NCBI RefSeq assembly: GCF_900156885.1
Contig: NZ_FTOY01000011.1
Coordinates: forward strand, 424,501-488,500
Direction: 5' to 3'
Source of the DNA: Limosilactobacillus caccae
GTDB taxonomy: Bacteria > Bacillota > Bacilli > Lactobacillales > Lactobacillaceae
DNA length: 64,000 bases
Both the position numbers and the translations under genes were made by a program. The notes under the pieces were generated by a model. That model made no database searches. It saw only the letters and a program-made list of their open reading frames with translations, and had not been told where the DNA came from. Shown piece by piece: positions 1-64,000 of the stretch. Numbering within the stretch: position 1 is the stretch's first letter; the number at the start of each line of letters is the position of its first letter.

Positions 1-2
1 CA

Positions 3-767
3 GCAATTAAGAAGGTTACGGCGCCCTTTGCTGGTAATCAAATTCAAGTTGAAGAATTGTTAAAGACAAAGCCAGATGTGGTAATTGCGGTAGATCCAGC
101 GCAAATAAAAGCTGCCCGGCAGGCCAAGATTCCTACCGTCAACGCGATGTATCATGATTTTGCTGGTTTAAAGAAGTCAGTGAACCTCACGGCAGAAGTT
201 CTCGGGGGAAAGGCACCCCAGGTTGCAAAAAAGTATAACCAGGAGCTAACTCATAATATTGACCTAGTTCAACACCAACTGGCAGGGGTCAAGGATAAAC
301 CAACAGTTGTCCACTTTGTCAATGCAACCGACCTGACAAAAGTTGATGGACGGCAAACCATCGTTGACCAGTGGATCTCAATTGCTGGCGGTAAAAACGC
401 AATCCATAAAAAAGGTAACCAGATAACAGTGACAGCCGAGGAGCTGATTAAGGAAAATCCAGATGTCATAATTGTCGGTAGTTGCTCAACTACCAAGGCC
501 CGGCAGGCGTTACAAAAGGATAAGCAGTTGCAAAACTTATCTGCGGTAAAGCAGAAGAAGGTATACGGTAATCCGCAGGGGACTTTCCCTTGGGATCGCT
601 ATAGTGCAGAAGAGGCCTTACAAGTTTTATGGGCGGCTAAATTGTTCCATCCGGACCAGATGAAAAATGTCAACATTGAGCAAGCAACGAAGTCCTTTTA
701 CAAGCAGTACTACCATTACCAGCTGAATGACCAGCAGGTAAAACAAATTCTTAATGGTGACAATTAA
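3..767 (+). CDS. ABC importer substrate-binding protein, FecB/BtuF-like (5' partial)
   Basis: The reading frame is already open at base 3, so the gene starts upstream of the window and its signal peptide is not visible. The 250 visible residues have the layout of a class III periplasmic-binding protein for siderophores, cobalamin or heme: an N-lobe fragment, a long backbone helix, then a C-lobe with ENPDVIIVG and the closing YGNPQGTFPWDRYS segment. It converges on the ABC operon at 811-2583, and probably supplies the binding protein for it. The substrate is unproved. Because the neighbourhood is a molybdenum-cofactor island and MolA of the MolBCA type belongs to the same fold, molybdate is a reasonable inference alongside iron-siderophore or corrinoid. 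Confidence 0.82.
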   Translation, partial: AIKKVTAPFAGNQIQVEELLKTKPDVVIAVDPAQIKAARQAKIPTVNAMYHDFAGLKKSVNLTAEVLGGKAPQVAKKYNQELTHNIDLVQHQLAGVKDKPTVVHFVNATDLTKVDGRQTIVDQWISIAGGKNAIHKKGNQITVTAEELIKENPDVIIVGSCSTTKARQALQKDKQLQNLSAVKQKKVYGNPQGTFPWDRYSAEEALQVLWAAKLFHPDQMKNVNIEQATKSFYKQYYHYQLNDQQVKQILNGDN

Positions 768-770
768 ATT

Positions 771-812
771 AAAATCCCCTAGCATAGTCGTGAATATGCT
801 AGGGGATTTTTT
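771..812. terminator. Bidirectional terminator between the binding protein and the ABC ATPase gene
   Basis: AAAATCCCCTAGCATA pairs with TATGCTAGGGGATTTT across a short loop. It is A-rich on the left and T-rich on the right, so it can end transcription from both convergent genes. Confidence 0.85.
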
Positions 813-1587
813 AAATAATTAATTGGCAAGTATAGCGGTGAAGTTCGGGAAGGTAAGTTAGTGATAATGGAGTCTGGTACACGGTTTCTAGGTTTTCCTT
901 AGTCATTAACTGTTCGCTATTGCCGACCAGTAATTTTCCGCCAGGCATAAAGAGACCGACCGTGCTATCGAGCATAAAGACATGGTCGGGAAGGTGGGTA
1001 GTGAGAATAATTGCCATCCCCGTTGTCGCAAGCGACTTGAGGAGAGTCAACACTACTTGCTGCCGGTTTAAATCAAGCGCCGCCATCGGCTCATCCAAAA
1101 TTAGTATCTGTGGTTCCTGCACGAGGGCTTTGATAATAGTAACCAATTGTTGTTGCCCACCACTTAATGACGAAAGAGGGTGATCTTTTAACTGGTCAAG
1201 GTTAAATCGCTTAAGCAATGTTTCAACCAGTTGTTGGTCCTTTTCTCTAGGAACTTGGAAGGGCCCTAAATATGGCGCCCGGGCCGTTATTAAGAAGTCG
1301 CTAACGGTAAGGTTACTATTAACCTGATAGTCCTGGGGGACATAAGCAATCTGCTGTGCAATTTGCCGGCGAGTCAACTGTTTAATCTGCTGGTCGGCAA
1401 GGCTAATCGATCCGCTGATCGCCGGAGTAAGGCCGAGAAGGCACCGTAATAAGGTTGATTTACCGACCCCGTTTGGTCCTAATAGTGCCAATATTTCCCC
1501 TGGTTGAACGGAAAAGCCGATCTTATTAAAGACAGGTTCCTGTCGTGGATAGGCAAAGCTAAGCTCTTTTACTGTTAATAGTGCCAT
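811..1587 (-). CDS. ABC transporter ATP-binding protein, FecE/BtuD-like
   Basis: The 258-residue ATPase of a type II importer. It has Walker A GPNGVGKST near residue 38, a Q-loop with PQDYQV, the signature LSGGQQQ, Walker B ILILDEPMAALD and a switch histidine in TTHLPDH. It is the last gene of a minus-strand operon (flavodoxin, permease, ATPase) and starts one base after the permease stop, implying coupled translation. It powers uptake of a metal chelate or oxyanion with the permease at 1588-2583; the partner binding protein is encoded convergently at the left edge. FecE, BtuD and MolC cannot be told apart from sequence alone. Confidence 0.9.
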   Translation of the reverse strand: MALLTVKELSFAYPRQEPVFNKIGFSVQPGEILALLGPNGVGKSTLLRCLLGLTPAISGSISLADQQIKQLTRRQIAQQIAYVPQDYQVNSNLTVSDFLITARAPYLGPFQVPREKDQQLVETLLKRFNLDQLKDHPLSSLSGGQQQLVTIIKALVQEPQILILDEPMAALDLNRQQVVLTLLKSLATTGMAIILTTHLPDHVFMLDSTVGLFMPGGKLLVGNSEQLMTKENLETVYQTPLSLTYLPELHRYTCQLII

Positions 1588-2583
1588 TTATAATCTCACC
1601 TGTTTCTTTAAGAGAATATAGACAAACAATGGGGCACCGATAAATCCAGTTAAGATACTGAGGGGGATTTCACCGGCAGATAGTGTGCGAGCGAGGGTAT
1701 CGACGAAGAGCAAGAAGATGGCACCACAAATTGCCGAAAAAGGAAGGGCATAACGGTTATCATCGCCAACAATGCTTCGCGCAATATGGGGGATGACCAA
1801 CCCGATCCAGCCGATGTTTCCACTGATGCAGACAGCTCCAGCAGTCAGGAGGGTTCCAGCTAAAACTAAGAGTAATCGTTCTTGTTTAACATTAATCCCT
1901 TCAGTATTTGCTACCTGGTCACCAAGTGAAAGGATTGTCAAGTGCCAACGAAGCAAGGTCAGGATTACCGCCCCAGAGATTAACATTGGCATCACCGCCA
2001 GTAAACTAGTAAAGTCGATTTTTGCAAGGCTCCCAAGCTGCCAGTAGACAATGCTGGGGAGCTGGGAGTCTGGATCAGCGATATATTTTAACAGGCCAAT
2101 TCCTGCTTGCATAAAACCAGAGACGACAATTCCAGCCAACACCAGAATTAACGTGCCACGCTGCTTGATAAATGACGCAATTGCAATGGTCAATAAAACA
2201 GCAATAACGCCACCAGTGAAGGCAAAAAACTGGGTGGCCCAAATGCTAAAGCTAGCTAGAATTGCGAATGCCGCCCCGACAGCAGCGCCGTATGAAACCC
2301 CAAGAATATCCGGTGAGACAAGCGGGTTATGGAAAATACTTTGAAATGCACAGCCCGAAGCAGCCAGTGCCGCGCCAATAATGATTGCGCCAAGGATACG
2401 AGGTAGGCGGATTGTAATTAAAATATTACTAATTGCAGGGTCATCTCCAGGATGGAGAAAAGCGGTTAGAATTTCGACAGGCGAAATCATAATCCGGCCA
2501 CTTGCTAATGCAATTACCGCAAGGATAGCTAATATAATCAAGCCAACTAAAAAGGGACAGTTAAGTCGTTGTTTACTTGTCAT
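1588..2583 (-). CDS. ABC transporter permease, FecCD/BtuC family
   Basis: A 331-residue integral membrane protein of about ten hydrophobic helices with the FecCD family hallmarks: the LPRILGAIIIGAALAASG stretch after the first helix, and GNIGWIGLVIPHIAR near residue 255, which forms the ATPase-coupling helix region. It works as a homodimer with two copies of the ATPase downstream. Its start lies inside the end of the flavodoxin gene (11-base overlap), so the flavodoxin, permease and ATPase form one transcription unit reading leftward from about 3 kb. Known clients of this family are ferric siderophores, heme, cobalamin and molybdate/tungstate. The Moco context favours the last, by inference only. 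Confidence 0.9.
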   Translation of the reverse strand: MTSKQRLNCPFLVGLIILAILAVIALASGRIMISPVEILTAFLHPGDDPAISNILITIRLPRILGAIIIGAALAASGCAFQSIFHNPLVSPDILGVSYGAAVGAAFAILASFSIWATQFFAFTGGVIAVLLTIAIASFIKQRGTLILVLAGIVVSGFMQAGIGLLKYIADPDSQLPSIVYWQLGSLAKIDFTSLLAVMPMLISGAVILTLLRWHLTILSLGDQVANTEGINVKQERLLLVLAGTLLTAGAVCISGNIGWIGLVIPHIARSIVGDDNRYALPFSAICGAIFLLFVDTLARTLSAGEIPLSILTGFIGAPLFVYILLKKQVRL

Positions 2584-3025
2584 TATTTGCCCTCCTTAAA
2601 AGTGGGTACTGCTCAAACAGTCTGGGAAGCTCATTTTGCATTTTTTTAGTATCATCGAGGTCGTATTTAATTGGCGGCATTACCGGCTGTGCACCTTGCT
2701 TGCGTAACCGGTAATTAAAAAGGCTACACGCATTTGCAAAGCATGAAGGCCCAAATGTTTTATCACCAGCTCCGATAAGCAGGTAATGCAGGTTAGTTAT
2801 CCGCAAACTTTTAAGTTGGTCGTAAAAATCCTGGTCGTCGGGATAAAGGGTCCCTTCACCATATGTGCAAGGGCAAAGAACAAGTAAGTCGTAAGTTGGT
2901 AATTGTGAGCTATCAAAGTCCTTAATAGTTGTGTAGGTGGTAGTCGTTAAGAGTCGCTGCTTAATAAATTGACTCATTTCCAGATTGTGTCCATAAATTG
3001 TGGAATACAGAATTAAAATGCGCAT
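2573..3025 (-). CDS. Flavodoxin-like FMN protein (MioC type)
   Basis: A 150-residue single-domain flavodoxin. The N-terminal LILYSTIYGHNLEMSQFI is the phosphate-binding loop after strand 1, CPCTYGEGTLYPDDQDFYDQL is the flavin-stacking loop, and GAGDKTFGPSCFANA is the third flavin contact. It is probably a low-potential one-electron carrier in the cytoplasm. It is first in the operon with the FecCD-type ABC genes and divergent from moaE-moaD-narK, sharing an intergenic region that contains a TAGGG-type site. A role as reductant for the nitrate/Moco system or for a reductive iron release step is inference. Confidence 0.85.
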   Translation of the reverse strand: MRILILYSTIYGHNLEMSQFIKQRLLTTTTYTTIKDFDSSQLPTYDLLVLCPCTYGEGTLYPDDQDFYDQLKSLRITNLHYLLIGAGDKTFGPSCFANACSLFNYRLRKQGAQPVMPPIKYDLDDTKKMQNELPRLFEQYPLLRRANNDK

Positions 3026-3083
3026 TTTGGATAATTCCTTCTCTCTTAATTAAAGTATAGCAAGCACTTTCAGTTGCGATTAT

Positions 3084-3097
3084 TAGGGAAATAACTA
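3084..3097. promoter_or_regulatory. Candidate NreC-type operator (moaE / flavodoxin)
   Basis: TAGGGAAATAACTA: a TAGGG half-site, four spacer bases, then a degraded CCCTA half (AACTA). The same TAGGGAAA core occurs twice upstream of narG. A GATAAT -10-like hexamer at 3122-3127 would put the centre near -44 for the moaE promoter, a position suited to an activator. The assignment rests on recalled resemblance to the staphylococcal NreC consensus TAGGG-N4-CCCTA. Confidence 0.5.
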
Positions 3098-3155
3098 ATT
3101 CTAACGGGAGTATCTTTTTGCGATAATAAAGGTTATTGAAGGTGGGTGATTAGCT

Positions 3156-3557
3156 TTGCATTATTTACGAATAAGCGATGACGTAATTGATGTTGGTGAC
3201 TTGTACCAGCAACTAGTCGATCCGCAATATGGGGGCATCGACATGTTTGTGGGGACGGTTCGCCAGTGGACAGGGGACATTGAGACGACGAAAATCGAGT
3301 ACTCTGCATACCATCCGATGGCCGAACGTCAATTAGAAAAGATCGCGGCGCCAATTGAAGAAAAGGGCGGCCGGGTAGTCGTTGCACACCGGACGGGATT
3401 GCTTAAACTAACTGATATTGCAGTCTTTGTCGGGGTTGCGGCGCCACACCGGGCAGAAGCCTTTCAGTGGTGTCAGCATGTTATCGATACCTTAAAACAA
3501 GAGGTGCCAATTTGGAAAAAAGAATATGACACCGATAAAGTTAGGTGGGGAAACTGA
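3156..3557 (+). CDS. moaE: Molybdopterin synthase catalytic subunit MoaE
   Basis: A 133-residue MoaE. It has GTVR near the start, the AHRTG-L segment, AAPHRAEAFQWC and the C-terminal catalytic lysine segment VPIWKKE. With thiocarboxylated MoaD it inserts the two dithiolene sulfurs into cyclic pyranopterin monophosphate to give molybdopterin. The start is a TTG preceded by GGTGGG at a good distance; no ATG is better placed. Its TGA stop overlaps the moaD ATG (ATGA), so the two subunits are translationally coupled. First gene of moaE-moaD-narK. Confidence 0.93.
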   Translation: MHYLRISDDVIDVGDLYQQLVDPQYGGIDMFVGTVRQWTGDIETTKIEYSAYHPMAERQLEKIAAPIEEKGGRVVVAHRTGLLKLTDIAVFVGVAAPHRAEAFQWCQHVIDTLKQEVPIWKKEYDTDKVRWGN

Positions 3558-3802
3558 TGAAAGTAACAATTAAACTATTTGCCTTCCTCCAAGACCAGTT
3601 GGGCCCGACAGTCACTGTTGAACTGGACCAGCCGACTAGTGTCGAAAAAATCTTTTCGGCAGTAGCTGAATTGGCACCGACCCTCCGTCCAGTCCTTGCT
3701 AATTCACGGTTAGCAGTTAATCAGGAGTTTTTTAACGGTGACCAACTGTCGCTTCAACCAACTGATGAAATCGCAATTATTCCACCGGTTAGTGGTGGCT
3801 AA
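3557..3802 (+). CDS. moaD: Molybdopterin synthase sulfur carrier subunit MoaD
   Basis: An 81-residue ubiquitin-fold protein ending in VSGG, the di-glycine tail that is adenylated by MoeB and thiocarboxylated before sulfur donation. The start is taken as the ATG overlapping the moaE stop, with TAGGTGGGG just upstream. A GTG four codons earlier is in frame but sits on top of that ribosome site. It is small and acidic, normal for the family. MoeB, its activating enzyme, is encoded at 12542-13564 in the same island. Confidence 0.92.
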   Translation: MKVTIKLFAFLQDQLGPTVTVELDQPTSVEKIFSAVAELAPTLRPVLANSRLAVNQEFFNGDQLSLQPTDEIAIIPPVSGG

Positions 3803-3847
3803 TTGGACGATTAAAGGTTAATACTATCATCTGAGGAGGATTTGATT

Positions 3848-5041
3848 ATGTCAAATGTTAAAGATGTTGCTCATGGCAGCCGTGTTAATGCCTATACAGC
3901 ACTAATTCTTTCAACACTCGCCATGATTGTTTGCTTCATGTCATGGTCGAACTTCGCGCCGCTTGCATCCCAGGTGGCCGAAATGTTTAAGTTAAGCGTT
4001 TCGCAACGGACGCTCTTACTTGCGACACCAGTTTTGCTAGGATCAATTATGCGGATTCCAGTCGGGATCTTGAGTGACCGCTATGGGGGAAAGAAGGTCT
4101 ACTTAATCTTAATGGCCTTTATCTTGATCCCCTTGCTGATGATCCCACGCGTCCACTCCTTTGGGATGCTGCTCTTTGCGGCCCTATTAGTCGGGATGTC
4201 TGGGACTTCCTTTGCCGTCGGAGTTTCTTACGCCTCAGTTTGGTTCCCATCAGAACAGCAGGGATTAGCCCTCGGGATTGTTTCAATGGGGAACATGGGG
4301 AACGCCGTCGCTGCCATGACTTTGCCTTACATTTCAAAGGCCGCGGGTTTTGATGCCGTTTACTACTCTCTAATTATTTTAACAGTTGTTGTCGGCGTAT
4401 TGTTTGCCATCTTTTGTAAGGAAATGCCGGTTGATAAGACGAAGACAATTAGCGGGGCGCTGTCGGTCACTAAGGATAGTGGAACTTGGTACTTATCGCT
4501 ATTTTACTTCTTAACATTCGGGTTGTTTGTTTCATTTACGAACCTGACCCCAACATTTTTAACGGGGATGTTCCACTATAGCCCAGTTATAGCTGGCCTT
4601 TACTCGGCGTTATTTGCCTTTGTTTGTACCTTGGTTCGGCCTGTTGGTGGTTTTATTGCCGACAAGAAGCGGCCGATGGGGATCTTACAATGGGTTTTCG
4701 TCGCGATTGTGATCTTTACCATTTGGATCATGCTGAGTTTCCACAATGAAGGCATGTTCATCGCCGGAATTGTCCTTGTTGGGTTGGCAGCCGGAATTGG
4801 TAACGGGGTTGTCTTCAAGATGGTCCCATACGTTTCAAAAGGAAATACTGGCGCGGTTACCGGCTTTGTCGGTGCGGTCGGTGGTCTGGGTGGTTTCTTC
4901 CCACCACTCGTGATTGGTTACATTTACCAATGGACCGGTAGTTATGAAATCGGGATTGGCTTATTAGCCTTGACCGGGGTCATTTGCTGGTTTGCACTAT
5001 GGAAACACTACATCCACGGGGATGCTCACATCGTTAAATAA
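3848..5041 (+). CDS. narK: Nitrate/nitrite transporter NarK (NNP family MFS)
   Basis: A 397-residue, 12-helix major facilitator of the nitrate-nitrite porter family. Visible signatures are GILSDRYGG after helix 2, the glycine/serine-rich GMSGTSFAVGVSYAS motif in helix 5 and the second nitrate signature AAGIGNGVVFKMVP in helix 11. It brings nitrate in and/or exchanges it for nitrite to feed NarGHI at the inner face of the membrane. The ATG is chosen because GAGGAGG at 3834-3840 lies seven bases before it; an in-frame TTG six bases earlier is too close. It follows moaD by about 45 bases and is closed by a strong terminator. Confidence 0.93.
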   Translation: MSNVKDVAHGSRVNAYTALILSTLAMIVCFMSWSNFAPLASQVAEMFKLSVSQRTLLLATPVLLGSIMRIPVGILSDRYGGKKVYLILMAFILIPLLMIPRVHSFGMLLFAALLVGMSGTSFAVGVSYASVWFPSEQQGLALGIVSMGNMGNAVAAMTLPYISKAAGFDAVYYSLIILTVVVGVLFAIFCKEMPVDKTKTISGALSVTKDSGTWYLSLFYFLTFGLFVSFTNLTPTFLTGMFHYSPVIAGLYSALFAFVCTLVRPVGGFIADKKRPMGILQWVFVAIVIFTIWIMLSFHNEGMFIAGIVLVGLAAGIGNGVVFKMVPYVSKGNTGAVTGFVGAVGGLGGFFPPLVIGYIYQWTGSYEIGIGLLALTGVICWFALWKHYIHGDAHIVK

Positions 5042-5042
5042 T

Positions 5043-5079
5043 AAAAAGTCCGTTAGCATTGTGCTAGCGGGCTTTTTAA
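5043..5079. terminator. Terminator after narK
   Basis: AAAAAGTCCGTTAGCA pairs with TGCTAGCGGGCTTTTT. It is bidirectional and also serves the leftward gene ending at 5083. Confidence 0.85.
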
Positions 5080-5082
5080 ATC

Positions 5083-6009
5083 TTATGATAAATTATCACA
5101 ACGTTCATTAAGCCAGGCGACGATTGCTAACAGCGCTTGTTGGCAGTCGCCGGTCGGCAATACCTGGGTATCAAGTTTCACCTGTTGCAAGGTATCCGTC
5201 ACAATCCCTTTAACAGCGGTAACCTGTTGGCAGGCTTGCTGGTGGGCCTGGTTAAACTGGTCGGTGCTTGGACGGTGGGGTTGGTTAAAAAAGTTGGTAA
5301 ACCAGTCTGGTTGTGCCTCGCTGGCAAATAAGAGGGCGAGGGGGTACTGACCGGCCGTGACCAGCTGGCAAAAGGCAGTAAAATCAGTGGTGACTTGCTG
5401 GGTTTCGTGAATGATTGCAGCTGCCACCCCAATTGCTTCGCCAATTTGCCCACTTAAACTCACAATTTCTTGGTCATTAGCGGCAAGGACGGCACTTTGC
5501 TTTGCGGACATCTTGGCCAATAAGCCAGCCCGAGCCTTTTGATCTGCCAGATAATTGGCTACCTTAAAGCGCTGGTTATAGTTGTATTGTAAGCGCTGGA
5601 TTTGGGCAATCATAAAGTCGCCACCGTCAATGGTTAACTCCTCAATCATTTGCGGCGGGTTGCCAACCTTGGTTAACCGGTTAGTGAACTGACTCATGAG
5701 GTAGCTTGCCACGTATGAACCAGCTTTAATTTGCGCAACTTTTCCTGGATTAAGTGCTGCCGGCTGGAAAGCGGGTGGGTTAGTCTGGGCCGCAAGCGCA
5801 AGCAATTCCGGTAATTGCGCCGCAGTTATTTGGTCAACGGTCAGGTCTCGCACCTGCAAGTGACTAATGGCTTGAAAGAGGGCTAACCGGAGGCGGTGGC
5901 TACTGGTATTTTTATTTAGGTCAAGCATCTCACCAATGACTGGTGGAAACTGACTGATGATTGCTAAAAGGCCATCGTTAAGGCGCTCATCTACGTTTAA
6001 TTCGTTCAT
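5083..6009 (-). CDS. Unknown protein, possible degenerate class I polyprenyl synthase fold
   Basis: 308 residues, mostly helical. The pattern recalls polyprenyl diphosphate synthases: IDGGDFMIAQ (about 127-136) sits where the GD-L-A motif lies, KARAGLLAKMSAKQSAVLA (158-176) where the K-T-A-L-F segment lies, and GQIGEAIGVAAAIIHE (187-202) where the second aspartate-rich G-x-A-F-Q-DD motif lies. No DDxxD motif is present, so it is unlikely to make prenyl diphosphates as such. Last gene of a three-gene cassette lodged between narK and nreC. A partner or scaffold role near quinone or nitrate reductase is possible but unproved; the fold call itself is tentative. Confidence 0.6.
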   Translation of the reverse strand: MNELNVDERLNDGLLAIISQFPPVIGEMLDLNKNTSSHRLRLALFQAISHLQVRDLTVDQITAAQLPELLALAAQTNPPAFQPAALNPGKVAQIKAGSYVASYLMSQFTNRLTKVGNPPQMIEELTIDGGDFMIAQIQRLQYNYNQRFKVANYLADQKARAGLLAKMSAKQSAVLAANDQEIVSLSGQIGEAIGVAAAIIHETQQVTTDFTAFCQLVTAGQYPLALLFASEAQPDWFTNFFNQPHRPSTDQFNQAHQQACQQVTAVKGIVTDTLQQVKLDTQVLPTGDCQQALLAIVAWLNERCDNLS

Positions 6010-6011
6010 CT

Positions 6012-6986
6012 TTAATCCTTAAACTTATTTACCTCGGCTGTCAATTGTTCGGCGACCGGGATAAAGATATCCGTGAAGTATTTGTTAAAATCAACCTTGA
6101 GCTGGGGTGTTTCCGTCAGCTTTTGTACCCGGGCAAAGGCGTCGTTACGCATGTTAACAATTAAGGTTTGTCGCTGGTGGTTAAGGTACTTTGCTAACTT
6201 GTCATGTTGGTCCTGGTAAGCCATAAGGAAATAGTAAAAGATTTCATAAAAGGTGTTATCCAGAACCCAAAAGACGGTACTGCGCCGGACATTATCACTC
6301 ATCATTTCGGTGAAACTATTGTCACCTAGGAGTTCGCGGTTGGCAAAAGAAGCCGCGGATAAGACGACAGCCTGCACTTCATGCATATCTGCCATGTAGC
6401 GGCAGAATTGTTCGACTTCGCCATCATCCAGCGTAAAGCCTAACTTTTCTTCACGTTGGGCGGCGGTCATCTTAGTAAATGTTTCATGATACTCTTGATA
6501 AACGTCCTTACTATCAGCGATCAAATCGGCTTCGATTGTCGTTAACACCTTGAAATTCTCATCCAAAAATTGTTTAACTGCTTGCCAGATCTTTTCAATT
6601 TGCCCATTGAAGTCCGCAAACAGTTGCTCGGTCGTACCAATAATTTGTTTACTTACGGATGCATCCTCAACATGGGGCGAATATTGGACTAATAGTGGCG
6701 TGCCATCGTCCGCACGATTTAACCCGTGGCTTGCCCGCTGCTTTTTTTCATATTCTTTCAATTCATTAAGGTCTAATAAGCCCAGTGGCATGATATTGAT
6801 TTCACTGTTGGTCGCCATTATCTGTAAGGAAAATGGGGTGGTCGGCTCCTGGTTCATCGTTAATGACTTGAGGGCGTCAAAGAGCTTTTGCCGGTTAGCA
6901 AGGTCGCTTTGTGGGTCAGCGTAAAATCCTGACGTGTAAATTGCCTTGTTTTCGTAGTCACAGTTTAATTTTTCTTCTGCGTTCAT
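6012..6986 (-). CDS. Conserved-looking protein of unknown function, nar cassette
   Basis: 324 residues, acidic, predicted helical through most of its length, with no signal peptide or membrane segment and no motif I recognise. The N-terminal 100 residues look like a small separate domain; a central stretch with many acidic and aromatic residues (FWVLDNTFYEIFYYFLM, about 240-256) suggests a hydrophobic helix packed in a soluble fold. It starts one base after the upstream 90-residue gene and ends two bases before the next, so all three are co-translated. The coding quality matches its neighbours, so it is a real gene. Function not assigned. Confidence 0.75.
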   Translation of the reverse strand: MNAEEKLNCDYENKAIYTSGFYADPQSDLANRQKLFDALKSLTMNQEPTTPFSLQIMATNSEINIMPLGLLDLNELKEYEKKQRASHGLNRADDGTPLLVQYSPHVEDASVSKQIIGTTEQLFADFNGQIEKIWQAVKQFLDENFKVLTTIEADLIADSKDVYQEYHETFTKMTAAQREEKLGFTLDDGEVEQFCRYMADMHEVQAVVLSAASFANRELLGDNSFTEMMSDNVRRSTVFWVLDNTFYEIFYYFLMAYQDQHDKLAKYLNHQRQTLIVNMRNDAFARVQKLTETPQLKVDFNKYFTDIFIPVAEQLTAEVNKFKD

Positions 6987-6987
6987 A

Positions 6988-7260
6988 TTACTTATCCTCT
7001 GTCTGTTGGTTGATTAAACTAGCCAGCTTGTCTTGGCCGGCAGGGGTTAGCTTGGCGTTCGTTAAATTTAATTCGGCTAGGCGCGAGCTAAAACTCGTAT
7101 CAAGGACGGCCCCTGTAATGTATTGGTGGTCAACAGCATCCTGGCAGGTTACAAATAAGTTCGAATGGGGATTGATTTGCCGGCTCGTGGTAAAGCGTCG
7201 CCGGGCAATATCGCTTAGTAAGCCCCGTAATTCATCATCGTGGCTGAGATTAGTTGCCAT
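6988..7260 (-). CDS. Small protein, possible YjcQ-like winged helix
   Basis: 90 residues with a good GAGGAGG ribosome site. An N-terminal helix (DELRGLLSDIARRR), a short middle segment and the ending TNAKLTPAGQDKLASLI resemble the small winged-helix proteins of the YjcQ type, in which L-T-x-x-G-x-x-x-L closes the domain. First gene of the cassette 7260-5083. It could be a regulator or a subunit. Similarity is weak and I give the family only as a possibility; the gene itself is well supported. Confidence 0.65.
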   Translation of the reverse strand: MATNLSHDDELRGLLSDIARRRFTTSRQINPHSNLFVTCQDAVDHQYITGAVLDTSFSSRLAELNLTNAKLTPAGQDKLASLINQQTEDK

Positions 7261-7320
7261 CGAAAATTCCTCCTCTAATCCTAATTATCCTTAATTGTAA
7301 AGCGTGGACCGGCAAAAGAA

Positions 7321-7355
7321 AATCGGGGATTCCTCTTATCTTGGGAATTCCCGAT
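7321..7355 (-). terminator. Terminator after nreC
   Basis: AATCGGGAATTCC pairs with GGAATCCCCGATT when read leftward and is followed by TTCTTTT. It separates nreC from the 7260-5083 cassette. Confidence 0.8.
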
Positions 7356-7358
7356 TCT

Positions 7359-8012
7359 TTAGAAATCAATTAGGTGGTGGTGGATGGCATAACGAACCAA
7401 TTCCACCCGGCTGTGGAGCTGGAGTTTACGTGAAATATTCGCCTTGTGCGCCTCGACCGTTTTGGTAGAAATAAAGAGCTTTTCCGAGATTTCCTTATTT
7501 GAATAGCCTAACGCAATCAGGGGGAAGACTTCTTTTTCCCGCTTGGAAAGGGAACGGTAGCCCTTCAGATTTACGTCGGCACCGTCAGCGTTAATTTGTC
7601 GTAAATCGTCCTTGCTGATAATAATATTTGAATCCAGGTAGTCTTCACCATTAACGACGTGCTTTAAGGCTTTGACGATTTCCTGGTCAGAGGAACTTTT
7701 TAAGATATACGACATCGCCCCGTTATGGATCGCCTTGTTAATGTATTCTTGTTCCTCATGCATTGAAAGGATAATAATCTTAACTTTGGGAAACTTGTCA
7801 TGGATCCGCTTAGTTGTAATCAGACCGCTTTCGCCCGGGGGCATACTGAGGTCCATGATCAAGATGTCAACATCACCTTGTTCAACCCGCATATAAGTGT
7901 CAGTCCCACTAGCGGTCCCATCGACAACCGAAAAATTGGGCTGGTGGTTGACTAAGTATGAAATTCCTGCCCGGACGACGGCATGGTCATCCGCGACTAA
8001 TACCTTATACAT
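7359..8012 (-). CDS. nreC: Response regulator NreC (NarL/FixJ family)
   Basis: 217 residues: a receiver domain with acidic pair D8-D9, phosphorylated aspartate D54 in LIMDLSMP and lysine in SYILKSSS, then a LuxR-type helix-turn-helix with LSKREKEVFPLIALGYSNKEISEKL. It is the DNA-binding output of the NreAB(C) oxygen/nitrate sensor and should activate narGHJI and associated genes when phosphorylated. It overlaps the nreB end by eight bases. Candidate operators with a TAGGG half-site lie at 3084, 13596 and 13646. Confidence 0.92.
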   Translation of the reverse strand: MYKVLVADDHAVVRAGISYLVNHQPNFSVVDGTASGTDTYMRVEQGDVDILIMDLSMPPGESGLITTKRIHDKFPKVKIIILSMHEEQEYINKAIHNGAMSYILKSSSDQEIVKALKHVVNGEDYLDSNIIISKDDLRQINADGADVNLKGYRSLSKREKEVFPLIALGYSNKEISEKLFISTKTVEAHKANISRKLQLHSRVELVRYAIHHHLIDF

Positions 8013-9054
8013 TTAATTCACCGGTTCCTTTTTTGTTGCTGTTATAGGGAAACTTGACCGTCACCGTTGTTCCCTCGTGTAAAGTTGAGCTGATATTAAA
8101 TGAACCATATAGGGCCTCGACCCGTTCGTTCATGTTCATTAACCCGAGCGAGTGGCCGTTAAAGCCATGGTGCTTACTCATGTCAAAGCCAGTCCCATCG
8201 TCCATCACTTCTAACTGGATAAAGTGGGGATGGCTGGTCAAGATGACATTAATTTCGCTTGGTCGCGCGTGCTTTAAGGCGTTATTAATTGCTTCTTGGC
8301 AGATCCGATAAAGGACGTTTTGCACGTCAGTAGAAAGCTCAGCAGTCTTGGCTGCTGCTAACACATTAATCGTTACCCCAGAATTAGCCTGGAGCCGTTT
8401 AGCTAGTGCCTTGATTGCCGGAATCAGCCCAAAGCTATCTAACACCGATGGCCGAATGTCTAAGGCCATCCCCTTAATTTCACCGAGGGTAGCTTGCAGT
8501 TGTATCTCAACTGCCTGACTCACCTGGGCTAATTCGTCCGGGCTTAAATCTTCGTGGGAAATCCGCCGCACACCCATGATTGCGGAAAAGACACCCTGGG
8601 CAATGCTATCGTGGAGGTCCTGGGAAATTCGTTGCCGTTCTTTTTCATGGGCCCGGGTGACATAACGGTTTAATAACCGTTGCTGTTCGACATTGGATAG
8701 GCGCTCTTGTTGGTCCCGGTTTTCGATGGTGAGGGCAAACACGTTTTCTTGGCGGTCTAATGGTTTATAGACGAGTGAGAATGAAATGCTCTTGTTATCA
8801 TTTTGCTCAAAGGAAACGGGGGTGGTCACGTGCTTCATTTGACTTTTGATCAGGCAAGTGGCACAGTCATTATTTTCATTTTGCTGCCAGGCATTTTTGG
8901 CGATTTGCAAGAGATAATCCGCCGACAGGTTAAATTCTTGCTCGAGTAGCTGGGCCAACTGGTTAGAAAGCACCAGCTCATCATCTTTAAAAATCATAAT
9001 TGCGTCAGGTGACTGGTTGAAATATTTTTCAAGCCACTTTATTGTTTCTAACAA
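8005..9054 (-). CDS. nreB: Sensor histidine kinase NreB-like
   Basis: 349 residues, cytoplasmic (no membrane helix). An N-terminal PAS-like domain carries one C64-x2-C67 pair, followed by a linker helix, the HisKA_3 dimerisation domain with phosphorylated H148 in ISQDLHDSIAQG, and an HATPase with N-box QEAINNALKHA and G-box DDGTGFD plus GHSLGLMNM. In Staphylococcus NreB four cysteines (CxxC-x11-CxxC) bind an oxygen-labile [4Fe-4S] cluster; here the second pair is absent (PVSF stands near that place). Oxygen sensing may therefore work differently. It lies between nreA and nreC in one operon. Confidence 0.9.
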   Translation of the reverse strand: MLETIKWLEKYFNQSPDAIMIFKDDELVLSNQLAQLLEQEFNLSADYLLQIAKNAWQQNENNDCATCLIKSQMKHVTTPVSFEQNDNKSISFSLVYKPLDRQENVFALTIENRDQQERLSNVEQQRLLNRYVTRAHEKERQRISQDLHDSIAQGVFSAIMGVRRISHEDLSPDELAQVSQAVEIQLQATLGEIKGMALDIRPSVLDSFGLIPAIKALAKRLQANSGVTINVLAAAKTAELSTDVQNVLYRICQEAINNALKHARPSEINVILTSHPHFIQLEVMDDGTGFDMSKHHGFNGHSLGLMNMNERVEALYGSFNISSTLHEGTTVTVKFPYNSNKKGTGELNV

Positions 9055-9086
9055 CTTTCTTTCCTCCTGCGCTGGTTAGTAACGGA

Positions 9087-9518
9087 TTATTGATTGACTA
9101 ATTGAATCAGCTTATCGACTTGTGCTTGGCCCACTAGCTTTTCAGTTCGATAACCAGCAAGTAAGACCCCGTTCACACTTCCTAGGCTGGTGGAGAGGGG
9201 GATGGCGATAGCGCTGTTCAACGATTCGGCGGCCGCAATTGGCGTATACATTTCGTTAGCAAAACTGTACTGGTTTAGCTCGCTACTAAAAAACGGTTTT
9301 CCTGTCCGAAAGACGAGCCCCGCAATGCCAAATCCCCGGCGGAGGGTGATCTGGCGAAAACGTTCATTTTGGTTGCCGGCAACATAACGCCACTTGATTA
9401 AGAAGGGGGCAAAGGAGTCCTGTAAGGCGACGGCGACAAAGTCATAGTCGGTTGCTTGAAAAAGCCGATTGACTAGTTGTTGGTAGTCTCGAGATTGTTT
9501 TGCTTTTTCTAATACCAT
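9087..9518 (-). CDS. nreA: Nitrate receptor NreA (GAF domain)
   Basis: 143 residues forming a single GAF domain. Residues matching the nitrate pocket of staphylococcal NreA are present at constant offset: W43, I65-A66 in FGIAGLVF, and P93-I94 in YTPIAAAE. In that system NreA without nitrate binds NreB and blocks its autophosphorylation; nitrate releases the block. It sits immediately before nreB, completing an nreABC module so nitrate and oxygen signals are combined. The start has an AGGAGG site eight bases upstream. Confidence 0.88.
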   Translation of the reverse strand: MVLEKAKQSRDYQQLVNRLFQATDYDFVAVALQDSFAPFLIKWRYVAGNQNERFRQITLRRGFGIAGLVFRTGKPFFSSELNQYSFANEMYTPIAAAESLNSAIAIPLSTSLGSVNGVLLAGYRTEKLVGQAQVDKLIQLVNQ

Positions 9519-9530
9519 CTAAAATACCTC

Positions 9531-9815
9531 CTACGGTTGCTTGGGCAAACCCATCGATGGTCCTTGGTAATATGCATTTGGATCAAAGTTAAAATCGGGG
9601 TCACAAAATTCCCGGTAGTGTTGATAGTCACTTTGTAATTGCTGGATCTGAGTGTCAAGTTGTTCTAGTTCTGCATCCCGTTCGAGGGAACTAAGCTCTT
9701 GACTGACTTCTTGGGCCCGGTTTTCGAGCATTGTCCGCCGGATGGTGAGGTCATTTAACACCAGGGCGAGTAATTTTTGAAAATCTGGGGCGCTCATTGC
9801 TTGTTGTTCTTTCAT
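9531..9815 (-). CDS. Coiled-coil protein of unknown function between mobA and nreA
   Basis: 94 residues. Residues 15-70 are a long charged coiled coil (repeated E/Q/L heptads such as LEQLDTQIQQLQSDYQHY) ending in an aromatic, proline-rich tail with DPDFNFDPNAYYQGPSMG. Its ATG overlaps the mobA stop (ATGA), and nreA follows after 12 bases, so it is made together with the cofactor and sensor proteins. It may be an assembly or partner protein of the nitrate system. I do not recognise a family. Confidence 0.72.
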   Translation of the reverse strand: MKEQQAMSAPDFQKLLALVLNDLTIRRTMLENRAQEVSQELSSLERDAELEQLDTQIQQLQSDYQHYREFCDPDFNFDPNAYYQGPSMGLPKQP

Positions 9816-10381
9816 TGTTGCTCCTTTGAGTAGTTAAGATTTGTAAATTCATGTGCATTGTTAAAGATTAGTGGCTGACAGTGGCATTGGTCAATCACAA
9901 ATTCACCCAGCCGCCACTTGCCACTGGCTAGCCATGCGGCTACTTGCTGGTCACTGATAGAAAAGTGGGCGAGCGTGTAGTGGGTGTGCTTATTGGTTGC
10001 GATCACCCGGTGTGGGTGCCTTGCTAGTGCCCTTATTGTAGCATTGGTCAGGTAGGGGTAGTCAACGGCGACCATCAAGTATTCCTGTTTGCCAGGAAAT
10101 TGCTGGCTTGCGGCATAAATCCCGCTTAATGGACCATGGTCGAGGTATGGTGGTTGGTCACAAATCACCGTTGCTTGTTGGTACTTAGTAAGTTCAGTCG
10201 TTATTTGCGCCTGGTTATGCGCATTAGCACAAACGATGATGGTTGAACAAAAAGGCGCGAGTTTTTCGACTGCTAGCTGGACGTTGCTATGATCTTGACC
10301 AGGAATGGTATACAACGCTTTATCAGTGCCAAACCGCCGTGACTGCCCGCCGGCAAGAATTAACCCAATCATCTTATTCAT
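9812..10381 (-). CDS. mobA: Molybdenum cofactor guanylyltransferase MobA
   Basis: 189 residues with the nucleotidyltransferase signature LILAGGQSRRFGTDKA at residues 7-22 and the downstream DQPPYLDHGPLSGIYAA and AVDYPYL segments that bind GTP and magnesium. It attaches GMP to Mo-molybdopterin, the step towards the bis-MGD cofactor needed by NarG. Overlaps mobB by eight bases and the next gene by four. Normal length for the family. Confidence 0.92.
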   Translation of the reverse strand: MNKMIGLILAGGQSRRFGTDKALYTIPGQDHSNVQLAVEKLAPFCSTIIVCANAHNQAQITTELTKYQQATVICDQPPYLDHGPLSGIYAASQQFPGKQEYLMVAVDYPYLTNATIRALARHPHRVIATNKHTHYTLAHFSISDQQVAAWLASGKWRLGEFVIDQCHCQPLIFNNAHEFTNLNYSKEQQ

Positions 10382-10853
10382 CCCCTTGGCTTAAGTAGTT
10401 AAAAAGGTAGTCAACCAGTTGGTCTGCAGCTGGTTGGTTAAGCTGATTGTCAGTGACTAAGTGTGCAGCTGTAATGACCTGGTGACTGCTAAAGTCGGTT
10501 GCTTGTTCGCCATCTTTTAAGAGGATCACCTGCGGGTAGGCGGCTTCTTTATGGCCCTCGATCACGACATAATCATTGCTTGGGCTAAGCAGGGCGACGA
10601 TTGCTTCCAGCGGTGGGCGGTCAGCTAGTTGGTGGAAGAAAAAGCCTTGTGATGATTCAAGGACCACCTGGCGGGCGCCTGCTGCGGCCATCCTTGCACT
10701 GTCAGTCCCGGGCACATCCATCGATCCGCGGTGGGCATCGTGCTTGATAGCGGCAACGCGATAGCCAGCTTGTTGCAGCTTCTTTATTAAGGCAGTGGTG
10801 ACGTATGTCTTACCACTTTTTTTATGCCCAACTATTTGAATGGTAGTAGCCAT
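10374..10853 (-). CDS. mobB: Molybdopterin-guanine dinucleotide biosynthesis protein MobB
   Basis: 159 residues from the chosen ATG; a longer frame reaches 10913 but that extension is a shadow of the moeA 3' end. P-loop GHKKSGKT at residues 8-15, then KHDAHRGSMDVPGTDSARMAAAGA with the family's conserved histidine/aspartate run, and DYVVIEGHKEAAYPQVIL. It is a GTP-binding partner of MobA that makes bis-MGD formation more efficient. The start lies inside the end of moeA (22-base overlap) with GGAG upstream. Confidence 0.9.
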   Translation of the reverse strand: MATTIQIVGHKKSGKTYVTTALIKKLQQAGYRVAAIKHDAHRGSMDVPGTDSARMAAAGARQVVLESSQGFFFHQLADRPPLEAIVALLSPSNDYVVIEGHKEAAYPQVILLKDGEQATDFSSHQVITAAHLVTDNQLNQPAADQLVDYLFNYLSQGDE

Positions 10854-12052
10854 GCGTCTGTCTCCGTGCCCACCTCCATTGGGCGGGTACTGTGGGGGAT
10901 GAGAGCTAAGCAAGTAGTTGTCTGGAGGTTAGCTAAGGACCCCGACCGGTTAATCCCATTCGGGTAAACGAGGTAGCGCCCATCCTTGATTTTATAATGA
11001 CAACGTAAGTAGCGGTCAAAGCCGTTGGTCTTATTGTAAGGAGCGGCAAGGGTTGCCCGTACTTGTTGAATCCGGCTTTCCTGGTGTTGGTAACGGCGAA
11101 TCAGCGGCTCCATGTAGAGGTAAAAGCCGGTATAACAAGCCCCGGGGTTACCAGAAAGGGCCATGACGAGGGTCCCGTCTTGAACAAAGGCGGTGGTGAC
11201 ACTTCCGGGCCGTTGCTTAATTTTATTAAACAAGAGTTCATCTGCCTGGCGGGCCCGGTCACCGATATAATCAAAGTCGCCGACCGATACCCCGCCGTCA
11301 GTAATCACAATTTCGTGGTTAGCGATCTGTTCGTCGAGGACTTGCTCGATGGCATCCGCATCATCGGGTAACTGGGTCGAAAAGTCGACGATCCCGCCAG
11401 ATTCTTCTACCAAGTTCTTCAGCATAATCCCGTTACTGTTATAGATTTTGCCAGCAGTAAGGGGGTCGTCGTCATTTAATAATTCCGTCCCCGTTGCAAT
11501 AATTGCAATTCGTGGCTGCTGGTAAACCTTAACTTGGCGGACACCAAAAGCGGTTAAAACAGCTAGGCCCCCGGGATTGAGTTCCTGGTCCTTTGCTAAG
11601 ATCACGGCACCCTGTTTAACGTCAGTCCCTTTTTCAGTAATGTTTGATTTCTTTTCCGTGGTTAAAATCTGCACTTGCTGAGGGTGATCAGTGACGGGGC
11701 GGGTCTTTTCTATCCGGATCACCTTTCCAGCATCAGTAGGGACATAGGCACCGGTCATGATCCGGACGGCGTCTCCTGGGGTGAGAGGTTGGTCCCAGGT
11801 TGCCCCGGCCTGGATTTCTCCTAATACGTTAAAGGTCTTAGGAAAGTCATAGTCGTCCTCAGTAAGAATCGCATAACCATCCATTCCAGCTCGGCGAAAG
11901 TGGGGGTAGTCGATGCTGGCATGAACATCTTCGGCGAGAACACGGTGGTTAGCTTCTTCTAAAGGAATGGTTTCTGTTAGCGTAGTTAATTTAATGGCCG
12001 CGAGTTTTTCCTTGGCTGCTGCGACTGAAATTGGGGTTCTTCTAGTGAGCAT
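10832..12052 (-). CDS. moeA: Molybdopterin molybdenumtransferase MoeA
   Basis: 406 residues from the ATG at 12052, twelve codons downstream of an earlier in-frame start; the shorter form begins as the family does (TRRTPISVAAAKEKL). Four-domain MoeA with PHFRRAGMDGYAI, GAYVPTDAGKVIRIE, the IAIIATGTEL and VITDGGVSVGDFDYI segments of the MogA-like domain, and LSGNPGACYTGFYLY. It inserts molybdate into adenylated molybdopterin. Overlaps moaB by 11 bases. Part of the leftward operon moeB-moaB-moeA-mobB-mobA-(unknown)-nreABC. Confidence 0.93.
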   Translation of the reverse strand: MLTRRTPISVAAAKEKLAAIKLTTLTETIPLEEANHRVLAEDVHASIDYPHFRRAGMDGYAILTEDDYDFPKTFNVLGEIQAGATWDQPLTPGDAVRIMTGAYVPTDAGKVIRIEKTRPVTDHPQQVQILTTEKKSNITEKGTDVKQGAVILAKDQELNPGGLAVLTAFGVRQVKVYQQPRIAIIATGTELLNDDDPLTAGKIYNSNGIMLKNLVEESGGIVDFSTQLPDDADAIEQVLDEQIANHEIVITDGGVSVGDFDYIGDRARQADELLFNKIKQRPGSVTTAFVQDGTLVMALSGNPGACYTGFYLYMEPLIRRYQHQESRIQQVRATLAAPYNKTNGFDRYLRCHYKIKDGRYLVYPNGINRSGSLANLQTTTCLALIPHSTRPMEVGTETDAWLLPFK

Positions 12053-12539
12053 GGTGGTGGACTTCCTTTCGTTGATCGCTAATTTCATTAAGTAAGTGCT
12101 GGTATTCGGGGATAATCAGCTTGGTTAAGGCCGTTTGACAGGCATTTTTTGAGCCCGGCAAGCAATACGTGAGCTGGTGGCGGTAGTTAAAACCGGCCAA
12201 AGCTTGAGATGCTAGGGCCCGCGTTCCTATCTCTGCAAAGGAGATTTGCCGAAATGCCTCGCCAAACCCCGGTATTTCTTTCTGGATTAACGGGGTTAGT
12301 GCCTGGATGGTGACATCACGTTGGGCGACTCCGGTCCCACCAGTCGTAATAATCATCGCAGGATTCGTTTGCTCCATTGTCAGATAGGCGGCTTGAATAT
12401 CAACAATATCATCAGGGACAACTTGGCGGGCGCTTACTGTGATTCCGGCAGCAGTTAGCTTGTCGGCAATTAAGTTGCCCGCAAGGTCGTCGGCCAGTTC
12501 ACGGCTATCGCTGATGGTTAAAATTACTGCTTGCTCCAT
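12042..12539 (-). CDS. moaB: Molybdopterin adenylyltransferase MoaB/MogA
   Basis: 165 residues with the MoCF fold. ITTGGTGVAQRDVTIQAL at about 65-82 is the molybdopterin-binding loop, and CLPGSKNACQTAL near 130 is the second conserved loop. It activates molybdopterin by AMP transfer before metal insertion by MoeA. A histidine-rich tail (HHHAH) is unusual but short. It starts two bases after the moeB stop. Confidence 0.92.
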   Translation of the reverse strand: MEQAVILTISDSRELADDLAGNLIADKLTAAGITVSARQVVPDDIVDIQAAYLTMEQTNPAMIITTGGTGVAQRDVTIQALTPLIQKEIPGFGEAFRQISFAEIGTRALASQALAGFNYRHQLTYCLPGSKNACQTALTKLIIPEYQHLLNEISDQRKEVHHHAH

Positions 12540-12541
12540 GT

Positions 12542-13564
12542 TTATCCTTCTTCCTTAATTTGTTTTGCCAAGTGGGTAATGCTTGCTAACTGGTTATTTG
12601 CCTGATCAGTGTTAGCTAGATGGTACATGATTAACCGGCCATTTTTAAACAGGCTAACCGGCAACTTTTGCCAGGTAAAGTGAATAAAGAGAGGGCTTCT
12701 CCCGCGTAGTAGCTTTTTCTTGCTAAGATAAGCCTGCCATTTCTGCAAGGAAACCATCCCTTCTAAGTTGGTATAATAGGCATCCTCCCCGCACAGCATC
12801 TTTAATTTTGGTTCACTTTCTTCATCTAAGGGGATGCTTGCTGACTGGCAAGTTTGGCAAGCGCCATCCTTTTTAATTTTAAACTTCGTCGCTGTCATTG
12901 ACCAGTTATCAACGGTTAACAGGTGGTCAAAGTCGATGTGTGCTTGATCAACGAGGTAGTGGAGAGCAAGGGAGGCCTGCATCCCCGCCACGATTGGGAC
13001 GAGGGCGGTATTTACCCCGATGAGGTCACAATCCGTCTGCATTAGCTGCTTGAGGTTGGGAAAGACACAGTTTAAGCAAGGGTGGTCGGTCGGTGAAATT
13101 GCCATTACATTACCGTAGTTGCCAGCGCAACTGGCAAAGAGGTAGTCAAAGTGATGCACGATTGCCAGCCGGTTGAGGAGGTCCCGACCCTGGTAGTTAT
13201 CCAGGCAGTCAAGGCAGAGGTCAAACTGGTAGTCTTTGACGATGTTTTCGTCAAGCGGGGCCGGAATCGTGATGACCTCGACCGTGGAGTTGATCGCCTG
13301 GAGGTGTTGGTTAGCAGCGAGGACTTTTAGTCGTTGCTTTTTTGCATCCTCTTCGGTAAAGAGGGCCTGGCGCTGGAGGTTTGTTTCACTCACGACGTCT
13401 GGATCGACGAGGATTAAACGGTGGACGCCGGCCCGTGCTAAAAGTGAAGCGGCATAACTTCCAAGCGCCCCGACGCCGACAATTAAGACTGTTGCCTGAT
13501 TAATCTTTGCTTGTCCGGTTGGGCCAATTTGTTGTACTCTTTCTTGACGATCGTAGCGGTCCAT
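12542..13564 (-). CDS. moeB: MoaD-activating adenylyltransferase MoeB (ThiF/HesA family)
   Basis: 340 residues. The N-terminal RYDRQERVQQIG is typical of E1-like enzymes; VGVGALGSYAASLLARAG is the ATP-binding loop, DPDVVSETNLQRQ the nucleotide/magnesium segment and DCLDNYQGRDLLN the catalytic aspartate region. Zinc cysteines are C-x2-C in HPCLNCVF and C-x2-C in GACQTCQ. About 90 C-terminal residues follow the core and are not a rhodanese domain. It adenylates the MoaD C-terminus. First gene of the leftward cofactor/nre operon, divergent from narG. Confidence 0.9.
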   Translation of the reverse strand: MDRYDRQERVQQIGPTGQAKINQATVLIVGVGALGSYAASLLARAGVHRLILVDPDVVSETNLQRQALFTEEDAKKQRLKVLAANQHLQAINSTVEVITIPAPLDENIVKDYQFDLCLDCLDNYQGRDLLNRLAIVHHFDYLFASCAGNYGNVMAISPTDHPCLNCVFPNLKQLMQTDCDLIGVNTALVPIVAGMQASLALHYLVDQAHIDFDHLLTVDNWSMTATKFKIKKDGACQTCQSASIPLDEESEPKLKMLCGEDAYYTNLEGMVSLQKWQAYLSKKKLLRGRSPLFIHFTWQKLPVSLFKNGRLIMYHLANTDQANNQLASITHLAKQIKEEG

Positions 13565-13595
13565 GTCTATTTTCCCTCCAAATGATTTAAAAATA

Positions 13596-13609
13596 TAGGT
13601 ATTTCCCTA
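13596..13609. promoter_or_regulatory. Candidate NreC-type operator, moeB-proximal
   Basis: TAGGTATTTCCCTA on the + strand, i.e. TAGGG-AAAT-ACCTA leftward: 9 of 10 half-site positions match TAGGG-N4-CCCTA as recalled for NreC. Its centre is 50 bases from the second site at 13646. It lies too close to the moeB start to act at -42 for that gene, so it may be an upstream site for narG. Confidence 0.55.
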
Positions 13610-13645
13610 GTCGTAGTATAACAGCTTTGATGATAGTCTTTATAT

Positions 13646-13659
13646 TAGGGAAAAGGCTT
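13646..13659. promoter_or_regulatory. Candidate NreC-type operator, narG-proximal
   Basis: TAGGGAAAAGGCTT, with one good TAGGG half and a weak second half. It lies 52 bases before the narG start, where an activator of the narG promoter would be expected. Confidence 0.45.
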
Positions 13660-13711
13660 ACTTTAGACTTGTCGTCTTTAGTGCCAATCCATTAAGGGAG
13701 GTTTATCAACG

Positions 13712-16700
13712 ATGAAGTCACGGTTCTTTAATAAAGTAGAAAAGTTTAATGGAACCTTTACACAACTCGAAGAAAACAATCGTCGTTGGGAAAAGCTTTA
13801 TCGCCAACGTTGGGCCCATGATAAGGTCGTCAGAACAACCCACGGGGTTAACTGTACCGGTTCATGTTCCTGGAACGTTTACGTAAAACAAGGGATCATT
13901 ACCTGGGAACACCAGGCGACCGACTACCCATCGTGCGGTGCAAATATGCCAGGATACGAACCACGGGGATGTCCGCGGGGCGCCAGTTTCTCCTGGTACG
14001 AATATAGCCCGGCCAGGATCAAATATCCCTATGTTCGGGGACGCCTATGGAAATTATGGACCGCGGCAAAGAAAGAACATGAAAACCCACTGGACGCCTG
14101 GGCAAGCATTGTTGAAGATCCAGCAAAGGCCAAGGAATACAAGAGTGTCCGTGGCCGCGGTGGCTTAATCCGGGTTCACCGTCAGGAAGCACTTGAATTA
14201 ATTTCGGCTGCTAGCCTGTACACGATTAAAAAGTATGGGCCTGACCGGATTGGTGGTTTTACCCCAATCCCAGCAATGTCAATGATGAGCTTTAGTGCCG
14301 GTGCCCGTTTCATTGCCTTACTCGGTGGGGAACAAATGAGTTTTTACGACTGGTATGCTGACTTACCACCAGCTTCACCACAGATCTGGGGTGAACAAAC
14401 TGACGTCCCTGAATCAGCAGAGTGGTACAACAGCTCTTACATCATCATGTGGGGGTCAAATGTGCCCCTGACCCGGACCCCGGATGCCCACTTTATGACC
14501 GAGGTGCGGTATAAGGGGGCCAAGGTTGTCGCCGTTAGCCCTGACTATGCGGAAAATGTTAAGTTTGCGGATGACTGGCTGGCACCGCACCCTGGTAGTG
14601 ACTCTGCCGTAGCCCAAGCGATGACCTATGTAATTTTAGATGAGTTCTACCACAAGCACCCGGTTGACCGCTTCATTAATTATTCTAAGCAGTACACCGA
14701 CTTGCCATTTGTCGTCGAACTCGAACCAAGCTTGGCCAACAGTGACCACTTTACCGCCGGTCGCTTTGTCCGGATCAGTGACTTAGTGGACGACCAGACA
14801 ATCGTCAACCCCGCCTGGAAAACGGTCGTTTATGACCAAAACAGCCAGCAAATCGTGGTACCAAATGGGACGATGGGCCAAGAATATGATAGTAAAGAAA
14901 AGTGGAACCTAGAATTAAAGGACCAGGATGGCAACGTCATCGATCCTGCCTTATCAATCAATGATCAGGCAGGGGAAAGCGAAGAAGTAGTGATTGACTT
15001 TCCGGCCTTTAGTAATGAAGGAAATGACGTGGTAGTCCGCCACTTACCAGTCCGCAAGATTAAGTTTGCTGATGGTAGTGACCACTACATTACCAATGTC
15101 TATGACTTGATGATGGCCCAAATGGGAATCAACCGGACCGGTCACGATGAATTAGCGGCCAAGGATGCCCATGACGCGAATAGTTACTTTACCCCAGCGT
15201 GGCAAGAAAGTCGATCAGGCGTAAAGGCGGACTTAGTCATCCAAATTGCCCGTGAATTTGCCCAAAACGCTGCTGATAATGATGGGGCAAGCATGGTCAT
15301 CATGGGTGGTGGGGTTAACCACTGGTTTAACGCCGATATGAACTACCGGACGATCATCAACATGCTGATGCTCTGTGGTTGTATCGGGAAGACCGGTGGT
15401 GGCTGGGCCCACTATGTCGGACAAGAAAAGCTCCGACCACAAGAAGGCTGGGCCAACATCACCTTTGCCAATGACTGGACCAAGGGTGGTGCCCGCCAGA
15501 TGCAAGGGACGACTTGGTACTACTTTGCCACCGACCAGTGGCGGTACGAAGAAATCGATAACCAGGCCCAGAAGTCACCAGTTTGGCAAAGTAAGCACTC
15601 GTACTTGCACAATGCCGACTACAACCAATTGGCAATCCGCTTAGGTTGGCTCCCATCCTACCCACAATTTAACCGGAACCCATTGTCTTTTGCTAAGGAC
15701 TATCAAACGACTGATATTGATGATATTTCCAAGCGCGTCGTTGAAGAATTAAAGCAGGGGAGCTTGCACTTTGCGGCTGAAGACCCTGATGCCAACGAAA
15801 ACCAGCCAAAGACCTTCTTCTTATGGCGGTCAAACCTCTTTGCCTCGTCTGGGAAGGGTGCTGAATACTTTATGAAACACCTGCTGGGCGCGGAAAATGG
15901 CCTGCTAGCAAAGCCAAATGACCGGCGAAAGCCTGAAGAGATGATCTGGCATGATCAGGCCGCAACTGGAAAACTTGACTTAGTAGTTGACATGGACTTC
16001 CGGATGGTTTCAACGCCAATGTATTCTGATGTGGTCTTACCAGCTGCTACTTGGTACGAAAAGAAGGACCTTTCATCAACGGATATGCACCCGTTCATCC
16101 ACCCATTTAATGATGCAATCAGTCCAATGTGGGAGTCAAAGTCCGACTGGCAACAGTTTAAGCTCCTAGCCAAGACCTTCTCAGAAATGGCGGCTAAGTT
16201 CTTCCCTGGGACCCACTATGACTTGAAGTCAGCACCACTGGGTCACGATACGCCAGGCGAAATCGCCCAGCCATTTGGTGAGATCAAGGACTGGAAGAAG
16301 GGCGAAGTTGAACCAATCCCTGGTAAGACGATGCCATCATTGACCCTCGTTCCCCGGGACTACAGTAAGGTTTACGAAAAGTTCATCACGTTGGGACCAA
16401 ATATCGTTAACAATTACCCATACGATGTTAAGGACCAGTATGACTACCTGAAGGACATGAATGGGACCGCTGATGAAGGAATTGGTGCTGGCTGTCCATT
16501 ACTTGATGAGGACCAAAAAGTCTGTGATGCCATTTTGCGGATGTCAACCGCGTCAAACGGGAAGCTAGCTGACCGCGCATGGCACAAGAAGGAAGCCAAG
16601 ACCGGTGAACACTTAACTGATATCGGGAGGGGACATGCCGATGATGTAATGTCATTTGAAAAGATCACTGCCCAGCCGCAAGAAGCATACCCAACCCCAA

Positions 16701-17377
16701 TTGGGACTTCTGCTAAGCACGGTGGCGACCGCTACACCCCATTCTCGTTAATGACCGAACGGAAGATTCCAAACCGGACATTGACAGGACGGGAGCAGTT
16801 CTACGTTGACCATGAAGTCTTCCGCGAATTTGGGGAAGGACTGGCAACCTACAAGCCATCGCTACCACCAATTGTGATGGCCCCTGCTGATATAGACGTT
16901 GAACCAAGCGACGATGAGATCACGCTTAAGTACATGACGCCGCACGGGAAGTGGAACATTCACACAATGTACTACGATAACCTCGAAATGCTGACCCTGT
17001 TCCGTGGTGGCCCAACAGTGTGGATTAGCCCAGAAGACGCTGACAGGCTCGGCGTGAAGGATAACGACTGGCTGGAAGCCTATAACCGGAATGGGGTCGT
17101 AACTGCCCGGGCCGTCGTCTCTGTCCGGATGCCAAAGGGTTCGATGTACATGTACCACGCCCAAGATAACGAAATCTATGAACCGCTGTCGACAATCACT
17201 GGTAACCGTGGTGGATCGCATAATGCGCCAACTCAAATCCATATCAAGCCAACTCACATGGTCGGTGGCTATGGTCAGTTGAGTTATGCCTGGAATTACT
17301 ACGGCCCAACTGGGAACCAGCGGGACTTATACGTAAACGTACGCAAGTTAAAGAAGGTGAACTGGAGTGAAGATTAA
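13712..17377 (+). CDS. narG: Respiratory nitrate reductase alpha subunit NarG
   Basis: 1221 residues, full length for NarG. The FS0 iron-sulfur ligands are H44, C48, C52 and C87 (HGVNCTGSC and GCPRG), with the histidine typical of NarG. The molybdenum ligand corresponds to D217 in YADLPPASPQIWGEQTD. The C-terminal MopB domain binds the second guanine dinucleotide. No twin-arginine signal precedes it, so the enzyme faces the cytoplasm. It reduces nitrate to nitrite with electrons from NarH. GGGAGG lies ten bases before the ATG. First gene of narGHJI; its stop overlaps narH by 11 bases. Confidence 0.97.
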   Translation: MKSRFFNKVEKFNGTFTQLEENNRRWEKLYRQRWAHDKVVRTTHGVNCTGSCSWNVYVKQGIITWEHQATDYPSCGANMPGYEPRGCPRGASFSWYEYSPARIKYPYVRGRLWKLWTAAKKEHENPLDAWASIVEDPAKAKEYKSVRGRGGLIRVHRQEALELISAASLYTIKKYGPDRIGGFTPIPAMSMMSFSAGARFIALLGGEQMSFYDWYADLPPASPQIWGEQTDVPESAEWYNSSYIIMWGSNVPLTRTPDAHFMTEVRYKGAKVVAVSPDYAENVKFADDWLAPHPGSDSAVAQAMTYVILDEFYHKHPVDRFINYSKQYTDLPFVVELEPSLANSDHFTAGRFVRISDLVDDQTIVNPAWKTVVYDQNSQQIVVPNGTMGQEYDSKEKWNLELKDQDGNVIDPALSINDQAGESEEVVIDFPAFSNEGNDVVVRHLPVRKIKFADGSDHYITNVYDLMMAQMGINRTGHDELAAKDAHDANSYFTPAWQESRSGVKADLVIQIAREFAQNAADNDGASMVIMGGGVNHWFNADMNYRTIINMLMLCGCIGKTGGGWAHYVGQEKLRPQEGWANITFANDWTKGGARQMQGTTWYYFATDQWRYEEIDNQAQKSPVWQSKHSYLHNADYNQLAIRLGWLPSYPQFNRNPLSFAKDYQTTDIDDISKRVVEELKQGSLHFAAEDPDANENQPKTFFLWRSNLFASSGKGAEYFMKHLLGAENGLLAKPNDRRKPEEMIWHDQAATGKLDLVVDMDFRMVSTPMYSDVVLPAATWYEKKDLSSTDMHPFIHPFNDAISPMWESKSDWQQFKLLAKTFSEMAAKFFPGTHYDLKSAPLGHDTPGEIAQPFGEIKDWKKGEVEPIPGKTMPSLTLVPRDYSKVYEKFITLGPNIVNNYPYDVKDQYDYLKDMNGTADEGIGAGCPLLDEDQKVCDAILRMSTASNGKLADRAWHKKEAKTGEHLTDIGRGHADDVMSFEKITAQPQEAYPTPIGTSAKHGGDRYTPFSLMTERKIPNRTLTGREQFYVDHEVFREFGEGLATYKPSLPPIVMAPADIDVEPSDDEITLKYMTPHGKWNIHTMYYDNLEMLTLFRGGPTVWISPEDADRLGVKDNDWLEAYNRNGVVTARAVVSVRMPKGSMYMYHAQDNEIYEPLSTITGNRGGSHNAPTQIHIKPTHMVGGYGQLSYAWNYYGPTGNQRDLYVNVRKLKKVNWSED

Positions 17378-18926
17378 AGCACAAATCGGGATGGTCTTAA
17401 ACCTCGATAAATGTATCGGGTGCCATACCTGTTCAGTTACTTGTAAAAACACCTGGACTAACCGCCCCGGTGCCGAGTATATGTGGTTTAATAACGTTGA
17501 AACAAAGCCGGGGGTTGGTTACCCGAAACGGTGGGAAGATGAAGAACAATACCATGGTGGTTGGACCTTAAATGCCAAGGGAAAGCTCCAACTGCGGGCT
17601 GGTAACAAGCTAAACAAGATTGCCCTTGGGAAGATCTTTTACAACAACGACATGCCCGAAATGGACAATTACTACGAACCATGGACCTATGACTACAAGA
17701 CCCTCTTTGGCCCGGAAAGAAAGCACCAACCAGTCGCCCGACCAAAGTCACAGATCACCGGGGAGGACATGGAATTAACCACTGGTCCCAACTGGGATGA
17801 TGACTTAGCCGGGTCAACGGAGTATGTTGAACAAGACCCGAACATGCAAAAGATTGAAGGGGACATCAAGGAAAACTTCAAGCAAGCTTTCATGATGTAT
17901 CTGCCGCGGCTATGTGAACACTGTTTGAATGCTCCCTGTGTCGCTTCTTGTCCTTCTGGGGCCATGTATAAGCGCGATGAAGATGGGATCGTCCTCGTCG
18001 ACCAAGAACGGTGCCGGGGCTGGCGTTTTTGCATGACTGGCTGCCCATACAAGAAGGTCTACTTTAACTGGAAGACCCACAAGGCGGAGAAGTGTACCTT
18101 CTGTTATCCACGGATTGAAGAAGGTCAGCCAACGGTTTGTGCAGAAACTTGTGTCGGCCGGATCCGTTATATTGGGGCGATGCTTTATGATGCTGATCGG
18201 GTAGAAGAAGCTGCTTCAACCCCTGACGAAAGTAAGCTCTATGAAGCTCAATTAGGACTATTCTTAGATCCCAACGATCCTGAAGTCGTTGCACAAGCCT
18301 TAAAAGATGGGATCTCAGAAGAAATGATCGAAGCGGCCCAAAAGTCACCGATCTACAAGATGGCGGTCAAGGAAAAGATTGCTTTCCCGTTGCATCCCGA
18401 ATACCGGACGATGCCAATGGTTTGGTATATTCCACCGCTATCACCAGTAATGTCGTATTTTGAAGGCCGCGACTCAATCAAGAATCCGGAAATGATCTTC
18501 CCAGGTATTGACCAAATGCGGGTGCCTGTCCAATACCTCGCCAGCCTGTTAACAGGTGGAAACGTCCCAGCAATTAAGCAAGCGTTATACAAGTTAGCAA
18601 TGATGCGGTTGTACATGCGGGCAAAGACGAGTGGTAAGGATTTTGACACCAGTAAGTTGGAACGGGTCGACTTGACCGAAGCTAGTGCAACGTCTCTTTA
18701 TCGCTTACTGGCAATTGCCAAGTATGAAGACCGCTTTGTCATTCCGCGTAGTCAAAAGGCAGAACTTGAAGATGCGCAAAGCGAGCAAGGTGGCCTAGGC
18801 TATGACGAATGTGAAGGCTGTGCATTAGCGCCACAACACAGCAGTATGTTTAAGCAGGCTGAAGCTGGCAAATCAACCAACGAAATTTATGCGGAAAGTT
18901 TCTATGGAGGGATCTGGCGTGATTAA
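17367..18926 (+). CDS. narH: Respiratory nitrate reductase beta subunit NarH
   Basis: 519 residues; starts with GTG inside the end of narG. Four cysteine groups bind three [4Fe-4S] and one [3Fe-4S] cluster: CIGCHTCSVTC at the N-terminus, CEHCLNAPCVASCP, CRGWRFCMTGCP (tryptophan in place of one cysteine, the mark of the [3Fe-4S] site) and CTFCYPR-CAETC. It passes electrons from NarI hemes to NarG. Length and cluster order are standard. Confidence 0.96.
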   Translation: MKIKAQIGMVLNLDKCIGCHTCSVTCKNTWTNRPGAEYMWFNNVETKPGVGYPKRWEDEEQYHGGWTLNAKGKLQLRAGNKLNKIALGKIFYNNDMPEMDNYYEPWTYDYKTLFGPERKHQPVARPKSQITGEDMELTTGPNWDDDLAGSTEYVEQDPNMQKIEGDIKENFKQAFMMYLPRLCEHCLNAPCVASCPSGAMYKRDEDGIVLVDQERCRGWRFCMTGCPYKKVYFNWKTHKAEKCTFCYPRIEEGQPTVCAETCVGRIRYIGAMLYDADRVEEAASTPDESKLYEAQLGLFLDPNDPEVVAQALKDGISEEMIEAAQKSPIYKMAVKEKIAFPLHPEYRTMPMVWYIPPLSPVMSYFEGRDSIKNPEMIFPGIDQMRVPVQYLASLLTGGNVPAIKQALYKLAMMRLYMRAKTSGKDFDTSKLERVDLTEASATSLYRLLAIAKYEDRFVIPRSQKAELEDAQSEQGGLGYDECEGCALAPQHSSMFKQAEAGKSTNEIYAESFYGGIWRD

Positions 18927-19497
18927 TTTTAATCGTCTTGCGGGACTGCGGGAGACATTGGCGGTCCTTTCACAACTGATTGATTATCCGACCGCGGATA
19001 CCTTTTCGCCAGCAAACCGTAAGCAAATTGAAGATGATGGTGAGTTGACGCAGGAAGAAAAAGGGCAGTTACTATCATTGTTTGACCAGCTAGCGAAAGC
19101 AAGCCTGCTCGACCAGCAAACAGATTACACAAACCTATTTGAAATGAACCGTCGTTATACCTTGTACATGTCCTATTACAAGATGACAGACTCCCGCGAG
19201 CGGGGGACCGTGCTGGCCAAGCTAAAGATGCTCTATGAGATGTTTGGTGTTAGTGAAGCGACTAGTGAGCTGTCGGACTACCTGCCACTTCTTCTTGATT
19301 TTCTAGCATGTGGGGACTATTTAGGTGATCCACGCCGAGATGACTTGCAGCTGGCACTGAGCGTGATTGAAGATGGAACTTATAACCTCCTTAAAAACGC
19401 GATTGTTGACAGCGATAAACCGTATATTAAGTTAATTAAATTAACGCGGACGATTATTGGTTCGTGTGTGAAAGCAGAGGTGAAAGCAGATGCATAA
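18919..19497 (+). CDS. narJ: Nitrate reductase assembly chaperone NarJ
   Basis: 192 residues from the GTG at 18919, which has GGAGGG seven bases upstream and overlaps the narH stop; a longer frame from 18889 is less likely. A helical TorD/NarJ-family chaperone with the YTNLFEMNRRYTLYMSYY segment and LPLLLDFLA. It holds apo-NarG for cofactor insertion and coordinates membrane attachment; it is not part of the final enzyme. Overlaps narI by eight bases. Confidence 0.93.
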   Translation: MINFNRLAGLRETLAVLSQLIDYPTADTFSPANRKQIEDDGELTQEEKGQLLSLFDQLAKASLLDQQTDYTNLFEMNRRYTLYMSYYKMTDSRERGTVLAKLKMLYEMFGVSEATSELSDYLPLLLDFLACGDYLGDPRRDDLQLALSVIEDGTYNLLKNAIVDSDKPYIKLIKLTRTIIGSCVKAEVKADA

Positions 19498-20179
19498 TGG
19501 TTGGTCGATCTTTTTCTGGGTCGTATATCCATACGTAATGCTGGCATCGTTTTTCATTGGTACTTTTATTCGTTTCAAGTACTTTCATGGCAGCATTACT
19601 GCTAAATCAAGTGAACTTTTTGAAAAGAAAATGTTGATGGTCGGGAGCATTGTTTTCCACGTTGGGATTATCCTGGCTTTCTTTGGACACTGCCTGGGGA
19701 TGCTGGTTCCCAAAAGTTGGACTGCCTACTTTGGGATTACTGACCACATGTACCACCTGTTTGGTTCATTGATCATGGGGATTCCCGCTGGTTTACTGGC
19801 CTTTGTCGGGATGGCTATTTTAACCTACCGACGAATGACCGTTGCCCGGGTATATAAGACGAGTAGCCTGAATGATATTATCGTTGACTGGGCTTTGCTC
19901 ATCACGATTATCCTTGGATTAACTTGTACCATTAGTGGGGCCTTTATCGACTTCGACTACCGGGTAACGATTAGCCCGTGGGTCCGGAGCCTCTTTACCC
20001 TCCATCCCCAGTGGCAACTAATGGCAACTGTACCGTTAATTTACAAGATCCACGTCCTCTGTGGCTTTGCAATCTTCGGTTACTTCCCATACACCCGGTT
20101 GGTGCACGCCCTGACATTGCCATGGCAATATATCTTCCGTCGCTACATCGTTTACCGGCGCCGAGTTAATGCTTATTAG
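19490..20179 (+). CDS. narI: Respiratory nitrate reductase gamma subunit NarI
   Basis: 229 residues with five membrane helices. The four heme-b ligands are H57 and H67 in helix 2 (FHVGIILAFFGH) and H188 and H206 in helix 5 and after (KIHVLCGF, TRLVH), matching the spacing of E. coli NarI. It oxidises quinol and releases protons outside. Lactobacilli usually cannot make heme or long-chain menaquinone fully, so activity probably needs these from the surroundings (family knowledge, not seen here). Confidence 0.95.
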   Translation: MHNGWSIFFWVVYPYVMLASFFIGTFIRFKYFHGSITAKSSELFEKKMLMVGSIVFHVGIILAFFGHCLGMLVPKSWTAYFGITDHMYHLFGSLIMGIPAGLLAFVGMAILTYRRMTVARVYKTSSLNDIIVDWALLITIILGLTCTISGAFIDFDYRVTISPWVRSLFTLHPQWQLMATVPLIYKIHVLCGFAIFGYFPYTRLVHALTLPWQYIFRRYIVYRRRVNAY

Positions 20180-20226
20180 TACTTGGTTAGGAAAAGCACT
20201 ATCGGTCGAGTACTCTTAATTATATT

Positions 20227-20266
20227 AAAAAGCCTGTTAGCAAAATTCAGCTAGCAGGCTTTTTAG
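20227..20266. terminator. Terminator after narGHJI
   Basis: AAAAAGCCTGTTAGC pairs with GCTAGCAGGCTTTTT, bidirectional with the following leftward gene. Confidence 0.88.
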
Positions 20267-20274
20267 GTACATTT

Positions 20275-21168
20275 TTAATTTCGTTGCTGGGTCTTGGTAA
20301 AGGTAACAATTGTACTAGCGATGACGACTAGTAATGCACCACCGACAAGGGAAGGTGTTATTTCAACTGGGAAAAAGAAGGCGGAGTAGATGATAACAAT
20401 GACGGGGCCAAAAGCTCTGACAATGTTTGCTTTACCAGCAGAGATGAATTTTAAGCTGGTATAGAACAGTAAGAGTGACATAAAGCCATTGAAAAAAGCA
20501 CCACCAAAATTAAAGGCAATTGCAGAACCGGAAAGATTGCTAAATGAAGTCCGAGTTGCAAGGGCAAAAATAAGCAATAGAATTGCAGAAGTAGTGTGAT
20601 TGTAGAAAAGAACATCACTTGGTTGGTCGTCACTGACAAGGTGCTTAGCAGTGATATTATTAGCAGCATACATTAGAGGGTAAATGAAAGCACAGACGAT
20701 CCCCCAAGTATTGTCACTTAATTGTAGTCGACCTCCAGAAATTAAAAATGAACCAATGATACAGAGAATAATAGCTAAATAATCCCATCCCTCAATTTTT
20801 TCTCGTAAGAAAATATATGACAGGACAAAAACGTAGACGAGATACATTCTAGCAATTAGTGTAACAGTAATTGGGCTGAGTAGCGACAATGCAACATATT
20901 GCAGAATAATCCCAATCGCATTTGTTCCCCCTAATAGCCACAGCCAAGGGTTCTTTAATGTTGCAAACGAAATGGATCGGTGAGTAATTAGAACGGTTGC
21001 ATAAACAAACACGGCAGCAAAGACGCTGGTAAAGATTCCACCGACAACCGGTGTAAGACTAGTTAACGAAAATTTATTCAGTACCGGGCTAATACTACTA
21101 AAGAGTAAGGAAATGAGGTTTAATTCAACACCCCATAGCTGGCCCTTCGAGACAGATTTTGCATTCAT
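20275..21168 (-). CDS. DMT-family (EamA) transporter
   Basis: 297 residues, ten hydrophobic helices arranged as two EamA repeats, typical of drug/metabolite exporters. Repeat one ends near RMYLVYVFVLSYIFLREKI and repeat two near the C-terminus with FGPVIVIIYSAFFFPVE. The substrate cannot be read from sequence. It begins the AT-rich accessory segment and its base composition is clearly lower in GC than narGHJI, pointing to separate acquisition. Confidence 0.85.
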   Translation of the reverse strand: MNAKSVSKGQLWGVELNLISLLFSSISPVLNKFSLTSLTPVVGGIFTSVFAAVFVYATVLITHRSISFATLKNPWLWLLGGTNAIGIILQYVALSLLSPITVTLIARMYLVYVFVLSYIFLREKIEGWDYLAIILCIIGSFLISGGRLQLSDNTWGIVCAFIYPLMYAANNITAKHLVSDDQPSDVLFYNHTTSAILLLIFALATRTSFSNLSGSAIAFNFGGAFFNGFMSLLLFYTSLKFISAGKANIVRAFGPVIVIIYSAFFFPVEITPSLVGGALLVVIASTIVTFTKTQQRN

Positions 21169-21634
21169 AAAAAAGCTCCTTTCATTCTACTAACATCATA
21201 GTGGAATGAGGAGCCGATACAATTAGGATTATTACTAATAATAAGTTGCAAAGCTTTTAGTGGTAGCCAGAGGATTAGAGGCAGTAAAATTGAAACAACA
21301 GCTTTAATTAGAAACGATACAAACTTAAAGCTCAAAAGTGAAATAAAAGAACTAATGCTAAGAGGATCTAGTACAGTTAAAATTTCATCTTATATCTCAG
21401 CACAGGACATTTCGTTAATTAAAGTAGGACAAATGTAAGGCTTAAAATCGGTAAGAACCTTCCATCGCCAATGATTCTTCAAGGTGAAATTAAGAATATA
21501 AGTGTTGTTTCCGATATCTAATAACTCAAATGAAACAAGTAAACAATTGGTAATAACAATGGAAATTTTAGTTAATGATTTCAAACGACAGCATACTGCT
21601 TGAATGTAATCACACTATATCGTAATATAATCAT
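21169..21634. other. Gene-poor stretch with a possible vestigial reading frame
   Basis: About 470 bases, AT-rich. On the + strand a frame without a usable start stays open to a stop at 21436-21438 (about 50 residues ending in SLIKVGQM); it may be the end of a lost gene. No RNA or terminator structure stands out. Confidence 0.4.
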
Positions 21635-21646
21635 GAGGTGATTATA

Positions 21647-21907
21647 ATGAGTTCAAAAGTACAGGTTAATATCGATTCAAATTTAAAGCGGTCAGCCGAA
21701 GATATTATAAAAGCGGTTGGCTTGACCCCAACGGCAGTAATAAACGGAATGTACAAAGAAATTGTTGCTACGGGGAAAATACCGCTTAGTTTTTCTTTAA
21801 CCCCACAACAAATGGCTGAATTAGAGCTAAAAGAGGTTTCTAGAAAAGTCCCAGTTCGTGAAATTGAGTCAAAAGAAGATTTTGAGGATTTCTTCAATGA
21901 AGATTAA
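21647..21907 (+). CDS. RelB/DinJ-type antitoxin
   Basis: 86 residues. The N-terminus SSKVQVNIDSNLKRSAEDIIKAVGLTPTAVINGMYKEIVATGKIPL is a ribbon-helix-helix DNA-binding domain of the DinJ type; the acidic tail (SKEDFEDFFNED) should contact the toxin. The ATG is preferred because GAGGTG lies six bases before it; an in-frame GTG at 21638 overlaps that site. It overlaps the downstream toxin gene by 11 bases. Usually paired with a YafQ/RelE toxin, but here followed by a PemK/MazF-like one. Confidence 0.85.
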   Translation: MSSKVQVNIDSNLKRSAEDIIKAVGLTPTAVINGMYKEIVATGKIPLSFSLTPQQMAELELKEVSRKVPVREIESKEDFEDFFNED

Positions 21908-22223
21908 TGAAATCTATACCGCCTATGTGTCATGGGGGAGTGATGGGAAAAGGCGTCCTGTTTTAGTGATAGAGGACACCAAAAGGAATGTTTTTTGCTA
22001 CAAAATAACGAGTAAGTTTGCTCAAAAATCTGCGAAAATCAAAAGAAATTATTTTCCGCTATCTGACTGGCGTCAAGAAGGATTAGTTAAACAATCATAT
22101 GTAGACATAGGAAATATTTTTAAGTTGTCAAAAGAGAAAATTACTTTTAAGTTTGTTGGTGAATTATCATTAAAAGACATGAGAGCACTAACTAGATTTA
22201 TCCGCGAGCGTTACAATATGTAA
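21897..22223 (+). CDS. PemK/MazF-like toxin
   Basis: 108 residues from the ATG that overlaps the antitoxin stop. The SH3-like barrel pattern of MazF/PemK endoribonucleases is visible: IYTAYVSWG, KRRPVLVIED, KITSKF, a variable loop, then QSYVDIGNIFKLSK near 80. The catalytic arginine would be in GKRRPV and the second polar residue in ITS. It is longer and more basic than standard MazF. Likely target: mRNA cleavage; not demonstrated. Confidence 0.72.
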   Translation: MKINEIYTAYVSWGSDGKRRPVLVIEDTKRNVFCYKITSKFAQKSAKIKRNYFPLSDWRQEGLVKQSYVDIGNIFKLSKEKITFKFVGELSLKDMRALTRFIRERYNM

Positions 22224-22410
22224 GGAAAGCACGTCTTTAAAAATAATACTTACGAAAGAATTTTTTATTAGTTAATTGGAAGGAGAATATAAGCACGAAC
22301 ACACAGAAAATGATAGATATGATTTTCGATGAAGATGCAGATTTAATAGATGGACTAAAGAATTTGTAATATGGAATCTTTAACCGAAAATAAATTTTAA
22401 TAATTAACAG

Positions 22411-22564
22411 CCATTTATTGAGCAAGCAGGTGAGGGAATTAAGGGTGCCCAATATCCTGAAGAATTGATTTTGGTAGTTGAGCAACCACAAATGGTTGTA
22501 TACCGCTGCCGATGGTAAGAATAATGCCCACACAGTAAGTATCAATGACTTACTTGGCAATTAG
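22411..22564 (+). pseudogene. Frameshifted 3' remnant of an unknown gene
   Basis: A frame reading PFIEQAGEGIKGAQYPEELI and onward to VVEQPQMVV meets a stop, but shifting one base at about 22501 continues as TAADGKNNAHTVSINDLLGN and a stop at 22562-22564. This reads like the C-terminal 50 residues of one protein broken by an indel. Stops lie just upstream, so nothing functional remains. The parent family was not recognised. The rest of 22224-22590 holds no gene. Confidence 0.5.
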
Positions 22565-22585
22565 TAAAATATTGATTTTAAAATA

Positions 22586-22624
22586 AAGAAAGCATTGTCT
22601 ACAAAATTAGGCAATGCTTTTTCT
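22586..22624. terminator. Hairpin terminator upstream of the IS element
   Basis: AAAGCATTGTCT pairs with GGCAATGCTTT followed by TTTC; A-rich on the left side. Confidence 0.65.
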
Positions 22625-22682
22625 ATTTAGTGTCTTTAGACCTGGTTGAGTACGCGAACGAAGTGAGTGTGCGAAACAAAAA

Positions 22683-23390
22683 ACCACCTGCTATGCGGGT
22701 GGACAATAATCATTATATAAAAAAGCCTCTTTTGCCTTAAGATGAAGGTGTTCAAGCCAAAGTCAAAAAGGAAAAAGAGGTTAAATAAATATGGCTAATA
22801 AATTAAACAGTTTAGCCCATACGAAGTGGATGTGTAAATACCACATTGTATTTATACCAAAGTATAGACGGAAAGTAATCTACAATCAATATCGAAGGGA
22901 TTTAAGAGATTATATCCGCTTGTTGTGTAAGTATAAAGTTGTCGAAATAATCGAAGGACATATGATGTTAGATCATGTTCATTTACTATTAAGTAAACCG
23001 CCAAAGCTAAGCGTATCGCAGTTCATGGGATACTTAAAAGGAAAAAGTGCATTGATGATGTTTGATCGGTACGAAAATTTAAAATATAAATATGGAAACC
23101 GGCATTTTTGGGCAGAAGGCTACTACGTAAGTACAGTTGGGATGAATGAAGCCACAATCAAGAAATATATCCGAGACCAAGAAAAGCATGATATTGCAAT
23201 AGATAAATTAACAAGCGTGGAGTATTCAGACTCTTTTAAGGGTAAGCGAAGTGATACGAACACCGCTTAAAGTGGTAGCGAAGTAGTCAGAGCATTTTGG
23301 CTTGAGCAAAGCGAAAGCCAGCGCCTTGAGACGTCGGCTTTTCGTATCGGCTTATAGCCGATGTGCAAACCACCCGTCAAACGGGTGGTT
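22683..23390 (+). mobile_element. IS200-type insertion sequence, apparently intact
   Basis: A single-gene element with imperfect subterminal hairpins instead of inverted repeats: CCACC...GGTGG at 22683-22701 on the left and AACCACCCGT/ACGGGTGGTT at 23368-23390 on the right, flanking a complete tnpA. A further fold in the leader (CCTCTTTT at about 22727 with AAAAAGAGG at about 22771) overlaps the tnpA ribosome site, as known for IS200, where it limits translation. There is no tnpB. Confidence 0.8.
22791..23270 (+). CDS. tnpA: IS200/IS605-family Y1 transposase TnpA
   Basis: 159 residues. The metal-binding HUH motif is H62-x-H64 in LDHVHLLLS; the nucleophilic tyrosine is probably Y126 in IKKYIRDQ. 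Full length for the IS200 group. It acts on single-stranded DNA at the element's end hairpins (peel-and-paste). Strong coding frame with no stops. Confidence 0.92.
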   Translation: MANKLNSLAHTKWMCKYHIVFIPKYRRKVIYNQYRRDLRDYIRLLCKYKVVEIIEGHMMLDHVHLLLSKPPKLSVSQFMGYLKGKSALMMFDRYENLKYKYGNRHFWAEGYYVSTVGMNEATIKKYIRDQEKHDIAIDKLTSVEYSDSFKGKRSDTNTA

Positions 23391-23416
23391 ATGATTTTAA
23401 TGATAAACGGCCGGAA

Positions 23417-23440
23417 ATCCCGTGACTTTAGTCATGGGAT
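23417..23440. repeat. IS605-type right-end hairpin
   Basis: ATCCCGTGAC/GTCATGGGAT with a TTTA loop, typical of the right end of IS200/IS605 elements in lactobacilli. It belongs to the truncated element at 23428-23765. Confidence 0.7.
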
Positions 23441-23765
23441 GGATAGGCCCTCCTGCGTTTGTTAGGTCGCTTTATCTTTTGCTCTTCGTTATATTTTTGA
23501 TCATTGATATATTTTTCTACTACGTCTTTGCTCATATTACCTAGCGTACTCATGTAATAGCTAGGTGACCATAAGTGTCCGTCCCAATACTGAGATTGAC
23601 GAATTTCGGGGTGCCGTTTGAGAAAGATAAACGCACTACGGCCCTTGAGCGCCTTGATAACACTAGTTGCTGCTTTACTGGGTGGAAAACTAATTAATAC
23701 GTGGACGTGGTCTGGCATTACTTCCATCTTTTCGATCTCAATATTGTTATCTTTTGCTACCTGTC
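23428..23765 (-). pseudogene. Truncated IS200/IS605-family transposase
   Basis: The C-terminal 110 or so residues of a second Y1 transposase, with HUH motif in MPDHVHVLISF and catalytic tyrosine region VVEKYINDQ. The frame runs upstream past the ATG at 23727 into the stop codon of the LysR gene, where homology to a transposase ends, so roughly the first 40-50 residues are missing. It is a different lineage from the neighbouring intact copy. The deletion joined the IS remnant directly to the regulator gene. Confidence 0.75.
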
Positions 23766-24680
23766 TTAAAAACTGTCTAGATTAAGGACGTCTGCAACTA
23801 ACTTACATGCTTTAATAAACTTTTTTAATGTCATACTACTATTACCTTTTCTATAAATAAGCTTAAACGAGAAGCTTTGGTCAATGTTTGCTTCTAATGG
23901 TAAATAGTTTATCTGTTTATCATTAGTTAATAATTTAACCAAGTTAGAAGGGTAAAAGGAAATAGCTTTACCAAGGCTTACTAGTGTCTGCATTTGCTCA
24001 AAAGAATGGACTCTCCTTACATCGACACCATGGCCTATTTTTCCTAAATTTTGGAGAAAAGCACGTCTCAAGTAGTCTGATTCCTCATTACTGTAGTAGA
24101 TAACTGGTAGGGATTTTACCATCTCTGTTGAAATTACCTTACTATCAGTTATTAAATACTGACTGATTCCTAACAACATTTTGTCATGATCTACAGTTAT
24201 TGAAGATAAACCAGCTTTTGATAGTTTTTGATTAAAGCCGTAGTCATCCATAATAAAAGCGCAATCTAAATCACCCATTAGAACATCAGTAATCAAATGT
24301 TCAACACCTTCTTCAGTAATTATTGGGTCGATTTCAGATCGTATTTTGTAAATTCCTTGTTTTAAGATAATTGCGTCAAATGGTGAAAAGTAACCAATAG
24401 TTAATCTTGGTTGATACACTTTGTTCATATTTTTTAACTCTGAACTAGTATCTCTTACTAAATTGATGACTTTTAGAGCACGTTGTTTAAAGAATCTGCC
24501 AGCCATTGTTAATTCAATCTTATTTCTACTTCTAATGAATAATTGAGTATCTAGTTCTTCTTCTAGGCGTTTCATTCGTTCGGATACTGCACGCTGAGTT
24601 ATTAAGTTTTTCTCTGCAACTTTTTGAAAACTTCCTAATTCTGTTACTTCCAAAAACATTTGAAATTGTTCTAAATTCAT
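23766..24680 (-). CDS. LysR-family transcriptional regulator
   Basis: 304 residues. The N-terminal winged helix-turn-helix has SFQKVAEKNLITQRAVSERMKRLEEELDTQLFIRSRNKIELT, the usual LysR start; the rest is an effector-binding domain. Divergent from the alcohol dehydrogenase-cupin pair, which it probably controls, with a 130-base intergenic region containing an inverted repeat. AT-rich like its surroundings. The effector is unknown. Confidence 0.88.
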   Translation of the reverse strand: MNLEQFQMFLEVTELGSFQKVAEKNLITQRAVSERMKRLEEELDTQLFIRSRNKIELTMAGRFFKQRALKVINLVRDTSSELKNMNKVYQPRLTIGYFSPFDAIILKQGIYKIRSEIDPIITEEGVEHLITDVLMGDLDCAFIMDDYGFNQKLSKAGLSSITVDHDKMLLGISQYLITDSKVISTEMVKSLPVIYYSNEESDYLRRAFLQNLGKIGHGVDVRRVHSFEQMQTLVSLGKAISFYPSNLVKLLTNDKQINYLPLEANIDQSFSFKLIYRKGNSSMTLKKFIKACKLVADVLNLDSF

Positions 24681-24709
24681 TATAAATTCCTAGCCGTATA
24701 TTAATATTC

Positions 24710-24743
24710 GGGAGCCATAACATTTAATATCTCTACAGCTCCC
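24710..24743. promoter_or_regulatory. Inverted repeat in the lysR/adh intergenic region
   Basis: GGGAGC at 24710-24715 and GCTCCC at 24738-24743 flank an AT-rich centre. Position between divergent promoters suggests a LysR-regulator site, although the spacing is wider than the classical T-N11-A box. Confidence 0.4.
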
Positions 24744-24811
24744 ATCCCCAATGGTACACTATGGTTGTTCAAAAGTTAACAATTAGTTACATAAAAAGGA
24801 GATAATGAGTC

Positions 24812-25912
24812 TTGCAAATTAGTGCAGCATTAGTAAAAAATCCCGGAAACTCGCTTAAAATAAAGAACCTTAATCTGGATGATCCTAAGGATAATGAAGT
24901 ATTAATTAAGATAATTGCTTGTGGTATCTGTCACACAGATGCAGTTGGGCGAGACGGTGGTACGTCACCATTACCACTAGTATTAGGACATGAAGGTTCG
25001 GGTATAGTGGTTAAAACAGGAAAAAAAGTTAATTCGGTTAAGCCAGGCGATCATGTTGTACTTTCCTTTAGTTATTGCGGTGAGTGTGAGAATTGCCGAA
25101 ATGGACACCCAGGAATGTGTGAAAAGTTTAATCAATTAAACTTTGCTGGAAAGAACTTTGATGGTACTAATCGGATTTCAACTAATAACGGAGAAAAGGT
25201 AAATACATTCTTCGGTCAGTCTTCTCTTGCCAATTATGTTGTTGTAAATGAAAACGGTGTGGTCAAAGTTGATAAGGACGTTGATTTGTCCCTACTTGGA
25301 CCACTGGGTTGTGGAATTCAGACTGGAGCAGGTACTGTTCTTAATTACATCAAGCCTAGAGAAGAGCAATCGATTGCAATCTTTGGTGCAGGTGCAGTTG
25401 GATTAGCAGCGGTAATGGCTGCTAAAATTGCTGGCGTAAAGCACATTATTGCTATTAATCACCATGGTAACCGCCTTTCACTTGCTCAAGAACTTGGTGC
25501 AACTGAAGTAATTGATAATTCAGAGGTAGATGCAGTTAAAGCAATTAAAAGAATTATTCCTCGTGGTGTAGATTATGCAATTGACACTACAGGAAATACA
25601 GGGGTAATTAAATCAGCTATTGCTAGTCTTGCTCCGGCAGGTGAATGTGTTCTAGTTGGAGTAGGTGGAAACATTGAGCTTAACTTAATGAGTGATCTGC
25701 TACTTGAATCTAAAAAGCTTTCCGGTGTGGTTGAAGGTGACAGTAAGCCACAAGAGTTTATTCCTAAGCTTGTTAAGTACTATAAAGAAGGTCTCTTTCC
25801 ATTTAATAAACTTGTTCGCTTCTATAAGTTTAATGATGAAGATCTTAATAAAGCCTTTGATGACTCAAAGAACGGTAAAGTCGTTAAACCTATTGTTGTT
25901 ATAAATGATTAG
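24812..25912 (+). CDS. Zinc-dependent alcohol dehydrogenase (MDR family)
   Basis: 366 residues. Catalytic zinc ligands are in CGICHTDAVGRDG and GHEGSG; structural zinc cysteines in YCGECENCRNGHPGMC; the nucleotide-binding GAGAVGLAAVMAA follows near 195. The layout matches aryl/benzyl-alcohol dehydrogenases, including a long loop (NFDGTNRISTNNGEK). TTG start with AAGGAG nine bases upstream. The cupin gene follows after 12 bases, so they work together, perhaps on an aromatic or furanic alcohol/aldehyde (inference). Confidence 0.88.
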   Translation: MQISAALVKNPGNSLKIKNLNLDDPKDNEVLIKIIACGICHTDAVGRDGGTSPLPLVLGHEGSGIVVKTGKKVNSVKPGDHVVLSFSYCGECENCRNGHPGMCEKFNQLNFAGKNFDGTNRISTNNGEKVNTFFGQSSLANYVVVNENGVVKVDKDVDLSLLGPLGCGIQTGAGTVLNYIKPREEQSIAIFGAGAVGLAAVMAAKIAGVKHIIAINHHGNRLSLAQELGATEVIDNSEVDAVKAIKRIIPRGVDYAIDTTGNTGVIKSAIASLAPAGECVLVGVGGNIELNLMSDLLLESKKLSGVVEGDSKPQEFIPKLVKYYKEGLFPFNKLVRFYKFNDEDLNKAFDDSKNGKVVKPIVVIND

Positions 25913-25924
25913 GAGAAAAATAAA

Positions 25925-26674
25925 ATGGATAAGGAATTAATTGAAACACTAACATCTGGTAAAAAACCATTACAAAAGAATAATTCATTAGTTAATGAAG
26001 AAATCTATGATGCTCAGTATGTAAAGCAAGAAAATGTAGATATGCAAATTGATGAAGTGGAATTACCAGCATCTACTAATTTCAAATGGAACCATGATGT
26101 TAATAATCTTATTCTTATTATTTTAGATGGAAAAGTTCTTGTTAATGGATCAACTATGTGCTCTAAAGGTGATACCATTGTTGCTCCAGCTGGGCAAGAA
26201 ACATCATTTACCGTTGATGGAGAAAACGCAATTCATGGGCTTGTAATGGTTCGTGAAGAAAGCAAACACCTTACAGCACCTATTATTACAAATGTTAATG
26301 ATAAGCCTTGGATCCCATACGTTGAAAATGGGCATGTTCATCTTTATCTGAAGAATGTCCTGACACCTGACGAAATTGGTGGGTGTGTAATGTACCTTGA
26401 TTATCCTGCTGGCCATATTACAGAATGGCATGATCATTCATTCACCCATGCTGCATATATCACTGATGGTGTATTTATAAACGAATCTCAATTTGATCAA
26501 CAAGAATTATACTTTGGGCCGGGGGCGTTTGTTTGTGGACCAAAAGGACAAGTTATGCGTCATGGGGCAGCGCCAGAGCAAAACTGTCATTGTTACTTCC
26601 TAACTGACCGGCCATTCTCACTTCATTATCTAAATAAAGAGGATGTTGACAAAGTACGCCATGAATCTCTTTAA
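25925..26674 (+). CDS. Two-domain cupin protein
   Basis: 249 residues. Two cupin barrels: N-terminal half with NLILIILDGKVLVNGSTMCSKGDTIVAPAGQETSF, C-terminal half with EWHDHSFTHAAYITDGVF, GPGAFVCGPKGQVMRHG. Metal-binding histidines (HDH, then MRH) are clear only in the second barrel. The shape resembles ChrR-like or quercetinase-like cupins. The reaction is unknown; with the upstream dehydrogenase it may act on a shared substrate. Confidence 0.78.
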   Translation: MDKELIETLTSGKKPLQKNNSLVNEEIYDAQYVKQENVDMQIDEVELPASTNFKWNHDVNNLILIILDGKVLVNGSTMCSKGDTIVAPAGQETSFTVDGENAIHGLVMVREESKHLTAPIITNVNDKPWIPYVENGHVHLYLKNVLTPDEIGGCVMYLDYPAGHITEWHDHSFTHAAYITDGVFINESQFDQQELYFGPGAFVCGPKGQVMRHGAAPEQNCHCYFLTDRPFSLHYLNKEDVDKVRHESL

Positions 26675-26689
26675 TATATAGACAATTAT

Positions 26690-26727
26690 AAAAAACCTAC
26701 AGCTCAAAGAAAGTCGTAGGTTTTTTA
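26690..26727. terminator. Terminator after the adh-cupin operon
   Basis: AAAAAACCTAC pairs with GTAGGTTTTTT around a 15-base loop. Confidence 0.85.
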
Positions 26728-27230
26728 GCTTAATTTTCAATATTTTTGAAATTATAGTAGTCTTCTTCCTAGATGATCTAATGAAAAGTAGTAAATTATT
26801 GCCAACTGAATATGGTCATACACTGCTTCAACAGAAGGAATTTTCTATGCAGCACGATAACTGAAGTTCTGTCTATTGACGATTACTTAGATTGAGAAGC
26901 TTACTTAGTCTCAGTTCTACAGAGTTAAAGAGATAATAGGGAAAGGTATTATAATTTTAAACCTGTCATTAAAATTATAGTTTTAATGCAACCGGTAATT
27001 AGAAACCGCCCCGAAGACAGCTTTTTCTGCGATTCATGCTATTTAATAATTACAGCTTTTTTGCACTTTTATGTTAACTTTATTTTTATTTATTCCAGAA
27101 AAAATCCTGATTGTAATTGCCAGTAATCTACTGAGTAAAATTCCTAGAAAAATTTGCTAAATCTAGCAGCGATGGTTTATTTATTTTAAATTTTGTGCAA
27201 TACTTAGTGTGAAATTTAGATGAAAGCCTT
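26728..27230. other. 500-base AT-rich gap without a recognisable gene
   Basis: Short frames in all directions are broken by stops. No tRNA, hairpin pair or IS end is evident. The last 60 bases carry the promoter and ribosome-site region of the downstream esterase (AAAAGGAG at about 27232). Confidence 0.4.
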
Positions 27231-27248
27231 TTAAAAGGAGTTTTTACG

Positions 27249-28103
27249 ATGAAGAAAACAATTGATGTTGAACAAGTACGCGATGGCTTATGGCTTGATT
27301 CTGATATTACGTATACCCAAGTTCCTGGCTGGCTTGGTAATACAACCCGTGATCTCAAATTATCCGTAATCCGTCATTTCCAGACTAATGATGATAAGCG
27401 TTATCCGGTTATCTTTTGGTTTGCTGGCGGTGGCTGGATGGACACTGATCACAATGTTCATTTGCCAAACTTAGTTGATTTTGCCCGCCAAGGCTACATT
27501 GTTGTTGGCGTTGAATACCGTGACAGCAATAAAATTCAATTCCCTGGACAACTGGAAGACGCTAAGGCCGCAATTCGTTACATTCGGGCTAATGCTGACC
27601 GTTTCCAGGCTGATCCTGACCGCTTTGTTGCGATGGGCGAATCTGCCGGTGGACACATGGCAAGTATGCTGGGAGTCACTAATGGCATGAAGAAATTCGA
27701 CAAGGGCAATAACCTTGATTTTAGCAGTGATGTCCAGGTTGCCGTGCCATTTTACGGGGTTGTTGATCCATTATCTGCTAAGCAAGGCAGCGCAAGCAAC
27801 GACTTTGACTTCGTCTACCGTAACTTACTCGGGGCAGAACCAGAAGTAGCGCCTGACCTTGATGCTGCTGCTAACCCCCTCACCTATATCAATGATAAAA
27901 CGGTTCCATTCTTAATCTTGCACGGGACAGAGGATGTTGTTGTGCCAATCAAGGACAGCGAGAAGTTGTACGACACCTTGCTTGCTAACAACGTTGACGC
28001 GGACCTGTATGAGCTTAATGGTGCTAGTCACATGGATGCGAAGTTCTTACAGCCACAGGTCTTTGAGATTATTACTAAGTTCTTAGCAGAACACTTAAAC
28101 TAA
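27249..28103 (+). CDS. Alpha/beta-hydrolase esterase (BD-FAE/HSL-like)
   Basis: 284 residues. The catalytic triad is S132 in GESAGG, D229 in HGTEDVVVP and H261 in ASHMDAKF; the oxyanion loop is FAGGGWM near 58-64. No signal peptide, so it is intracellular. Likely a carboxylesterase on small or plant-derived esters; the exact substrate is unknown. AAAAGGAG lies nine bases before the ATG. Confidence 0.88.
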   Translation: MKKTIDVEQVRDGLWLDSDITYTQVPGWLGNTTRDLKLSVIRHFQTNDDKRYPVIFWFAGGGWMDTDHNVHLPNLVDFARQGYIVVGVEYRDSNKIQFPGQLEDAKAAIRYIRANADRFQADPDRFVAMGESAGGHMASMLGVTNGMKKFDKGNNLDFSSDVQVAVPFYGVVDPLSAKQGSASNDFDFVYRNLLGAEPEVAPDLDAAANPLTYINDKTVPFLILHGTEDVVVPIKDSEKLYDTLLANNVDADLYELNGASHMDAKFLQPQVFEIITKFLAEHLN

Positions 28104-28116
28104 TTTTTTGCTAGTT

Positions 28117-28162
28117 AAAAGCGCTTCAGATGTTAATTGACAGCATCTGGAGCGCTTTATTA
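28117..28162. terminator. Terminator between esterase and dinJ
   Basis: AAAGCGCTTCAGATG pairs with CATCTGGAGCGCTTT, followed by ATTATTT. Confidence 0.8.
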
Positions 28163-28204
28163 TTTCACATTTTTTTATATACTCTTCCCACTTAACAACC
28201 ATTA

Positions 28205-28465
28205 TTAGTCATCCAATAGCTTATGTTGTGAGATTGTCGAGCCATTTTTGTATTCCTTAAAGCGTTTTTCTAGGACTTTCGTGTTTTCTTCACTAAAAAA
28301 TGGGCTTGCTTTAACCTCAAAGGGGATCTTTTTTTCATTAACTAATGCTTTGGTTGCCATTGTAATCCAAACAGAAAAATTTAGCCCCATATCATCTAAT
28401 AACATCTCAGCTTCTTTTTTTAACGCTGGATCCATCCGTGCAGTAACTTTTGTTTCATTTGCCAT
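28205..28465 (-). CDS. Solitary DinJ/RelB-type antitoxin
   Basis: 86 residues from the ATG at 28465 (GAGGTGA six bases upstream). N-terminal TKVTARMDPALKKEAEMLLDDMGLNFSVWITMATKALVNEKKIPFEV is the DinJ ribbon-helix-helix. No toxin-like frame follows before the terminator, so it is an orphan. It may act as a transcriptional repressor only, or neutralise a toxin elsewhere. Confidence 0.82.
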   Translation of the reverse strand: MANETKVTARMDPALKKEAEMLLDDMGLNFSVWITMATKALVNEKKIPFEVKASPFFSEENTKVLEKRFKEYKNGSTISQHKLLDD

Positions 28466-28638
28466 GATCGTCACCTCGTCTTACGTTGTAACTACATTGT
28501 AGTCCTAAAAGCGCTAAGTGTAAATTGATAAACCATCCTTGCTGGCGTAATAATCATGATTTATCCGTGCTTAGTGTGATCATCCATTATATAATGGAAA
28601 TGTTGCAAAAACACATTGACATAGGGAGAAATTATCTA

Positions 28639-28998
28639 ATGAAAAAACAATCCACAACAATCATTTCAATCATTTTACTGATTATCATTGCGATCTTTGC
28701 GGTCCTTAACACCGCCGCCGTGCAGGTTAACCTCCTTGGCGCAAAGGTTAAGGTGCCGTTAGTTTTGCTAATCTTGATTTGCCTGCTAATCGGGGCCCTC
28801 ATTATCTACCTCTTCTCCTTCTCCAGCCATATGAAGATGACTAAAGAACTGAAGGAACTCAAGGAGTCACGAGTAAGCCGCGACGAAGTTAAGAAGTACC
28901 AGCGCAAGATCAATGCCCTGCAAAAGGAAAACAACGAACTGCAGGCAAAACTAAAAGCACCGCAAGCGGCACCAACTAGCAGTCAAGCAGATAAATAA
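28639..28998 (+). CDS. LapA-domain (DUF1049) membrane protein
   Basis: 119 residues: two membrane helices (IISIILLIIIAIFAVLNT and VPLVLLILICLLIGALIIYLF) then a soluble coiled coil with lysine/glutamate heptads. The ATG has GGGAGAA ten bases upstream; a longer frame from 28525 has no ribosome site. Family role: lipopolysaccharide-assembly-related in Gram-negatives, unknown in firmicutes. Confidence 0.82.
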   Translation: MKKQSTTIISIILLIIIAIFAVLNTAAVQVNLLGAKVKVPLVLLILICLLIGALIIYLFSFSSHMKMTKELKELKESRVSRDEVKKYQRKINALQKENNELQAKLKAPQAAPTSSQADK

Positions 28999-29044
28999 CA
29001 TTCAAGACTGGGGTTAACCTGGTCTTTTTTCTTAAGGAGATATA

Positions 29045-29857
29045 ATGAAAAACCATAAATTTGTAGCAATCGACATTGATGGGACCCTTCTTGATGATTA
29101 CGACCACTATGATGTCGCCCGGCTAAACCGTGATGTGGTTGCCTTAGAGGAAAAAGGTATTCACTTTATTGTCGCTAGTGGTAACAGCTACGACGCATTA
29201 CAGGCAATTTTTAAGGATAGTCCGGCGGTGAAGGACTTTGTTGCGGAAAATGGTGGCCGGTTAATTACCAACCACCACGACATTCTCAGCTACTGTCACC
29301 AACGGGCAACTTTGACTAAGCTCCTAGCCTTTGTCAATGAGTTGCCCCATCCTGATCTATTATCAGTTTCAGGGCAAAGCAAGACCTTTATTGCTGCCGA
29401 ATACCAGGATGTCCCGGTTCCCTACTACCCCCACCATACCTACTTTTCGACCCTCGCCGACGTGGGTGAGCCAGTCTATAACTTAAACATCAGTTGGTTT
29501 AAACTGCGCCTTCCCCAACCCCAAATTCAGGCCATCGTTGATCGACTAAATAATCGCTTTGCCGGAGAAGTACAGGCAACGTATAGCGGTGCTTTTGGCA
29601 TCGACGTCCTGCCGGCAGGGGTTAATAAGGCAGTCGGTTTACGGCAGTTAGTGACTGACCAGTTAAACGGCAGCATGGATGCGGTGGTTGCCTTTGGCGA
29701 TACTTCCAATGATATTGAGATGTTGCAAGAGGTCGGCACCGGTTACGCGATGAAAAACGCCACGCCGGACTTATTGGCAGTGGCTGATCGGGTAACCGCC
29801 CTTGATAACAACCATGATGGCTTACTAAACGAAATCGAACTCCTCTTTGATTTATAA
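29045..29857 (+). CDS. HAD-superfamily phosphatase (Cof/YidA type)
   Basis: 270 residues. Motif I DIDGTLLDD with nucleophile D11, motif II S in VASGNS, motif III lysine in NKAVGLRQL and motif IV GDTSNDIEML. C2B cap as in Cof-like sugar-phosphate/flavin phosphatases. Substrate unknown. AAGGAGA lies just before the ATG. Confidence 0.9.
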   Translation: MKNHKFVAIDIDGTLLDDYDHYDVARLNRDVVALEEKGIHFIVASGNSYDALQAIFKDSPAVKDFVAENGGRLITNHHDILSYCHQRATLTKLLAFVNELPHPDLLSVSGQSKTFIAAEYQDVPVPYYPHHTYFSTLADVGEPVYNLNISWFKLRLPQPQIQAIVDRLNNRFAGEVQATYSGAFGIDVLPAGVNKAVGLRQLVTDQLNGSMDAVVAFGDTSNDIEMLQEVGTGYAMKNATPDLLAVADRVTALDNNHDGLLNEIELLFDL

Positions 29858-29932
29858 CGCGTGCAAAATATTATGTAAACTAGAGGTTGATGGTTTTAAT
29901 ATGACCATCCCCGTTTCCTTTACGTACGTAAA

Positions 29933-29976
29933 ACAGACTATCTCCTCAAACTGTTACATCAAGAAGATAGTCTGTT
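29933..29976 (-). terminator. Terminator after the mazF-like gene
   Basis: ACAGACTATCT pairs with AGATAGTCTGT; read leftward it ends in GTTTTA. Confidence 0.6.
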
Positions 29977-30003
29977 GTCGATTGCTTAATTGCTAATAGA
30001 TTT

Positions 30004-30342
30004 TTAATATGTCGCAAAATTAATTTTTTTAACTGTTTCAGTAAATTCAGGAGGTACTTGATCAACAACTTTAAATTTTCGATTGCTTAAATCTAATGTG
30101 CGTTCTTGATCGAGCTCAACCACCCCATGAATATTATCCAAAACGGGTAGTTTTAAATGTAGTGGGAATGCCTTCTCGTTAGAAGTGATTGGGATTACCT
30201 TAACCATTCCACCACATAATTGATTAAAATCATTGTTCGAAATAACTAATGCGGGGCGATACCCCTTTTGCTCATGACCATTTGGCGGGTTAAAATCAAC
30301 CATTAGAATCTGCCCTTGTTGAAGCTTCTTATAAGAATTTAT
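30004..30342 (-). pseudogene. MazF-like toxin lacking its normal start codon
   Basis: The fold is intact (GQILMVDFNPPNGHEQKGYRPALVISNN, then VIPITS and ELDQERTLDL), but the N-terminus expected of MazF begins at an ATA codon (30340-30342) placed eight bases after a GAGGAG ribosome site. An internal ATG at 30301-30303 would remove the first strand. Either translation starts at ATA at low level, or the toxin has been silenced by ATG-to-ATA change. Co-directional with the broken antitoxin upstream. Confidence 0.65.
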
Positions 30343-30403
30343 CTATAAATCTCCTCAAAACTTATTTTATTGCCATCACCACTTTCTGAATAGGCTCAGG
30401 AAA

Positions 30404-30660
30404 TTAAAATAACTCTTTCCCTTGTGGCTGCCCCCAATCTACTTCTTTATTCTTTGGCTTATTTTTGAAATATGCTTCGGTATCAAAACCGTCAAATATT
30501 TTTCTTAATGGGCTTTCTTTTTTTCAGGAATTAAAATTCTTTTATCGTCTTCTACTTTATAGCTTAATTTATCCTCGTTCCCTAATTTGAATGAATCTAA
30601 TATCTTTTTTGGTATTCGCACTGATAAACTATTAGTAAGTGTTCCCTTTTGATTTTGCAT
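30404..30660 (-). pseudogene. MazE/AbrB-type antitoxin broken by a frameshift
   Basis: The first frame reads MQNQKGTLTNSLSVRIPKKI and continues to LIPEKKK before a stop at 30505-30507; the other frame resumes with PLRKIFDGFDTEAYF and runs to a TAA at 30404-30406 after PQGKELF. The break lies in an A-rich tract (GAAAAAAAGAAAG), typical of an indel. The intact protein would be about 85 residues with a SpoVT/AbrB DNA-binding half and a toxin-binding half ending in DWGQPQG. The N-terminal 51 residues could still be made. Confidence 0.68.
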
Positions 30661-30868
30661 AATCAAATTCTCCGTTTTAATACTAATTTTATAACGCTAA
30701 ATCATTTTTAAGATATTACTAATTATAACATTATTTTTTTATGTCGATACTTTACTAAATGTCGATACATGGCTTGTGACCAATACAATAACACATAAAA
30801 GTAAAGGAAAAATATGACAAAGTGATTGAAGCGATGCAAATTCCCCCTCTCACCTTATATTTAAAATA
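30661..30868. other. AT-rich gap with a direct repeat
   Basis: ATGTCGATAC occurs twice, at 30741 and 30759, 18 bases apart. Otherwise there is no gene. It carries the upstream region of the antitoxin. Confidence 0.35.
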
Positions 30869-30903
30869 AAAACCCCGCCGTCAACGTTTGACAGCGGGAT
30901 TTG
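30869..30903 (-). terminator. Terminator after ntd
   Basis: Read leftward, CCCGCTGTCA pairs with TGACGGCGGGG and is followed by TTTTTATTTT. Confidence 0.8.
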
Positions 30904-30906
30904 CTA

Positions 30907-31383
30907 TTAATATACACTTCCGTCATAGAAGTTAAAGCTTGGCTTGTTAAAGTCCACAGCAGCTAGTTCGGACATTTTAATAAAGTTATCCGCAATTCCC
31001 CAGCTCATTAAGTTGATTGGCTTGCCCCAGTCTTCATCTGGAATTACCACCGTGATGTACTTGCCGAGTGTCCGGGCCATGCCGAGCTCAACCCCCATGC
31101 CAACGTCCTCTTCTTCAGGAATGTAGACTGCTAAAATCATGTCGGAAGTAGATACCCCTACCCGGTCACCGTTATAGGTTGCCGTTGCCCATTCGCGGTC
31201 CTCGAGGAGTTCTGGATGTTCATCAACCCGCAATCCCTTATATTGGTGTTGTAGTGGCACGTATGAGTTTTCAACGTCAATCGTTGGGTTTTCTTCAATT
31301 GCCTTCATCGCATCCTTGTACGCCTTGTTTTGCTTATCAGTAAACCAACCCGCACAGAAATAAACTGTCTTACTCTTTGTCAT
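30907..31383 (-). CDS. ntd: Nucleoside 2-deoxyribosyltransferase
   Basis: 158 residues, aligning end to end from memory with the Lactobacillus leichmannii/helveticus enzyme: YFCAGWFTDKQNKAYKDAM, VENSYVPLQHQYKGLRVDEHPE, and PINLMSWGIADN near the end with the closing FYDGSVY. The nucleophilic glutamate is E99 in GMGVELGMA. It swaps bases between deoxynucleosides for salvage. Single gene with its own terminator. Confidence 0.95.
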   Translation of the reverse strand: MTKSKTVYFCAGWFTDKQNKAYKDAMKAIEENPTIDVENSYVPLQHQYKGLRVDEHPELLEDREWATATYNGDRVGVSTSDMILAVYIPEEEDVGMGVELGMARTLGKYITVVIPDEDWGKPINLMSWGIADNFIKMSELAAVDFNKPSFNFYDGSVY

Positions 31384-31440
31384 TGAGCTCAGCCCCTTTT
31401 TAATTGATACTGTGATTTTATCATGAAAAGGGTTACCAAG

Positions 31441-31560
31441 CTAGTTGACTGCCAGGAAGCGACACAGTAACTGCCACCAGCTAATTCGCGTTTTTCCTTG
31501 CTTTTTCTGGGTTGCCTTGATATCTAATAGGTTTTGATCTAAGTAGTGAGCAATATTCAT
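31441..31560 (-). CDS. Small ORF downstream of the MetE-like gene
   Basis: 39 residues (starting MNIAHYLDQNLLDIKATQ, ending CRFLAVN), beginning 13 bases after the stop of the MetE-like gene, with a very strong GGGAGGG ribosome site. Basic middle, hydrophobic end. Being in the same T-box-controlled transcript, it may be expressed on methionine starvation. No family recognised. Confidence 0.55.
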   Translation of the reverse strand: MNIAHYLDQNLLDIKATQKKQGKTRISWWQLLCRFLAVN

Positions 31561-31573
31561 TGAGATCCCTCCC

Positions 31574-32692
31574 TTATTGCCAAATTTCATCCGCGATTTC
31601 TTTGATTAGGCCGAGTTTTTGCCATTGCTGGTCTTCGCTGAGGATGTTTCCCTCTTCTGTTGACGCAAAGCCACATTGTAGACTAAGAGCCAGGTTGTTT
31701 AGGGGCACAAATTCAGCGGCTTCCTTGATTCGCTTGATGATTGCAGCCCGTTCTTCTAACTGGCCGGTTTTTGAAGTAACTAAGCCCAGAACTAGTCGGA
31801 CGTTAGGGCGGTTATTCCAAATCGTTGCTAGTGGCGCAAAGTCACCTGCGCGGTCGCTGTCGTATTCGAGGAAAAAGCCGTCATAGTTTAACTGTGCGAG
31901 GTAGTCGGCAACTGGTTCATAGCCACCGGAAAAGAGGAAGGTTGACTTGAAGTTTCCCCGACAAATATGGGTCGTTACCGTCAAGTCTTTCGGTAGATCG
32001 TTTAACGCGCCGTTTATAACCGTAACGGCATCTTCGGCCAGGTGGACGTATTTTTGGTGCGCCACCGGATCTCCCTTTGTGGCGTTGAGTTTACTGATTA
32101 GAAATGCCCAGGTCGTGTCATCAATTTGTAAGTAACGACAACCTAGCTCATAAAAGTGCTTGATTGTCTTATTGTAGGCTGTCGCTAGGTCGGTCAAGTA
32201 GTCCTGGCGGCGGTTGTAAAACTCCGGCCAGTTGTCAGACCGGTTATCACGAAAGAGCATTGTCGGCGATGGAATCGTCTGTTTAGCGATTGTTCCGGGG
32301 CCGGCCTGTTCATTTGTAAACTTAAAGGCAGCGAAGAACGGGTGCTGGGGGTTATAAGTGACCTTTCCTCCAAGCTCCGCATTATCCGTCCGGGTCGTGG
32401 CGCCGTGGAACTTGTAACTTTGGTGGTAGTCATACTTTGTAACCCCGTTAAGCCCCCAGAGAAAATCGAGATGCCACCAACTCCGCCGAAATTCACCATC
32501 TGTGACGGCGTGTAGGCCAACCTGCTTTTCCTTGGCAATCAGCTCCTTGATACAGACGTCTTCCACCCTTGTTAATTCTGCTTGGTCAATCTCACCCGCA
32601 CGGAACTTTGCCCGGGCATCCTTTAATGCTTGGGGCCGGAGAAAACTTCCCACAATGTCATAACGAAATGGTGCTGTCAATTTTGCTGTCAT
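31574..32692 (-). CDS. MetE-like cobalamin-independent methyltransferase (YxjG/YxjH type)
   Basis: 372 residues, corresponding to the C-terminal catalytic half of MetE. Zinc-ligand candidates are H and C in VTTHICRGN, E in GFFLEYDSDRAG and C in LSLQCGFAS. The N-terminal half of full MetE is missing, as in YxjG/YxjH proteins, which probably use other methyl donors. ATG at 32692 has AAGGAA upstream; a GTG one codon earlier is possible. Preceded by a T-box leader, so it is induced when a tRNA, most likely tRNA-Met, is uncharged. Confidence 0.88.
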   Translation of the reverse strand: MTAKLTAPFRYDIVGSFLRPQALKDARAKFRAGEIDQAELTRVEDVCIKELIAKEKQVGLHAVTDGEFRRSWWHLDFLWGLNGVTKYDYHQSYKFHGATTRTDNAELGGKVTYNPQHPFFAAFKFTNEQAGPGTIAKQTIPSPTMLFRDNRSDNWPEFYNRRQDYLTDLATAYNKTIKHFYELGCRYLQIDDTTWAFLISKLNATKGDPVAHQKYVHLAEDAVTVINGALNDLPKDLTVTTHICRGNFKSTFLFSGGYEPVADYLAQLNYDGFFLEYDSDRAGDFAPLATIWNNRPNVRLVLGLVTSKTGQLEERAAIIKRIKEAAEFVPLNNLALSLQCGFASTEEGNILSEDQQWQKLGLIKEIADEIWQ

Positions 32693-32734
32693 CACTAATC
32701 AATTCCTTCCCTTTAGAAAACGCCTGGTAAAAAC

Positions 32735-33026
32735 AAAGACGTCCCGCAAAGAAGTTAGTTACTTCTTTACGGGACGTCTTTAACGTGTTGCCACCCTCAT
32801 TTAGTAGGAGCTCACACCCCTACCCTTCATCGGTACACCATCTCTGGTAAACCGTGACACAGTACCGGGTGTCAACCGTGGACCACTTACCATCAGGCTC
32901 GCAGTCGCAACTTTGCTCCAAGACCATCTTCATGAACCGCCGCAATATCAGCTCGCACCTAACCTGACTCTCTGGGATTGCATTAGAACATTACTCATCT
33001 TTTCTAAGCGTTCTCTAATTTAATTG
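32735..33026 (-). promoter_or_regulatory. T-box riboswitch of the MetE-like gene
   Basis: Read leftward the leader contains an AGAGAG stem I motif, a conserved T-box core GAGGGTGGCAACACG at 32784-32798, and a strong terminator: AAAGACGTCCCGTAAAGAAGT paired with ACTTCTTTGCGGGACGTCTTT at 32735-32782. This is the classical tRNA-sensing antitermination arrangement. Several ATG triplets in stem I could be the specifier; the downstream gene suggests methionine. Confidence 0.9.
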
Positions 33027-33031
33027 TCATT

Positions 33032-33060
33032 ATCATAGCGCGGCCGGATATTGTTGTCAA
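33032..33060 (-). promoter_or_regulatory. Promoter of the T-box transcript
   Basis: Near-consensus sigma-A promoter on the minus strand: TTGACA at 33060-33055, a 17-base spacer and TATGAT at 33037-33032. Its -35 overlaps the stop codon of the small upstream gene. Confidence 0.85.
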
Positions 33061-33227
33061 CCCTCAATCGTATTTTCTTTAAGCGCCTTAATTACTAGCT
33101 GCTTGGCGGCAGCAGAGACGGTAATCCCCTGATTTTCCGCATACTGCTTGAGTTGCTGGTAAGCAGCAAGGTCATCGCTGCCTCGCCAAATAATGCCCGT
33201 TACCTGGCCGTGTTCTTTTTTCATCAT
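33057..33227 (-). CDS. Small ribbon-helix-helix-like protein
   Basis: 56 residues, starting directly after the stop of the DUF915 hydrolase gene. Sequence pattern is MMKKEHGQVTGIIWRG, a helix DDLAAYQQLKQYAENQG, then ITVSAAAKQLVIKALKEN, which looks like a short RHH or antitoxin-like fold. It is probably translated with the hydrolase. Function unknown. Confidence 0.6.
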   Translation of the reverse strand: MMKKEHGQVTGIIWRGSDDLAAYQQLKQYAENQGITVSAAAKQLVIKALKENTIEG

Positions 33228-34100
33228 TTAGTTTGCCTCCTCATTTTTGCCCCACAAGATCTTCGCAATTTCCTTTAAAATTGTTTCGCGGTTGTGCAAC
33301 TGGGTATGGGTCGTCTGCGGGTAGATCTTCTGGTGGTAGCTAATCGTCGGGTGCGTCCCGACCAGTGACTTCAGCATTTCTGACTGGATATGGGGGACCG
33401 AACCATCAGTTATTTTGCTTCCGTCTTCACTCCCCATTAGGTTGTAAATAGTGACGGGATAGTTGAGGTGCCATTCCTTCATCTGCAAGAAGAGCTGGTG
33501 AAAGTTTTTATCAGTTGACTTGGTGATCAAGTGGTAGCGATAGCGCAGCTGGTCACTGAGACTTTCCTCCACCGGGACGCCGAGAAAGACCAGCTTATTC
33601 AGCTGTAAGTGCTGTTGGAGGTACTTCGACCCCATGTAGGCATGAATAAATTCGGTTCCCCCGTAGGAATGGGCGACGACATTGACCTTTTGAATCTGGT
33701 AATGGCGTTGTAAGTATTGCAAAACCGCGGTTAGCTGCTTAACTTGGGGATGATAAGTTGCGTCATAATTCCAGGTGAAAAGGATCTGGATCAGGGCATT
33801 CTTTTGCTTATTAAAATCCCCCTCAGTCCAGATCCGGCCATTGGGAGCAACCCAGACGGTCAGTACTTTTTGGGCGATGTTCTTTTGCTGGTAATACTTG
33901 ATCATCTTATTGTAGGTGATTGTATTGCCGCCCCAGCCGGGGATCAGCAATGTTGGCGTTGACTCGTAGTCATATTTTTCCGCAAGCTCCCCTGTCAGTG
34001 GCTTTGCTGGGGTTCCGCTAAGCAAGTACCCCTGCACCCCGCATGCAAGGAGAAAGATTGCGCCAAGGCTTACCCCGACGATTTTTACTGCCTTTTTCAT
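33228..34100 (-). CDS. DUF915-family alpha/beta hydrolase, secreted or membrane-anchored
   Basis: 290 residues. An N-terminal hydrophobic segment (KIVGVSLGAIFLLACGVQGYLL) serves as signal or anchor; the cysteine is not in a clear lipobox. Oxyanion region LLIPGWGGN, nucleophile serine in NVVAHSYGGTEF, acid in MGSEDGSK and histidine in TTHTQLHN. Typical of Lactobacillaceae cell-surface hydrolases of unknown substrate. Confidence 0.85.
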   Translation of the reverse strand: MKKAVKIVGVSLGAIFLLACGVQGYLLSGTPAKPLTGELAEKYDYESTPTLLIPGWGGNTITYNKMIKYYQQKNIAQKVLTVWVAPNGRIWTEGDFNKQKNALIQILFTWNYDATYHPQVKQLTAVLQYLQRHYQIQKVNVVAHSYGGTEFIHAYMGSKYLQQHLQLNKLVFLGVPVEESLSDQLRYRYHLITKSTDKNFHQLFLQMKEWHLNYPVTIYNLMGSEDGSKITDGSVPHIQSEMLKSLVGTHPTISYHQKIYPQTTHTQLHNRETILKEIAKILWGKNEEAN

Positions 34101-34190
34101 TTCATCATCTTCTTAACTATCTAATTAACAACCATTATACGCAAGAAAATCCAGAATAGCGTACGTTTACCCCTGGATTTTCCCTTTTCT

Positions 34191-34832
34191 TCAGATTTGC
34201 GGGTATGGAATCAGTGTCAGTTTACCACCGATGTATTCACCGAGGTAAATGTCTTCCGCCCCCTGGTAGCCAGCCTGGCGAATTTGTTCTAATACCCATT
34301 GTTCATCATGGTGGATCAGTTCCAGTACATCGTTATTGATCTGGCCATCATTAATCAACGGGAAGCGAACATTTTCTTCATCGTTTTCGATGATCACTAG
34401 TTGGCCATTTTGTTCCAAAATACCGCTTTTAACCTTGGAAATCTCATAGATTCCGTGGCCCCGCAGGCGAAACATCAGGTCGTTAGCGGTCAGCCCAGCC
34501 TTCATACAATTTTCAACTAAGAGCTGCCCATTTTGAATCAGTAGTTGTGGGCGGCCGTCAATAAACCGGCGGACCCAGGAATTGTGGTCTTTAGCAAATT
34601 TGACGATGAAGACGATTAGCGTCCAAATCAACAGGACCATGATGAATTGCAGAACGGAAATGTCGCGATTATAAATGATCCCACCAATAATTCCCCCGAG
34701 AACATAGTTTTGCACCTGGTCGATGGCACTTGTTGGGGCGAGATTACCCTTTCCAAGAAGGTTGATCTGCAAAATCAAGCATAACATCCCCAGGGTAAAC
34801 TTAATAATGATTAACGAATAACTATCCATCAT
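34191..34832 (-). CDS. DUF421 (YetF-like) membrane protein
   Basis: 213 residues: three N-terminal membrane helices, the family's NYVLGGIIGGIIYNRDIS segment, then a soluble domain with GRPQLLIQNGQLLVENCMKAGLTANDLMFRLR. Second gene of a pair with DUF3290 (six bases apart), a conserved couple in lactic acid bacteria. Role unknown; YetF proteins are linked to spore or envelope functions elsewhere. Confidence 0.88.
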   Translation of the reverse strand: MMDSYSLIIIKFTLGMLCLILQINLLGKGNLAPTSAIDQVQNYVLGGIIGGIIYNRDISVLQFIMVLLIWTLIVFIVKFAKDHNSWVRRFIDGRPQLLIQNGQLLVENCMKAGLTANDLMFRLRGHGIYEISKVKSGILEQNGQLVIIENDEENVRFPLINDGQINNDVLELIHHDEQWVLEQIRQAGYQGAEDIYLGEYIGGKLTLIPYPQI

Positions 34833-34838
34833 ATCCTC

Positions 34839-35282
34839 CTACTTTTTAACAATTACTTGTGGGTTAACGACGTGGGCCCGGCTAAGGGTATAATTGTCAC
34901 CATTGGTACTCATATTAACCCGGTAATCACGATCTTCAATTCGTACGATAATTCCGTCAGTAAGGGTGGTTGAATTAACCACTACCTTTTGTGGGGAAAC
35001 ATGGTGGTCACGGGCGACCGCCTTGACAAAGGGAATCATCTGCATCGTCTGTGATCGCTGAAGGTTATTTTTCTCCATGTCGGTGACCTGAAAGCCGACA
35101 AATAGCAACAACAGCAAGAAAAAGATGATGCCGAGATCACGATAACGGGTAACGAGCCGGTGGCGCAGATACATTAGGGCGGTGATTGCGATCAGCAGGA
35201 TCAACACAATAATTGCAACGTAATTAAACAGTTGGTTCATCTGTTGGTGGGCAGTTAAGTAACTGATTGAATAAAAAGTCAT
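34839..35282 (-). CDS. DUF3290 membrane protein
   Basis: 147 residues: two membrane helices (20-40 and 50-65) and an outward C-terminal domain (residues 75-147). Always seen next to DUF421 in this family, as here. Function unknown. Confidence 0.85.
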   Translation of the reverse strand: MTFYSISYLTAHQQMNQLFNYVAIIVLILLIAITALMYLRHRLVTRYRDLGIIFFLLLLLFVGFQVTDMEKNNLQRSQTMQMIPFVKAVARDHHVSPQKVVVNSTTLTDGIIVRIEDRDYRVNMSTNGDNYTLSRAHVVNPQVIVKK

Positions 35283-35381
35283 GGCTTCATCTCCAAAAAA
35301 TGTAATGAAAAGTTAAACTATTCAACTAGAAGTCCATGTTACAATATATTAAATTGTCTGTCACTAGAAAGGAGGATGCTG

Positions 35382-35624
35382 ATGGTTTTACGAGTTTTGA
35401 TTAAGGTTGCCTGGGGATTCTTGGGTAGCCTGTCCTTTATGGGTGGCATCATCGGGTTACTGTTACCGGTGATCCCCCAGGTACCATTTTTCCTAGTGAC
35501 AATTTTTTGTATCGCTAAAATTTCCCCACGTTTTCATAAGTGGCTATTAAGTAACCGCCTATACCTTAAGTACTTGGCGCCAATTATTGCTAAGTTTAGG
35601 CTGAAACGGGTAGTTAAAAGTTAA
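35382..35624 (+). CDS. DUF454 (YbaN-like) inner membrane protein
   Basis: 80 residues with two hydrophobic helices and the family pattern WGFLGSLSFMGGIIGLLLPVIPQVPFFLVTIFC then SPRFHKWLL. The ATG at 35382 is chosen because AAGGAGG ends seven bases upstream; the ATG two codons earlier touches the site. Shorter than typical YbaN (about 120). Confidence 0.78.
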   Translation: MVLRVLIKVAWGFLGSLSFMGGIIGLLLPVIPQVPFFLVTIFCIAKISPRFHKWLLSNRLYLKYLAPIIAKFRLKRVVKS

Positions 35625-35643
35625 TAAAGAATTTTAAAATAGT

Positions 35644-35680
35644 AAGAGACTGGGAATTAACTCAGTCTCTTTGCTATTTT
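35644..35680 (+). terminator. Terminator after the DUF454 gene
   Basis: AAGAGACTG pairs with CAGTCTCTT, followed by a short T-containing tail. Confidence 0.75.
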
Positions 35681-35704
35681 AAAGATTTTAATGTTACAAC
35701 GCGG

Positions 35705-35808
35705 TAGCTGGCTGGATTCTGAACGTTGATAAATCAACGCCCAGAACACCTAGCCATCCTCGCGGGGGTTCGAAGACAAAGTCCAAAATCAAGATTTTGG
35801 ACTTTTTT
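35705..35808 (+). ncRNA. Structured non-coding stretch, possible small RNA
   Basis: A long interrupted hairpin: GGCT/AGCC (35710, 35752), TTCTG/CAGAA (35717-35721, 35742-35746) and CGTTGAT/ATCAACG (35724-35730, 35733-35739), followed by a second hairpin AGTCCAAAATC/GATTTTGGACT and TTTTTT ending near 35807. The GGGTTCGAA motif recalls a tRNA T-loop but no tRNA fold closes. It may be a small RNA or a double terminator. Confidence 0.4.
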
Positions 35809-35834
35809 CTCACTCCCGTTTTTTATGTTCATTA

Positions 35835-38153
35835 TTAACCAAATAACCGTGCCCAAAAGCCCTTTTTCTTTTCCTTTACCGGCTCTGGAGAAGTGGTTTC
35901 TGTTGTTACGTGGTTCGTTGGATTGGCTGGTGCATGATTATCAGCATATGGGTTGCGTTCGCCGATCCACTTGAAGAACTCGTCAGCCTTAATCTCGACA
36001 AACTTGCCCCGCTTACCATTGATCCCGTCAACACACAGTTCAATCGGTAAGGCGTTGCGGTACTTTTCAATACTATCTGCCGTAAAACCGTTGAAGGTGT
36101 TGAGCTTGGAAATATCAAAAAGCAAGCTGTGGTCTTGCTGGCGGTACTTGAAGTCGTCCTCCTGGGTAAGGTAGAGCTTGGCCCACCGGTTCCGGGAGCT
36201 CTCCTTAAAGTCATCACAGATCTCGTCTGCAAAGTATGGTGGAACTTCCATATCAGCCATCTTATAGTATTCTCGGAAGAGCTTCCGGGTATTAGCAAGG
36301 AAGTCGAGCTTTCCAGTCTTCTCATCAAATGACCGCCATGGCGTCTCGTCATCTTCCAGGAGGCTTGCCATCCGCATAACAAAGTCCTTGAATAAGGTGT
36401 TGTTAAGGGTCTGCCGGACATTGTAGATGTACTTGTTAGCCTCGCCTTTTTGTTGTTCATCGATAACCTTATCAATCTGCAGGTAGTAAGTCCGCCGGGC
36501 GGTTTCCCGTAGCATGGTAAAGCCGGAATCGTAGTTGGTCGTCCCAATCAGTGGCGCAATTGCATGGGGGTTATTGACCAGTTCATTCATCGTGTCAACA
36601 ACCAAGTGCCGGCTGTATTGGTCCTGCTGGAAGAAGTATGGTTCAATTTCATCCATCAAAACAGGGTATGAACTACCGAGCTTCATGTAATGTTCGATTG
36701 CGTCGACCGTCTTTGCCTTCTTTTGTGGCGTCTCGGTTGGGTAAATCGTCCCGAAGTCAATCAGTGACCGGTCGGTGTTCCAGGTCAACTGGTTGATGAT
36801 CCGCAACAAGGTCGACTTCCCAGACCCGGCCGTCGCCCCTAGAATTAAGAAGTTAGGAATATCATTCCCGTCTTCGGGGTTAAGACTTGCCTTCGCCCGG
36901 ATTTCCCACAAAAATGGTGCGGTAAAACTGTACAAGATTGCCTCATAGAACCGCTTCCCATAATCGTCATTGTAGTCAACGACATATTGCTGGTAACCCT
37001 TAAGCACCGCGTCAATGCTCTTTAGGCCATCACGGATTTGGCTAATCGTGGCAACCTTACCGAATGGGATTGGGTGGGTTCCGGTGTCGTTTGGCACGTA
37101 TAACCCACTGTTATTATTAACGAGGTTTCGTTCCATTGGTCGGTCGTACAAGAAGGTCGTGTACTTCTTTTCCGCTGACCGTTGTTGGGGCGTCATTCCA
37201 CTGATCAAGGCATCTTGGACCTGCTTATAAATCTTTTCCCGTGACTTGAGCTTTGGCTTTGCGGCCCGGGGTGAGACAGCGGTCTTTTGTAAGGTGTAGA
37301 TCGTGTCGTGTTGTTGGATCTGCCGCTCAGCCTCTTCTTTTGCCTGCGAGCGATCGGTCGTAATATCCCGCATCGCCTTGGTGATCATCGCTGGAATCTG
37401 CTTGTCATCAATCTGCTTTTGCACGTCATGGCTGATGATGTCAGTCATGTCCGCCGCCGCAATCTGATCAGTAATCTCATTATCGAGGATAACTACGGCG
37501 TTTTGGGCTGGCTTCCCCTTGTTGTCCTTGGCACTCTCGTCAATCTGCTCCTGGGCAGCCTTGAGGAGGTTTTCCGTAAAGAACGGGCTTAAGATTGGCC
37601 GAATATCTTTTTTGTAGTGGTTTTCCAGATTTTGGAAAAGCCGGATATCATCATCAAAGACCAGGATTTCTTCGTACTGGTTACGGTCCTTGTCAAATGA
37701 CTCCTTATCTAGATTAAGGCTCCCTAAAATCACCCGGGTATCATGCGTCTCCGAGTTACTCAGTAGGTAAAAGCGGGAGTGGATTGCCTGGGTGGGCGCA
37801 ATTGATACCTGGAAAAGGCTGTTTAAGACGTTGGCCTGGTTGTCGCTTGTTAATGCTTCAAAGACCTTCGCCGGCTTTTTATTTGCGGCATCAAGCAAGG
37901 CATTGGTCAAGGCAACCTTGGTGATAACATCGTCACCAGTCTTGGCTTCGTCACTTTCGGGCGCGCTCAAGGCAATGTCAACCTTGATAAACTTACTCAA
38001 GTACTGGTTGATGAAATCAGCAGTCACGTTCCCCGTTACTGCCGTTAAGCGATTAAACTTAACCGCGTCAAATAATTGGCTGATTTTTAGTGGTGGCGTG
38101 TCCTGGCCATTAAAAACGATATGAATCTTTTTAAGATCTGAATCTACTGTCAT
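35835..38153 (-). CDS. PLD-like domain plus AAA ATPase protein
   Basis: 772 residues. N-terminal part (about 25-185) resembles one phospholipase D/HKD unit: H125-x-R127 in HSRFYLLSN, GSLNLD at 144-149, NQYEE at 159-162; the usual lysine is arginine. A linker with coiled coil follows, then an ATPase with Walker A LGATAGSGKST (438-448), Walker B YPVLMDEIE (496-504), sensor-1-like GTTNYDSG and RETARRT. A basic amphipathic tail KEKKKGFWARLFG could touch membrane. The pair of domains suggests a nucleic-acid or phospholipid remodelling machine; no function is established. Single gene, standard composition. Confidence 0.75.
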   Translation of the reverse strand: MTVDSDLKKIHIVFNGQDTPPLKISQLFDAVKFNRLTAVTGNVTADFINQYLSKFIKVDIALSAPESDEAKTGDDVITKVALTNALLDAANKKPAKVFEALTSDNQANVLNSLFQVSIAPTQAIHSRFYLLSNSETHDTRVILGSLNLDKESFDKDRNQYEEILVFDDDIRLFQNLENHYKKDIRPILSPFFTENLLKAAQEQIDESAKDNKGKPAQNAVVILDNEITDQIAAADMTDIISHDVQKQIDDKQIPAMITKAMRDITTDRSQAKEEAERQIQQHDTIYTLQKTAVSPRAAKPKLKSREKIYKQVQDALISGMTPQQRSAEKKYTTFLYDRPMERNLVNNNSGLYVPNDTGTHPIPFGKVATISQIRDGLKSIDAVLKGYQQYVVDYNDDYGKRFYEAILYSFTAPFLWEIRAKASLNPEDGNDIPNFLILGATAGSGKSTLLRIINQLTWNTDRSLIDFGTIYPTETPQKKAKTVDAIEHYMKLGSSYPVLMDEIEPYFFQQDQYSRHLVVDTMNELVNNPHAIAPLIGTTNYDSGFTMLRETARRTYYLQIDKVIDEQQKGEANKYIYNVRQTLNNTLFKDFVMRMASLLEDDETPWRSFDEKTGKLDFLANTRKLFREYYKMADMEVPPYFADEICDDFKESSRNRWAKLYLTQEDDFKYRQQDHSLLFDISKLNTFNGFTADSIEKYRNALPIELCVDGINGKRGKFVEIKADEFFKWIGERNPYADNHAPANPTNHVTTETTSPEPVKEKKKGFWARLFG

Positions 38154-38240
38154 TAGCGTTATCCTTTTCTAAAAACATATTAACTTCCTTTATTTTCGTT
38201 GATTTGCGTTCATTTTGCAAGTCGCTGCGGTAAATAAGCG

Positions 38241-38278
38241 ATAAAAAAAGCAGTGACACAAACCGCGCCACTGCTTGC
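38241..38278. terminator. Terminator after the flavin reductase gene
   Basis: Read leftward, AAGCAGTGGCGC pairs loosely with GTGTCACTGCTT, followed by TTTTTT. Confidence 0.75.
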
Positions 38279-38280
38279 TT

Positions 38281-39612
38281 CTATTTGAATAGGTCGTTAA
38301 ATGCTTCACTCATTGTTGGGTGGGTGTAGATTTGATCACGCAATAAGGTGTAAGGCAGGTGGGCCTTCATCGCTAAGTTAATCATGTTAATTAGCTCAAA
38401 TGACTCAATGCCGTACAGGGTCGCCCCTAAGATTTCCTTAGTTGCGGGATCAACAAGGGCTTTAAATAATCCGCGGGTGTCCTTTGCGACCCGGGCTTTA
38501 GGAATTGCTGCGACCGGCAGCTTGAAGAGTTGGTAATCAATCCCCTGCTTTTGCGCTTCTTTTTCTGTCAGGCCGACTTCCGCGAGCGCCGGATCAATAA
38601 AGACACTGTAAGGAACAAGTTGGCGGTCAGCAAGGGTGTAGCGACCACCGTCAAATAGCTGGCTCTTGATAATCCGGAAGTCATCGAGGGAGATATAGGT
38701 AAACTGGGGACCACCCTTGATGTCACCAATCGCCCAGACCTTATCAACATTTGTCTGCAAGTGGTCATCAACCTTGACCGCTCCTCGCTGGTCGAGAGCG
38801 ATATCCGTGTTTTCAAGGCCAAGGTCTGCTGTATTTGCTTTCCGGCCAGTAGCGGCGAGGATCCGGTTAGCGAAGATTGTCTGTTCCTTGCCGTTCAGCT
38901 CATAACTGACGGTCGCACCATCTGGGCCATCAGTTACCGAAGAAATATCGGCACCCAGGATGAAGTTAACCCCTAGGTCTTCAAGGTTTTCTTTAACCAT
39001 CGCACTAACATCGTCGTCTTCACGAGGAATAAAGGCGGTCTTGTGGTCGATTACCGTGACCTTTGAACCGTACTTAGCAAACATGGACGCAAACTCAAGA
39101 CCGATATAACCAGCACCGATGATTACTAGGTCTTGTGGCAGTTCCTGCTGGTCCATTGCGGCGGTTGAATCGAGCATAAACTTACTTTCTGCTAAACCAG
39201 GAATTGGGAGGATAATCGGCAGCGCACCCGTGTTGATAAAGATCCGCTCACCTTCATATTCTTCAACCGTTCCATCGGCCGTCGTGACGGCAACTTGGTG
39301 GTTACTGATAAACTTAGCATTCCCGTCAAGGACTGTCACTGTCGGTTCATCTGCCAGCATGTGGTAGTTCTTGTTACGCAAGAGGCTGGTCATTTCATTT
39401 TTGCCCTTCACAGCATCGACGAAGTCAACCCCATTGGCAGCTTCAATTACTAGGCGCTTTGATGGCAGACAAGCGATGTTGATGCAAGTGCCCCCGTACA
39501 TCTGGTTGGACTTTTCAACGACAACGACTTCTTCACCTTTCTGTGCAAGAAACTTGGCGAGTGTTTTACCACCCTTACCAAAACCAATGATCAGATTTTT
39601 AACTTTCTCCAC
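38281..39612 (-). CDS. FAD-dependent disulfide reductase, RclA/Har-like
   Basis: 443 residues. FAD-binding GFGKGGKTLAKFLA, redox-active pair C43-x4-C48 in GGTCINIACLPSK, NAD-binding GAGYIGLEFASMFAKYG, second FAD motif WAIGDIKGGPQFT and dimerisation domain ending HPTMSEAFNDLF. The CINIxCLPSK pattern groups it with RclA and hypothiocyanous-acid reductases rather than with lipoamide or glutathione reductases. It likely protects from reactive chlorine or thiocyanate oxidants met on mucosa. Confidence 0.85.
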   Translation of the reverse strand: MEKVKNLIIGFGKGGKTLAKFLAQKGEEVVVVEKSNQMYGGTCINIACLPSKRLVIEAANGVDFVDAVKGKNEMTSLLRNKNYHMLADEPTVTVLDGNAKFISNHQVAVTTADGTVEEYEGERIFINTGALPIILPIPGLAESKFMLDSTAAMDQQELPQDLVIIGAGYIGLEFASMFAKYGSKVTVIDHKTAFIPREDDDVSAMVKENLEDLGVNFILGADISSVTDGPDGATVSYELNGKEQTIFANRILAATGRKANTADLGLENTDIALDQRGAVKVDDHLQTNVDKVWAIGDIKGGPQFTYISLDDFRIIKSQLFDGGRYTLADRQLVPYSVFIDPALAEVGLTEKEAQKQGIDYQLFKLPVAAIPKARVAKDTRGLFKALVDPATKEILGATLYGIESFELINMINLAMKAHLPYTLLRDQIYTHPTMSEAFNDLFK

Positions 39613-39729
39613 GATAATCGCCTCACTTATTGTAAGTATATTTTCATCCCCTATCCTACCCTATTTAAGCGAAGCCGTCATTATTCTTGCTCAAGTTAGG
39701 TAAAATTTTATTAAAAACGATTCTTTTAT

Positions 39730-39737
39730 GGTATAAT
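39730..39737 (+). promoter_or_regulatory. Extended -10 promoter of the orphan RNA
   Basis: TGGTATAAT, i.e. TGn plus a perfect TATAAT at 39732-39737, with only a weak -35. A start of transcription near 39744 follows. Confidence 0.75.
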
Positions 39738-39743
39738 AATTCT

Positions 39744-39937
39744 TGGTCGACAGATACCGTCGGGCCGAGTTGTCATGCTTTACGTAATAGTACCGTCTGC
39801 CCCCATCGCAGAATAATAGACGGTTCTCCTCCCTAATAAAGCATATATCACTAGTAACGCAATATAGAGAACGTAGGCATTGACACTGCAAAACTCCCTA
39901 TCCATCATGCACAATGGATAGGGAGTTTTGTTTTGTG
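39744..39937 (+). ncRNA. Orphan structured RNA of about 190 nt
   Basis: Framed by an extended -10 promoter and a strong terminator (AAAACTCCCTATCCAT paired with ATGGATAGGGAGTTTT then GTTTTG at 39891-39936). Inside are nested stems ATGCTTTA/TAAAGCAT (39775-39782, 39837-39844) and ACCGTCT/AGACGGT (39792-39798, 39818-39824), separated by unpaired purine- and pyrimidine-rich bulges. No open frame of interest and no gene downstream on this strand, so it is a free-standing RNA. Size and long-hairpin shape recall 6S RNA, but the closing stem expected of 6S was not clear. Confidence 0.65.
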
Positions 39938-39966
39938 GGGGGATACGTATACTGTTTAGACAAATT

Positions 39967-40009
39967 AAAAAGAATCTCAAGGATGCAATATCCCTTGAGA
40001 CTCTTTTTA
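39967..40009. terminator. Terminator after the nuclease gene
   Basis: AAAAAGAATCTCAAGG pairs with CCTTGAGACTCTTTTT; bidirectional. Confidence 0.85.
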
Positions 40010-40876
40010 TTACTGGTTAATTGCGGTGACTGCCCCGGTGGCGTAATTGATACTAATATTATTTTGTACGTTGGGCACGAAAACATTATACTGCAGGGTT
40101 CCGTCAGCGGACTTCGCTTCAATGTGGGCACCGGATGGGACGAGGTTATTGCCATCATATACATCGGTTACCCGGTAGCGAACCTGCTTATTTTGGTCGA
40201 GGGCCTTACGCACAAGCCCCTCGTAGTAGTTTTGCCCGGTAGAATTGGTGCTCCGCGCTTCGTTGGCCCAGGCAGTCTGGGTCGCGATATTCTTCGGGTT
40301 AGCCTCTGACGCGTTAAAGCCGCGGATTCCACCGACTAATGCGTAGCCAAGCAGGTGCCCTCGATCGTAGGCATGGTTAGGACCGTTCTTGAGGTTGTGA
40401 GCCTGCAAGAACCCAGCCGGCTTCCAGTTCGTCGCGCCATTACCGGTTTGGTTACGGTTTTTATACTGCCGCGTCGTCCGGTTTAACCAGGCATCTCCCT
40501 GCCACGCCCGTCCACGGGAATCCAGCCGGTTGACTGCGTACGGTGCACTGCTAATGCCTGCATTGAGGCCCGTCTGGTTATTGTTAAGGATAAAGGCCCC
40601 GTTTCCATTCCACTTGATATTAGTGGTACCGAGCTGCTGGCGAACCCCTGCTGAGAGGACGCTCTCTGCTTGTTGCTGGCTTGGTGGCGCCATTCGTGAG
40701 TTATTGGAATTTGGGTGTTGCCCCTTGTCATAATGCTGGCCCCAGGAGACTAGTTGTTCAACTCCTGCCGACGCCGCATCACTTGTCTGGGGGTGCTGGC
40801 TAATCCCCCCCACCCCTAAGACAACGATTAAGGGGATGATTAACTTCCATAGTTTCTTTTCAAATCGAAATCGCAT
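40010..40876 (-). CDS. Secreted DNA/RNA non-specific endonuclease (EndA/NucA-like)
   Basis: 288 residues. An N-terminal signal/anchor (LWKLIIPLIVVLGVGGIS), then a nuclease domain with the catalytic DRGHLLGYAL motif and an asparagine in NPKNIATQ typical of the beta-beta-alpha metal family. Likely cell-surface DNA degradation for nutrient use or DNA uptake. Normal length. Confidence 0.9.
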   Translation of the reverse strand: MRFRFEKKLWKLIIPLIVVLGVGGISQHPQTSDAASAGVEQLVSWGQHYDKGQHPNSNNSRMAPPSQQQAESVLSAGVRQQLGTTNIKWNGNGAFILNNNQTGLNAGISSAPYAVNRLDSRGRAWQGDAWLNRTTRQYKNRNQTGNGATNWKPAGFLQAHNLKNGPNHAYDRGHLLGYALVGGIRGFNASEANPKNIATQTAWANEARSTNSTGQNYYEGLVRKALDQNKQVRYRVTDVYDGNNLVPSGAHIEAKSADGTLQYNVFVPNVQNNISINYATGAVTAINQ

Positions 40877-40949
40877 AAGCCAATCCCTTTCTCTAAACGT
40901 ATGTTCGTTGATATTGTATCATTTCATGACTGGAAAAGAAATGTTTATT

Positions 40950-40994
40950 TAAAAAGGATAAAGCCTACAAGCACAAAAACTTGTAGGCTTTATC
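40950..40994 (-). terminator. Terminator after the amino-acid permease gene
   Basis: GATAAAGCCTACAAG pairs with CTTGTAGGCTTTATC; read leftward it ends CCTTTTT. Confidence 0.85.
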
Positions 40995-42377
40995 TTAGTT
41001 TTCCTGCTTCTTTGCTCTCAGCTTATAAATGATACTCATTAAGATTAAGAAGACAAGCCCGGCACTGACTGAAACCCGGGTGTCTGGGTTAAAGAACATG
41101 AACAGTAGAATGACCGTTAAGGCAATCAAACTAAAGTAGTTGTACGCCGGATAGAATGGCATCTTAAATGGGTGATCCTTCAATTCCACTGGGTTTTGCC
41201 GGCGGAAGTTTAATTCTGAGATCAAAATGATAAACCATGGTACCATCCCCGGAAGAACACTTGAACTATAAACAATCACGAAGATGTTTGATGATTTTGC
41301 ACTGAAAGTAGATACCAGCATGTTCACGACAAACCCTAAGAAGATCCAGAAGGCGATGGTTAAGATTGCAACGTTTGGTACCACCCGCTTGGAAAGCTTA
41401 CTGAATACCTTTGGCACTTCCCCATCGACAGAGAGCTTAAAGAGCATCCGACTGGCACTGTAAATTCCGGAATTTGCCCCGGAAAGTGCGGCCGTTAAAA
41501 CAACGAAGTTAATGATTCCGGCAGCTCCAGTAATTCCGACCCGGGTGAAAGTTTCAACGAATGGTGAACCAACGGCTTTTAATTCGTCCCATGGGTAAAT
41601 TGAAACGATCACGAAGATTGCCCCAATGTAGAAGATCAAGATCCGCCAGATAACGGACTTAACTGACTTCACAATCGCGTGCCGTGGCGAGGCTGCTTCA
41701 CCAGCGGTAATCCCGAGCAATTCAATTCCCTGGTAAGAACCAGCAATCACTGATAAGGAGAACATGAAGCCCATGAAGCCACCGGTGAAGAAGCCACCGT
41801 GGGACCACAGGTTAGAAATTCCTACTGGATGCCAGTGGTTACCAAGGCCGAGAACGATTACCAGTAAACCAAGGATGATCATCACGATAATTGTTACGAC
41901 CTTAATCATCGCAAACCAGAACTCCAACCGACCGTAAGCCTTGGCAGATGCTAAGTTTGCCAGTGTCAAGATGACAATCATGATTACCCCGGAAATCCAG
42001 TCGGGTAAGTCGGGCCACCAGTAATTAAGGTACTGACTCATGGCGATGATGTCGGAAATCCCCACGATGATAAACTGGAAGACGTTGCTCCACTTTGTTA
42101 AATAACCGGCTAAGGGGTGAATGTATTTCGACCCGTAATCCGCAAAGGACCCGGTCCCGGGACTGATATAAATCATCTCCCCCAGCGCCCGCATTACCCC
42201 GTATAGCACTAGGCCGACAAAGGCATAGGCCAAGAGGACGGATGGCCCGGTCCACTTGATCGTTGATGTTGCCCCCATGAAAAGACCACTACCGATTGTT
42301 CCCCCAATCGCGATCATTTCCATCTGGCCAGGCGTCATCGTCCGATTTAATTTTACTTTTTCGTTTGCACTATCCAT
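40995..42377 (-). CDS. Amino-acid permease (APC/AAT family), probably threonine/serine
   Basis: 460 residues, 12 membrane helices. The N-terminal MIAIGGTIGSGLFMGATSTIKWTGPS is the substrate-gate signature of the amino acid transporter subfamily (GabP, AroP, CycA type); GSYQGIELLGITAGEAASPR follows helix 6. The upstream leader peptide is full of threonine and serine codons, so transport of these amino acids is inferred from its regulation. Start at the second of two tandem ATGs; GAGG lies eight bases away. Confidence 0.85.
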   Translation of the reverse strand: MDSANEKVKLNRTMTPGQMEMIAIGGTIGSGLFMGATSTIKWTGPSVLLAYAFVGLVLYGVMRALGEMIYISPGTGSFADYGSKYIHPLAGYLTKWSNVFQFIIVGISDIIAMSQYLNYWWPDLPDWISGVIMIVILTLANLASAKAYGRLEFWFAMIKVVTIIVMIILGLLVIVLGLGNHWHPVGISNLWSHGGFFTGGFMGFMFSLSVIAGSYQGIELLGITAGEAASPRHAIVKSVKSVIWRILIFYIGAIFVIVSIYPWDELKAVGSPFVETFTRVGITGAAGIINFVVLTAALSGANSGIYSASRMLFKLSVDGEVPKVFSKLSKRVVPNVAILTIAFWIFLGFVVNMLVSTFSAKSSNIFVIVYSSSVLPGMVPWFIILISELNFRRQNPVELKDHPFKMPFYPAYNYFSLIALTVILLFMFFNPDTRVSVSAGLVFLILMSIIYKLRAKKQEN

Positions 42378-42395
42378 CATACTAACCTCACTTCA

Positions 42396-42470
42396 AATAA
42401 AAAAGCTACCCATTACGTCCCAATTCAACCCTGATCATTGCTTGATGTGGTTGAGACGTCCTGGATAGCT
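42396..42470 (-). promoter_or_regulatory. Attenuator terminator before the permease gene
   Basis: Read leftward, GCTATCCAGGACGT and CTCAACC pair with GGTTGAATTGGGACGT and TGGGTAGC, followed by TTTTTTATT at 42396-42402. Its left arm includes CAACCAC (42447-42453), which can pair instead with GTGGTTG (42506-42512) at the end of the leader-peptide gene. This gives mutually exclusive antiterminator and terminator forms. Confidence 0.8.
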
Positions 42471-42494
42471 GTTCGCTAACAGATTTTAGAAATA

Positions 42495-42578
42495 TTAAAG
42501 GTGCCCAACCACGGTGCTTGTTGTTGTGGTTGAGGTGGAGGTTAGATGATGAATAATATCTCGAATATAAATTTGCAT
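42495..42578 (-). CDS. Threonine/serine-rich leader peptide of the permease attenuator
   Basis: 27 codons: MQIYIRDIIHHL, then ten codons made only of threonine (seven) and serine (three), then VVGHL. GGAGGAG lies six bases before the ATG. The coding segment CAACCAC (42526-42532) can pair with GTGGTTG (42506-42512). When charged tRNA-Thr/Ser is short, a ribosome stalled on the run would cover the first arm, freeing the second to disrupt the terminator. This is ribosome-mediated attenuation as in amino-acid biosynthesis operons, here before a transporter. Confidence 0.82.
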   Translation of the reverse strand: MQIYIRDIIHHLTSTSTTTTSTVVGHL

Positions 42579-42666
42579 ATTAATCTCCTCCATTTCTTCT
42601 TTCGATAACATTAGAATACTATTAGAAAATTAAGAATGCAAGCCTTTATTTAACTTTTTTTGAAAA

Positions 42667-44943
42667 TTAACGTTTTTTCCGCAAGGATACCAGGCCAATG
42701 GCAGCGACGATCGCCGTGACTAATAAGCCGACCACGCTGGTCACGGTATTAACCTTATTACCTGTCTTAGGGAGTGTTCCCGTCGTTAACTGTCCCTCGC
42801 CTTGGTTAGGTGCTAATGGGGATGTCGCTTCTAGTGCCGTTAAACGGTCTTGGGCAGCCTTGAAACGTTCATGCAAGCGAAGTGGTTCCTGGTTATCCGT
42901 TATCGCTGTGACACTAACTGGCTCTTGAATAGCTTGTGGTTGAATGTTTGCTTGCGGGGTAACGATTTGCGGTTTGCTCCTTTCTTCGCTTTCTGGCGCC
43001 GTCGTGGAGGCAGGGATTACCTGTGGCGCGTTACCGGCTGCTTGGCGTTCGCTTGCCGTCTTTTCTTCTGGGCTGGCAGGTTGTGGCGCTAAATCAGTGA
43101 TCTGCTTGGCTTGTGCTTTCACCGTTGCCGGTTCTTTTGTCGCTTCGTCCAGTTTGGTGCTCGTTACAGTGGTTGTCTGAGGACCAGCAAAGTCTTTTTC
43201 TTGCACTGTCTGGGTCCCTGCTTCATTACAAGACACATCGACTGACTGGCTTGCGTTTTCACTTATATCCGACGGGGCGGTTTGGGATGTCGTGCTAATT
43301 TGGCTTTCGCTGTTAGTCTGACTGGCAGCAGTACTTGTTTCTAGTGGGACAGTTTGGGTTTCCGCATCGACGCGGGTGACAGGGAGCGTTTGGCTTGGTT
43401 CATCAACTATCTGCTGGTCAGTCTGACTTGCTTGGTTGACGTAATCCACACTCGTAGTTTGCGTAGCGCTGTCCTGATGCTCGTTAGGCTGGTCAGTCAT
43501 CGTTGAAGCGTCGCGGTTAGTTGCTTGCTCCGTGGCCGTTGTTTCCGGCTCCGTCTGCGTTGCAACTTCGTGACTCTGTTGTGGCGCGGTCATTGTGCCG
43601 ACTGTTACTGTACCGGCGATAGTAGTTTGCGTACCAGCATCGTGATGTTCACTACTATCCATCGTCTGACTAGCGGTAGAAGTCAATGAGATAGTCGTTT
43701 GGGTTGCCTGGTCACTGCCGGTCAATCGTGTTTGGCTAGCAGCATCTTCAGTGGTAGTTTCCGCAGTCTGGGTTTCCTGACTAGCTAGTTGGGGCGTTTC
43801 TGTTGCTGTTTGCTCATCGACTGTTTCTACTGGTGGCACAGTCATTACTCCTTCATCAATGAAGGTAGGGAGGTCAACTACGGCATCCCCAACGCCAATT
43901 TCGCGACGTGTAACCCTACTTGTCTCTGTTGATTCAGTGATTTGTTCAGGAGCCGCTTGCGTTGCTTGGTCTCTACTGGACACTGGCTCATCCCCGTTGG
44001 CAGTATCAACAAGCTCCTTAACTGTCGTCATTGTCGATTCAGTAGCGGTCGCTGGCTTCTCTGTTTGGCTCGCTTGATCCGCCACTATCACTGGGTCATC
44101 CCCCACCCCAGTATCAGCGGTCGTGACCTCTTCATCCCCACTAGCGGTATCCTTAGTCACGGGATTAACAGTCTGCGTTGCAAAGTCGCGCATGTTTCTA
44201 ACTGGTGCTAACGTTTCATCATCAATCCGATCGTCACCACAGCCCTCATCAATGCTGGTATTTTCATATTGGCTCCCCACATTCCGGGAAGTAATTAGGT
44301 CTGCTGTATCAGTGGCGGTCGTCACCGTTGCTTTTTCATCTTCCACTGGCGTATTTGTTGCTGCGTCAGATACGGTTACTTGGTCGGTGATTTTCACCGG
44401 TGCAGTTTGTACCCCTTGGTCAATTGATGTTGGCTGGTCCTTGCTGGCTTTTGCTTTTCCCTGATAGCCTGGAAGGCGGTGATAGAAAGCAAATGTGGGC
44501 CGATCAAATTGGCCGATGTTCAACGTAGATGTCACTGCAGGGACTGTTTTCGCGTAACAGATGTAACCATCAATCTTGGGCAATTGAACCTCATCAAGGT
44601 TGTCAACCTGCCACATAGTCTCGTTTCTGCCAAGTGTCTTGTGATTAACCGTAACTTCGCGGTGGGCTGTCGCCGTCTGAACGATATCCGGAATCTGGTC
44701 TTCCTCGTCCAAGCCACTGAAGTGGATAACACGTTTAATCTCACGGGTCTCTGGCCAAGTCTCGATTTCTTTCTCGTATTTTTCAGCAGCAATCTTGGCC
44801 TCAATGGCCTCAGCAAGTGATTGTGGTTTGTTCTCATCTGCTAAAACGGGGTTAGCAAAGCCAAGGATTGCCGTGGCGGTCACCATTCCCAGTAAGTAAG
44901 CATTGTTCAAGCGACGTTTCTTAGTGTGTGTGTTCTTTAACAT
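42667..44943 (-). CDS. LPXTG-anchored surface protein with Mub-like domain and TQT repeats
   Basis: 758 residues. Signal peptide to about residue 35 (AYLLGMVTATAILGFANPVLA), a single mucin-binding-type domain at about 65-155 (REIKRVIHFSGLDEEDQIPD, WQVDNLDEVQLPKIDGYICYA), then a 420-residue acidic, unstructured stretch with some twenty short motifs of the type DxATQT, ASQT or AGTQT spaced 10-20 residues apart (174-590), a proline/glutamine-rich linker, and sortase signal LPKTG at 724-728 with hydrophobic tail and RKKR. Covalently attached to the wall; likely an adhesin or stalk. Confidence 0.9.
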   Translation of the reverse strand: MLKNTHTKKRRLNNAYLLGMVTATAILGFANPVLADENKPQSLAEAIEAKIAAEKYEKEIETWPETREIKRVIHFSGLDEEDQIPDIVQTATAHREVTVNHKTLGRNETMWQVDNLDEVQLPKIDGYICYAKTVPAVTSTLNIGQFDRPTFAFYHRLPGYQGKAKASKDQPTSIDQGVQTAPVKITDQVTVSDAATNTPVEDEKATVTTATDTADLITSRNVGSQYENTSIDEGCGDDRIDDETLAPVRNMRDFATQTVNPVTKDTASGDEEVTTADTGVGDDPVIVADQASQTEKPATATESTMTTVKELVDTANGDEPVSSRDQATQAAPEQITESTETSRVTRREIGVGDAVVDLPTFIDEGVMTVPPVETVDEQTATETPQLASQETQTAETTTEDAASQTRLTGSDQATQTTISLTSTASQTMDSSEHHDAGTQTTIAGTVTVGTMTAPQQSHEVATQTEPETTATEQATNRDASTMTDQPNEHQDSATQTTSVDYVNQASQTDQQIVDEPSQTLPVTRVDAETQTVPLETSTAASQTNSESQISTTSQTAPSDISENASQSVDVSCNEAGTQTVQEKDFAGPQTTTVTSTKLDEATKEPATVKAQAKQITDLAPQPASPEEKTASERQAAGNAPQVIPASTTAPESEERSKPQIVTPQANIQPQAIQEPVSVTAITDNQEPLRLHERFKAAQDRLTALEATSPLAPNQGEGQLTTGTLPKTGNKVNTVTSVVGLLVTAIVAAIGLVSLRKKR

Positions 44944-45084
44944 AAAAATACTCCTTTTTGTGTCTCTAGTATTTAAATACGTAAAAAAGGAGCGGTTTGC
45001 ACTTTTAAATTTTAAAATAATGATTTTTAACGGGAGTTTCGTTATACTAAACGTAAGCTACAGTAAGAAAAGGAGTGCATCATA

Positions 45085-45579
45085 ATGGAAATCACGATCA
45101 ATGGCGAAAAGCGGCAACTAGTAGGAAACCCACCGGCAGTTGGCGAAGAATTCCCCCACTTTAAGGTGTTTGACAAGAATGGGCAAAAGATTAAGACCCG
45201 CCAGTTGCTCGGCAAGGTAACCCTGCTGAGTGTTGTCCCAGACATCAACACGCCGGTATGTAGCCTCCAGACAAAGCGGTTCAACTCGACAATGGATGAG
45301 TTCCCCGATGTAAACTTCCTGACGATTTCAACCAATACCACGGAAGACCAGCAGAAGTGGTGTGCAGCTGAAGGTGTTAAGAATATGCAACTGGTTTCTG
45401 ACAAGGAAGAATCGTTTGGTTACGAATCCAAGCTTCTGATTCCCGATGAGGCTCTCCTTGCACGGTCAGTATGGATTCTTGATAAGGATGGCAAGATCGT
45501 CTACCGGCAAATCGTAAGTGAATTGGTTGATGAACCAGATTACGATAAGGCAATTGAAGAATTAAAGAAGTTAATATAA
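45085..45579 (+). CDS. tpx: Thiol peroxidase Tpx
   Basis: 164 residues of the atypical 2-Cys peroxiredoxin family. Peroxidatic C59 in DINTPVCSLQTKRFN, resolving C93 in QKWCAAEG, and the conserved arginine in LLARSVWILDKDGKIVY. It reduces hydrogen peroxide and organic peroxides with thioredoxin. AAAGGAG lies ten bases before the ATG. Single-gene unit. Confidence 0.95.
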   Translation: MEITINGEKRQLVGNPPAVGEEFPHFKVFDKNGQKIKTRQLLGKVTLLSVVPDINTPVCSLQTKRFNSTMDEFPDVNFLTISTNTTEDQQKWCAAEGVKNMQLVSDKEESFGYESKLLIPDEALLARSVWILDKDGKIVYRQIVSELVDEPDYDKAIEELKKLI

Positions 45580-45664
45580 GAAGCTGTTAATGTAAAATTG
45601 CAAAAGTTTGCCCCACCAGTACCCCACTGGAATTCTGAAAAAGAATATGGGGAGCAAAATTAAT

Positions 45665-45720
45665 AATCAAAAAAGCTGTCACTGACAAGCACAAACGCCT
45701 GTCATGACAGCTTTTTGATT
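45665..45720. terminator. Bidirectional terminator between tpx and dxs
   Basis: AATCAAAAAAGCTGTCA pairs with TGACAGCTTTTTGATT around a long loop; both sides carry A/T tracts. Confidence 0.8.
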
Positions 45721-47494
45721 ATAATGAGTGGATGACTTTTTCTACGTCATCAACGATTTGTTTTGGTGTTAAGTGATACCATTCATACATTACGTCAGTT
45801 GGCACATTGTCCGCAAATTCCCGCGGTGCCCCAAAGTTTAACACTTTCATGTTCTTTGGTCCGTAGTAACGGGAAATTGTTTCGCCAAAGCCCCCGCTTA
45901 GGTTACCATCTTCTAATGTTACAACCACATCATGGTTTTCTGCTAAGTGGTGGAGAACTTCTGGATCGATCCCCGTCACCGACTTCGGATTAATCAGGGT
46001 TGCGTCGATGTTGAGCTTTTTGGCAAGCTCACCGCGGACTTCTTCACCTAGTTGCCAGAAGTCGCCGACCGCCATAATGGCAACTTCGCTTCCGTGATGG
46101 GCAATGTCATACTTGATGGCACTGTAATCATCCTGGGTCGCCTTGCCGTGGACTAATGGCTTCTCTGGCCGCCGGATTGCTACCGGTTGGTCAGTCTGCT
46201 TAATTGCCCAGCGTAACATCGAAATCATTTCTTCCTCATTTGTTGGGGCGAGGTATTCGATATTTGGCAGGTCACTGATCATCGAAATGTCAAATGTTCC
46301 CTGGTGGGTAGCGGAATTTTCCGCAATTGAACCCCCACCGACAATCATCACAACCGGGGCATCATTTAAGGCCATGTCGTGGATTAACTGGTCATATGCC
46401 CGTTGTAAGAAGGTGCTCTTCTCAAAGACAACCGGCCGGGCACCTGCTTGGGCCATAGCGACAGCGGTGGTGATTGAGTCTTGCTCGGCAATTCCGACAT
46501 CAAAGTAGCGGTCCGGGTGCTTAGCCTTAAACTCACTGAGGCCAAATTCACCAGGAATAGCCGCACCAATCGCCGCTACCGGAACCCCATCAGCAATTTG
46601 CCGGTCAAGTTCTGCTAAGATTGCATCATTGTAAGTATCACCACTTGCGGCAACCTTATCCTTCCCGGTCTTCAAATCAAATGGCTTGCGCCAGTGGTAT
46701 TTCATCTTTTCATCAACCGCTGGCTGGTAGCCCTTCCCTTTCAAGGTATTAACGTGGATAACGATTGGGTGGTCAATCCCCTTAACTTCATTGAAAGTAT
46801 CGATCATCGTCTGCAAGTCGTTGCCATCAGCGACGTACTTGTAGTCTAAGCCCATAAACTTAAAGATATTATTTGCTGACTTCCCATTAGTATCACGAAG
46901 CTCTTTCAAGCCCTTGTACAAGCCACCCTGGTTCTCATCAATTGACATTTGGTTGTCGTTGACGAGGATAATTAGGTTTGAATGCAACTTGGCAGCGTTA
47001 TTCAATCCTTCAAAGGCCAAGCCACCACTTAATGAGCCATCCCCGATGACAGCCATGATGTTATTAGTTGATTGTGGCTTCATCAGGTCACGGGCCTGGG
47101 CCATCCCGACTGCGAGCGCAATTGAAGTTGAAGTGTGACCAACTTCAAAGAAGTCGTGGGCGCTCTCTTCGGGCGAGGTAAAACCAGTCACGTCCTCGTA
47201 GTGGTCTGGATCAAGAAAACCAAGCTTCCGCCCCGTTAGCATCTTGTGGGCATAACACTGGTGAGAAACGTCCCAGATGATCTTGTCATGGGGAGAATCA
47301 AAGACATAGTGAAATGCCAGCGTTAGCTCCATCACCCCAAGGTTAGGGCCAACGTGACCACCGATCTTAGCGTCACGTTCGAGAACTAACTGCCGCATTT
47401 CAGCTGCCAACTGCTTTAATTGGTCAAGTGACATCTGTTTAATGTCGCTTGGCTCGTTGACTTCGTTTAATAGATAATCAGGATGCAGATTCAT
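45719..47494 (-). CDS. dxs: 1-deoxy-D-xylulose-5-phosphate synthase (DXS)
   Basis: 591 residues, about 30 shorter than typical DXS. TPP-binding GDGSLSGGLAFEGLNNAAK with N in NDNQMSIDENQGG; N-terminal IGGHVGPNLGVMELTLAFHYVF and DVSHQCYAHK; transketolase-like FDVGIAEQDSITTAVAMAQAGARPVVFEKSTFLQRAYDQ. It joins pyruvate and glyceraldehyde 3-phosphate to DXP. Most lactobacilli make isoprenoids by the mevalonate route, and no dxr/isp gene is near, so its DXP may go to thiazole or pyridoxal, or the enzyme may have another acceptor. Confidence 0.92.
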   Translation of the reverse strand: MNLHPDYLLNEVNEPSDIKQMSLDQLKQLAAEMRQLVLERDAKIGGHVGPNLGVMELTLAFHYVFDSPHDKIIWDVSHQCYAHKMLTGRKLGFLDPDHYEDVTGFTSPEESAHDFFEVGHTSTSIALAVGMAQARDLMKPQSTNNIMAVIGDGSLSGGLAFEGLNNAAKLHSNLIILVNDNQMSIDENQGGLYKGLKELRDTNGKSANNIFKFMGLDYKYVADGNDLQTMIDTFNEVKGIDHPIVIHVNTLKGKGYQPAVDEKMKYHWRKPFDLKTGKDKVAASGDTYNDAILAELDRQIADGVPVAAIGAAIPGEFGLSEFKAKHPDRYFDVGIAEQDSITTAVAMAQAGARPVVFEKSTFLQRAYDQLIHDMALNDAPVVMIVGGGSIAENSATHQGTFDISMISDLPNIEYLAPTNEEEMISMLRWAIKQTDQPVAIRRPEKPLVHGKATQDDYSAIKYDIAHHGSEVAIMAVGDFWQLGEEVRGELAKKLNIDATLINPKSVTGIDPEVLHHLAENHDVVVTLEDGNLSGGFGETISRYYGPKNMKVLNFGAPREFADNVPTDVMYEWYHLTPKQIVDDVEKVIHSL

Positions 47495-47667
47495 CTATTC
47501 CACTCCTTCTTTAATTTTGGTATCAGTAATTTTATATCATAATTTAACTGCTTTACTTATTCTAACACTTTCTAAAGTGATGAGTAAATTATGGACCATT
47601 CAAATTGACGAAATTGCCCCATTTCGATACCATTATAAGGAGAAATTACGTTGGAAAAGGGATTTTT

Positions 47668-48915
47668 ATGACAGAAATTGATAATGCCGCAATTGACAAA
47701 TTATCACCATTCAAGACATTAACACCAGAACAAGAGCGGCTCGTTGAAGACATCATCGCCTTTAGCAAGGGCCACCTTCAGGGAGACTATCCGGCAGTCT
47801 ACACAATTTTTGGGGATGCTGGTACGGGCAAGAGCGTTGTTTTATCACAATTATTTGATCGCATTCAAAAAGCGGCCCGTACTGATAAGACATCTCCCTT
47901 CTACCAAACGAAGAACTACTTTCTCGTTAACCACCCAGAAATTTTAAAGGTCTACCGTGAAATCGCTGGGGGGATTAAAGAGTTGTATAAAAAGGACTTT
48001 GCCCGCCCAACTTCATTGATTAACCAGTTAGATAAACGTAATGAAAAAATTGACCTGGCAATCATTGATGAAGCCCACCTCCTCTTATCTAAGGCGGACC
48101 ACTACAATAACTTTTACCACGACAACCAGCTAGTGGAAATTATCAAACGCGCCAAGGTCGTCGTGATTGTCTTTGATGAGTACCAGGTCTTGCGGATGAA
48201 GAGCTTATGGACAATTTCTCGCTTACGGGCCATTACCGACCGATATCCGCACAAGGAATACCATTTGACCCACATGTTCCGGATGAACGCTAGTGACGAC
48301 TTGGTGAAGTGGTTTAATGACTTTACTGCTGGTCAGCTGACTGCCCTGCCAGCGAATGCCCGGGATGGTTATGACTTCCGAATCTACGATGATGCTGAAA
48401 AGATGCGGCAAGCAATTGTCCGTCGTAATGATGAGGTCGGCTTATCCCGGATTCTTTCTACTTCTGGTTACCCGTCAACCCTTGATGGGGGCAAACACTA
48501 TATCGAAGAAGGGCGGTTCAAGATGCCGTGGGACCAGTATAACTACACGGTAACCCCCTGGGCTGAGTTACCGGAGACGATTGACGAAGTGGGCTCGATC
48601 TATACCTGTCAAGGGTTCGACCTTAACTACACGGGAATTATCATCGGGCCGCCAATCAGCCAGACACCAGGAACGGAGAAACTCCAGGTTAACCTTGACC
48701 GCTACACTGATGTTGAAGCCTTTAAGAAGCGCGACGACTTGACCGACCCGGCTGAGGTTACCAAACTCAAGAAGCAGATGATTATGAACTCATTAAACGT
48801 ATTATTTAAGCGGGGTGTCTATGGCACGTATATCTATGCCCATGACCCGCTGTTAAGGGAAACGTTAACGACCCTCTTTACGGCAGCTGGCCTTTCCCTT
48901 CCCAAGGAGGAGTAA
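47668..48915 (+). CDS. DUF2075 (Schlafen group 3-like) P-loop helicase-like protein
   Basis: 415 residues from the ATG at 47668, after AAAAGGGA; an upstream in-frame start at 47605 has no site. Walker A FGDAGTGKSVV, Walker B LAIIDEAHLLL, motif III-like VVIVFDEYQVL, and C-terminal YTCQGFDLNYTGIIIGPP as in superfamily 1 helicases. It probably acts on RNA or DNA. Standard chromosomal copy, next to a DedA-like gene. Confidence 0.82.
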   Translation: MTEIDNAAIDKLSPFKTLTPEQERLVEDIIAFSKGHLQGDYPAVYTIFGDAGTGKSVVLSQLFDRIQKAARTDKTSPFYQTKNYFLVNHPEILKVYREIAGGIKELYKKDFARPTSLINQLDKRNEKIDLAIIDEAHLLLSKADHYNNFYHDNQLVEIIKRAKVVVIVFDEYQVLRMKSLWTISRLRAITDRYPHKEYHLTHMFRMNASDDLVKWFNDFTAGQLTALPANARDGYDFRIYDDAEKMRQAIVRRNDEVGLSRILSTSGYPSTLDGGKHYIEEGRFKMPWDQYNYTVTPWAELPETIDEVGSIYTCQGFDLNYTGIIIGPPISQTPGTEKLQVNLDRYTDVEAFKKRDDLTDPAEVTKLKKQMIMNSLNVLFKRGVYGTYIYAHDPLLRETLTTLFTAAGLSLPKEE

Positions 48916-48918
48916 ACC

Positions 48919-49617
48919 ATGAAAGAACGCCGATTAAATAAGACCGCGTTGATTATCGGGGCCGTCTTATTATCACTCATTATCTTATATTTCATCTACC
49001 GGACTTACCGGCCCGACATCAACCTGTTGCTAAATATGGACGCGGGTAATAACCGGGCAAAGCTCCTCCACATGATCCGGAGTCACGGCTTTGTCGATAT
49101 GTTCTTATTAGTGGCATTGATCGCCGTCTTCAATGCGATTCCTGGAATGTCTAACTCGGTCGTCTGTATCTTTACCGGACTATGCTACGGACCGCTGGTT
49201 GGCTTTATCCTTAATTGGGCCGGGAATATCCTTGGTAACTGTGCCGTGATGAGCATTATTCGCCGGATCGACCTTTCTAAGCGGATGAAAAAATCCAAGC
49301 TGCTTGACTACTTAATGCACCAAAAGCACCCCTTAATTGGGTTAACGATTGGTTTCATGATTCCCGTCATCCCGAGCGTGCTCGTCAATTACTCTGGTGC
49401 CCGCCTAAACGTTGACCGCAAGCACTTTCTGGCAATGGTGGCGGTTGGGATGGCCCCGACGTCCTTCCTATATGCCTTTGGGGGGGATGCGATCTTCAAG
49501 GGTAACATCAAGCGGATCATTGCGGTGGTGATCGCCATCATAGTTATTTTAGCTTTGTACTTTTTAATTAAGAAAGTTTGGCAACATGAAAAAGAGGAAC
49601 GTGAACAACGGGCCTAA
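48919..49617 (+). CDS. VTT/DedA-family (TVP38/TMEM64) membrane protein
   Basis: 232 residues, five or six hydrophobic helices; family hallmark AIPGMSNSVVCIFTGLCYGPLVGFILNWAGNILGN (G-P-x-x-G followed by N/E-x-x-G) and GFMIPVIPSVLVNYSGA. Probably a lipid-scramblase-type protein needed for membrane phospholipid or undecaprenyl carrier movement. Starts three bases after the DUF2075 stop. Confidence 0.85.
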   Translation: MKERRLNKTALIIGAVLLSLIILYFIYRTYRPDINLLLNMDAGNNRAKLLHMIRSHGFVDMFLLVALIAVFNAIPGMSNSVVCIFTGLCYGPLVGFILNWAGNILGNCAVMSIIRRIDLSKRMKKSKLLDYLMHQKHPLIGLTIGFMIPVIPSVLVNYSGARLNVDRKHFLAMVAVGMAPTSFLYAFGGDAIFKGNIKRIIAVVIAIIVILALYFLIKKVWQHEKEEREQRA

Positions 49618-49620
49618 ATC

Positions 49621-49657
49621 AAAAAGCACTGTGGTCATGAAGGCCACGGTGCTTTTT
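49621..49657. terminator. Terminator after the VTT gene
   Basis: AAAAAGCACTGTGG pairs with CCACGGTGCTTTTT; bidirectional with uvrA2. Confidence 0.85.
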
Positions 49658-49660
49658 GTT

Positions 49661-52177
49661 TCAGTTAAATTGTTGCCAATAGTTGGCTAGGTACTTGCAT
49701 GTCAGACTTGCTGGTGATTTAACAAGGTCAAGCGGCCGGCCGCTAGCGACAATTTGTCCCCCATTCTTCCCACCACGGGGACCCATGTCGAGCATGTAAT
49801 CAGCATTGATGATTAGGTTCAGATCGTGGGTAATTGTCAAGATGGTTGCCCCGCGGTCAATCAACTGCTGCATGACCGTTAGCAAGGTCTTGACGTCGAG
49901 AGGATGCAGGCCGATTGTCGGTTCATCAAAGACAAACAAGGTCGTCTGCTGGTTGTGGTTGAGGTGCTTAACGAGCTTCAGTCGTTGGGCTTCCCCGCCA
50001 GATAGACTCGGTGTACTTTCGCCTAGGTGCAGGTAACCGAGGCCGACTTCTTCTAGTAACTCCAGCTCCTTTTTAATCTTCGGCACGTCGGCAAAGACCG
50101 GGATGGCTGACCGGACGTCAAGTTTTAACAAGTCGACGATCGAATAGTCGTGCCACTTAACCTGTTGGACATCATGGTTATAACGGTCGCCATTGCAGAC
50201 CGGGCAGGTTTGCTGCATATCCGGCAAGAATTGAATATCAAGGGTTACGACTCCTGCTCCACCACAGTTTGGGCAGGCTCCCTGTTTATTGTTGTAGGAG
50301 AAATAACTCGGTGTATAGTGCTTCTCCTTAGCAAGTGGCTGGGCAGCGAAGAGCTTCCGTAAGTTATCCATAATACTGGTATAGGTTGCAACTGTGGACC
50401 GCATTGTCTTGCCAATTGGCGCGGCGTCAACACTGACAACGTCCTTGAGTGGTGATTTCAGCTGCTTTACCTGGGCTGGCAAGGGCTGGTTCTTCGCCCG
50501 GACCTTAATTGCTGGAACCAGGCTATCAAGGATTAAACTCGTCTTCCCCGCCCCCGAAAAACCGGTGACGGCAGTTAACTGGTTAACTGGTAGTTGCCCT
50601 GCAACATTCTTGATGTTGTAGTAGTTATTAACGGTGAAGTCAATCGTCGATGCTGCCTTGGCAGTAGCCAATGGACGGCTGATCAACTTAGCAGTGCCAT
50701 TTAAGTAGGGACCAATCTTAGAAGCAGGGTTCTTTGCAATCGTCGCCGGGGTTCCTTGCGTCAAGATTTGCCCGCCGACTTCACCGGACCCCGGACCGAT
50801 CTCGATGATCCAATCCGCAGCCTTGACGATGTCGACGTTGTGGTCAACAACAACCAAGGAATTTCCCTGGGCGACCAGTTCACGGAAGACATTTAAAAGA
50901 CCACTGATGTTGTCCGGATGCAGCCCAATCGATGGTTCATCAAGAATATAGAGAACCCCCGTCGTCTGGGTGCGCAAAGTCCGGGCAAGCTGAATCCGTT
51001 GCAGTTCGCCAGTTGATAGGGTGTTACCATTCCGGGAAAGGGTCAAGTAATCAAGCCCCAACTCTAATAGTGGCCGCAGGTTATCGTCAAACTCCTTAAA
51101 AAGTGAACTGGCGAGCTTATCCATGTTTGCTGGCAGGGTCGAAAGGACATCCTTTTTCCAGCTAGCAAGATCACCAAGAGATAGGTCGCTGACCTGGGCA
51201 ATGTTTAATCCGCCGGCAAGCTGCGTCAATAATTCCGGCTTTAAGCGGGTACCATGGCAAACTGGGCAGGTGGAGTAGTGGAAAAACTCGCTAATCCGCT
51301 TCTGCGCCCGCTCACTCTTACTGCTCTTTGCTGATTCTAGAACTGCCTGGTGGGCATTTTCGTAGAGGGCGTTAAAGTCATGGAAAACGCGGCCAGTTCC
51401 TGACCGGAAGTCCATCTTAAACTTCTTTTGAGGACCATTTAAGACAAAGTCCTTCTCCTTAGCGGTCAGGTCCTTGTAAGGAACATTGATCCGGACACCA
51501 GCATGTTCAGCCACGTTTGGCATAAAGTTGCGTCCCGGGAGATGCCAGGATGCAACCGCTCCTTCCGCAAGGCTGAGGTTTTCATCAGCAATCAATTTAC
51601 TGTCATCAAGCTCACGGACCATCCCCGTTCCCTGGCAGCGTTCACAGGCCCCACCAGAATTAAAGGCAAAGTCCTCAGCACTGTAAGCATAAAACTTCTC
51701 CCCGCAGGTCGGACAGGTCAACTGGCCCATCGCCTCCCCGCTCTTGCTCATCGCTTCGGTAATTTTCAGACTAGGCTTAAGACGGTGACCATTGGGGCAA
51801 ACTGGGGAACCGAGACGCGAGAAAATCAAACGGATAACGTTGAAAATCTCACTCATCGTTCCGACCGTCGCTCGTTCAGATGGCACTGACGGCCGTTGCC
51901 GCAATGCAAGCGCGGATGGAATATGCTTGACACTTGTTACGTCCGCCTGGGCACCAAGTTTGATCCGTCTCCTGGTATAAGTCGATAAGGCTTCGAGGTA
52001 GCGTCGTGATCCTTCTTCATACAAGATTCCCATCGCTAATGAACTTTTCCCGGACCCTGAAAGCCCTGAAATTGCAACAAAGCGGTGCAACGGAATATTG
52101 ATGTCAATGTTTTTAAGGTTGTGAACACGTCCACCACGGACTTCAACCTGTGTTGGTAATGAATTATTATTTGTCAT
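49661..52177 (-). CDS. UvrA-like excinuclease ATPase (class II UvrA, UvrA2)
   Basis: 838 residues from the ATG at 52177 (GGAGG seven bases upstream). Two ABC ATPase halves: Walker A GLSGSGKSSL and GFSGAGKTSL, signatures LSTGELQRIQLAR and LSGGEAQRLKLVK. Zinc modules CPTCGEKF-CERCQGTG and CPNCGGAG-CPVCNGDR. It lacks the UvrB-binding domain of true UvrA (about 940 residues), which marks the UvrA2 class linked to drug or DNA-damage tolerance. The housekeeping uvrAB operon is not here. Confidence 0.88.
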   Translation of the reverse strand: MTNNNSLPTQVEVRGGRVHNLKNIDINIPLHRFVAISGLSGSGKSSLAMGILYEEGSRRYLEALSTYTRRRIKLGAQADVTSVKHIPSALALRQRPSVPSERATVGTMSEIFNVIRLIFSRLGSPVCPNGHRLKPSLKITEAMSKSGEAMGQLTCPTCGEKFYAYSAEDFAFNSGGACERCQGTGMVRELDDSKLIADENLSLAEGAVASWHLPGRNFMPNVAEHAGVRINVPYKDLTAKEKDFVLNGPQKKFKMDFRSGTGRVFHDFNALYENAHQAVLESAKSSKSERAQKRISEFFHYSTCPVCHGTRLKPELLTQLAGGLNIAQVSDLSLGDLASWKKDVLSTLPANMDKLASSLFKEFDDNLRPLLELGLDYLTLSRNGNTLSTGELQRIQLARTLRTQTTGVLYILDEPSIGLHPDNISGLLNVFRELVAQGNSLVVVDHNVDIVKAADWIIEIGPGSGEVGGQILTQGTPATIAKNPASKIGPYLNGTAKLISRPLATAKAASTIDFTVNNYYNIKNVAGQLPVNQLTAVTGFSGAGKTSLILDSLVPAIKVRAKNQPLPAQVKQLKSPLKDVVSVDAAPIGKTMRSTVATYTSIMDNLRKLFAAQPLAKEKHYTPSYFSYNNKQGACPNCGGAGVVTLDIQFLPDMQQTCPVCNGDRYNHDVQQVKWHDYSIVDLLKLDVRSAIPVFADVPKIKKELELLEEVGLGYLHLGESTPSLSGGEAQRLKLVKHLNHNQQTTLFVFDEPTIGLHPLDVKTLLTVMQQLIDRGATILTITHDLNLIINADYMLDMGPRGGKNGGQIVASGRPLDLVKSPASLTCKYLANYWQQFN

Positions 52178-52191
52178 ATTAACCTCCAATG

Positions 52192-52530
52192 CTATAACGC
52201 CATCCCCATAACAGCAGCCCCAATCCCTAAGATGTAGGATAAACCAAGGTAGGTAAGCAGGGCTGCCCAGCGGTGTTCATCAATCATTGATATTAATTCG
52301 GTGTTAAAGGTGGAAAAAGTCGTATACCCACCCATCATCCCAATGCCAAAAAGTAGCATTACTGGCGAATCAGCAGCAAAGTGGCTGGTCAAGAGGCCCA
52401 AAGCAAAGCTCCCGGTGACATTGATTAACAGAGTTGCGAGGGGCCAATTGATCCCCCGCTTTTTCCAGCAACTGGTTAGCAGGTAACGAAGAAGGGCGCC
52501 AATGGCCGATCCGATGCCAACATTAATCAT
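52192..52530 (-). CDS. crcB: Fluoride channel subunit CrcB/Fluc (second copy)
   Basis: 112 residues, four membrane helices. GIGSAIGALLRYLL at the start, NVTGSFALGLL in the middle and GGYTTFSTFNTE near 70 are the family's signatures. The start at 52530 overlaps the stop of the preceding crcB by eight bases. The two subunits probably form a heterodimeric dual-topology channel expelling fluoride. Confidence 0.93.
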   Translation of the reverse strand: MINVGIGSAIGALLRYLLTSCWKKRGINWPLATLLINVTGSFALGLLTSHFAADSPVMLLFGIGMMGGYTTFSTFNTELISMIDEHRWAALLTYLGLSYILGIGAAVMGMAL

Positions 52531-52900
52531 TTTGCCCCTTCTTTCCGCAATAATTTCCGCAGATAAAACCAAGGCCAGCCATCACCAGCCCCCCGACCGC
52601 ACTCACCATCAGGTAAGCAAATGCTGCCAAGAGGTCATCTTGACCGAGCTTAGCTGTGGCGGTCATCAAGGATGAAAAGGTTGTAAAGGCGCCGACAAAG
52701 CCGGTCCCAATTCCCGTGTTCAGCCAGCTTGATAACCGCCCCTTTTCAAGTACGTAGTAGGTCAAAAAGGCCAGCAGGAAGCAGCCTGTCAGGTTAGCGA
52801 TTAAAACGCCGTTAACAGTAAAGAATTGGCCTAACCAATAACGAACTACGCCACCGATAAAACCGCCGATGAATACGCTAATAGTTGTTTTTCCGTCCAT
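52523..52900 (-). CDS. crcB: Fluoride channel subunit CrcB/Fluc (first copy)
   Basis: 125 residues, four helices; GGFIGGVVRYWLG, NLTGCFLLAFLTY and GFVGAFTTFSSLM motifs. First gene of the pair. I saw no fluoride riboswitch in the 120 bases upstream. Confidence 0.93.
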   Translation of the reverse strand: MDGKTTISVFIGGFIGGVVRYWLGQFFTVNGVLIANLTGCFLLAFLTYYVLEKGRLSSWLNTGIGTGFVGAFTTFSSLMTATAKLGQDDLLAAFAYLMVSAVGGLVMAGLGFICGNYCGKKGQND

Positions 52901-53022
52901 TACCCACTTTTCCTTCTCTCTTTTTCAATCATATAATCTTACAACTTATTATCACCTTTGCCAATTCAAATGGTTTCCGCGTATAATAGGAACCGATTTT
53001 GAATTGAAGGAGATATTAGATT

Positions 53023-53415
53023 ATGAAAATGCGCCGGATCGACCACGTTGTTTTAACTGTCAGTAACCTTGAAGAGGCGATGCGTTTCTACCACGAAGTC
53101 TTTGATATGCCAGTAATCGATGACCAGAGTAACGACCACCTCATTACTCTGCGGTGTGGTCACCAGTTGATCCGCCTGCAAAAGGCAGACCGACCGACAG
53201 ACTTAAAGGCTGCGACACCAACTGTTGGTTCCGCTGACCTCTGCTTGATCGCGGGCGATAAGCTGGAAGACATCATCCACCACCTCAATAGTTATTACAT
53301 CGACATTATCGAAGGACCGGTTGAAAAGCACGGTTCTGAAGGAACAATGACCTCCCTGTACGTCCACGACCCTGATAACAACCTGGTTGAAATCGCAGTA
53401 TATAAGAATAAGTAA
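53023..53415 (+). CDS. VOC/glyoxalase-family protein
   Basis: 130 residues, one vicinal-oxygen-chelate domain: RIDHVVLTVSNLEEAMRFYHEVFDMPV at the start, then VHDPDNNLVEIAVY at the end. Metal ligands H in IDHV, H in GHQL and E in VEIA fit a glyoxalase-like metal site. Substrate unknown. GAAGGAGA site before the ATG. Confidence 0.88.
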   Translation: MKMRRIDHVVLTVSNLEEAMRFYHEVFDMPVIDDQSNDHLITLRCGHQLIRLQKADRPTDLKAATPTVGSADLCLIAGDKLEDIIHHLNSYYIDIIEGPVEKHGSEGTMTSLYVHDPDNNLVEIAVYKNK

Positions 53416-53420
53416 ACAAA

Positions 53421-53458
53421 AGAAGCTGGCGAGCAAAAGTGCTTGTGCCAGCTTTTTA
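53421..53458. terminator. Terminator after the VOC gene
   Basis: AAGCTGGC pairs with GCCAGCTT, followed by TTT; bidirectional. Confidence 0.75.
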
Positions 53459-53671
53459 TTTACTTAGTTGCATGATTGCCTTAACTTCAAATTGATTAAC
53501 CTGCACATCAAGTCCTTTCAATCTGCCCGTCAACGGGATGATTGTCAGATAATCGCCTTCATCATCATTGTCCCAGCTAGAAGTAAAATCATCTACCTTA
53601 CCAGTAAGAATGGTCCCGTCCTTGAAAAGCACTTTGATTGTAGAACCAATCCGGTATTTGGTTAAGTTCAT
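53456..53671 (-). CDS. Small beta-barrel protein of unknown function
   Basis: 71 residues: YRIGSTIKVLFKDGTILTGKVDDFTSSWDNDDEGDYLTII suggests an LSm or SH3-like barrel with an acidic loop. A ribosome site GGAGG precedes it. It may bind RNA or be a protein-contact module. Paired with the next 101-residue gene (about 24 bases apart). Confidence 0.68.
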   Translation of the reverse strand: MNLTKYRIGSTIKVLFKDGTILTGKVDDFTSSWDNDDEGDYLTIIPLTGRLKGLDVQVNQFEVKAIMQLSK

Positions 53672-53694
53672 TTGCTATCCTCCGATAATTCTAC

Positions 53695-54000
53695 TTAAAA
53701 TTCATTGATAAAGATGTCTGCCCAGTTTGTGCGAATTGTTTTTCCTGCAAAAGAATAGTCAAGCAAGTCATCGAAGTTTGTAAACTTAACCTTCCATTCC
53801 CCGTTATCCTTGCTAAGTAAAAGGCCAGAAGCGGTGCTACCGAGATACCAGCGCACCCCGCCAAAATTAAAGCCAAGCTCTAGGCCACAGCCGATTGCGG
53901 CGATAAAAGAATTTAAGTTCCGGAAATGATTACCGTCATCACTAGTCATTTGACCATTTAAATAATCATAGTTTGCAATGATTGCCTGGATATCTTCCAT
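53695..54000 (-). CDS. Hypothetical protein, 101 residues
   Basis: Soluble, acidic, with an alpha/beta pattern and an aromatic-rich centre (ELGFNFGGVRWYLGSTASGLLL, FTNFDDLLDYSFAGKTIRTNWADIF). AGGGAG ribosome site before the ATG. In shape it recalls small immunity-like or SUKH-like proteins, but no motif is decisive. Confidence 0.62.
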   Translation of the reverse strand: MEDIQAIIANYDYLNGQMTSDDGNHFRNLNSFIAAIGCGLELGFNFGGVRWYLGSTASGLLLSKDNGEWKVKFTNFDDLLDYSFAGKTIRTNWADIFINEF

Positions 54001-54014
54001 TTGCTACTCCCTTC

Positions 54015-54830
54015 TTAAATCCACAGAAAAGCAATCCCAATCAGGAGCAACAGGATTCCCGCGCCTAGGTAACGGTGATCCCGAATAAGGCCGAGGTAGT
54101 CACGGACAAAGGTCAATGGGCGGTGGCTAGCGGGCGTTTTCGCCCCACTGACGGTCCATGATAAGCCCAGTTTTTTCAAGTAACTTTTGACCCGGAGAAC
54201 GTGAAAGTCGCTGGTGACGACCACAACGGGACTAACCTGGCCAATTAGCTTTGCACTCTGTGTTAGGTTTTGCCAGGTGTTTTTGGCAGTTTCTTCGCAG
54301 ATAATTTGCTGGCGGGGGATGCCATGGCGGATTAAATACGCTGCCATTGCTGCTGCTTCTGATGATTTTTCCTGATGCACAACGCCACCAGTGACAATAA
54401 TTTTGGCGGCTGGTTGTTTTTGCCAGCAACAAATCCCCCGGTCAAGCCGGGCAGCCAACACTGGCGGGACGTGTCCATGATGAGTAGCAGCCCCCAGGAT
54501 CACAATCATCTGCTCCTCTGCTGGTAATGCTTGCCGACTGCGATAACCACTAACCAGGCTAAAACTAACCAGCCCCACCGTACTTAGGATGTCCGTCACG
54601 GTGGCAATAACTAGCAAGTAGTCGACGAGCAACAGGCCGCTTCCCTGCCAGGCCAACCAGAGCAACAGGGGCAAACAGCCAACGAGGTTAAGCCCCATCA
54701 AGAAGAAGACCAACTTATTATAGCGGAGCAGGGCTGCTTTATTCTTAAACCGCCGAACAAGGATTAGGTAGATACTCCCCGCCCAGCAGGCTGCGCAAAG
54801 GGTCATAGTAAAAAGGCTGCAAATAATCAC
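54015..54830 (-). CDS. YdcF/ElyC-family (DUF218) membrane protein
   Basis: 271 residues: four N-terminal membrane helices, then the DUF218 domain: VILGAATHHGHVPPVLAARLDRG, KIIVTGGVVHQEKSSEAAAMAAYLIRHGIP, EETAKNTWQN and VVVVTSDFHVLRVK, and a last helix near the C-terminus. Envelope-related in related bacteria (SanA, ElyC). Overlaps the upstream UbiB-like gene by four bases, so they are translated together. Confidence 0.88.
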   Translation of the reverse strand: MIICSLFTMTLCAACWAGSIYLILVRRFKNKAALLRYNKLVFFLMGLNLVGCLPLLLWLAWQGSGLLLVDYLLVIATVTDILSTVGLVSFSLVSGYRSRQALPAEEQMIVILGAATHHGHVPPVLAARLDRGICCWQKQPAAKIIVTGGVVHQEKSSEAAAMAAYLIRHGIPRQQIICEETAKNTWQNLTQSAKLIGQVSPVVVVTSDFHVLRVKSYLKKLGLSWTVSGAKTPASHRPLTFVRDYLGLIRDHRYLGAGILLLLIGIAFLWI

Positions 54831-56560
54831 CGTTTATTCCTCCAGTGACGCCAGCGGTGGACCAGCTCGCTGATAATCAATAGACTGATAATGACCAGTG
54901 AAATGGTATAGCCGATCACCCCGAGATGGTAGATATGGGGATGGTTGGCACTCCCCTCCACTAGCAACGACGAGCCGAGAATCACAGCCGCCAGGATAAT
55001 TGCGATCATAAAACGGTTCATCAGCCGTTCCAGCTGCTTTAGCACGTTCTTTTGGTCCTTGTATTGTAAGTCAACCTTTGCGTCCCCGTTGACGAAGGTA
55101 TCAATCAGTTCGTTGATCTTTTCCGGCATCTTCGTCGTCGCCCGACTGGCAAACAGGAGGTTCATCAAGCTACTATTGAGGGTCGTTTGCCAGTTAAAGT
55201 TGCGACGCAGGTACTTTCGCCCAAAGTCCTGAGCGACTTCAATCATCGACAGGGTCGGATCGAGTTTCGCAATCGTTCCTTCTAATGTCCCAAAAGCCTT
55301 GATTAGCATTGTGACCTCACTCTTCATCTGCAAGTGGTTAGCCTGACAAAGCTGAATAATTTGGTAAATCATGTTTGTAAAGTCGATGTTGCCTAGTCCA
55401 GCGGAGAAATATGGCTGGATAAAAGAATTAAGTTCCTTGAAAAACTTGGGTTCGTCAACCTCGCCGGTCCGGTTGCAAATGTTTAGAATCGCCCGGCCAA
55501 TCTTTCGAATATCCTTGGTATTGATAGCGACCACCACGTTGGCAATGCTATCGGCCATTGCGGGGGTCAACTGCCCCATCATGCCAAAATCAAGGTAGAT
55601 GATCTGGTATGGCGGCAGGCTCTCCTGCTGGGTAAAACCAACGGTTGTGTTGCCCAGCTGTTTTTCCACCTGCTTGGTCGTTGTCAGCCCTGGCTCCTCA
55701 TCGCTAGTTAACTCGTGAATCAGGATGTTTCCCGGATGGGGGTCGGCGTGAAAGAAGTGGTCCACAAATACCTGCTTTAAGAAGTTATTGACAAGATACA
55801 TTGCAATCGCGTGTTTCTTGTCCGCGGCTGGGTCCTCTTCGCCCTTCACCTGGTCAGTTAATAGGTAACGAATACTCTTCCCGGTCATTGCTTCGTTAAC
55901 CAGGACCTTGGGCGCGCAGTAGTCGATGTAAACTTTCGGCACGATGATCGGGCCATCATTATTATTCAACCGGTAAAATTCCTCCCCGTTGTGTGCTTCG
56001 TCAAGGGTGTTAACCTCACTCAACAAGGAAGAACTCAACTCATCAATCACCCGGTTCAAGTCTACCACGGTGATATCTTTGGGAACATACTTCAGCAAGG
56101 CAACCGCCCGCCGCAATAGTGCTAAGTCGGTATTGACTAATTTTCCGACCTCCGGGTGCTGGACCTTAACAACCACCGGCGTACCGTCCTTAAGTTTTGC
56201 CCGGTGAACCTGGCCGATTGAGGCGGAAGCAAAGGGTTCAGGATTAAAATCATCAAACACATCCGTGATTTCTTTACCGGTTTCCTTAGTAAAAGTTTCC
56301 TGCACGCTAGTAAAATCATCGGCATTAACCTGGTCTTGTAAGTGGCGTAATTCCTTGATATACGCGGGTGACACCAGGTCTGGCCGGGTCGACATAATCT
56401 GGCCCAGCTTGATAAATGTCGGTCCCAGTTCCTGAAGTGCCTGGCGAATGTCCTCAGGGTGGGTTTGGTGGTAGAAGTTATTGACAAAGTGATACTTGCG
56501 CATGACTCGCATGATTTCTCGCAAGCGGGTTGATTTTTTTAATTCGTCGTTGTTATCCAT
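54827..56560 (-). CDS. ABC1/AarF/UbiB-family kinase-like protein
   Basis: 577 residues. KxGQ motif in FIKLGQIMSTRPDL, alanine-rich loop FASASIGQVHRAKL, catalytic-type VFVDHFFHADPHPGNIL and metal-binding YLDFGMMG, then two C-terminal membrane helices. In other organisms it supports quinone biosynthesis; in lactobacilli without ubiquinone its role is unclear, perhaps lipid handling. Standard length. Confidence 0.9.
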   Translation of the reverse strand: MDNNDELKKSTRLREIMRVMRKYHFVNNFYHQTHPEDIRQALQELGPTFIKLGQIMSTRPDLVSPAYIKELRHLQDQVNADDFTSVQETFTKETGKEITDVFDDFNPEPFASASIGQVHRAKLKDGTPVVVKVQHPEVGKLVNTDLALLRRAVALLKYVPKDITVVDLNRVIDELSSSLLSEVNTLDEAHNGEEFYRLNNNDGPIIVPKVYIDYCAPKVLVNEAMTGKSIRYLLTDQVKGEEDPAADKKHAIAMYLVNNFLKQVFVDHFFHADPHPGNILIHELTSDEEPGLTTTKQVEKQLGNTTVGFTQQESLPPYQIIYLDFGMMGQLTPAMADSIANVVVAINTKDIRKIGRAILNICNRTGEVDEPKFFKELNSFIQPYFSAGLGNIDFTNMIYQIIQLCQANHLQMKSEVTMLIKAFGTLEGTIAKLDPTLSMIEVAQDFGRKYLRRNFNWQTTLNSSLMNLLFASRATTKMPEKINELIDTFVNGDAKVDLQYKDQKNVLKQLERLMNRFMIAIILAAVILGSSLLVEGSANHPHIYHLGVIGYTISLVIISLLIISELVHRWRHWRNKR

Positions 56561-56708
56561 ATTTACTCCCTACTGCTTTTTCTTTATTTTAACATTACAA
56601 TAAAAATTTTATTAAAAAGATTTATCTAAAAATCCCCCGGAAATGTATTTTGCTGATACAATAGTAGTCGATAAATATTTATGAAAGTTTAGGTGAAGTT
56701 ATTAAACT

Positions 56709-58070
56709 ATGAGTGGATTATGGGATTCATATTGGTTTAGACTAATTGTTATTATTTTTATTTTACTGTTGGCAGCACTATTTACCTTGCTTGAATACTC
56801 GGTTGTTAAAGTGCGGCCGAGTGAATTAAAGGAATTGCGGCAGACCAAAAAGGTCAAGCGCGCTGAGCACATGGTTGGTAATCTTAACGAATACCTCTCA
56901 ACTGCCCAGGTGGGTGTTACCATGACTTCACTGATTTTAGGGTGGATTGGTGACCAGTTCATTACTGATCTGTTATTAAAGCTTAACATTATCCCCCACG
57001 AAATCTTGCAAGCAATTGCCCCCGTTATCGGTGTTTTAATCTTCACGTTCTTCCACGCCGTCTTCACTGACCTGGTACCAAAGAACATGGCGATTGACCG
57101 GCCAGTGCCAATTCTATTGGCGATTGTCCACCCGGTTCAATTCTTCCACACGGTCTTTTATCCATTCGTTTGGCTGTTTGCTGTCGTCGCGGCGGCAATC
57201 ACCAAGATGCTTGGTTATAATGTCCAGCCGGAAGAAGATACCTACTCGCAAAACGAAATCATGACCTTATCCCAGCAGTCAGAAAAGGCCGGTGAAATGG
57301 ATAAGGAAGACGTGATCTTCATGCAGCGAGCCTTTGAGATGAATGATAAGGTAGCTGAAGACATCATGATCGACCGGACGCAGCTGGCCGTGATTGATAT
57401 CACAGCATCAATTGCTGACGCGGCAACGCTATACTTCAAGAAGAAGTTTACCCGTTTCCCTGTCGTTGCAAACAACGATAAGGACCACATTCTCGGCTAC
57501 ATCTTCGCCTACGACATCATGCGGCAAAACCAAATTAACCCGCAACAATCTGTCCGGACGATTATGCGGCGGATCCCAATCGTCTACGTCAACGAACAAT
57601 TGACCAACGTGCTTAAAGAAATGATGAAAAAGCAAGTGCCAATTGTTGTTGTGCAAGACGAGTACGGTGGTACCTCAGGAATCATTACTGATAAGGATAT
57701 CTATGAGGAACTATTCGGGACGGTTGGCGAAGAAATTGACCATGCCACTGCTGATATGATTGAGAAGAAGGATCCTGATAGTAAGGGTAACCCAACTTAT
57801 GAAGTATCCGGGAAGATGCCCCTCGATGACTTTGAGCGTTACTTTGACACTAACATCGACCAGTTTGAGAATTCAGAGGTAACGACCTTGACCGGATTCT
57901 TCCTCGAACGCCAGTATGACTTGAAGGTTGGGCAACCGATAAGGGTCGACAAGTTCTCGTTTACCCCGTTAGACTTAAAGAACGCCTACGTCAATAAATT
58001 TAAGGTCGTTCACATTAAGCCAGCTAAAAAAGCTAAGACCGAGGACAAAAAAGAAGATAAAGAAAAGTAA
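56709..58070 (+). CDS. CNNM/CorC family protein (DUF21 plus CBS pair)
   Basis: 453 residues: a DUF21 membrane domain of about 3-4 helices (residues 10-175), two CBS domains (ITASIADAATLYFKKKFTRFPVV and VNEQLTNVLKEMMKKQVPIVVVQDEYGGTSGIIT) and a CorC_HlyC transporter-associated domain (YEVSGKMPLDDFERYFD). It likely moves magnesium or other divalent cations. Lysine/glutamate-rich tail at the end. Confidence 0.9.
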   Translation: MSGLWDSYWFRLIVIIFILLLAALFTLLEYSVVKVRPSELKELRQTKKVKRAEHMVGNLNEYLSTAQVGVTMTSLILGWIGDQFITDLLLKLNIIPHEILQAIAPVIGVLIFTFFHAVFTDLVPKNMAIDRPVPILLAIVHPVQFFHTVFYPFVWLFAVVAAAITKMLGYNVQPEEDTYSQNEIMTLSQQSEKAGEMDKEDVIFMQRAFEMNDKVAEDIMIDRTQLAVIDITASIADAATLYFKKKFTRFPVVANNDKDHILGYIFAYDIMRQNQINPQQSVRTIMRRIPIVYVNEQLTNVLKEMMKKQVPIVVVQDEYGGTSGIITDKDIYEELFGTVGEEIDHATADMIEKKDPDSKGNPTYEVSGKMPLDDFERYFDTNIDQFENSEVTTLTGFFLERQYDLKVGQPIRVDKFSFTPLDLKNAYVNKFKVVHIKPAKKAKTEDKKEDKEK

Positions 58071-58073
58071 TAT

Positions 58074-58112
58074 AAAAGGACTAGCCGAAAAAACGTGGCT
58101 AGTCCTTTTATA
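58074..58112. terminator. Terminator after the CNNM gene
   Basis: AAAAGGACTAGCC pairs with GGCTAGTCCTTTT; bidirectional with the CopY-like gene. Confidence 0.85.
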
Positions 58113-58118
58113 TTACGC

Positions 58119-58550
58119 TTAGCACTTCATCTTCATCCCGGGAATACAGTTGCACTCCACTTCAGCGGGCGCCGACGCCAGCTTGTTAGCCAGCAATTCT
58201 TGTAAGTTCTTAATGTCCTTCTTGCTAAGAGTTACATTATCAACTACGTGTTCAAGGGTGGAACCGACGTGTCGCTCACAGATGCTGTTAAATAAGTTAT
58301 CAGCTACCTGGTCCATTGTCGCTTGTTCGGCGACCAGTGGCCGGTAAATAAAACTCCGCCCGTCTTTAGTAGTGGTCAGAGCCTTCTTTTCTACCAACCG
58401 CCGGAGTAATGTCTTGACCGTTGCTGGCTTCCAGTCGACCTTTCGTTTAAGAACAGTGATGATTTCGGTACTGGTCGTCTCTTTAAGGCTCCAGACCACC
58501 CGCATAATCTGCCATTCTGCAGGAGTTATTTCTAGGTAGGTGTTATCCAT
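58119..58550 (-). CDS. CopY-like repressor (BlaI/MecI family)
   Basis: 143 residues from the ATG at 58550 (AGGAGG upstream). Winged helix ITPAEWQIMRVVWSLKETTSTEIITVLKRKVDWKPATVKTLLRRLVEKKAL is standard for CopY/BlaI. The C-terminus has CNC, then a single final cysteine (CIPGMKMKC), instead of the CxCx4CxC copper/zinc hook of CopY. No copper ATPase is adjacent; instead an MFS exporter lies divergently. Copper response is uncertain. Confidence 0.85.
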   Translation of the reverse strand: MDNTYLEITPAEWQIMRVVWSLKETTSTEIITVLKRKVDWKPATVKTLLRRLVEKKALTTTKDGRSFIYRPLVAEQATMDQVADNLFNSICERHVGSTLEHVVDNVTLSKKDIKNLQELLANKLASAPAEVECNCIPGMKMKC

Positions 58551-58568
58551 TAATATTCCTCCTACGTT

Positions 58569-58578
58569 TACATTTGTC
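58569..58578. promoter_or_regulatory. Cop-box-like operator
   Basis: TACATTTGTC matches nine of ten positions of the CopY operator TACANNTGTA and lies directly before the CopY-like gene, between it and the divergent MFS gene. Confidence 0.55.
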
Positions 58579-58709
58579 ACTCATTGTACCACGCTTTAAC
58601 TGCTTCGCCAATTTTTATAAATAATTTTTTTGAATTGCATTGACATCATCCTTCTGCTTGCTACAATGCTATATTGTCATACTTTTTAAAGGAGCGATTT
58701 ACTTACTCA

Positions 58710-60086
58710 ATGGAAAATCAACGAATTCGCCATGCACTTATTATCATGGTTTTTGGGACCTTCTTCGGTCTCCTCTGCTCGACCTTAATGAATATTGCCC
58801 TGCCAACCTTTATGCAGGTCTTCCATATCAGCGAAGCGCGGGTACAGTGGGTCACCAACGGCTATATGCTGGTCAACGCCCTGATGATCCCGGTCAGCTC
58901 ATTTCTAATCAAACGCTTTTCATTTAAGCGCCTCTTTCTCCTCTTCTCGGCCATCTTTTTGCTAGGAACAATCGTGGGGGCAGTCGCCTGGTCATTTAAC
59001 ATGATTGTCGTTGCCCGGATGATCCAGGCGATTGGAGCGGGGATGATGATGCCGCTCGTCAACGTACTGGCGATCCGCTATGCTAAACCAGGGAAAAAGG
59101 GGCAAATCATGGGGATTATCGGCCTGGCCTTCAACTGTGCGCCAATCCTAGGACCAGCTTTTTCGGGCTTCTTGCTCCATTTTTTCTCTTGGCGCTACCT
59201 GTTCTTGCTGATTATTCCATTTGCAGTAATCACCCTTGCCCTATCGGTTTTCTTCCTGCCGTATATTCCGCACAATGAGTCGCCACAGTTCAATACTGCC
59301 GCGCTGATTATGATTACCATCGGTTTATGGTCGTTATTGATGGGACTGTCAAATGTCTCAAATAACCAGCTGATGTCATTTAACGTTGCTGGTTACGTCC
59401 TAATCGGTGGAATATTCTTATTCCTCTTTTACTTCAACCAACGGCACAGTAGCCGCCAGCTAATCAATTTTAAAATCTTTGCCCATAAGCAGTTCGTCCT
59501 CGCAACAGTCATCAACATGCTGATCACGGCAACGATGTACGGGAATGCGATTCTAATTCCCCTGCTTGTTCAGATTGTCTTGAAAGAAAGTACCGTTGTC
59601 TCGGCCATTGCGGTGTTACCGGGGGCAGTCTTGACCGGTTTACTATCGACCACCAGTGGGCGCTTCTACGATATCTACCCTATCAAAATTTTAGTCGGTG
59701 CGGGCCTCATCATTGATATCCTTGGAACTGCCGGACAGGCGGCAATCGGGGCACGGAGTTCTGTCTTGATCATCACTCTCTTCCAAACGGTTCGCCAGTT
59801 CGGACTGGTTACGATGTTGATCCCCTTGCAGACCCAGGCCTTGTCGCTCCTGCCAAACGAAATCGTGCCGGATGCCGTGGCAACCTTCAATACTCTCCGG
59901 CAAATTGCTGCTTCATTTGGGACGGCCCTAATCGTTGCCGTAGTGGGGATCGTCAACAACTTTGTCCACCAGCCGTCTTCCCATCTCGGTATTCAGGCTG
60001 GCTTTATCCTCTGCCTATGCCTGCTCTTCTTCTCCCTCTTCTTGAGTACGAAGCTCTACCATAAGATCCGGCAAGCAGCTGCCTAA
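58710..60086 (+). CDS. MFS drug exporter, DHA2 (14-helix) family
   Basis: 458 residues, about 14 hydrophobic helices. NIALPTFMQVFHISEARVQWVTNGYMLVNALMIPVSSFLIKRF is the DHA2 helix 1-2 motif; MIQAIGAGMMMPLVNVLAIRY and NCAPILGPAFSGFL are motifs of helices 4-5. The ATG at 58710 follows AAAGGAG at some distance, with no better start. Divergent from the CopY-like regulator, which may control it. Confidence 0.88.
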   Translation: MENQRIRHALIIMVFGTFFGLLCSTLMNIALPTFMQVFHISEARVQWVTNGYMLVNALMIPVSSFLIKRFSFKRLFLLFSAIFLLGTIVGAVAWSFNMIVVARMIQAIGAGMMMPLVNVLAIRYAKPGKKGQIMGIIGLAFNCAPILGPAFSGFLLHFFSWRYLFLLIIPFAVITLALSVFFLPYIPHNESPQFNTAALIMITIGLWSLLMGLSNVSNNQLMSFNVAGYVLIGGIFLFLFYFNQRHSSRQLINFKIFAHKQFVLATVINMLITATMYGNAILIPLLVQIVLKESTVVSAIAVLPGAVLTGLLSTTSGRFYDIYPIKILVGAGLIIDILGTAGQAAIGARSSVLIITLFQTVRQFGLVTMLIPLQTQALSLLPNEIVPDAVATFNTLRQIAASFGTALIVAVVGIVNNFVHQPSSHLGIQAGFILCLCLLFFSLFLSTKLYHKIRQAAA

Positions 60087-60091
60087 TTATG

Positions 60092-60122
60092 TTCTCACTG
60101 TTAGCAGTGGGGCTTTTTTATT
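60092..60122 (+). terminator. Weak terminator after the DHA2 gene
   Basis: CACTG/CAGTG hairpin followed by GGGGCTTTTTTATTT. Confidence 0.5.
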
Positions 60123-60205
60123 TAGCGGGTAGATAAAACGATTCACAAAAGGCTTTCCAAGCGAAATAAAAAAAGTGTAAACTAGTATGGAAAGGAGAAG
60201 ATTAA

Positions 60206-61366
60206 ATGTCTAAGTTTCGGTTGCAGTCGATCGTCTTCGTCTTAACGGCGTTTTTGCTCGGCTGCAATGAGTTTATGGTTGTTGGGGTGATTTCGGATAT
60301 TGCGAAGAGCTATTCAGCATCACTATCAACTGTCGGTTTTTTGGTCACCAGCTTTGCAATTATTTATGCAGTTTGTACCCCGGTGATCACAACACTAACA
60401 GGAAAATATGACCGCTTTAAGGTCCTAATGGTCTTAATGCTGGTCTTTTTAATCGGGAATACCCTAACGGCCTTTGCGCCTAACCTATTCTGGTTATTTG
60501 TTTCGCGGATTATCACGGCGGCAGTCGCGGGCGCAATTATTTCGTTAATCATGGTTTTCGTCAGCATCGTTGCCCCAATCGAGAAGCGGGCGATGCTCGT
60601 CGCCGCCACTTTTGCCGGTTTTTCAATTGCAACGATTGTCGGGGTACCGATTGGGACCGCCATTAGTACAGCTTTCTCATGGCACGATAGCTTCCTGCTG
60701 ATTTCCTTGCTAACGGTAATTGTGTACGGCTTCCTTTTCTGGTTAGTACCGCGCAATAGCCGGCAAGAAAACGCCTCATTAGCAAACCAGGTTCAACTAT
60801 TAAAGGACCGGCGGGTTTACATGGGAATTATCGTGATGATCTCACTGATGACCGCTGAGTATACCTTCTATACATATATCCGGCCAATCATCACGACCGT
60901 CCTGGGTTACTCGGCAAACCAGTTAAGCCTCCTCTTGGGATTAATCGGGGTGACCTTTATCCTTGGTAATACCTGCGCGGGGGTGATTGCTAACCGCTTT
61001 GGAATTACCAAGTTGACCTTGATTAGTGCAAGTGTGTTTGTGATGCTACTAGCGATGAACATCATTTTCCATGTTTCATGGCTTGGGATTGTCCTGTTGT
61101 GCCTTCTCTGCTTTGTCCTGGGGATGCCCGGGTCGATTCTGCAGGTGATGTTTCTCAACGTTGCTGATCGCGACTTTCCAGAGGCAATGAACCTCGCTTC
61201 ATCACTTAACCCGATCTGTACGAATATCGGGGTTTCACTAGGTTCATTGATTGCGTCAATCAGTGTCAACTTTGTCCAGATCAGTGAAATTGGTTATATC
61301 GGAGCAATTTTCGCCCTCGTTGCAATTGTTAGTTCTGCAGTGTTAATCAAAGTAGCAAAAAATTAA
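60206..61366 (+). CDS. MFS transporter, DHA1 (12-helix, AraJ-like)
   Basis: 386 residues, 12 helices. CNEFMVVGVISDIAKSYSASLSTVGFLVTSFAIIYAVCTPV then TGKYDRFKVL is the DHA1 layout, and VGVPIGTAIS lies in helix 5. Exports small molecules or sugars; substrate unknown. AAAGGAGAAG before the ATG. Confidence 0.85.
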   Translation: MSKFRLQSIVFVLTAFLLGCNEFMVVGVISDIAKSYSASLSTVGFLVTSFAIIYAVCTPVITTLTGKYDRFKVLMVLMLVFLIGNTLTAFAPNLFWLFVSRIITAAVAGAIISLIMVFVSIVAPIEKRAMLVAATFAGFSIATIVGVPIGTAISTAFSWHDSFLLISLLTVIVYGFLFWLVPRNSRQENASLANQVQLLKDRRVYMGIIVMISLMTAEYTFYTYIRPIITTVLGYSANQLSLLLGLIGVTFILGNTCAGVIANRFGITKLTLISASVFVMLLAMNIIFHVSWLGIVLLCLLCFVLGMPGSILQVMFLNVADRDFPEAMNLASSLNPICTNIGVSLGSLIASISVNFVQISEIGYIGAIFALVAIVSSAVLIKVAKN

Positions 61367-61372
61367 TTAAAA

Positions 61373-61411
61373 TAATGGTGAGAATATTGATTATTTTCGC
61401 CATTTTTTATT
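61373..61411 (+). terminator. Terminator after the DHA1 gene
   Basis: AATGGTGAGAATA pairs imperfectly with TATTTTCGCCATT, followed by TTTTTA. Confidence 0.65.
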
Positions 61412-61505
61412 TTAAAAAGCGCATTTCGTTTTTTTTACTTATCTATATTATAGGGAACTAATTAAAGATCACATCGTTTTCTTACGCAATAGTTATCTAT
61501 AACAA

Positions 61506-61555
61506 CGCAAGAGGCCGGAGAAGATATGTTTTCCCCGACCTCTTGCGCTATTTTC
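61506..61555. terminator. Strong hairpin before the DUF441 gene end
   Basis: CGCAAGAGGCCGG pairs with CCCGACCTCTTGCG; T-rich on the right side. It may end transcripts from either direction. Confidence 0.65.
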
Positions 61556-61585
61556 TTTTGTATTCTTGTCTATTCTTGTCTGCTT

Positions 61586-62041
61586 TCAAAAATGCAGATT
61601 AAGTAAGGTCACAATACAATAAGTCATCCCGCTTGCGATCACCGGTCCTGCAGCGACCCCCTTAAAGACGACCACGCCGACAATTGTCCCTAAGACAAGA
61701 GCAACGGTCACTTGGGGAACCGCGGCAAGCTGGTTAACCCCGTACTTCGATAGGATGGCAACAGCAATTCCGGCAAGGACCGCGATCCACCCAGCTGGTG
61801 AACGGAATGCCTTTGCCAGATCTGCAAAGCCAATTTGACCAGTCGCAATCGGAATTAGGATTGCAACCGAAATTACGGTCACGCCCCAATTAATCCCCCT
61901 TTGCTGAATAATTGGCAACCACTTTTGAAACAGTGGGATTAATTTTAATGCCATCACGACCCCAGTGGCGATAATCAAGGACTGGTTATGCCCACAAACG
62001 GCAATTAGTAAGATTAATGCTAAAAAAAGCCAGCTTTCCAT
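61586..62041 (-). CDS. DUF441 (YtwI-like) membrane protein
   Basis: 151 residues, four membrane helices; [33 protein letters not shown] and [24 protein letters not shown] are typical of the family. Function unknown. GGAGGAAT ribosome site present. Confidence 0.88.
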
Positions 62042-62148
62042 TTTAATTCCTCCTCAAAACTCTTCCTAGTATAACAGAAGCCCAAACTAAATGTCTGATT
62101 TACTTACCAAACTTCGCTATACTGGAGTGGTGGAAAGGAAGGGAGAAC

Positions 62149-64000
62149 ATGGCACCATTAACATACTGGCTGCTTGACTATGACGAAGAACAGTTAACGG
62201 TCGCATTTCAACCAGCAAAGCAGGGAAAAATATTTAAACTAACCCTTATGCCTGATAGCAGCGATGCACGACTACAGCAGTTCACCCGGTTAATGAGCAA
62301 TCTCGCAAAAGATGACCAGCACACCTATATCAGCTACGCGTCCCGCTTTTGGGAGATGCCTTTATTGGTGTTTGCTAATCGCCAATCAGCACAAGAGATC
62401 ATTGCCCTAGTCAATGAACGGCAAAAGTATTTAACTAGCCTCGACTCCCCTTTCACCGTCATCAACCAACACCGGCAATTATGGAATGATGCCGAGGTCA
62501 ACTTACTTTCTAGTTGGCAGCATAATGAATACTTTCTCGATATCCGTACCCTTGACGGCCGCATCGACCATGGAGAGCTAAGCCGCTACCAACGATATCT
62601 CGTTCAAGCTAACTTTCCCCTGCCCACTTCAGAAATGAGCCTTGCTGACCGGGTCGCGCTGGAACTAGCAAACCGCCGGCAACTATTTTTAATGCCTCAT
62701 TTTCAGCTGGCGTGGTCGCAGCACCGGGCAATTTTAGCCCGTTACCAGCAGGAAATAACTGCTGATCCCCACGAAAAATGGCAGGGAATGATGACAATTA
62801 TGCCGACCACCACGGATGCCGAAACGATCGAAGCAATTCTCTACCGTGACCACCATATTATTGACCGCCCGGTGGTTACTTTGCCGACACCCGCCAAGCT
62901 TGAATTGACAACACCCTGGGCTAAGCAATTGTTTGCGTACTACCACTCATTTGATCAGATTGACCGTCATAACCCCGTCGCCCTTGCCCGTGCCAGGCTT
63001 AAAAATAAACACTACCGACCACCAGTAATTGACAATCACGGGACACCATTTGCCCTTATTCCGTCAGAAGATGGCATTCATGGTTTTCCAATTAACCGCG
63101 ATGCCTTTGCCCAGACAAGCAATTTCCAGCAAGCAACGGCTTTTAACCAGCCTAACACTGCCCCAACGGTGATTAAGATAGAGCGGCCCCTCATCCACCA
63201 GGAATTAATGCTTGACCTAGGTGTTTTTGATGACCATGCGCGCCAGATCGTCGGTAAAATGATTTCGAACGTAAACGCGCATTACCCGCAAGCGACGAAG
63301 GAAAGTCACTTAGAACAAAAACTCTTACATGCACTTAAAGGAGCAGCCGATACTAGTTTTGACAACCATTTAAAGCAGCCAAATACGATTTTACAGGTCC
63401 GGTTAACCACCCAGCTGATAATGATTAAGCTTTGCCAGCAATTAATCAAAAATGGCTACCGGCTACTGTCAGTCAATACGACCCTCCTGTACGTCACCCC
63501 AACACCACGGGCAAATCCGTCCTTCCTTCAGCAGTTGCCAGACCAATTTAAGGTTACTGACCGGGGAACGAAATGGTTTGCCAAAAGTGCCAATGACCAC
63601 CTTTACCGCAGTAATGACGGGACGGTTAAGGTTGCTGGGGATAACACTAATCATTATCGTGGTCCCAATGTCTATACTGACCAACAACGGCCGACGGTCA
63701 CTGAAACTGTCCTGGTCGAATACCTCTTGGCGGCGGGCAACAAGCTGCCAATTAATGAACGGTTGCTGCGGCAACTACTTGAAAACCACCTAACGCGCGG
63801 GTTTCAGCCAGCGGAATGGATCCAACCAATTATTACTTCTAAATTAAAGCAGATTTTTACCATTGCTGATAAGAAAAGCAAGGCAATCGTTGCTAACCCG
63901 GTTTTACGTGGTTTCTTTGTCACAACACCAACTGAGTGGAAAGTCGTCCGCCTTTACGGCAGCAACCAACGGCCCAAAAATAGCCAGTGGGTGCAAGAGC
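62149..64000 (+). CDS. Degenerate family-B DNA polymerase-like protein (3' partial)
   Basis: The frame is open from the ATG at 62149 (AAGGGAG upstream) to the window edge: at least 617 residues without a stop. The C-terminal part follows the layout of phage-type PolB palm and thumb: LLHALKGAADTSFDNHLKQP at about 390-410 near motif B, a helix LTTQLIMIKLCQQLI, then NGYRLLSVNTTLLYV (436-450) where motif C normally reads NTDG, then ANDHLYRSNDGTVKVAG (481-497) and TVTETVLVEYLLAAG. T445 replaces the catalytic aspartate. No exonuclease motif was seen in the N-terminal 250 residues. Family assignment is tentative. Confidence 0.62.
   Translation, partial: MAPLTYWLLDYDEEQLTVAFQPAKQGKIFKLTLMPDSSDARLQQFTRLMSNLAKDDQHTYISYASRFWEMPLLVFANRQSAQEIIALVNERQKYLTSLDSPFTVINQHRQLWNDAEVNLLSSWQHNEYFLDIRTLDGRIDHGELSRYQRYLVQANFPLPTSEMSLADRVALELANRRQLFLMPHFQLAWSQHRAILARYQQEITADPHEKWQGMMTIMPTTTDAETIEAILYRDHHIIDRPVVTLPTPAKLELTTPWAKQLFAYYHSFDQIDRHNPVALARARLKNKHYRPPVIDNHGTPFALIPSEDGIHGFPINRDAFAQTSNFQQATAFNQPNTAPTVIKIERPLIHQELMLDLGVFDDHARQIVGKMISNVNAHYPQATKESHLEQKLLHALKGAADTSFDNHLKQPNTILQVRLTTQLIMIKLCQQLIKNGYRLLSVNTTLLYVTPTPRANPSFLQQLPDQFKVTDRGTKWFAKSANDHLYRSNDGTVKVAGDNTNHYRGPNVYTDQQRPTVTETVLVEYLLAAGNKLPINERLLRQLLENHLTRGFQPAEWIQPIITSKLKQIFTIADKKSKAIVANPVLRGFFVTTPTEWKVVRLYGSNQRPKNSQWVQE

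What the first reader, a model, noticed from the sequence alone, without database searches (positions are those of the whole stretch)
42396..42578. Threonine/serine ribosome-mediated attenuator controlling an amino-acid permease
A 27-codon leader with a good ribosome site carries ten consecutive Thr/Ser codons. CAACCAC (42526-42532), GTGGTTG (42506-42512), CAACCAC (42447-42453) and GGTTG (42426-42430, minus-strand reading) form regions 1-4 of a classical attenuator: 1:2 pause, 2:3 antiterminator, 3:4 terminator with a T-tract. Attenuation of this kind is best known for biosynthetic operons of proteobacteria; use for a transporter in a lactobacillus, where T-boxes dominate, is notable.
Basis: partly seen in the sequence, partly recalled or inferred. 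Interest (0 to 1): 0.76.

Follow-up and report, generated by a model that had tools for sequence, protein, structure and literature searches.

The report
Threonine-codon leader switch before permease
In front of a threonine/serine uptake gene of a gut lactobacillus lies a short RNA switch that appears to measure threonine by how fast a ribosome crosses a run of threonine codons, and the same genome holds a sister switch re-coded for serine in front of another amino-acid transporter.

Summary
Comparative data support a ribosome-mediated transcription attenuator. The leader precedes 40 of 45 orthologous Limosilactobacillus permeases and occurs in other Lactobacillaceae (Ligilactobacillus, Pediococcus, Weissella). 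In 32 aligned leaders 1:2 and 2:3 pair in over 95% of cells, with compensatory changes.

Two things go beyond the finding. (1) A covariance model of this leader also found a sister family before a different, LAT/BasC-like APC transporter. In Limosilactobacillus its run is SERINE codons (own genome: MNTMNNHLQQVSSSASSSTMAE). Codon identity thus changes with the transporter while the RNA plan is kept, the strongest evidence that the codons are the sensor. (2) The leader's ribosome-binding site pairs with the first regulatory codons and co-varies with them: a fifth segment ("0") that could let translation start only early, or only while a ribosome stands on the run.

Two conserved serine codons of the threonine leader coincide with paired segments, so threonine is probably the main signal. 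Nothing was shown by experiment. Kind: known (leader-peptide attenuation). Family and variant: not met in ten searches of an open-access library.

The parts
42613..42641 (-). probable promoter TTGCAT-17-TATTCT
   Evidence: read by eye; similar TATTCTAAT boxes precede several other leaders; not found by the consensus scan; inferred only
42587..42592 (-). segment 0: UGGAGG, ribosome site of the leader, pairs with CCUCCA 42541-42536
   Evidence: MFE fold; swap tests with controls
42495..42578 (-). leader ORF MQIYIRDIIHHLTSTSTTTTSTVVGHL
   Evidence: conserved in relatives
42513..42542 (-). regulatory run, codons 13-22 (T S T S T T T T S T)
   Evidence: Thr 246, Ser 84, Ala 4 over 41 Limosilactobacillus leaders
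42536..42541 (-). segment 0': CCUCCA, partner of the ribosome site, within codons 13-15
42526..42534 (-). segment 1 CUCAACCAC
   Evidence: 1:2 pairs in 96.3% of 273 cells over 32 sequences, 24-47% when slid
42504..42512 (-). segment 2 GUGGUUGGG, encoding Val-Val-Gly
42447..42455 (-). segment 3 CUCAACCAC, in the 5' arm of the terminator
   Evidence: 2:3 pairs in 95.2% of 273 cells, 28-50% when slid, 10 cells changed on both sides
42404..42470 (-). intrinsic terminator hairpin (3:4, outer stem AGCUAUCC/GGGUAGCU)
   Evidence: not listed by the consensus scan
42399..42404 (-). T-tract of the terminator
   Evidence: covariance model hit spans 42399-42592
40995..42380 (-). APC permease, ThrP-like, 461 aa, the regulated gene
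   Evidence: NCBIfam NF047867 553.9 bits, below its cut-off 850; Pfam PF00324

Best explanation
A ribosome-mediated transcription attenuator for a Thr(/Ser) permease. A ribosome loads on the leader as it is made. If charged tRNA-Thr is short it stalls in the first codons of the run, covers segment 1 and leaves segment 2 free; 2 pairs with 3 and the permease is transcribed. If threonine is plentiful the ribosome runs to the stop codon, covers segment 2, 3 pairs with 4 and transcription ends at the T-tract. With no ribosome, 1:2 and 3:4 form and transcription also ends. In addition the leader's ribosome site (segment 0) pairs with the first regulatory codons, so late ribosomes are locked out unless one already stands on the run. 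A sister attenuator with a Ser-codon run controls a LAT-type transporter by the same plan. Shown: anatomy, conservation, covariation, change of codon identity. Inferred: stalling, antitermination, the role of segment 0.
For: Leader, run, 1/2/3 triplet, terminator. 40 of 45 genus orthologues with a model hit at E<1e-4 (23 of the 45 were in the model's alignment). Pairing and compensatory change: 2:3, 1:2, 1:2 across the Thr and Ser families with AU to GC in 8 of 34 sequences, all Ser-type. Codon switch: 14 Limosilactobacillus Ser-type leaders S91 A12 N5 T3 D1 against 41 Thr-type T246 S84 A4 (the script let the Ser-type run include N, D and R, the Thr-type only T, S, A). Of 70 model-hit loci examined, out of 89 listed, 39 precede thrP, 21 a LAT permease, 10 neither. 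Geometry: stop codon -8 to +13 nt from the GGTTG core of segment 2 in 29 of 30 chosen leaders. Segment 0: own partner better than swapped, p=5e-5; two control segments show none.
Against: No expression data. Five of 45 orthologues lack a clear model hit (L092, L122, L125, L131, L132). L019 pairs weakly (1:2 -7.0, 2:3 -8.9). Segment 1 is so invariant within the Thr family that its swap test is not significant (p=0.075). In the Ser family 2:3 beats shuffles at p<=0.05 in 9 of 13. Weissella-like LAT leaders have mixed runs (S18 T13 N4 D3 R3). Relatedness of sequences was not corrected for in the swap tests, and the own ribosome site is the single best partner in only 3 of 23. Thr/Ser codons ACC/TCC are by nature complementary to GGAGG, so part of the 0:run pairing is automatic (synonymous-recoding control: combined Fisher p=0.005, but only 3 of 25 leaders at p<=0.05 alone).
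Confidence: 0.86

Rival explanations
1. A leader that senses serine as much as threonine (joint Thr/Ser sensor), as in the reader's title.
For: 3 of 10 run codons are Ser here; the ThrP model is described as a bifunctional threonine/serine transporter. ACC also stands at the TCC position in L020, L022, L024, L150 and L154, whose ribosome sites read GGAGG, so the link of TCC to that site is not strict.
Against: The conserved TCC lies in the partner of the ribosome site and TCA in segment 1. Where the ribosome site is GGTGG (L153, L155, L157) the TCC position reads ACC. TCA is kept in most leaders of both the Thr and Ser families. A separate Ser leader exists in the same genome.
Confidence: 0.25
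2. The leader senses any slowing of translation (for example ribosome-targeting drugs), not an amino acid.
For: A stalled ribosome from any cause would give 2:3; drug-sensing leaders are known in Firmicutes (recalled; one such candidate, uORFC-6-1, in passages of PMC8632094).
Against: Codon identity follows the transporter in two families.
Confidence: 0.07
3. A T-box, riboswitch or protein-binding leader whose ORF is incidental.
For: The genome has 24 T-box matches at E<=0.001, 10 over the cut-off, and other APC permeases carry a T-box-like match or a lysine riboswitch.
Against: No Rfam family matches this leader on its own strand, even at E up to 10; frame, run and stop position are conserved.
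Confidence: 0.03
4. The hairpin is a constitutive terminator of the upstream LPXTG gene and the ORF is a chance.
For: A gene ends 88 nt upstream of the leader ORF on the same strand.
Against: The same leader-terminator precedes thrP in other genera and LAT permeases elsewhere.
Confidence: 0.02

Closest known systems
trp/his/thr operon attenuators of enterobacteria (leader-peptide attenuation; scheme partly from passages of PMC1183508, else recalled)
   Same: leader ORF with cognate codon run, alternative 1:2 / 2:3 / 3:4 helices, T-tract terminator
   Different: controls a transporter in Lactobacillaceae; the leader's ribosome site pairs with the regulatory codons; a sister leader re-coded for Ser. 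Self-limited trp leader translation through pairing of its ribosome site is recalled, not looked up
Leu-rich attenuator peptide of the S. aureus ilv-leu operon (PMC5794164, passages seen)
   Same: Firmicutes, leader peptide and terminator
   Different: biosynthetic operon, Leu codons
His leader peptides before hisS/hisZ in bacilli (PMC2965389, passages seen)
   Same: Firmicutes leader peptide replacing a T-box
   Different: hisS-family genes, His codons
Leu/phe leader RF01743, Lactococcus lactis (PMC2864571, table line seen)
   Same: same order; listed as Leu/phe leader
   Different: no Rfam match here
Thr T-box before steT/ykbA in the Bacillus cereus group (PMC2494555, passages seen)
   Same: Thr signal to an APC Ser/Thr exchanger
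   Different: tRNA-binding RNA, not a leader ORF; there stated to be T-box controlled only in that group

Membership tests
ribosome-mediated transcription attenuator | short ORF with ribosome site before the gene | tested here: met
   translation itself not shown
ribosome-mediated transcription attenuator | run of codons for the amino acid handled by the gene | tested here: met
   Thr run with ThrP-like gene, Ser run with LAT-type gene whose best solved relative is 6f2g; substrates are homology inferences
ribosome-mediated transcription attenuator | mutually exclusive 1:2, 2:3 and 3:4 helices | tested here: met
   by sequence and energy only
ribosome-mediated transcription attenuator | stop codon placed so that a terminating ribosome covers segment 2 | tested here: met
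   29 of 30 chosen leaders within -8 to +13 nt
ribosome-mediated transcription attenuator | read-through rises on starvation for that amino acid | not testable with these tools
   no expression data
T-box leader | match to RF00230 | tested here: not met
   none at this locus
Rfam leader-peptide families (Leu/phe leader RF01743; enterobacterial thr leader, number recalled as RF00506) | covariance model match | tested here: not met
   four weak hits, all on the other strand, none a leader family

The most novel reading that the evidence does not exclude
A modular family of five-segment attenuators in Lactobacillaceae in which the regulatory codons do three jobs at once (sense charged tRNA, form segment 1, and lock the leader's own ribosome site), and in which exchange of Thr for Ser codons re-targeted the switch between two APC transporters. 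Segment 0 makes leader translation a one-ribosome gate that is reopened only by a stalled ribosome.
Probability: 0.45. Interest if true: 0.75.

Novelty: new variant of a known kind. Interest (0 to 1): 0.62.

Why it matters
It shows classical leader-peptide attenuation as a conserved, re-codable device for amino-acid uptake in a bacterial family whose genomes are otherwise rich in T-boxes (24 matches in this one). It gives a natural pair of related leaders (Thr and Ser) for testing how codon identity, helix competition and leader initiation set the response. If the segment-0 lock is real, it adds a component to the textbook four-segment scheme.

Tried and rejected
T-box, riboswitch or Rfam leader: no match at this locus. 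Other places of the same motif: 6 of 29 exact-pattern hits lie in loci without the permease and are taken as chance. The 67-68% paralogue of the permease in the same genome (L002) has no such leader and no model hit. In named genomes hits at E<0.001 occur in 15 of 80 loci: 14 of the 16 with at least 70% identity (not L015, L021) and 1 (L024) of the 64 with less. Outside the family: one weak 74-nt hit among 295 genomes of the order, no permease beside it, taken as chance. Of the 10 model-hit loci without a permease, L238 is cut by its contig end, and L239-L246 and L251 were set aside; 8 genomes of genus g4 share a weak 91-nt hit of this sort, which I did not explain.

Rows dropped: L092, L122, L131 and L132 before or in the pairing counts (no leader found). 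The G040 partial orthologue (88%, cut by the contig) was not examined. 26 of 46 leaders were chosen as representatives; I chose 23 and 17, now with Weissella-like ones. L127 was dropped from A1 (32 of 33); L019 and L125 were never put in. L221, L222, L223, L228 and L230 were dropped from A2 (34 of 39). 13 of 21 leaders before LAT permeases were used in the swap tests and the 2:3 test. 19 of the 89 hits were not looked at (some are loci already held). In one search the script took an earlier AGTTG as the core in L118; by hand the value is -5 instead of +7.

Considered and weakened: equal Ser sensing.

Full report
WHERE. The window is part of a 2.24-Mb genome (G000, contig C4:424501-488500). Its nearest named relatives by the permease are Limosilactobacillus species (records of the own or a very near genome may be left out there), and the genus set holds 50 genomes. 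The leader lies between an LPXTG surface protein (42667-44943, minus) and a 461-aa APC permease (40995-42380, minus). The permease scores best with the bifunctional threonine/serine transporter model ThrP (553.9 bits, curated cut-off 850), then with other amino-acid permeases of the family, also below their cut-offs. The substrate is therefore a homology inference.

OBSERVATION. The ORF 42578-42495 has GGAGG at good spacing and ten consecutive Thr/Ser codons (codons 13-22). CTCAACCAC occurs at 42534-42526 and again at 42455-42447, with GTGGTTGGG at 42512-42504 between them. The second copy is in the 5' arm of a terminator hairpin (42470-42404) followed by a run of six T. Folding puts the ribosome site in a helix with the first run codons, then 1:2, then the terminator; z = -3.47. 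Chance: 5 of 5000 dinucleotide-shuffled leaders hold such a 9-nt triplet, and 5 places in the window's two strands do, this one included. A Shine-Dalgarno-preceded short ORF with at least 7 Thr/Ser in a row occurs once in the window and never in 60 shuffles. The consensus scan listed no promoter or terminator on this strand.

CONSERVATION. 45 of the 50 genus genomes carry a full orthologue of at least 75% identity. A covariance model from 32 leaders (A1) hits upstream of 40 of these 45 at E<1e-4. 23 of the 45 were in the model's alignment and match by construction. The five others: L092, where the permease ATG directly follows the stop of the upstream gene; L122 and L125, with weak hits (E 0.04, 0.18); L131 and L132, with none. 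Among 80 loci from named genomes the model hits 15 at E<0.001: 14 of the 16 with at least 70% identity, and one (L024) of the 64 with less. They include Ligilactobacillus (L019, L020, L022), Pediococcus pentosaceus (L024) and Weissella confusa (L062). In 396 family genomes 70 have a hit at E<=0.01; hits with a thrP or LAT permease behind them come from 8 genera (g1, g5, g8, g13, g18, g22, g24, g37). In 295 genomes of the order the only hit outside the family is a 74-nt match at E=6e-4 without permease (stricter filters). In this sample the element looks confined to Lactobacillaceae.

PAIRING. On A1, 2:3 forms standard pairs in 95.2% of 273 cells (28-50% when slid by 1-3 columns); one pair is A-U in 17, G-C in 9 and G-U in 5 sequences. 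1:2 pairs in 96.3% (24-47% when slid). In 46 leaders the 1:2 duplex energy averages -15.8 against -7.8 for shuffled and -15.5 for swapped partners, and 2:3 -19.1 against -13.6 and -18.0. Swapping partners among 26 representatives weakens 2:3 (p=0.001) but 1:2 only slightly (p=0.075), because segment 1 is nearly invariant. Against synonymously recoded runs, 1:2 is better overall (Fisher p=5e-5; 4 of 25 leaders at p<=0.05 alone). Exceptions are L019 and, less clearly, L125 and L127. The stop codon may lie before, in or after segment 2 but stays within -8 to +13 nt of its GGTTG core in 29 of 30 chosen leaders (L225 is +23), as expected if a terminating ribosome must cover segment 2.

CODON SWITCH. 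Further hits of the model in Limosilactobacillus and Weissella-like genomes precede a different permease. In Limosilactobacillus these leaders carry Ser runs, for example MLVFNNQLQQSSSSASSSIRG. The own genome has one too: MNTMNNHLQQVSSSASSSTMAE before G000:C4:168193-169521. It scores only 19 bits, was not listed in the genome search and was found through its gene. That protein is of the LAT type (TIGR00911, below cut-off), and its best solved relative is 6f2g (1.3e-85), which I recall as BasC, an Ala-Ser-Cys exchanger. Counts: 41 Thr-type Limosilactobacillus leaders T246 S84 A4; 14 Ser-type leaders S91 A12 N5 T3 D1; 8 Weissella-like thrP leaders T46 S10; 6 Weissella-like LAT leaders mixed, S18 T13 N4 D3 R3 (the run was cut a little more loosely in LAT leaders). 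Of 70 model-hit loci examined (of 89 listed), 39 precede thrP, 21 a LAT permease and 10 neither. Across both families 1:2 pairs in 98.7% of 238 cells, with A-U replaced by G-C in 8 of 34 sequences, all Ser-type. The two leaders are thus one RNA plan with a changed codon run. An incidental ORF or a general stress leader does not predict this.

SERINE CODONS IN THE THR LEADER. TCC (codon 14) lies in the partner of the ribosome site and TCA (codon 16) in segment 1. Where the ribosome site is GGTGG (L153, L155, L157) the TCC position reads ACC; but it reads ACC also in L020, L022, L024, L150 and L154, whose sites read GGAGG and where neighbouring bases pair. TCA is conserved in most leaders of both families. 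The third Ser (AGC, codon 21) is not conserved. Threonine is therefore the likelier signal; this is an inference.

SEGMENT 0. The leader's ribosome site pairs with the first regulatory codons: UGGAGG:CCUCCA here, GGAGGUUGAA:UUCAACUUCC in L118, GGUUGUUAUA:UGUAACAACC in L024. Own pairs beat swapped pairs (23 and 17 representatives, p=5e-5). This holds also for the bases at and 3' of the end of the GGAGG core, while two control segments show nothing (p 0.31-0.90). It recurs in the Ser family (13 representatives, p=0.012) and in both together (p=5e-5). Cautions: the sequences are related, I picked the representatives, the own site is the single best partner in only 3 of 23, L125 shows no such pairing (-4.9), and Thr/Ser codons are by nature complementary to GGAGG (recoding control, Fisher p=0.005, 3 of 25 leaders significant alone). 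Proposed role: in naked RNA the site is locked, so 1:2 and 3:4 form and transcription ends. Only a ribosome that loads before the run is made can act, and a stalled ribosome reopens the site.

CONTEXT. The genome has 24 T-box matches, 10 over the cut-off, none here. One lies directly before another APC permease (C2:574288-574466, below cut-off), and a lysine riboswitch precedes a third (L005). No Rfam model matches the leader. Literature: leader-peptide attenuators in Firmicutes are proposed for hisS/hisZ (PMC2965389) and ilv-leu (PMC5794164, which also cites a prediction in Lactococcus), and a Leu/phe leader is listed for Lactococcus (PMC2864571). A Thr T-box precedes steT in the B. cereus group only (PMC2494555). 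For all of these I saw passages, not whole texts. In ten searches of the open library I saw, in the listings and in the passages I opened, no description of Thr or Ser leader-peptide attenuators in lactobacilli. Subscription papers are mostly not held there, so this is not proof of novelty.

VERDICT. A ribosome-mediated attenuator by the sequence tests available. It is a known kind of switch, in a family and variant that seem undescribed.

Noticed in passing
L252:1292-1464 (G000:C4, about 168 kb, outside the window): Sister attenuator with a Ser-codon leader (MNTMNNHLQQVSSSASSSTMAE) before a LAT/BasC-like APC transporter.
   Followed up: yes
L092 (G034:C1, near 1870975): In one genome the permease ATG directly follows the stop of the upstream gene: promoter and leader are absent, perhaps a natural constitutive variant or a rearrangement; a group II intron match lies in the same locus.
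   Followed up: partly
L239, L240, L241 (genus g4; similar hits in G173, G237, G254, G284, G407): A weak 91-nt match to the leader model recurs in 8 genomes of one genus without the permease in the three looked at; either a shared chance resemblance or another element.
   Followed up: no
window 32767-33015 (-): T-box-like match of 75 bits, below Rfam's cut-off of 93 (G000:C4:457267-457515).
   Followed up: no
window 42667-44943 (-): Thr/Gln-rich LPXTG surface protein (repeats such as TQT) directly upstream of the leader.
   Followed up: no
window 40010-40876 (-): DNA/RNA non-specific endonuclease (PF01223) with a secretion-like N-terminus downstream of the permease.
   Followed up: no
L153, L155, L157: Leader ribosome sites read GGTGG instead of GGAGG, matching CCACC in the Thr run.
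   Followed up: partly
L122 (upstream of the permease): One orthologue's leader seems to have lost its ATG and Thr run but keeps a terminator-like hairpin; possible decay of the attenuator.
   Followed up: partly
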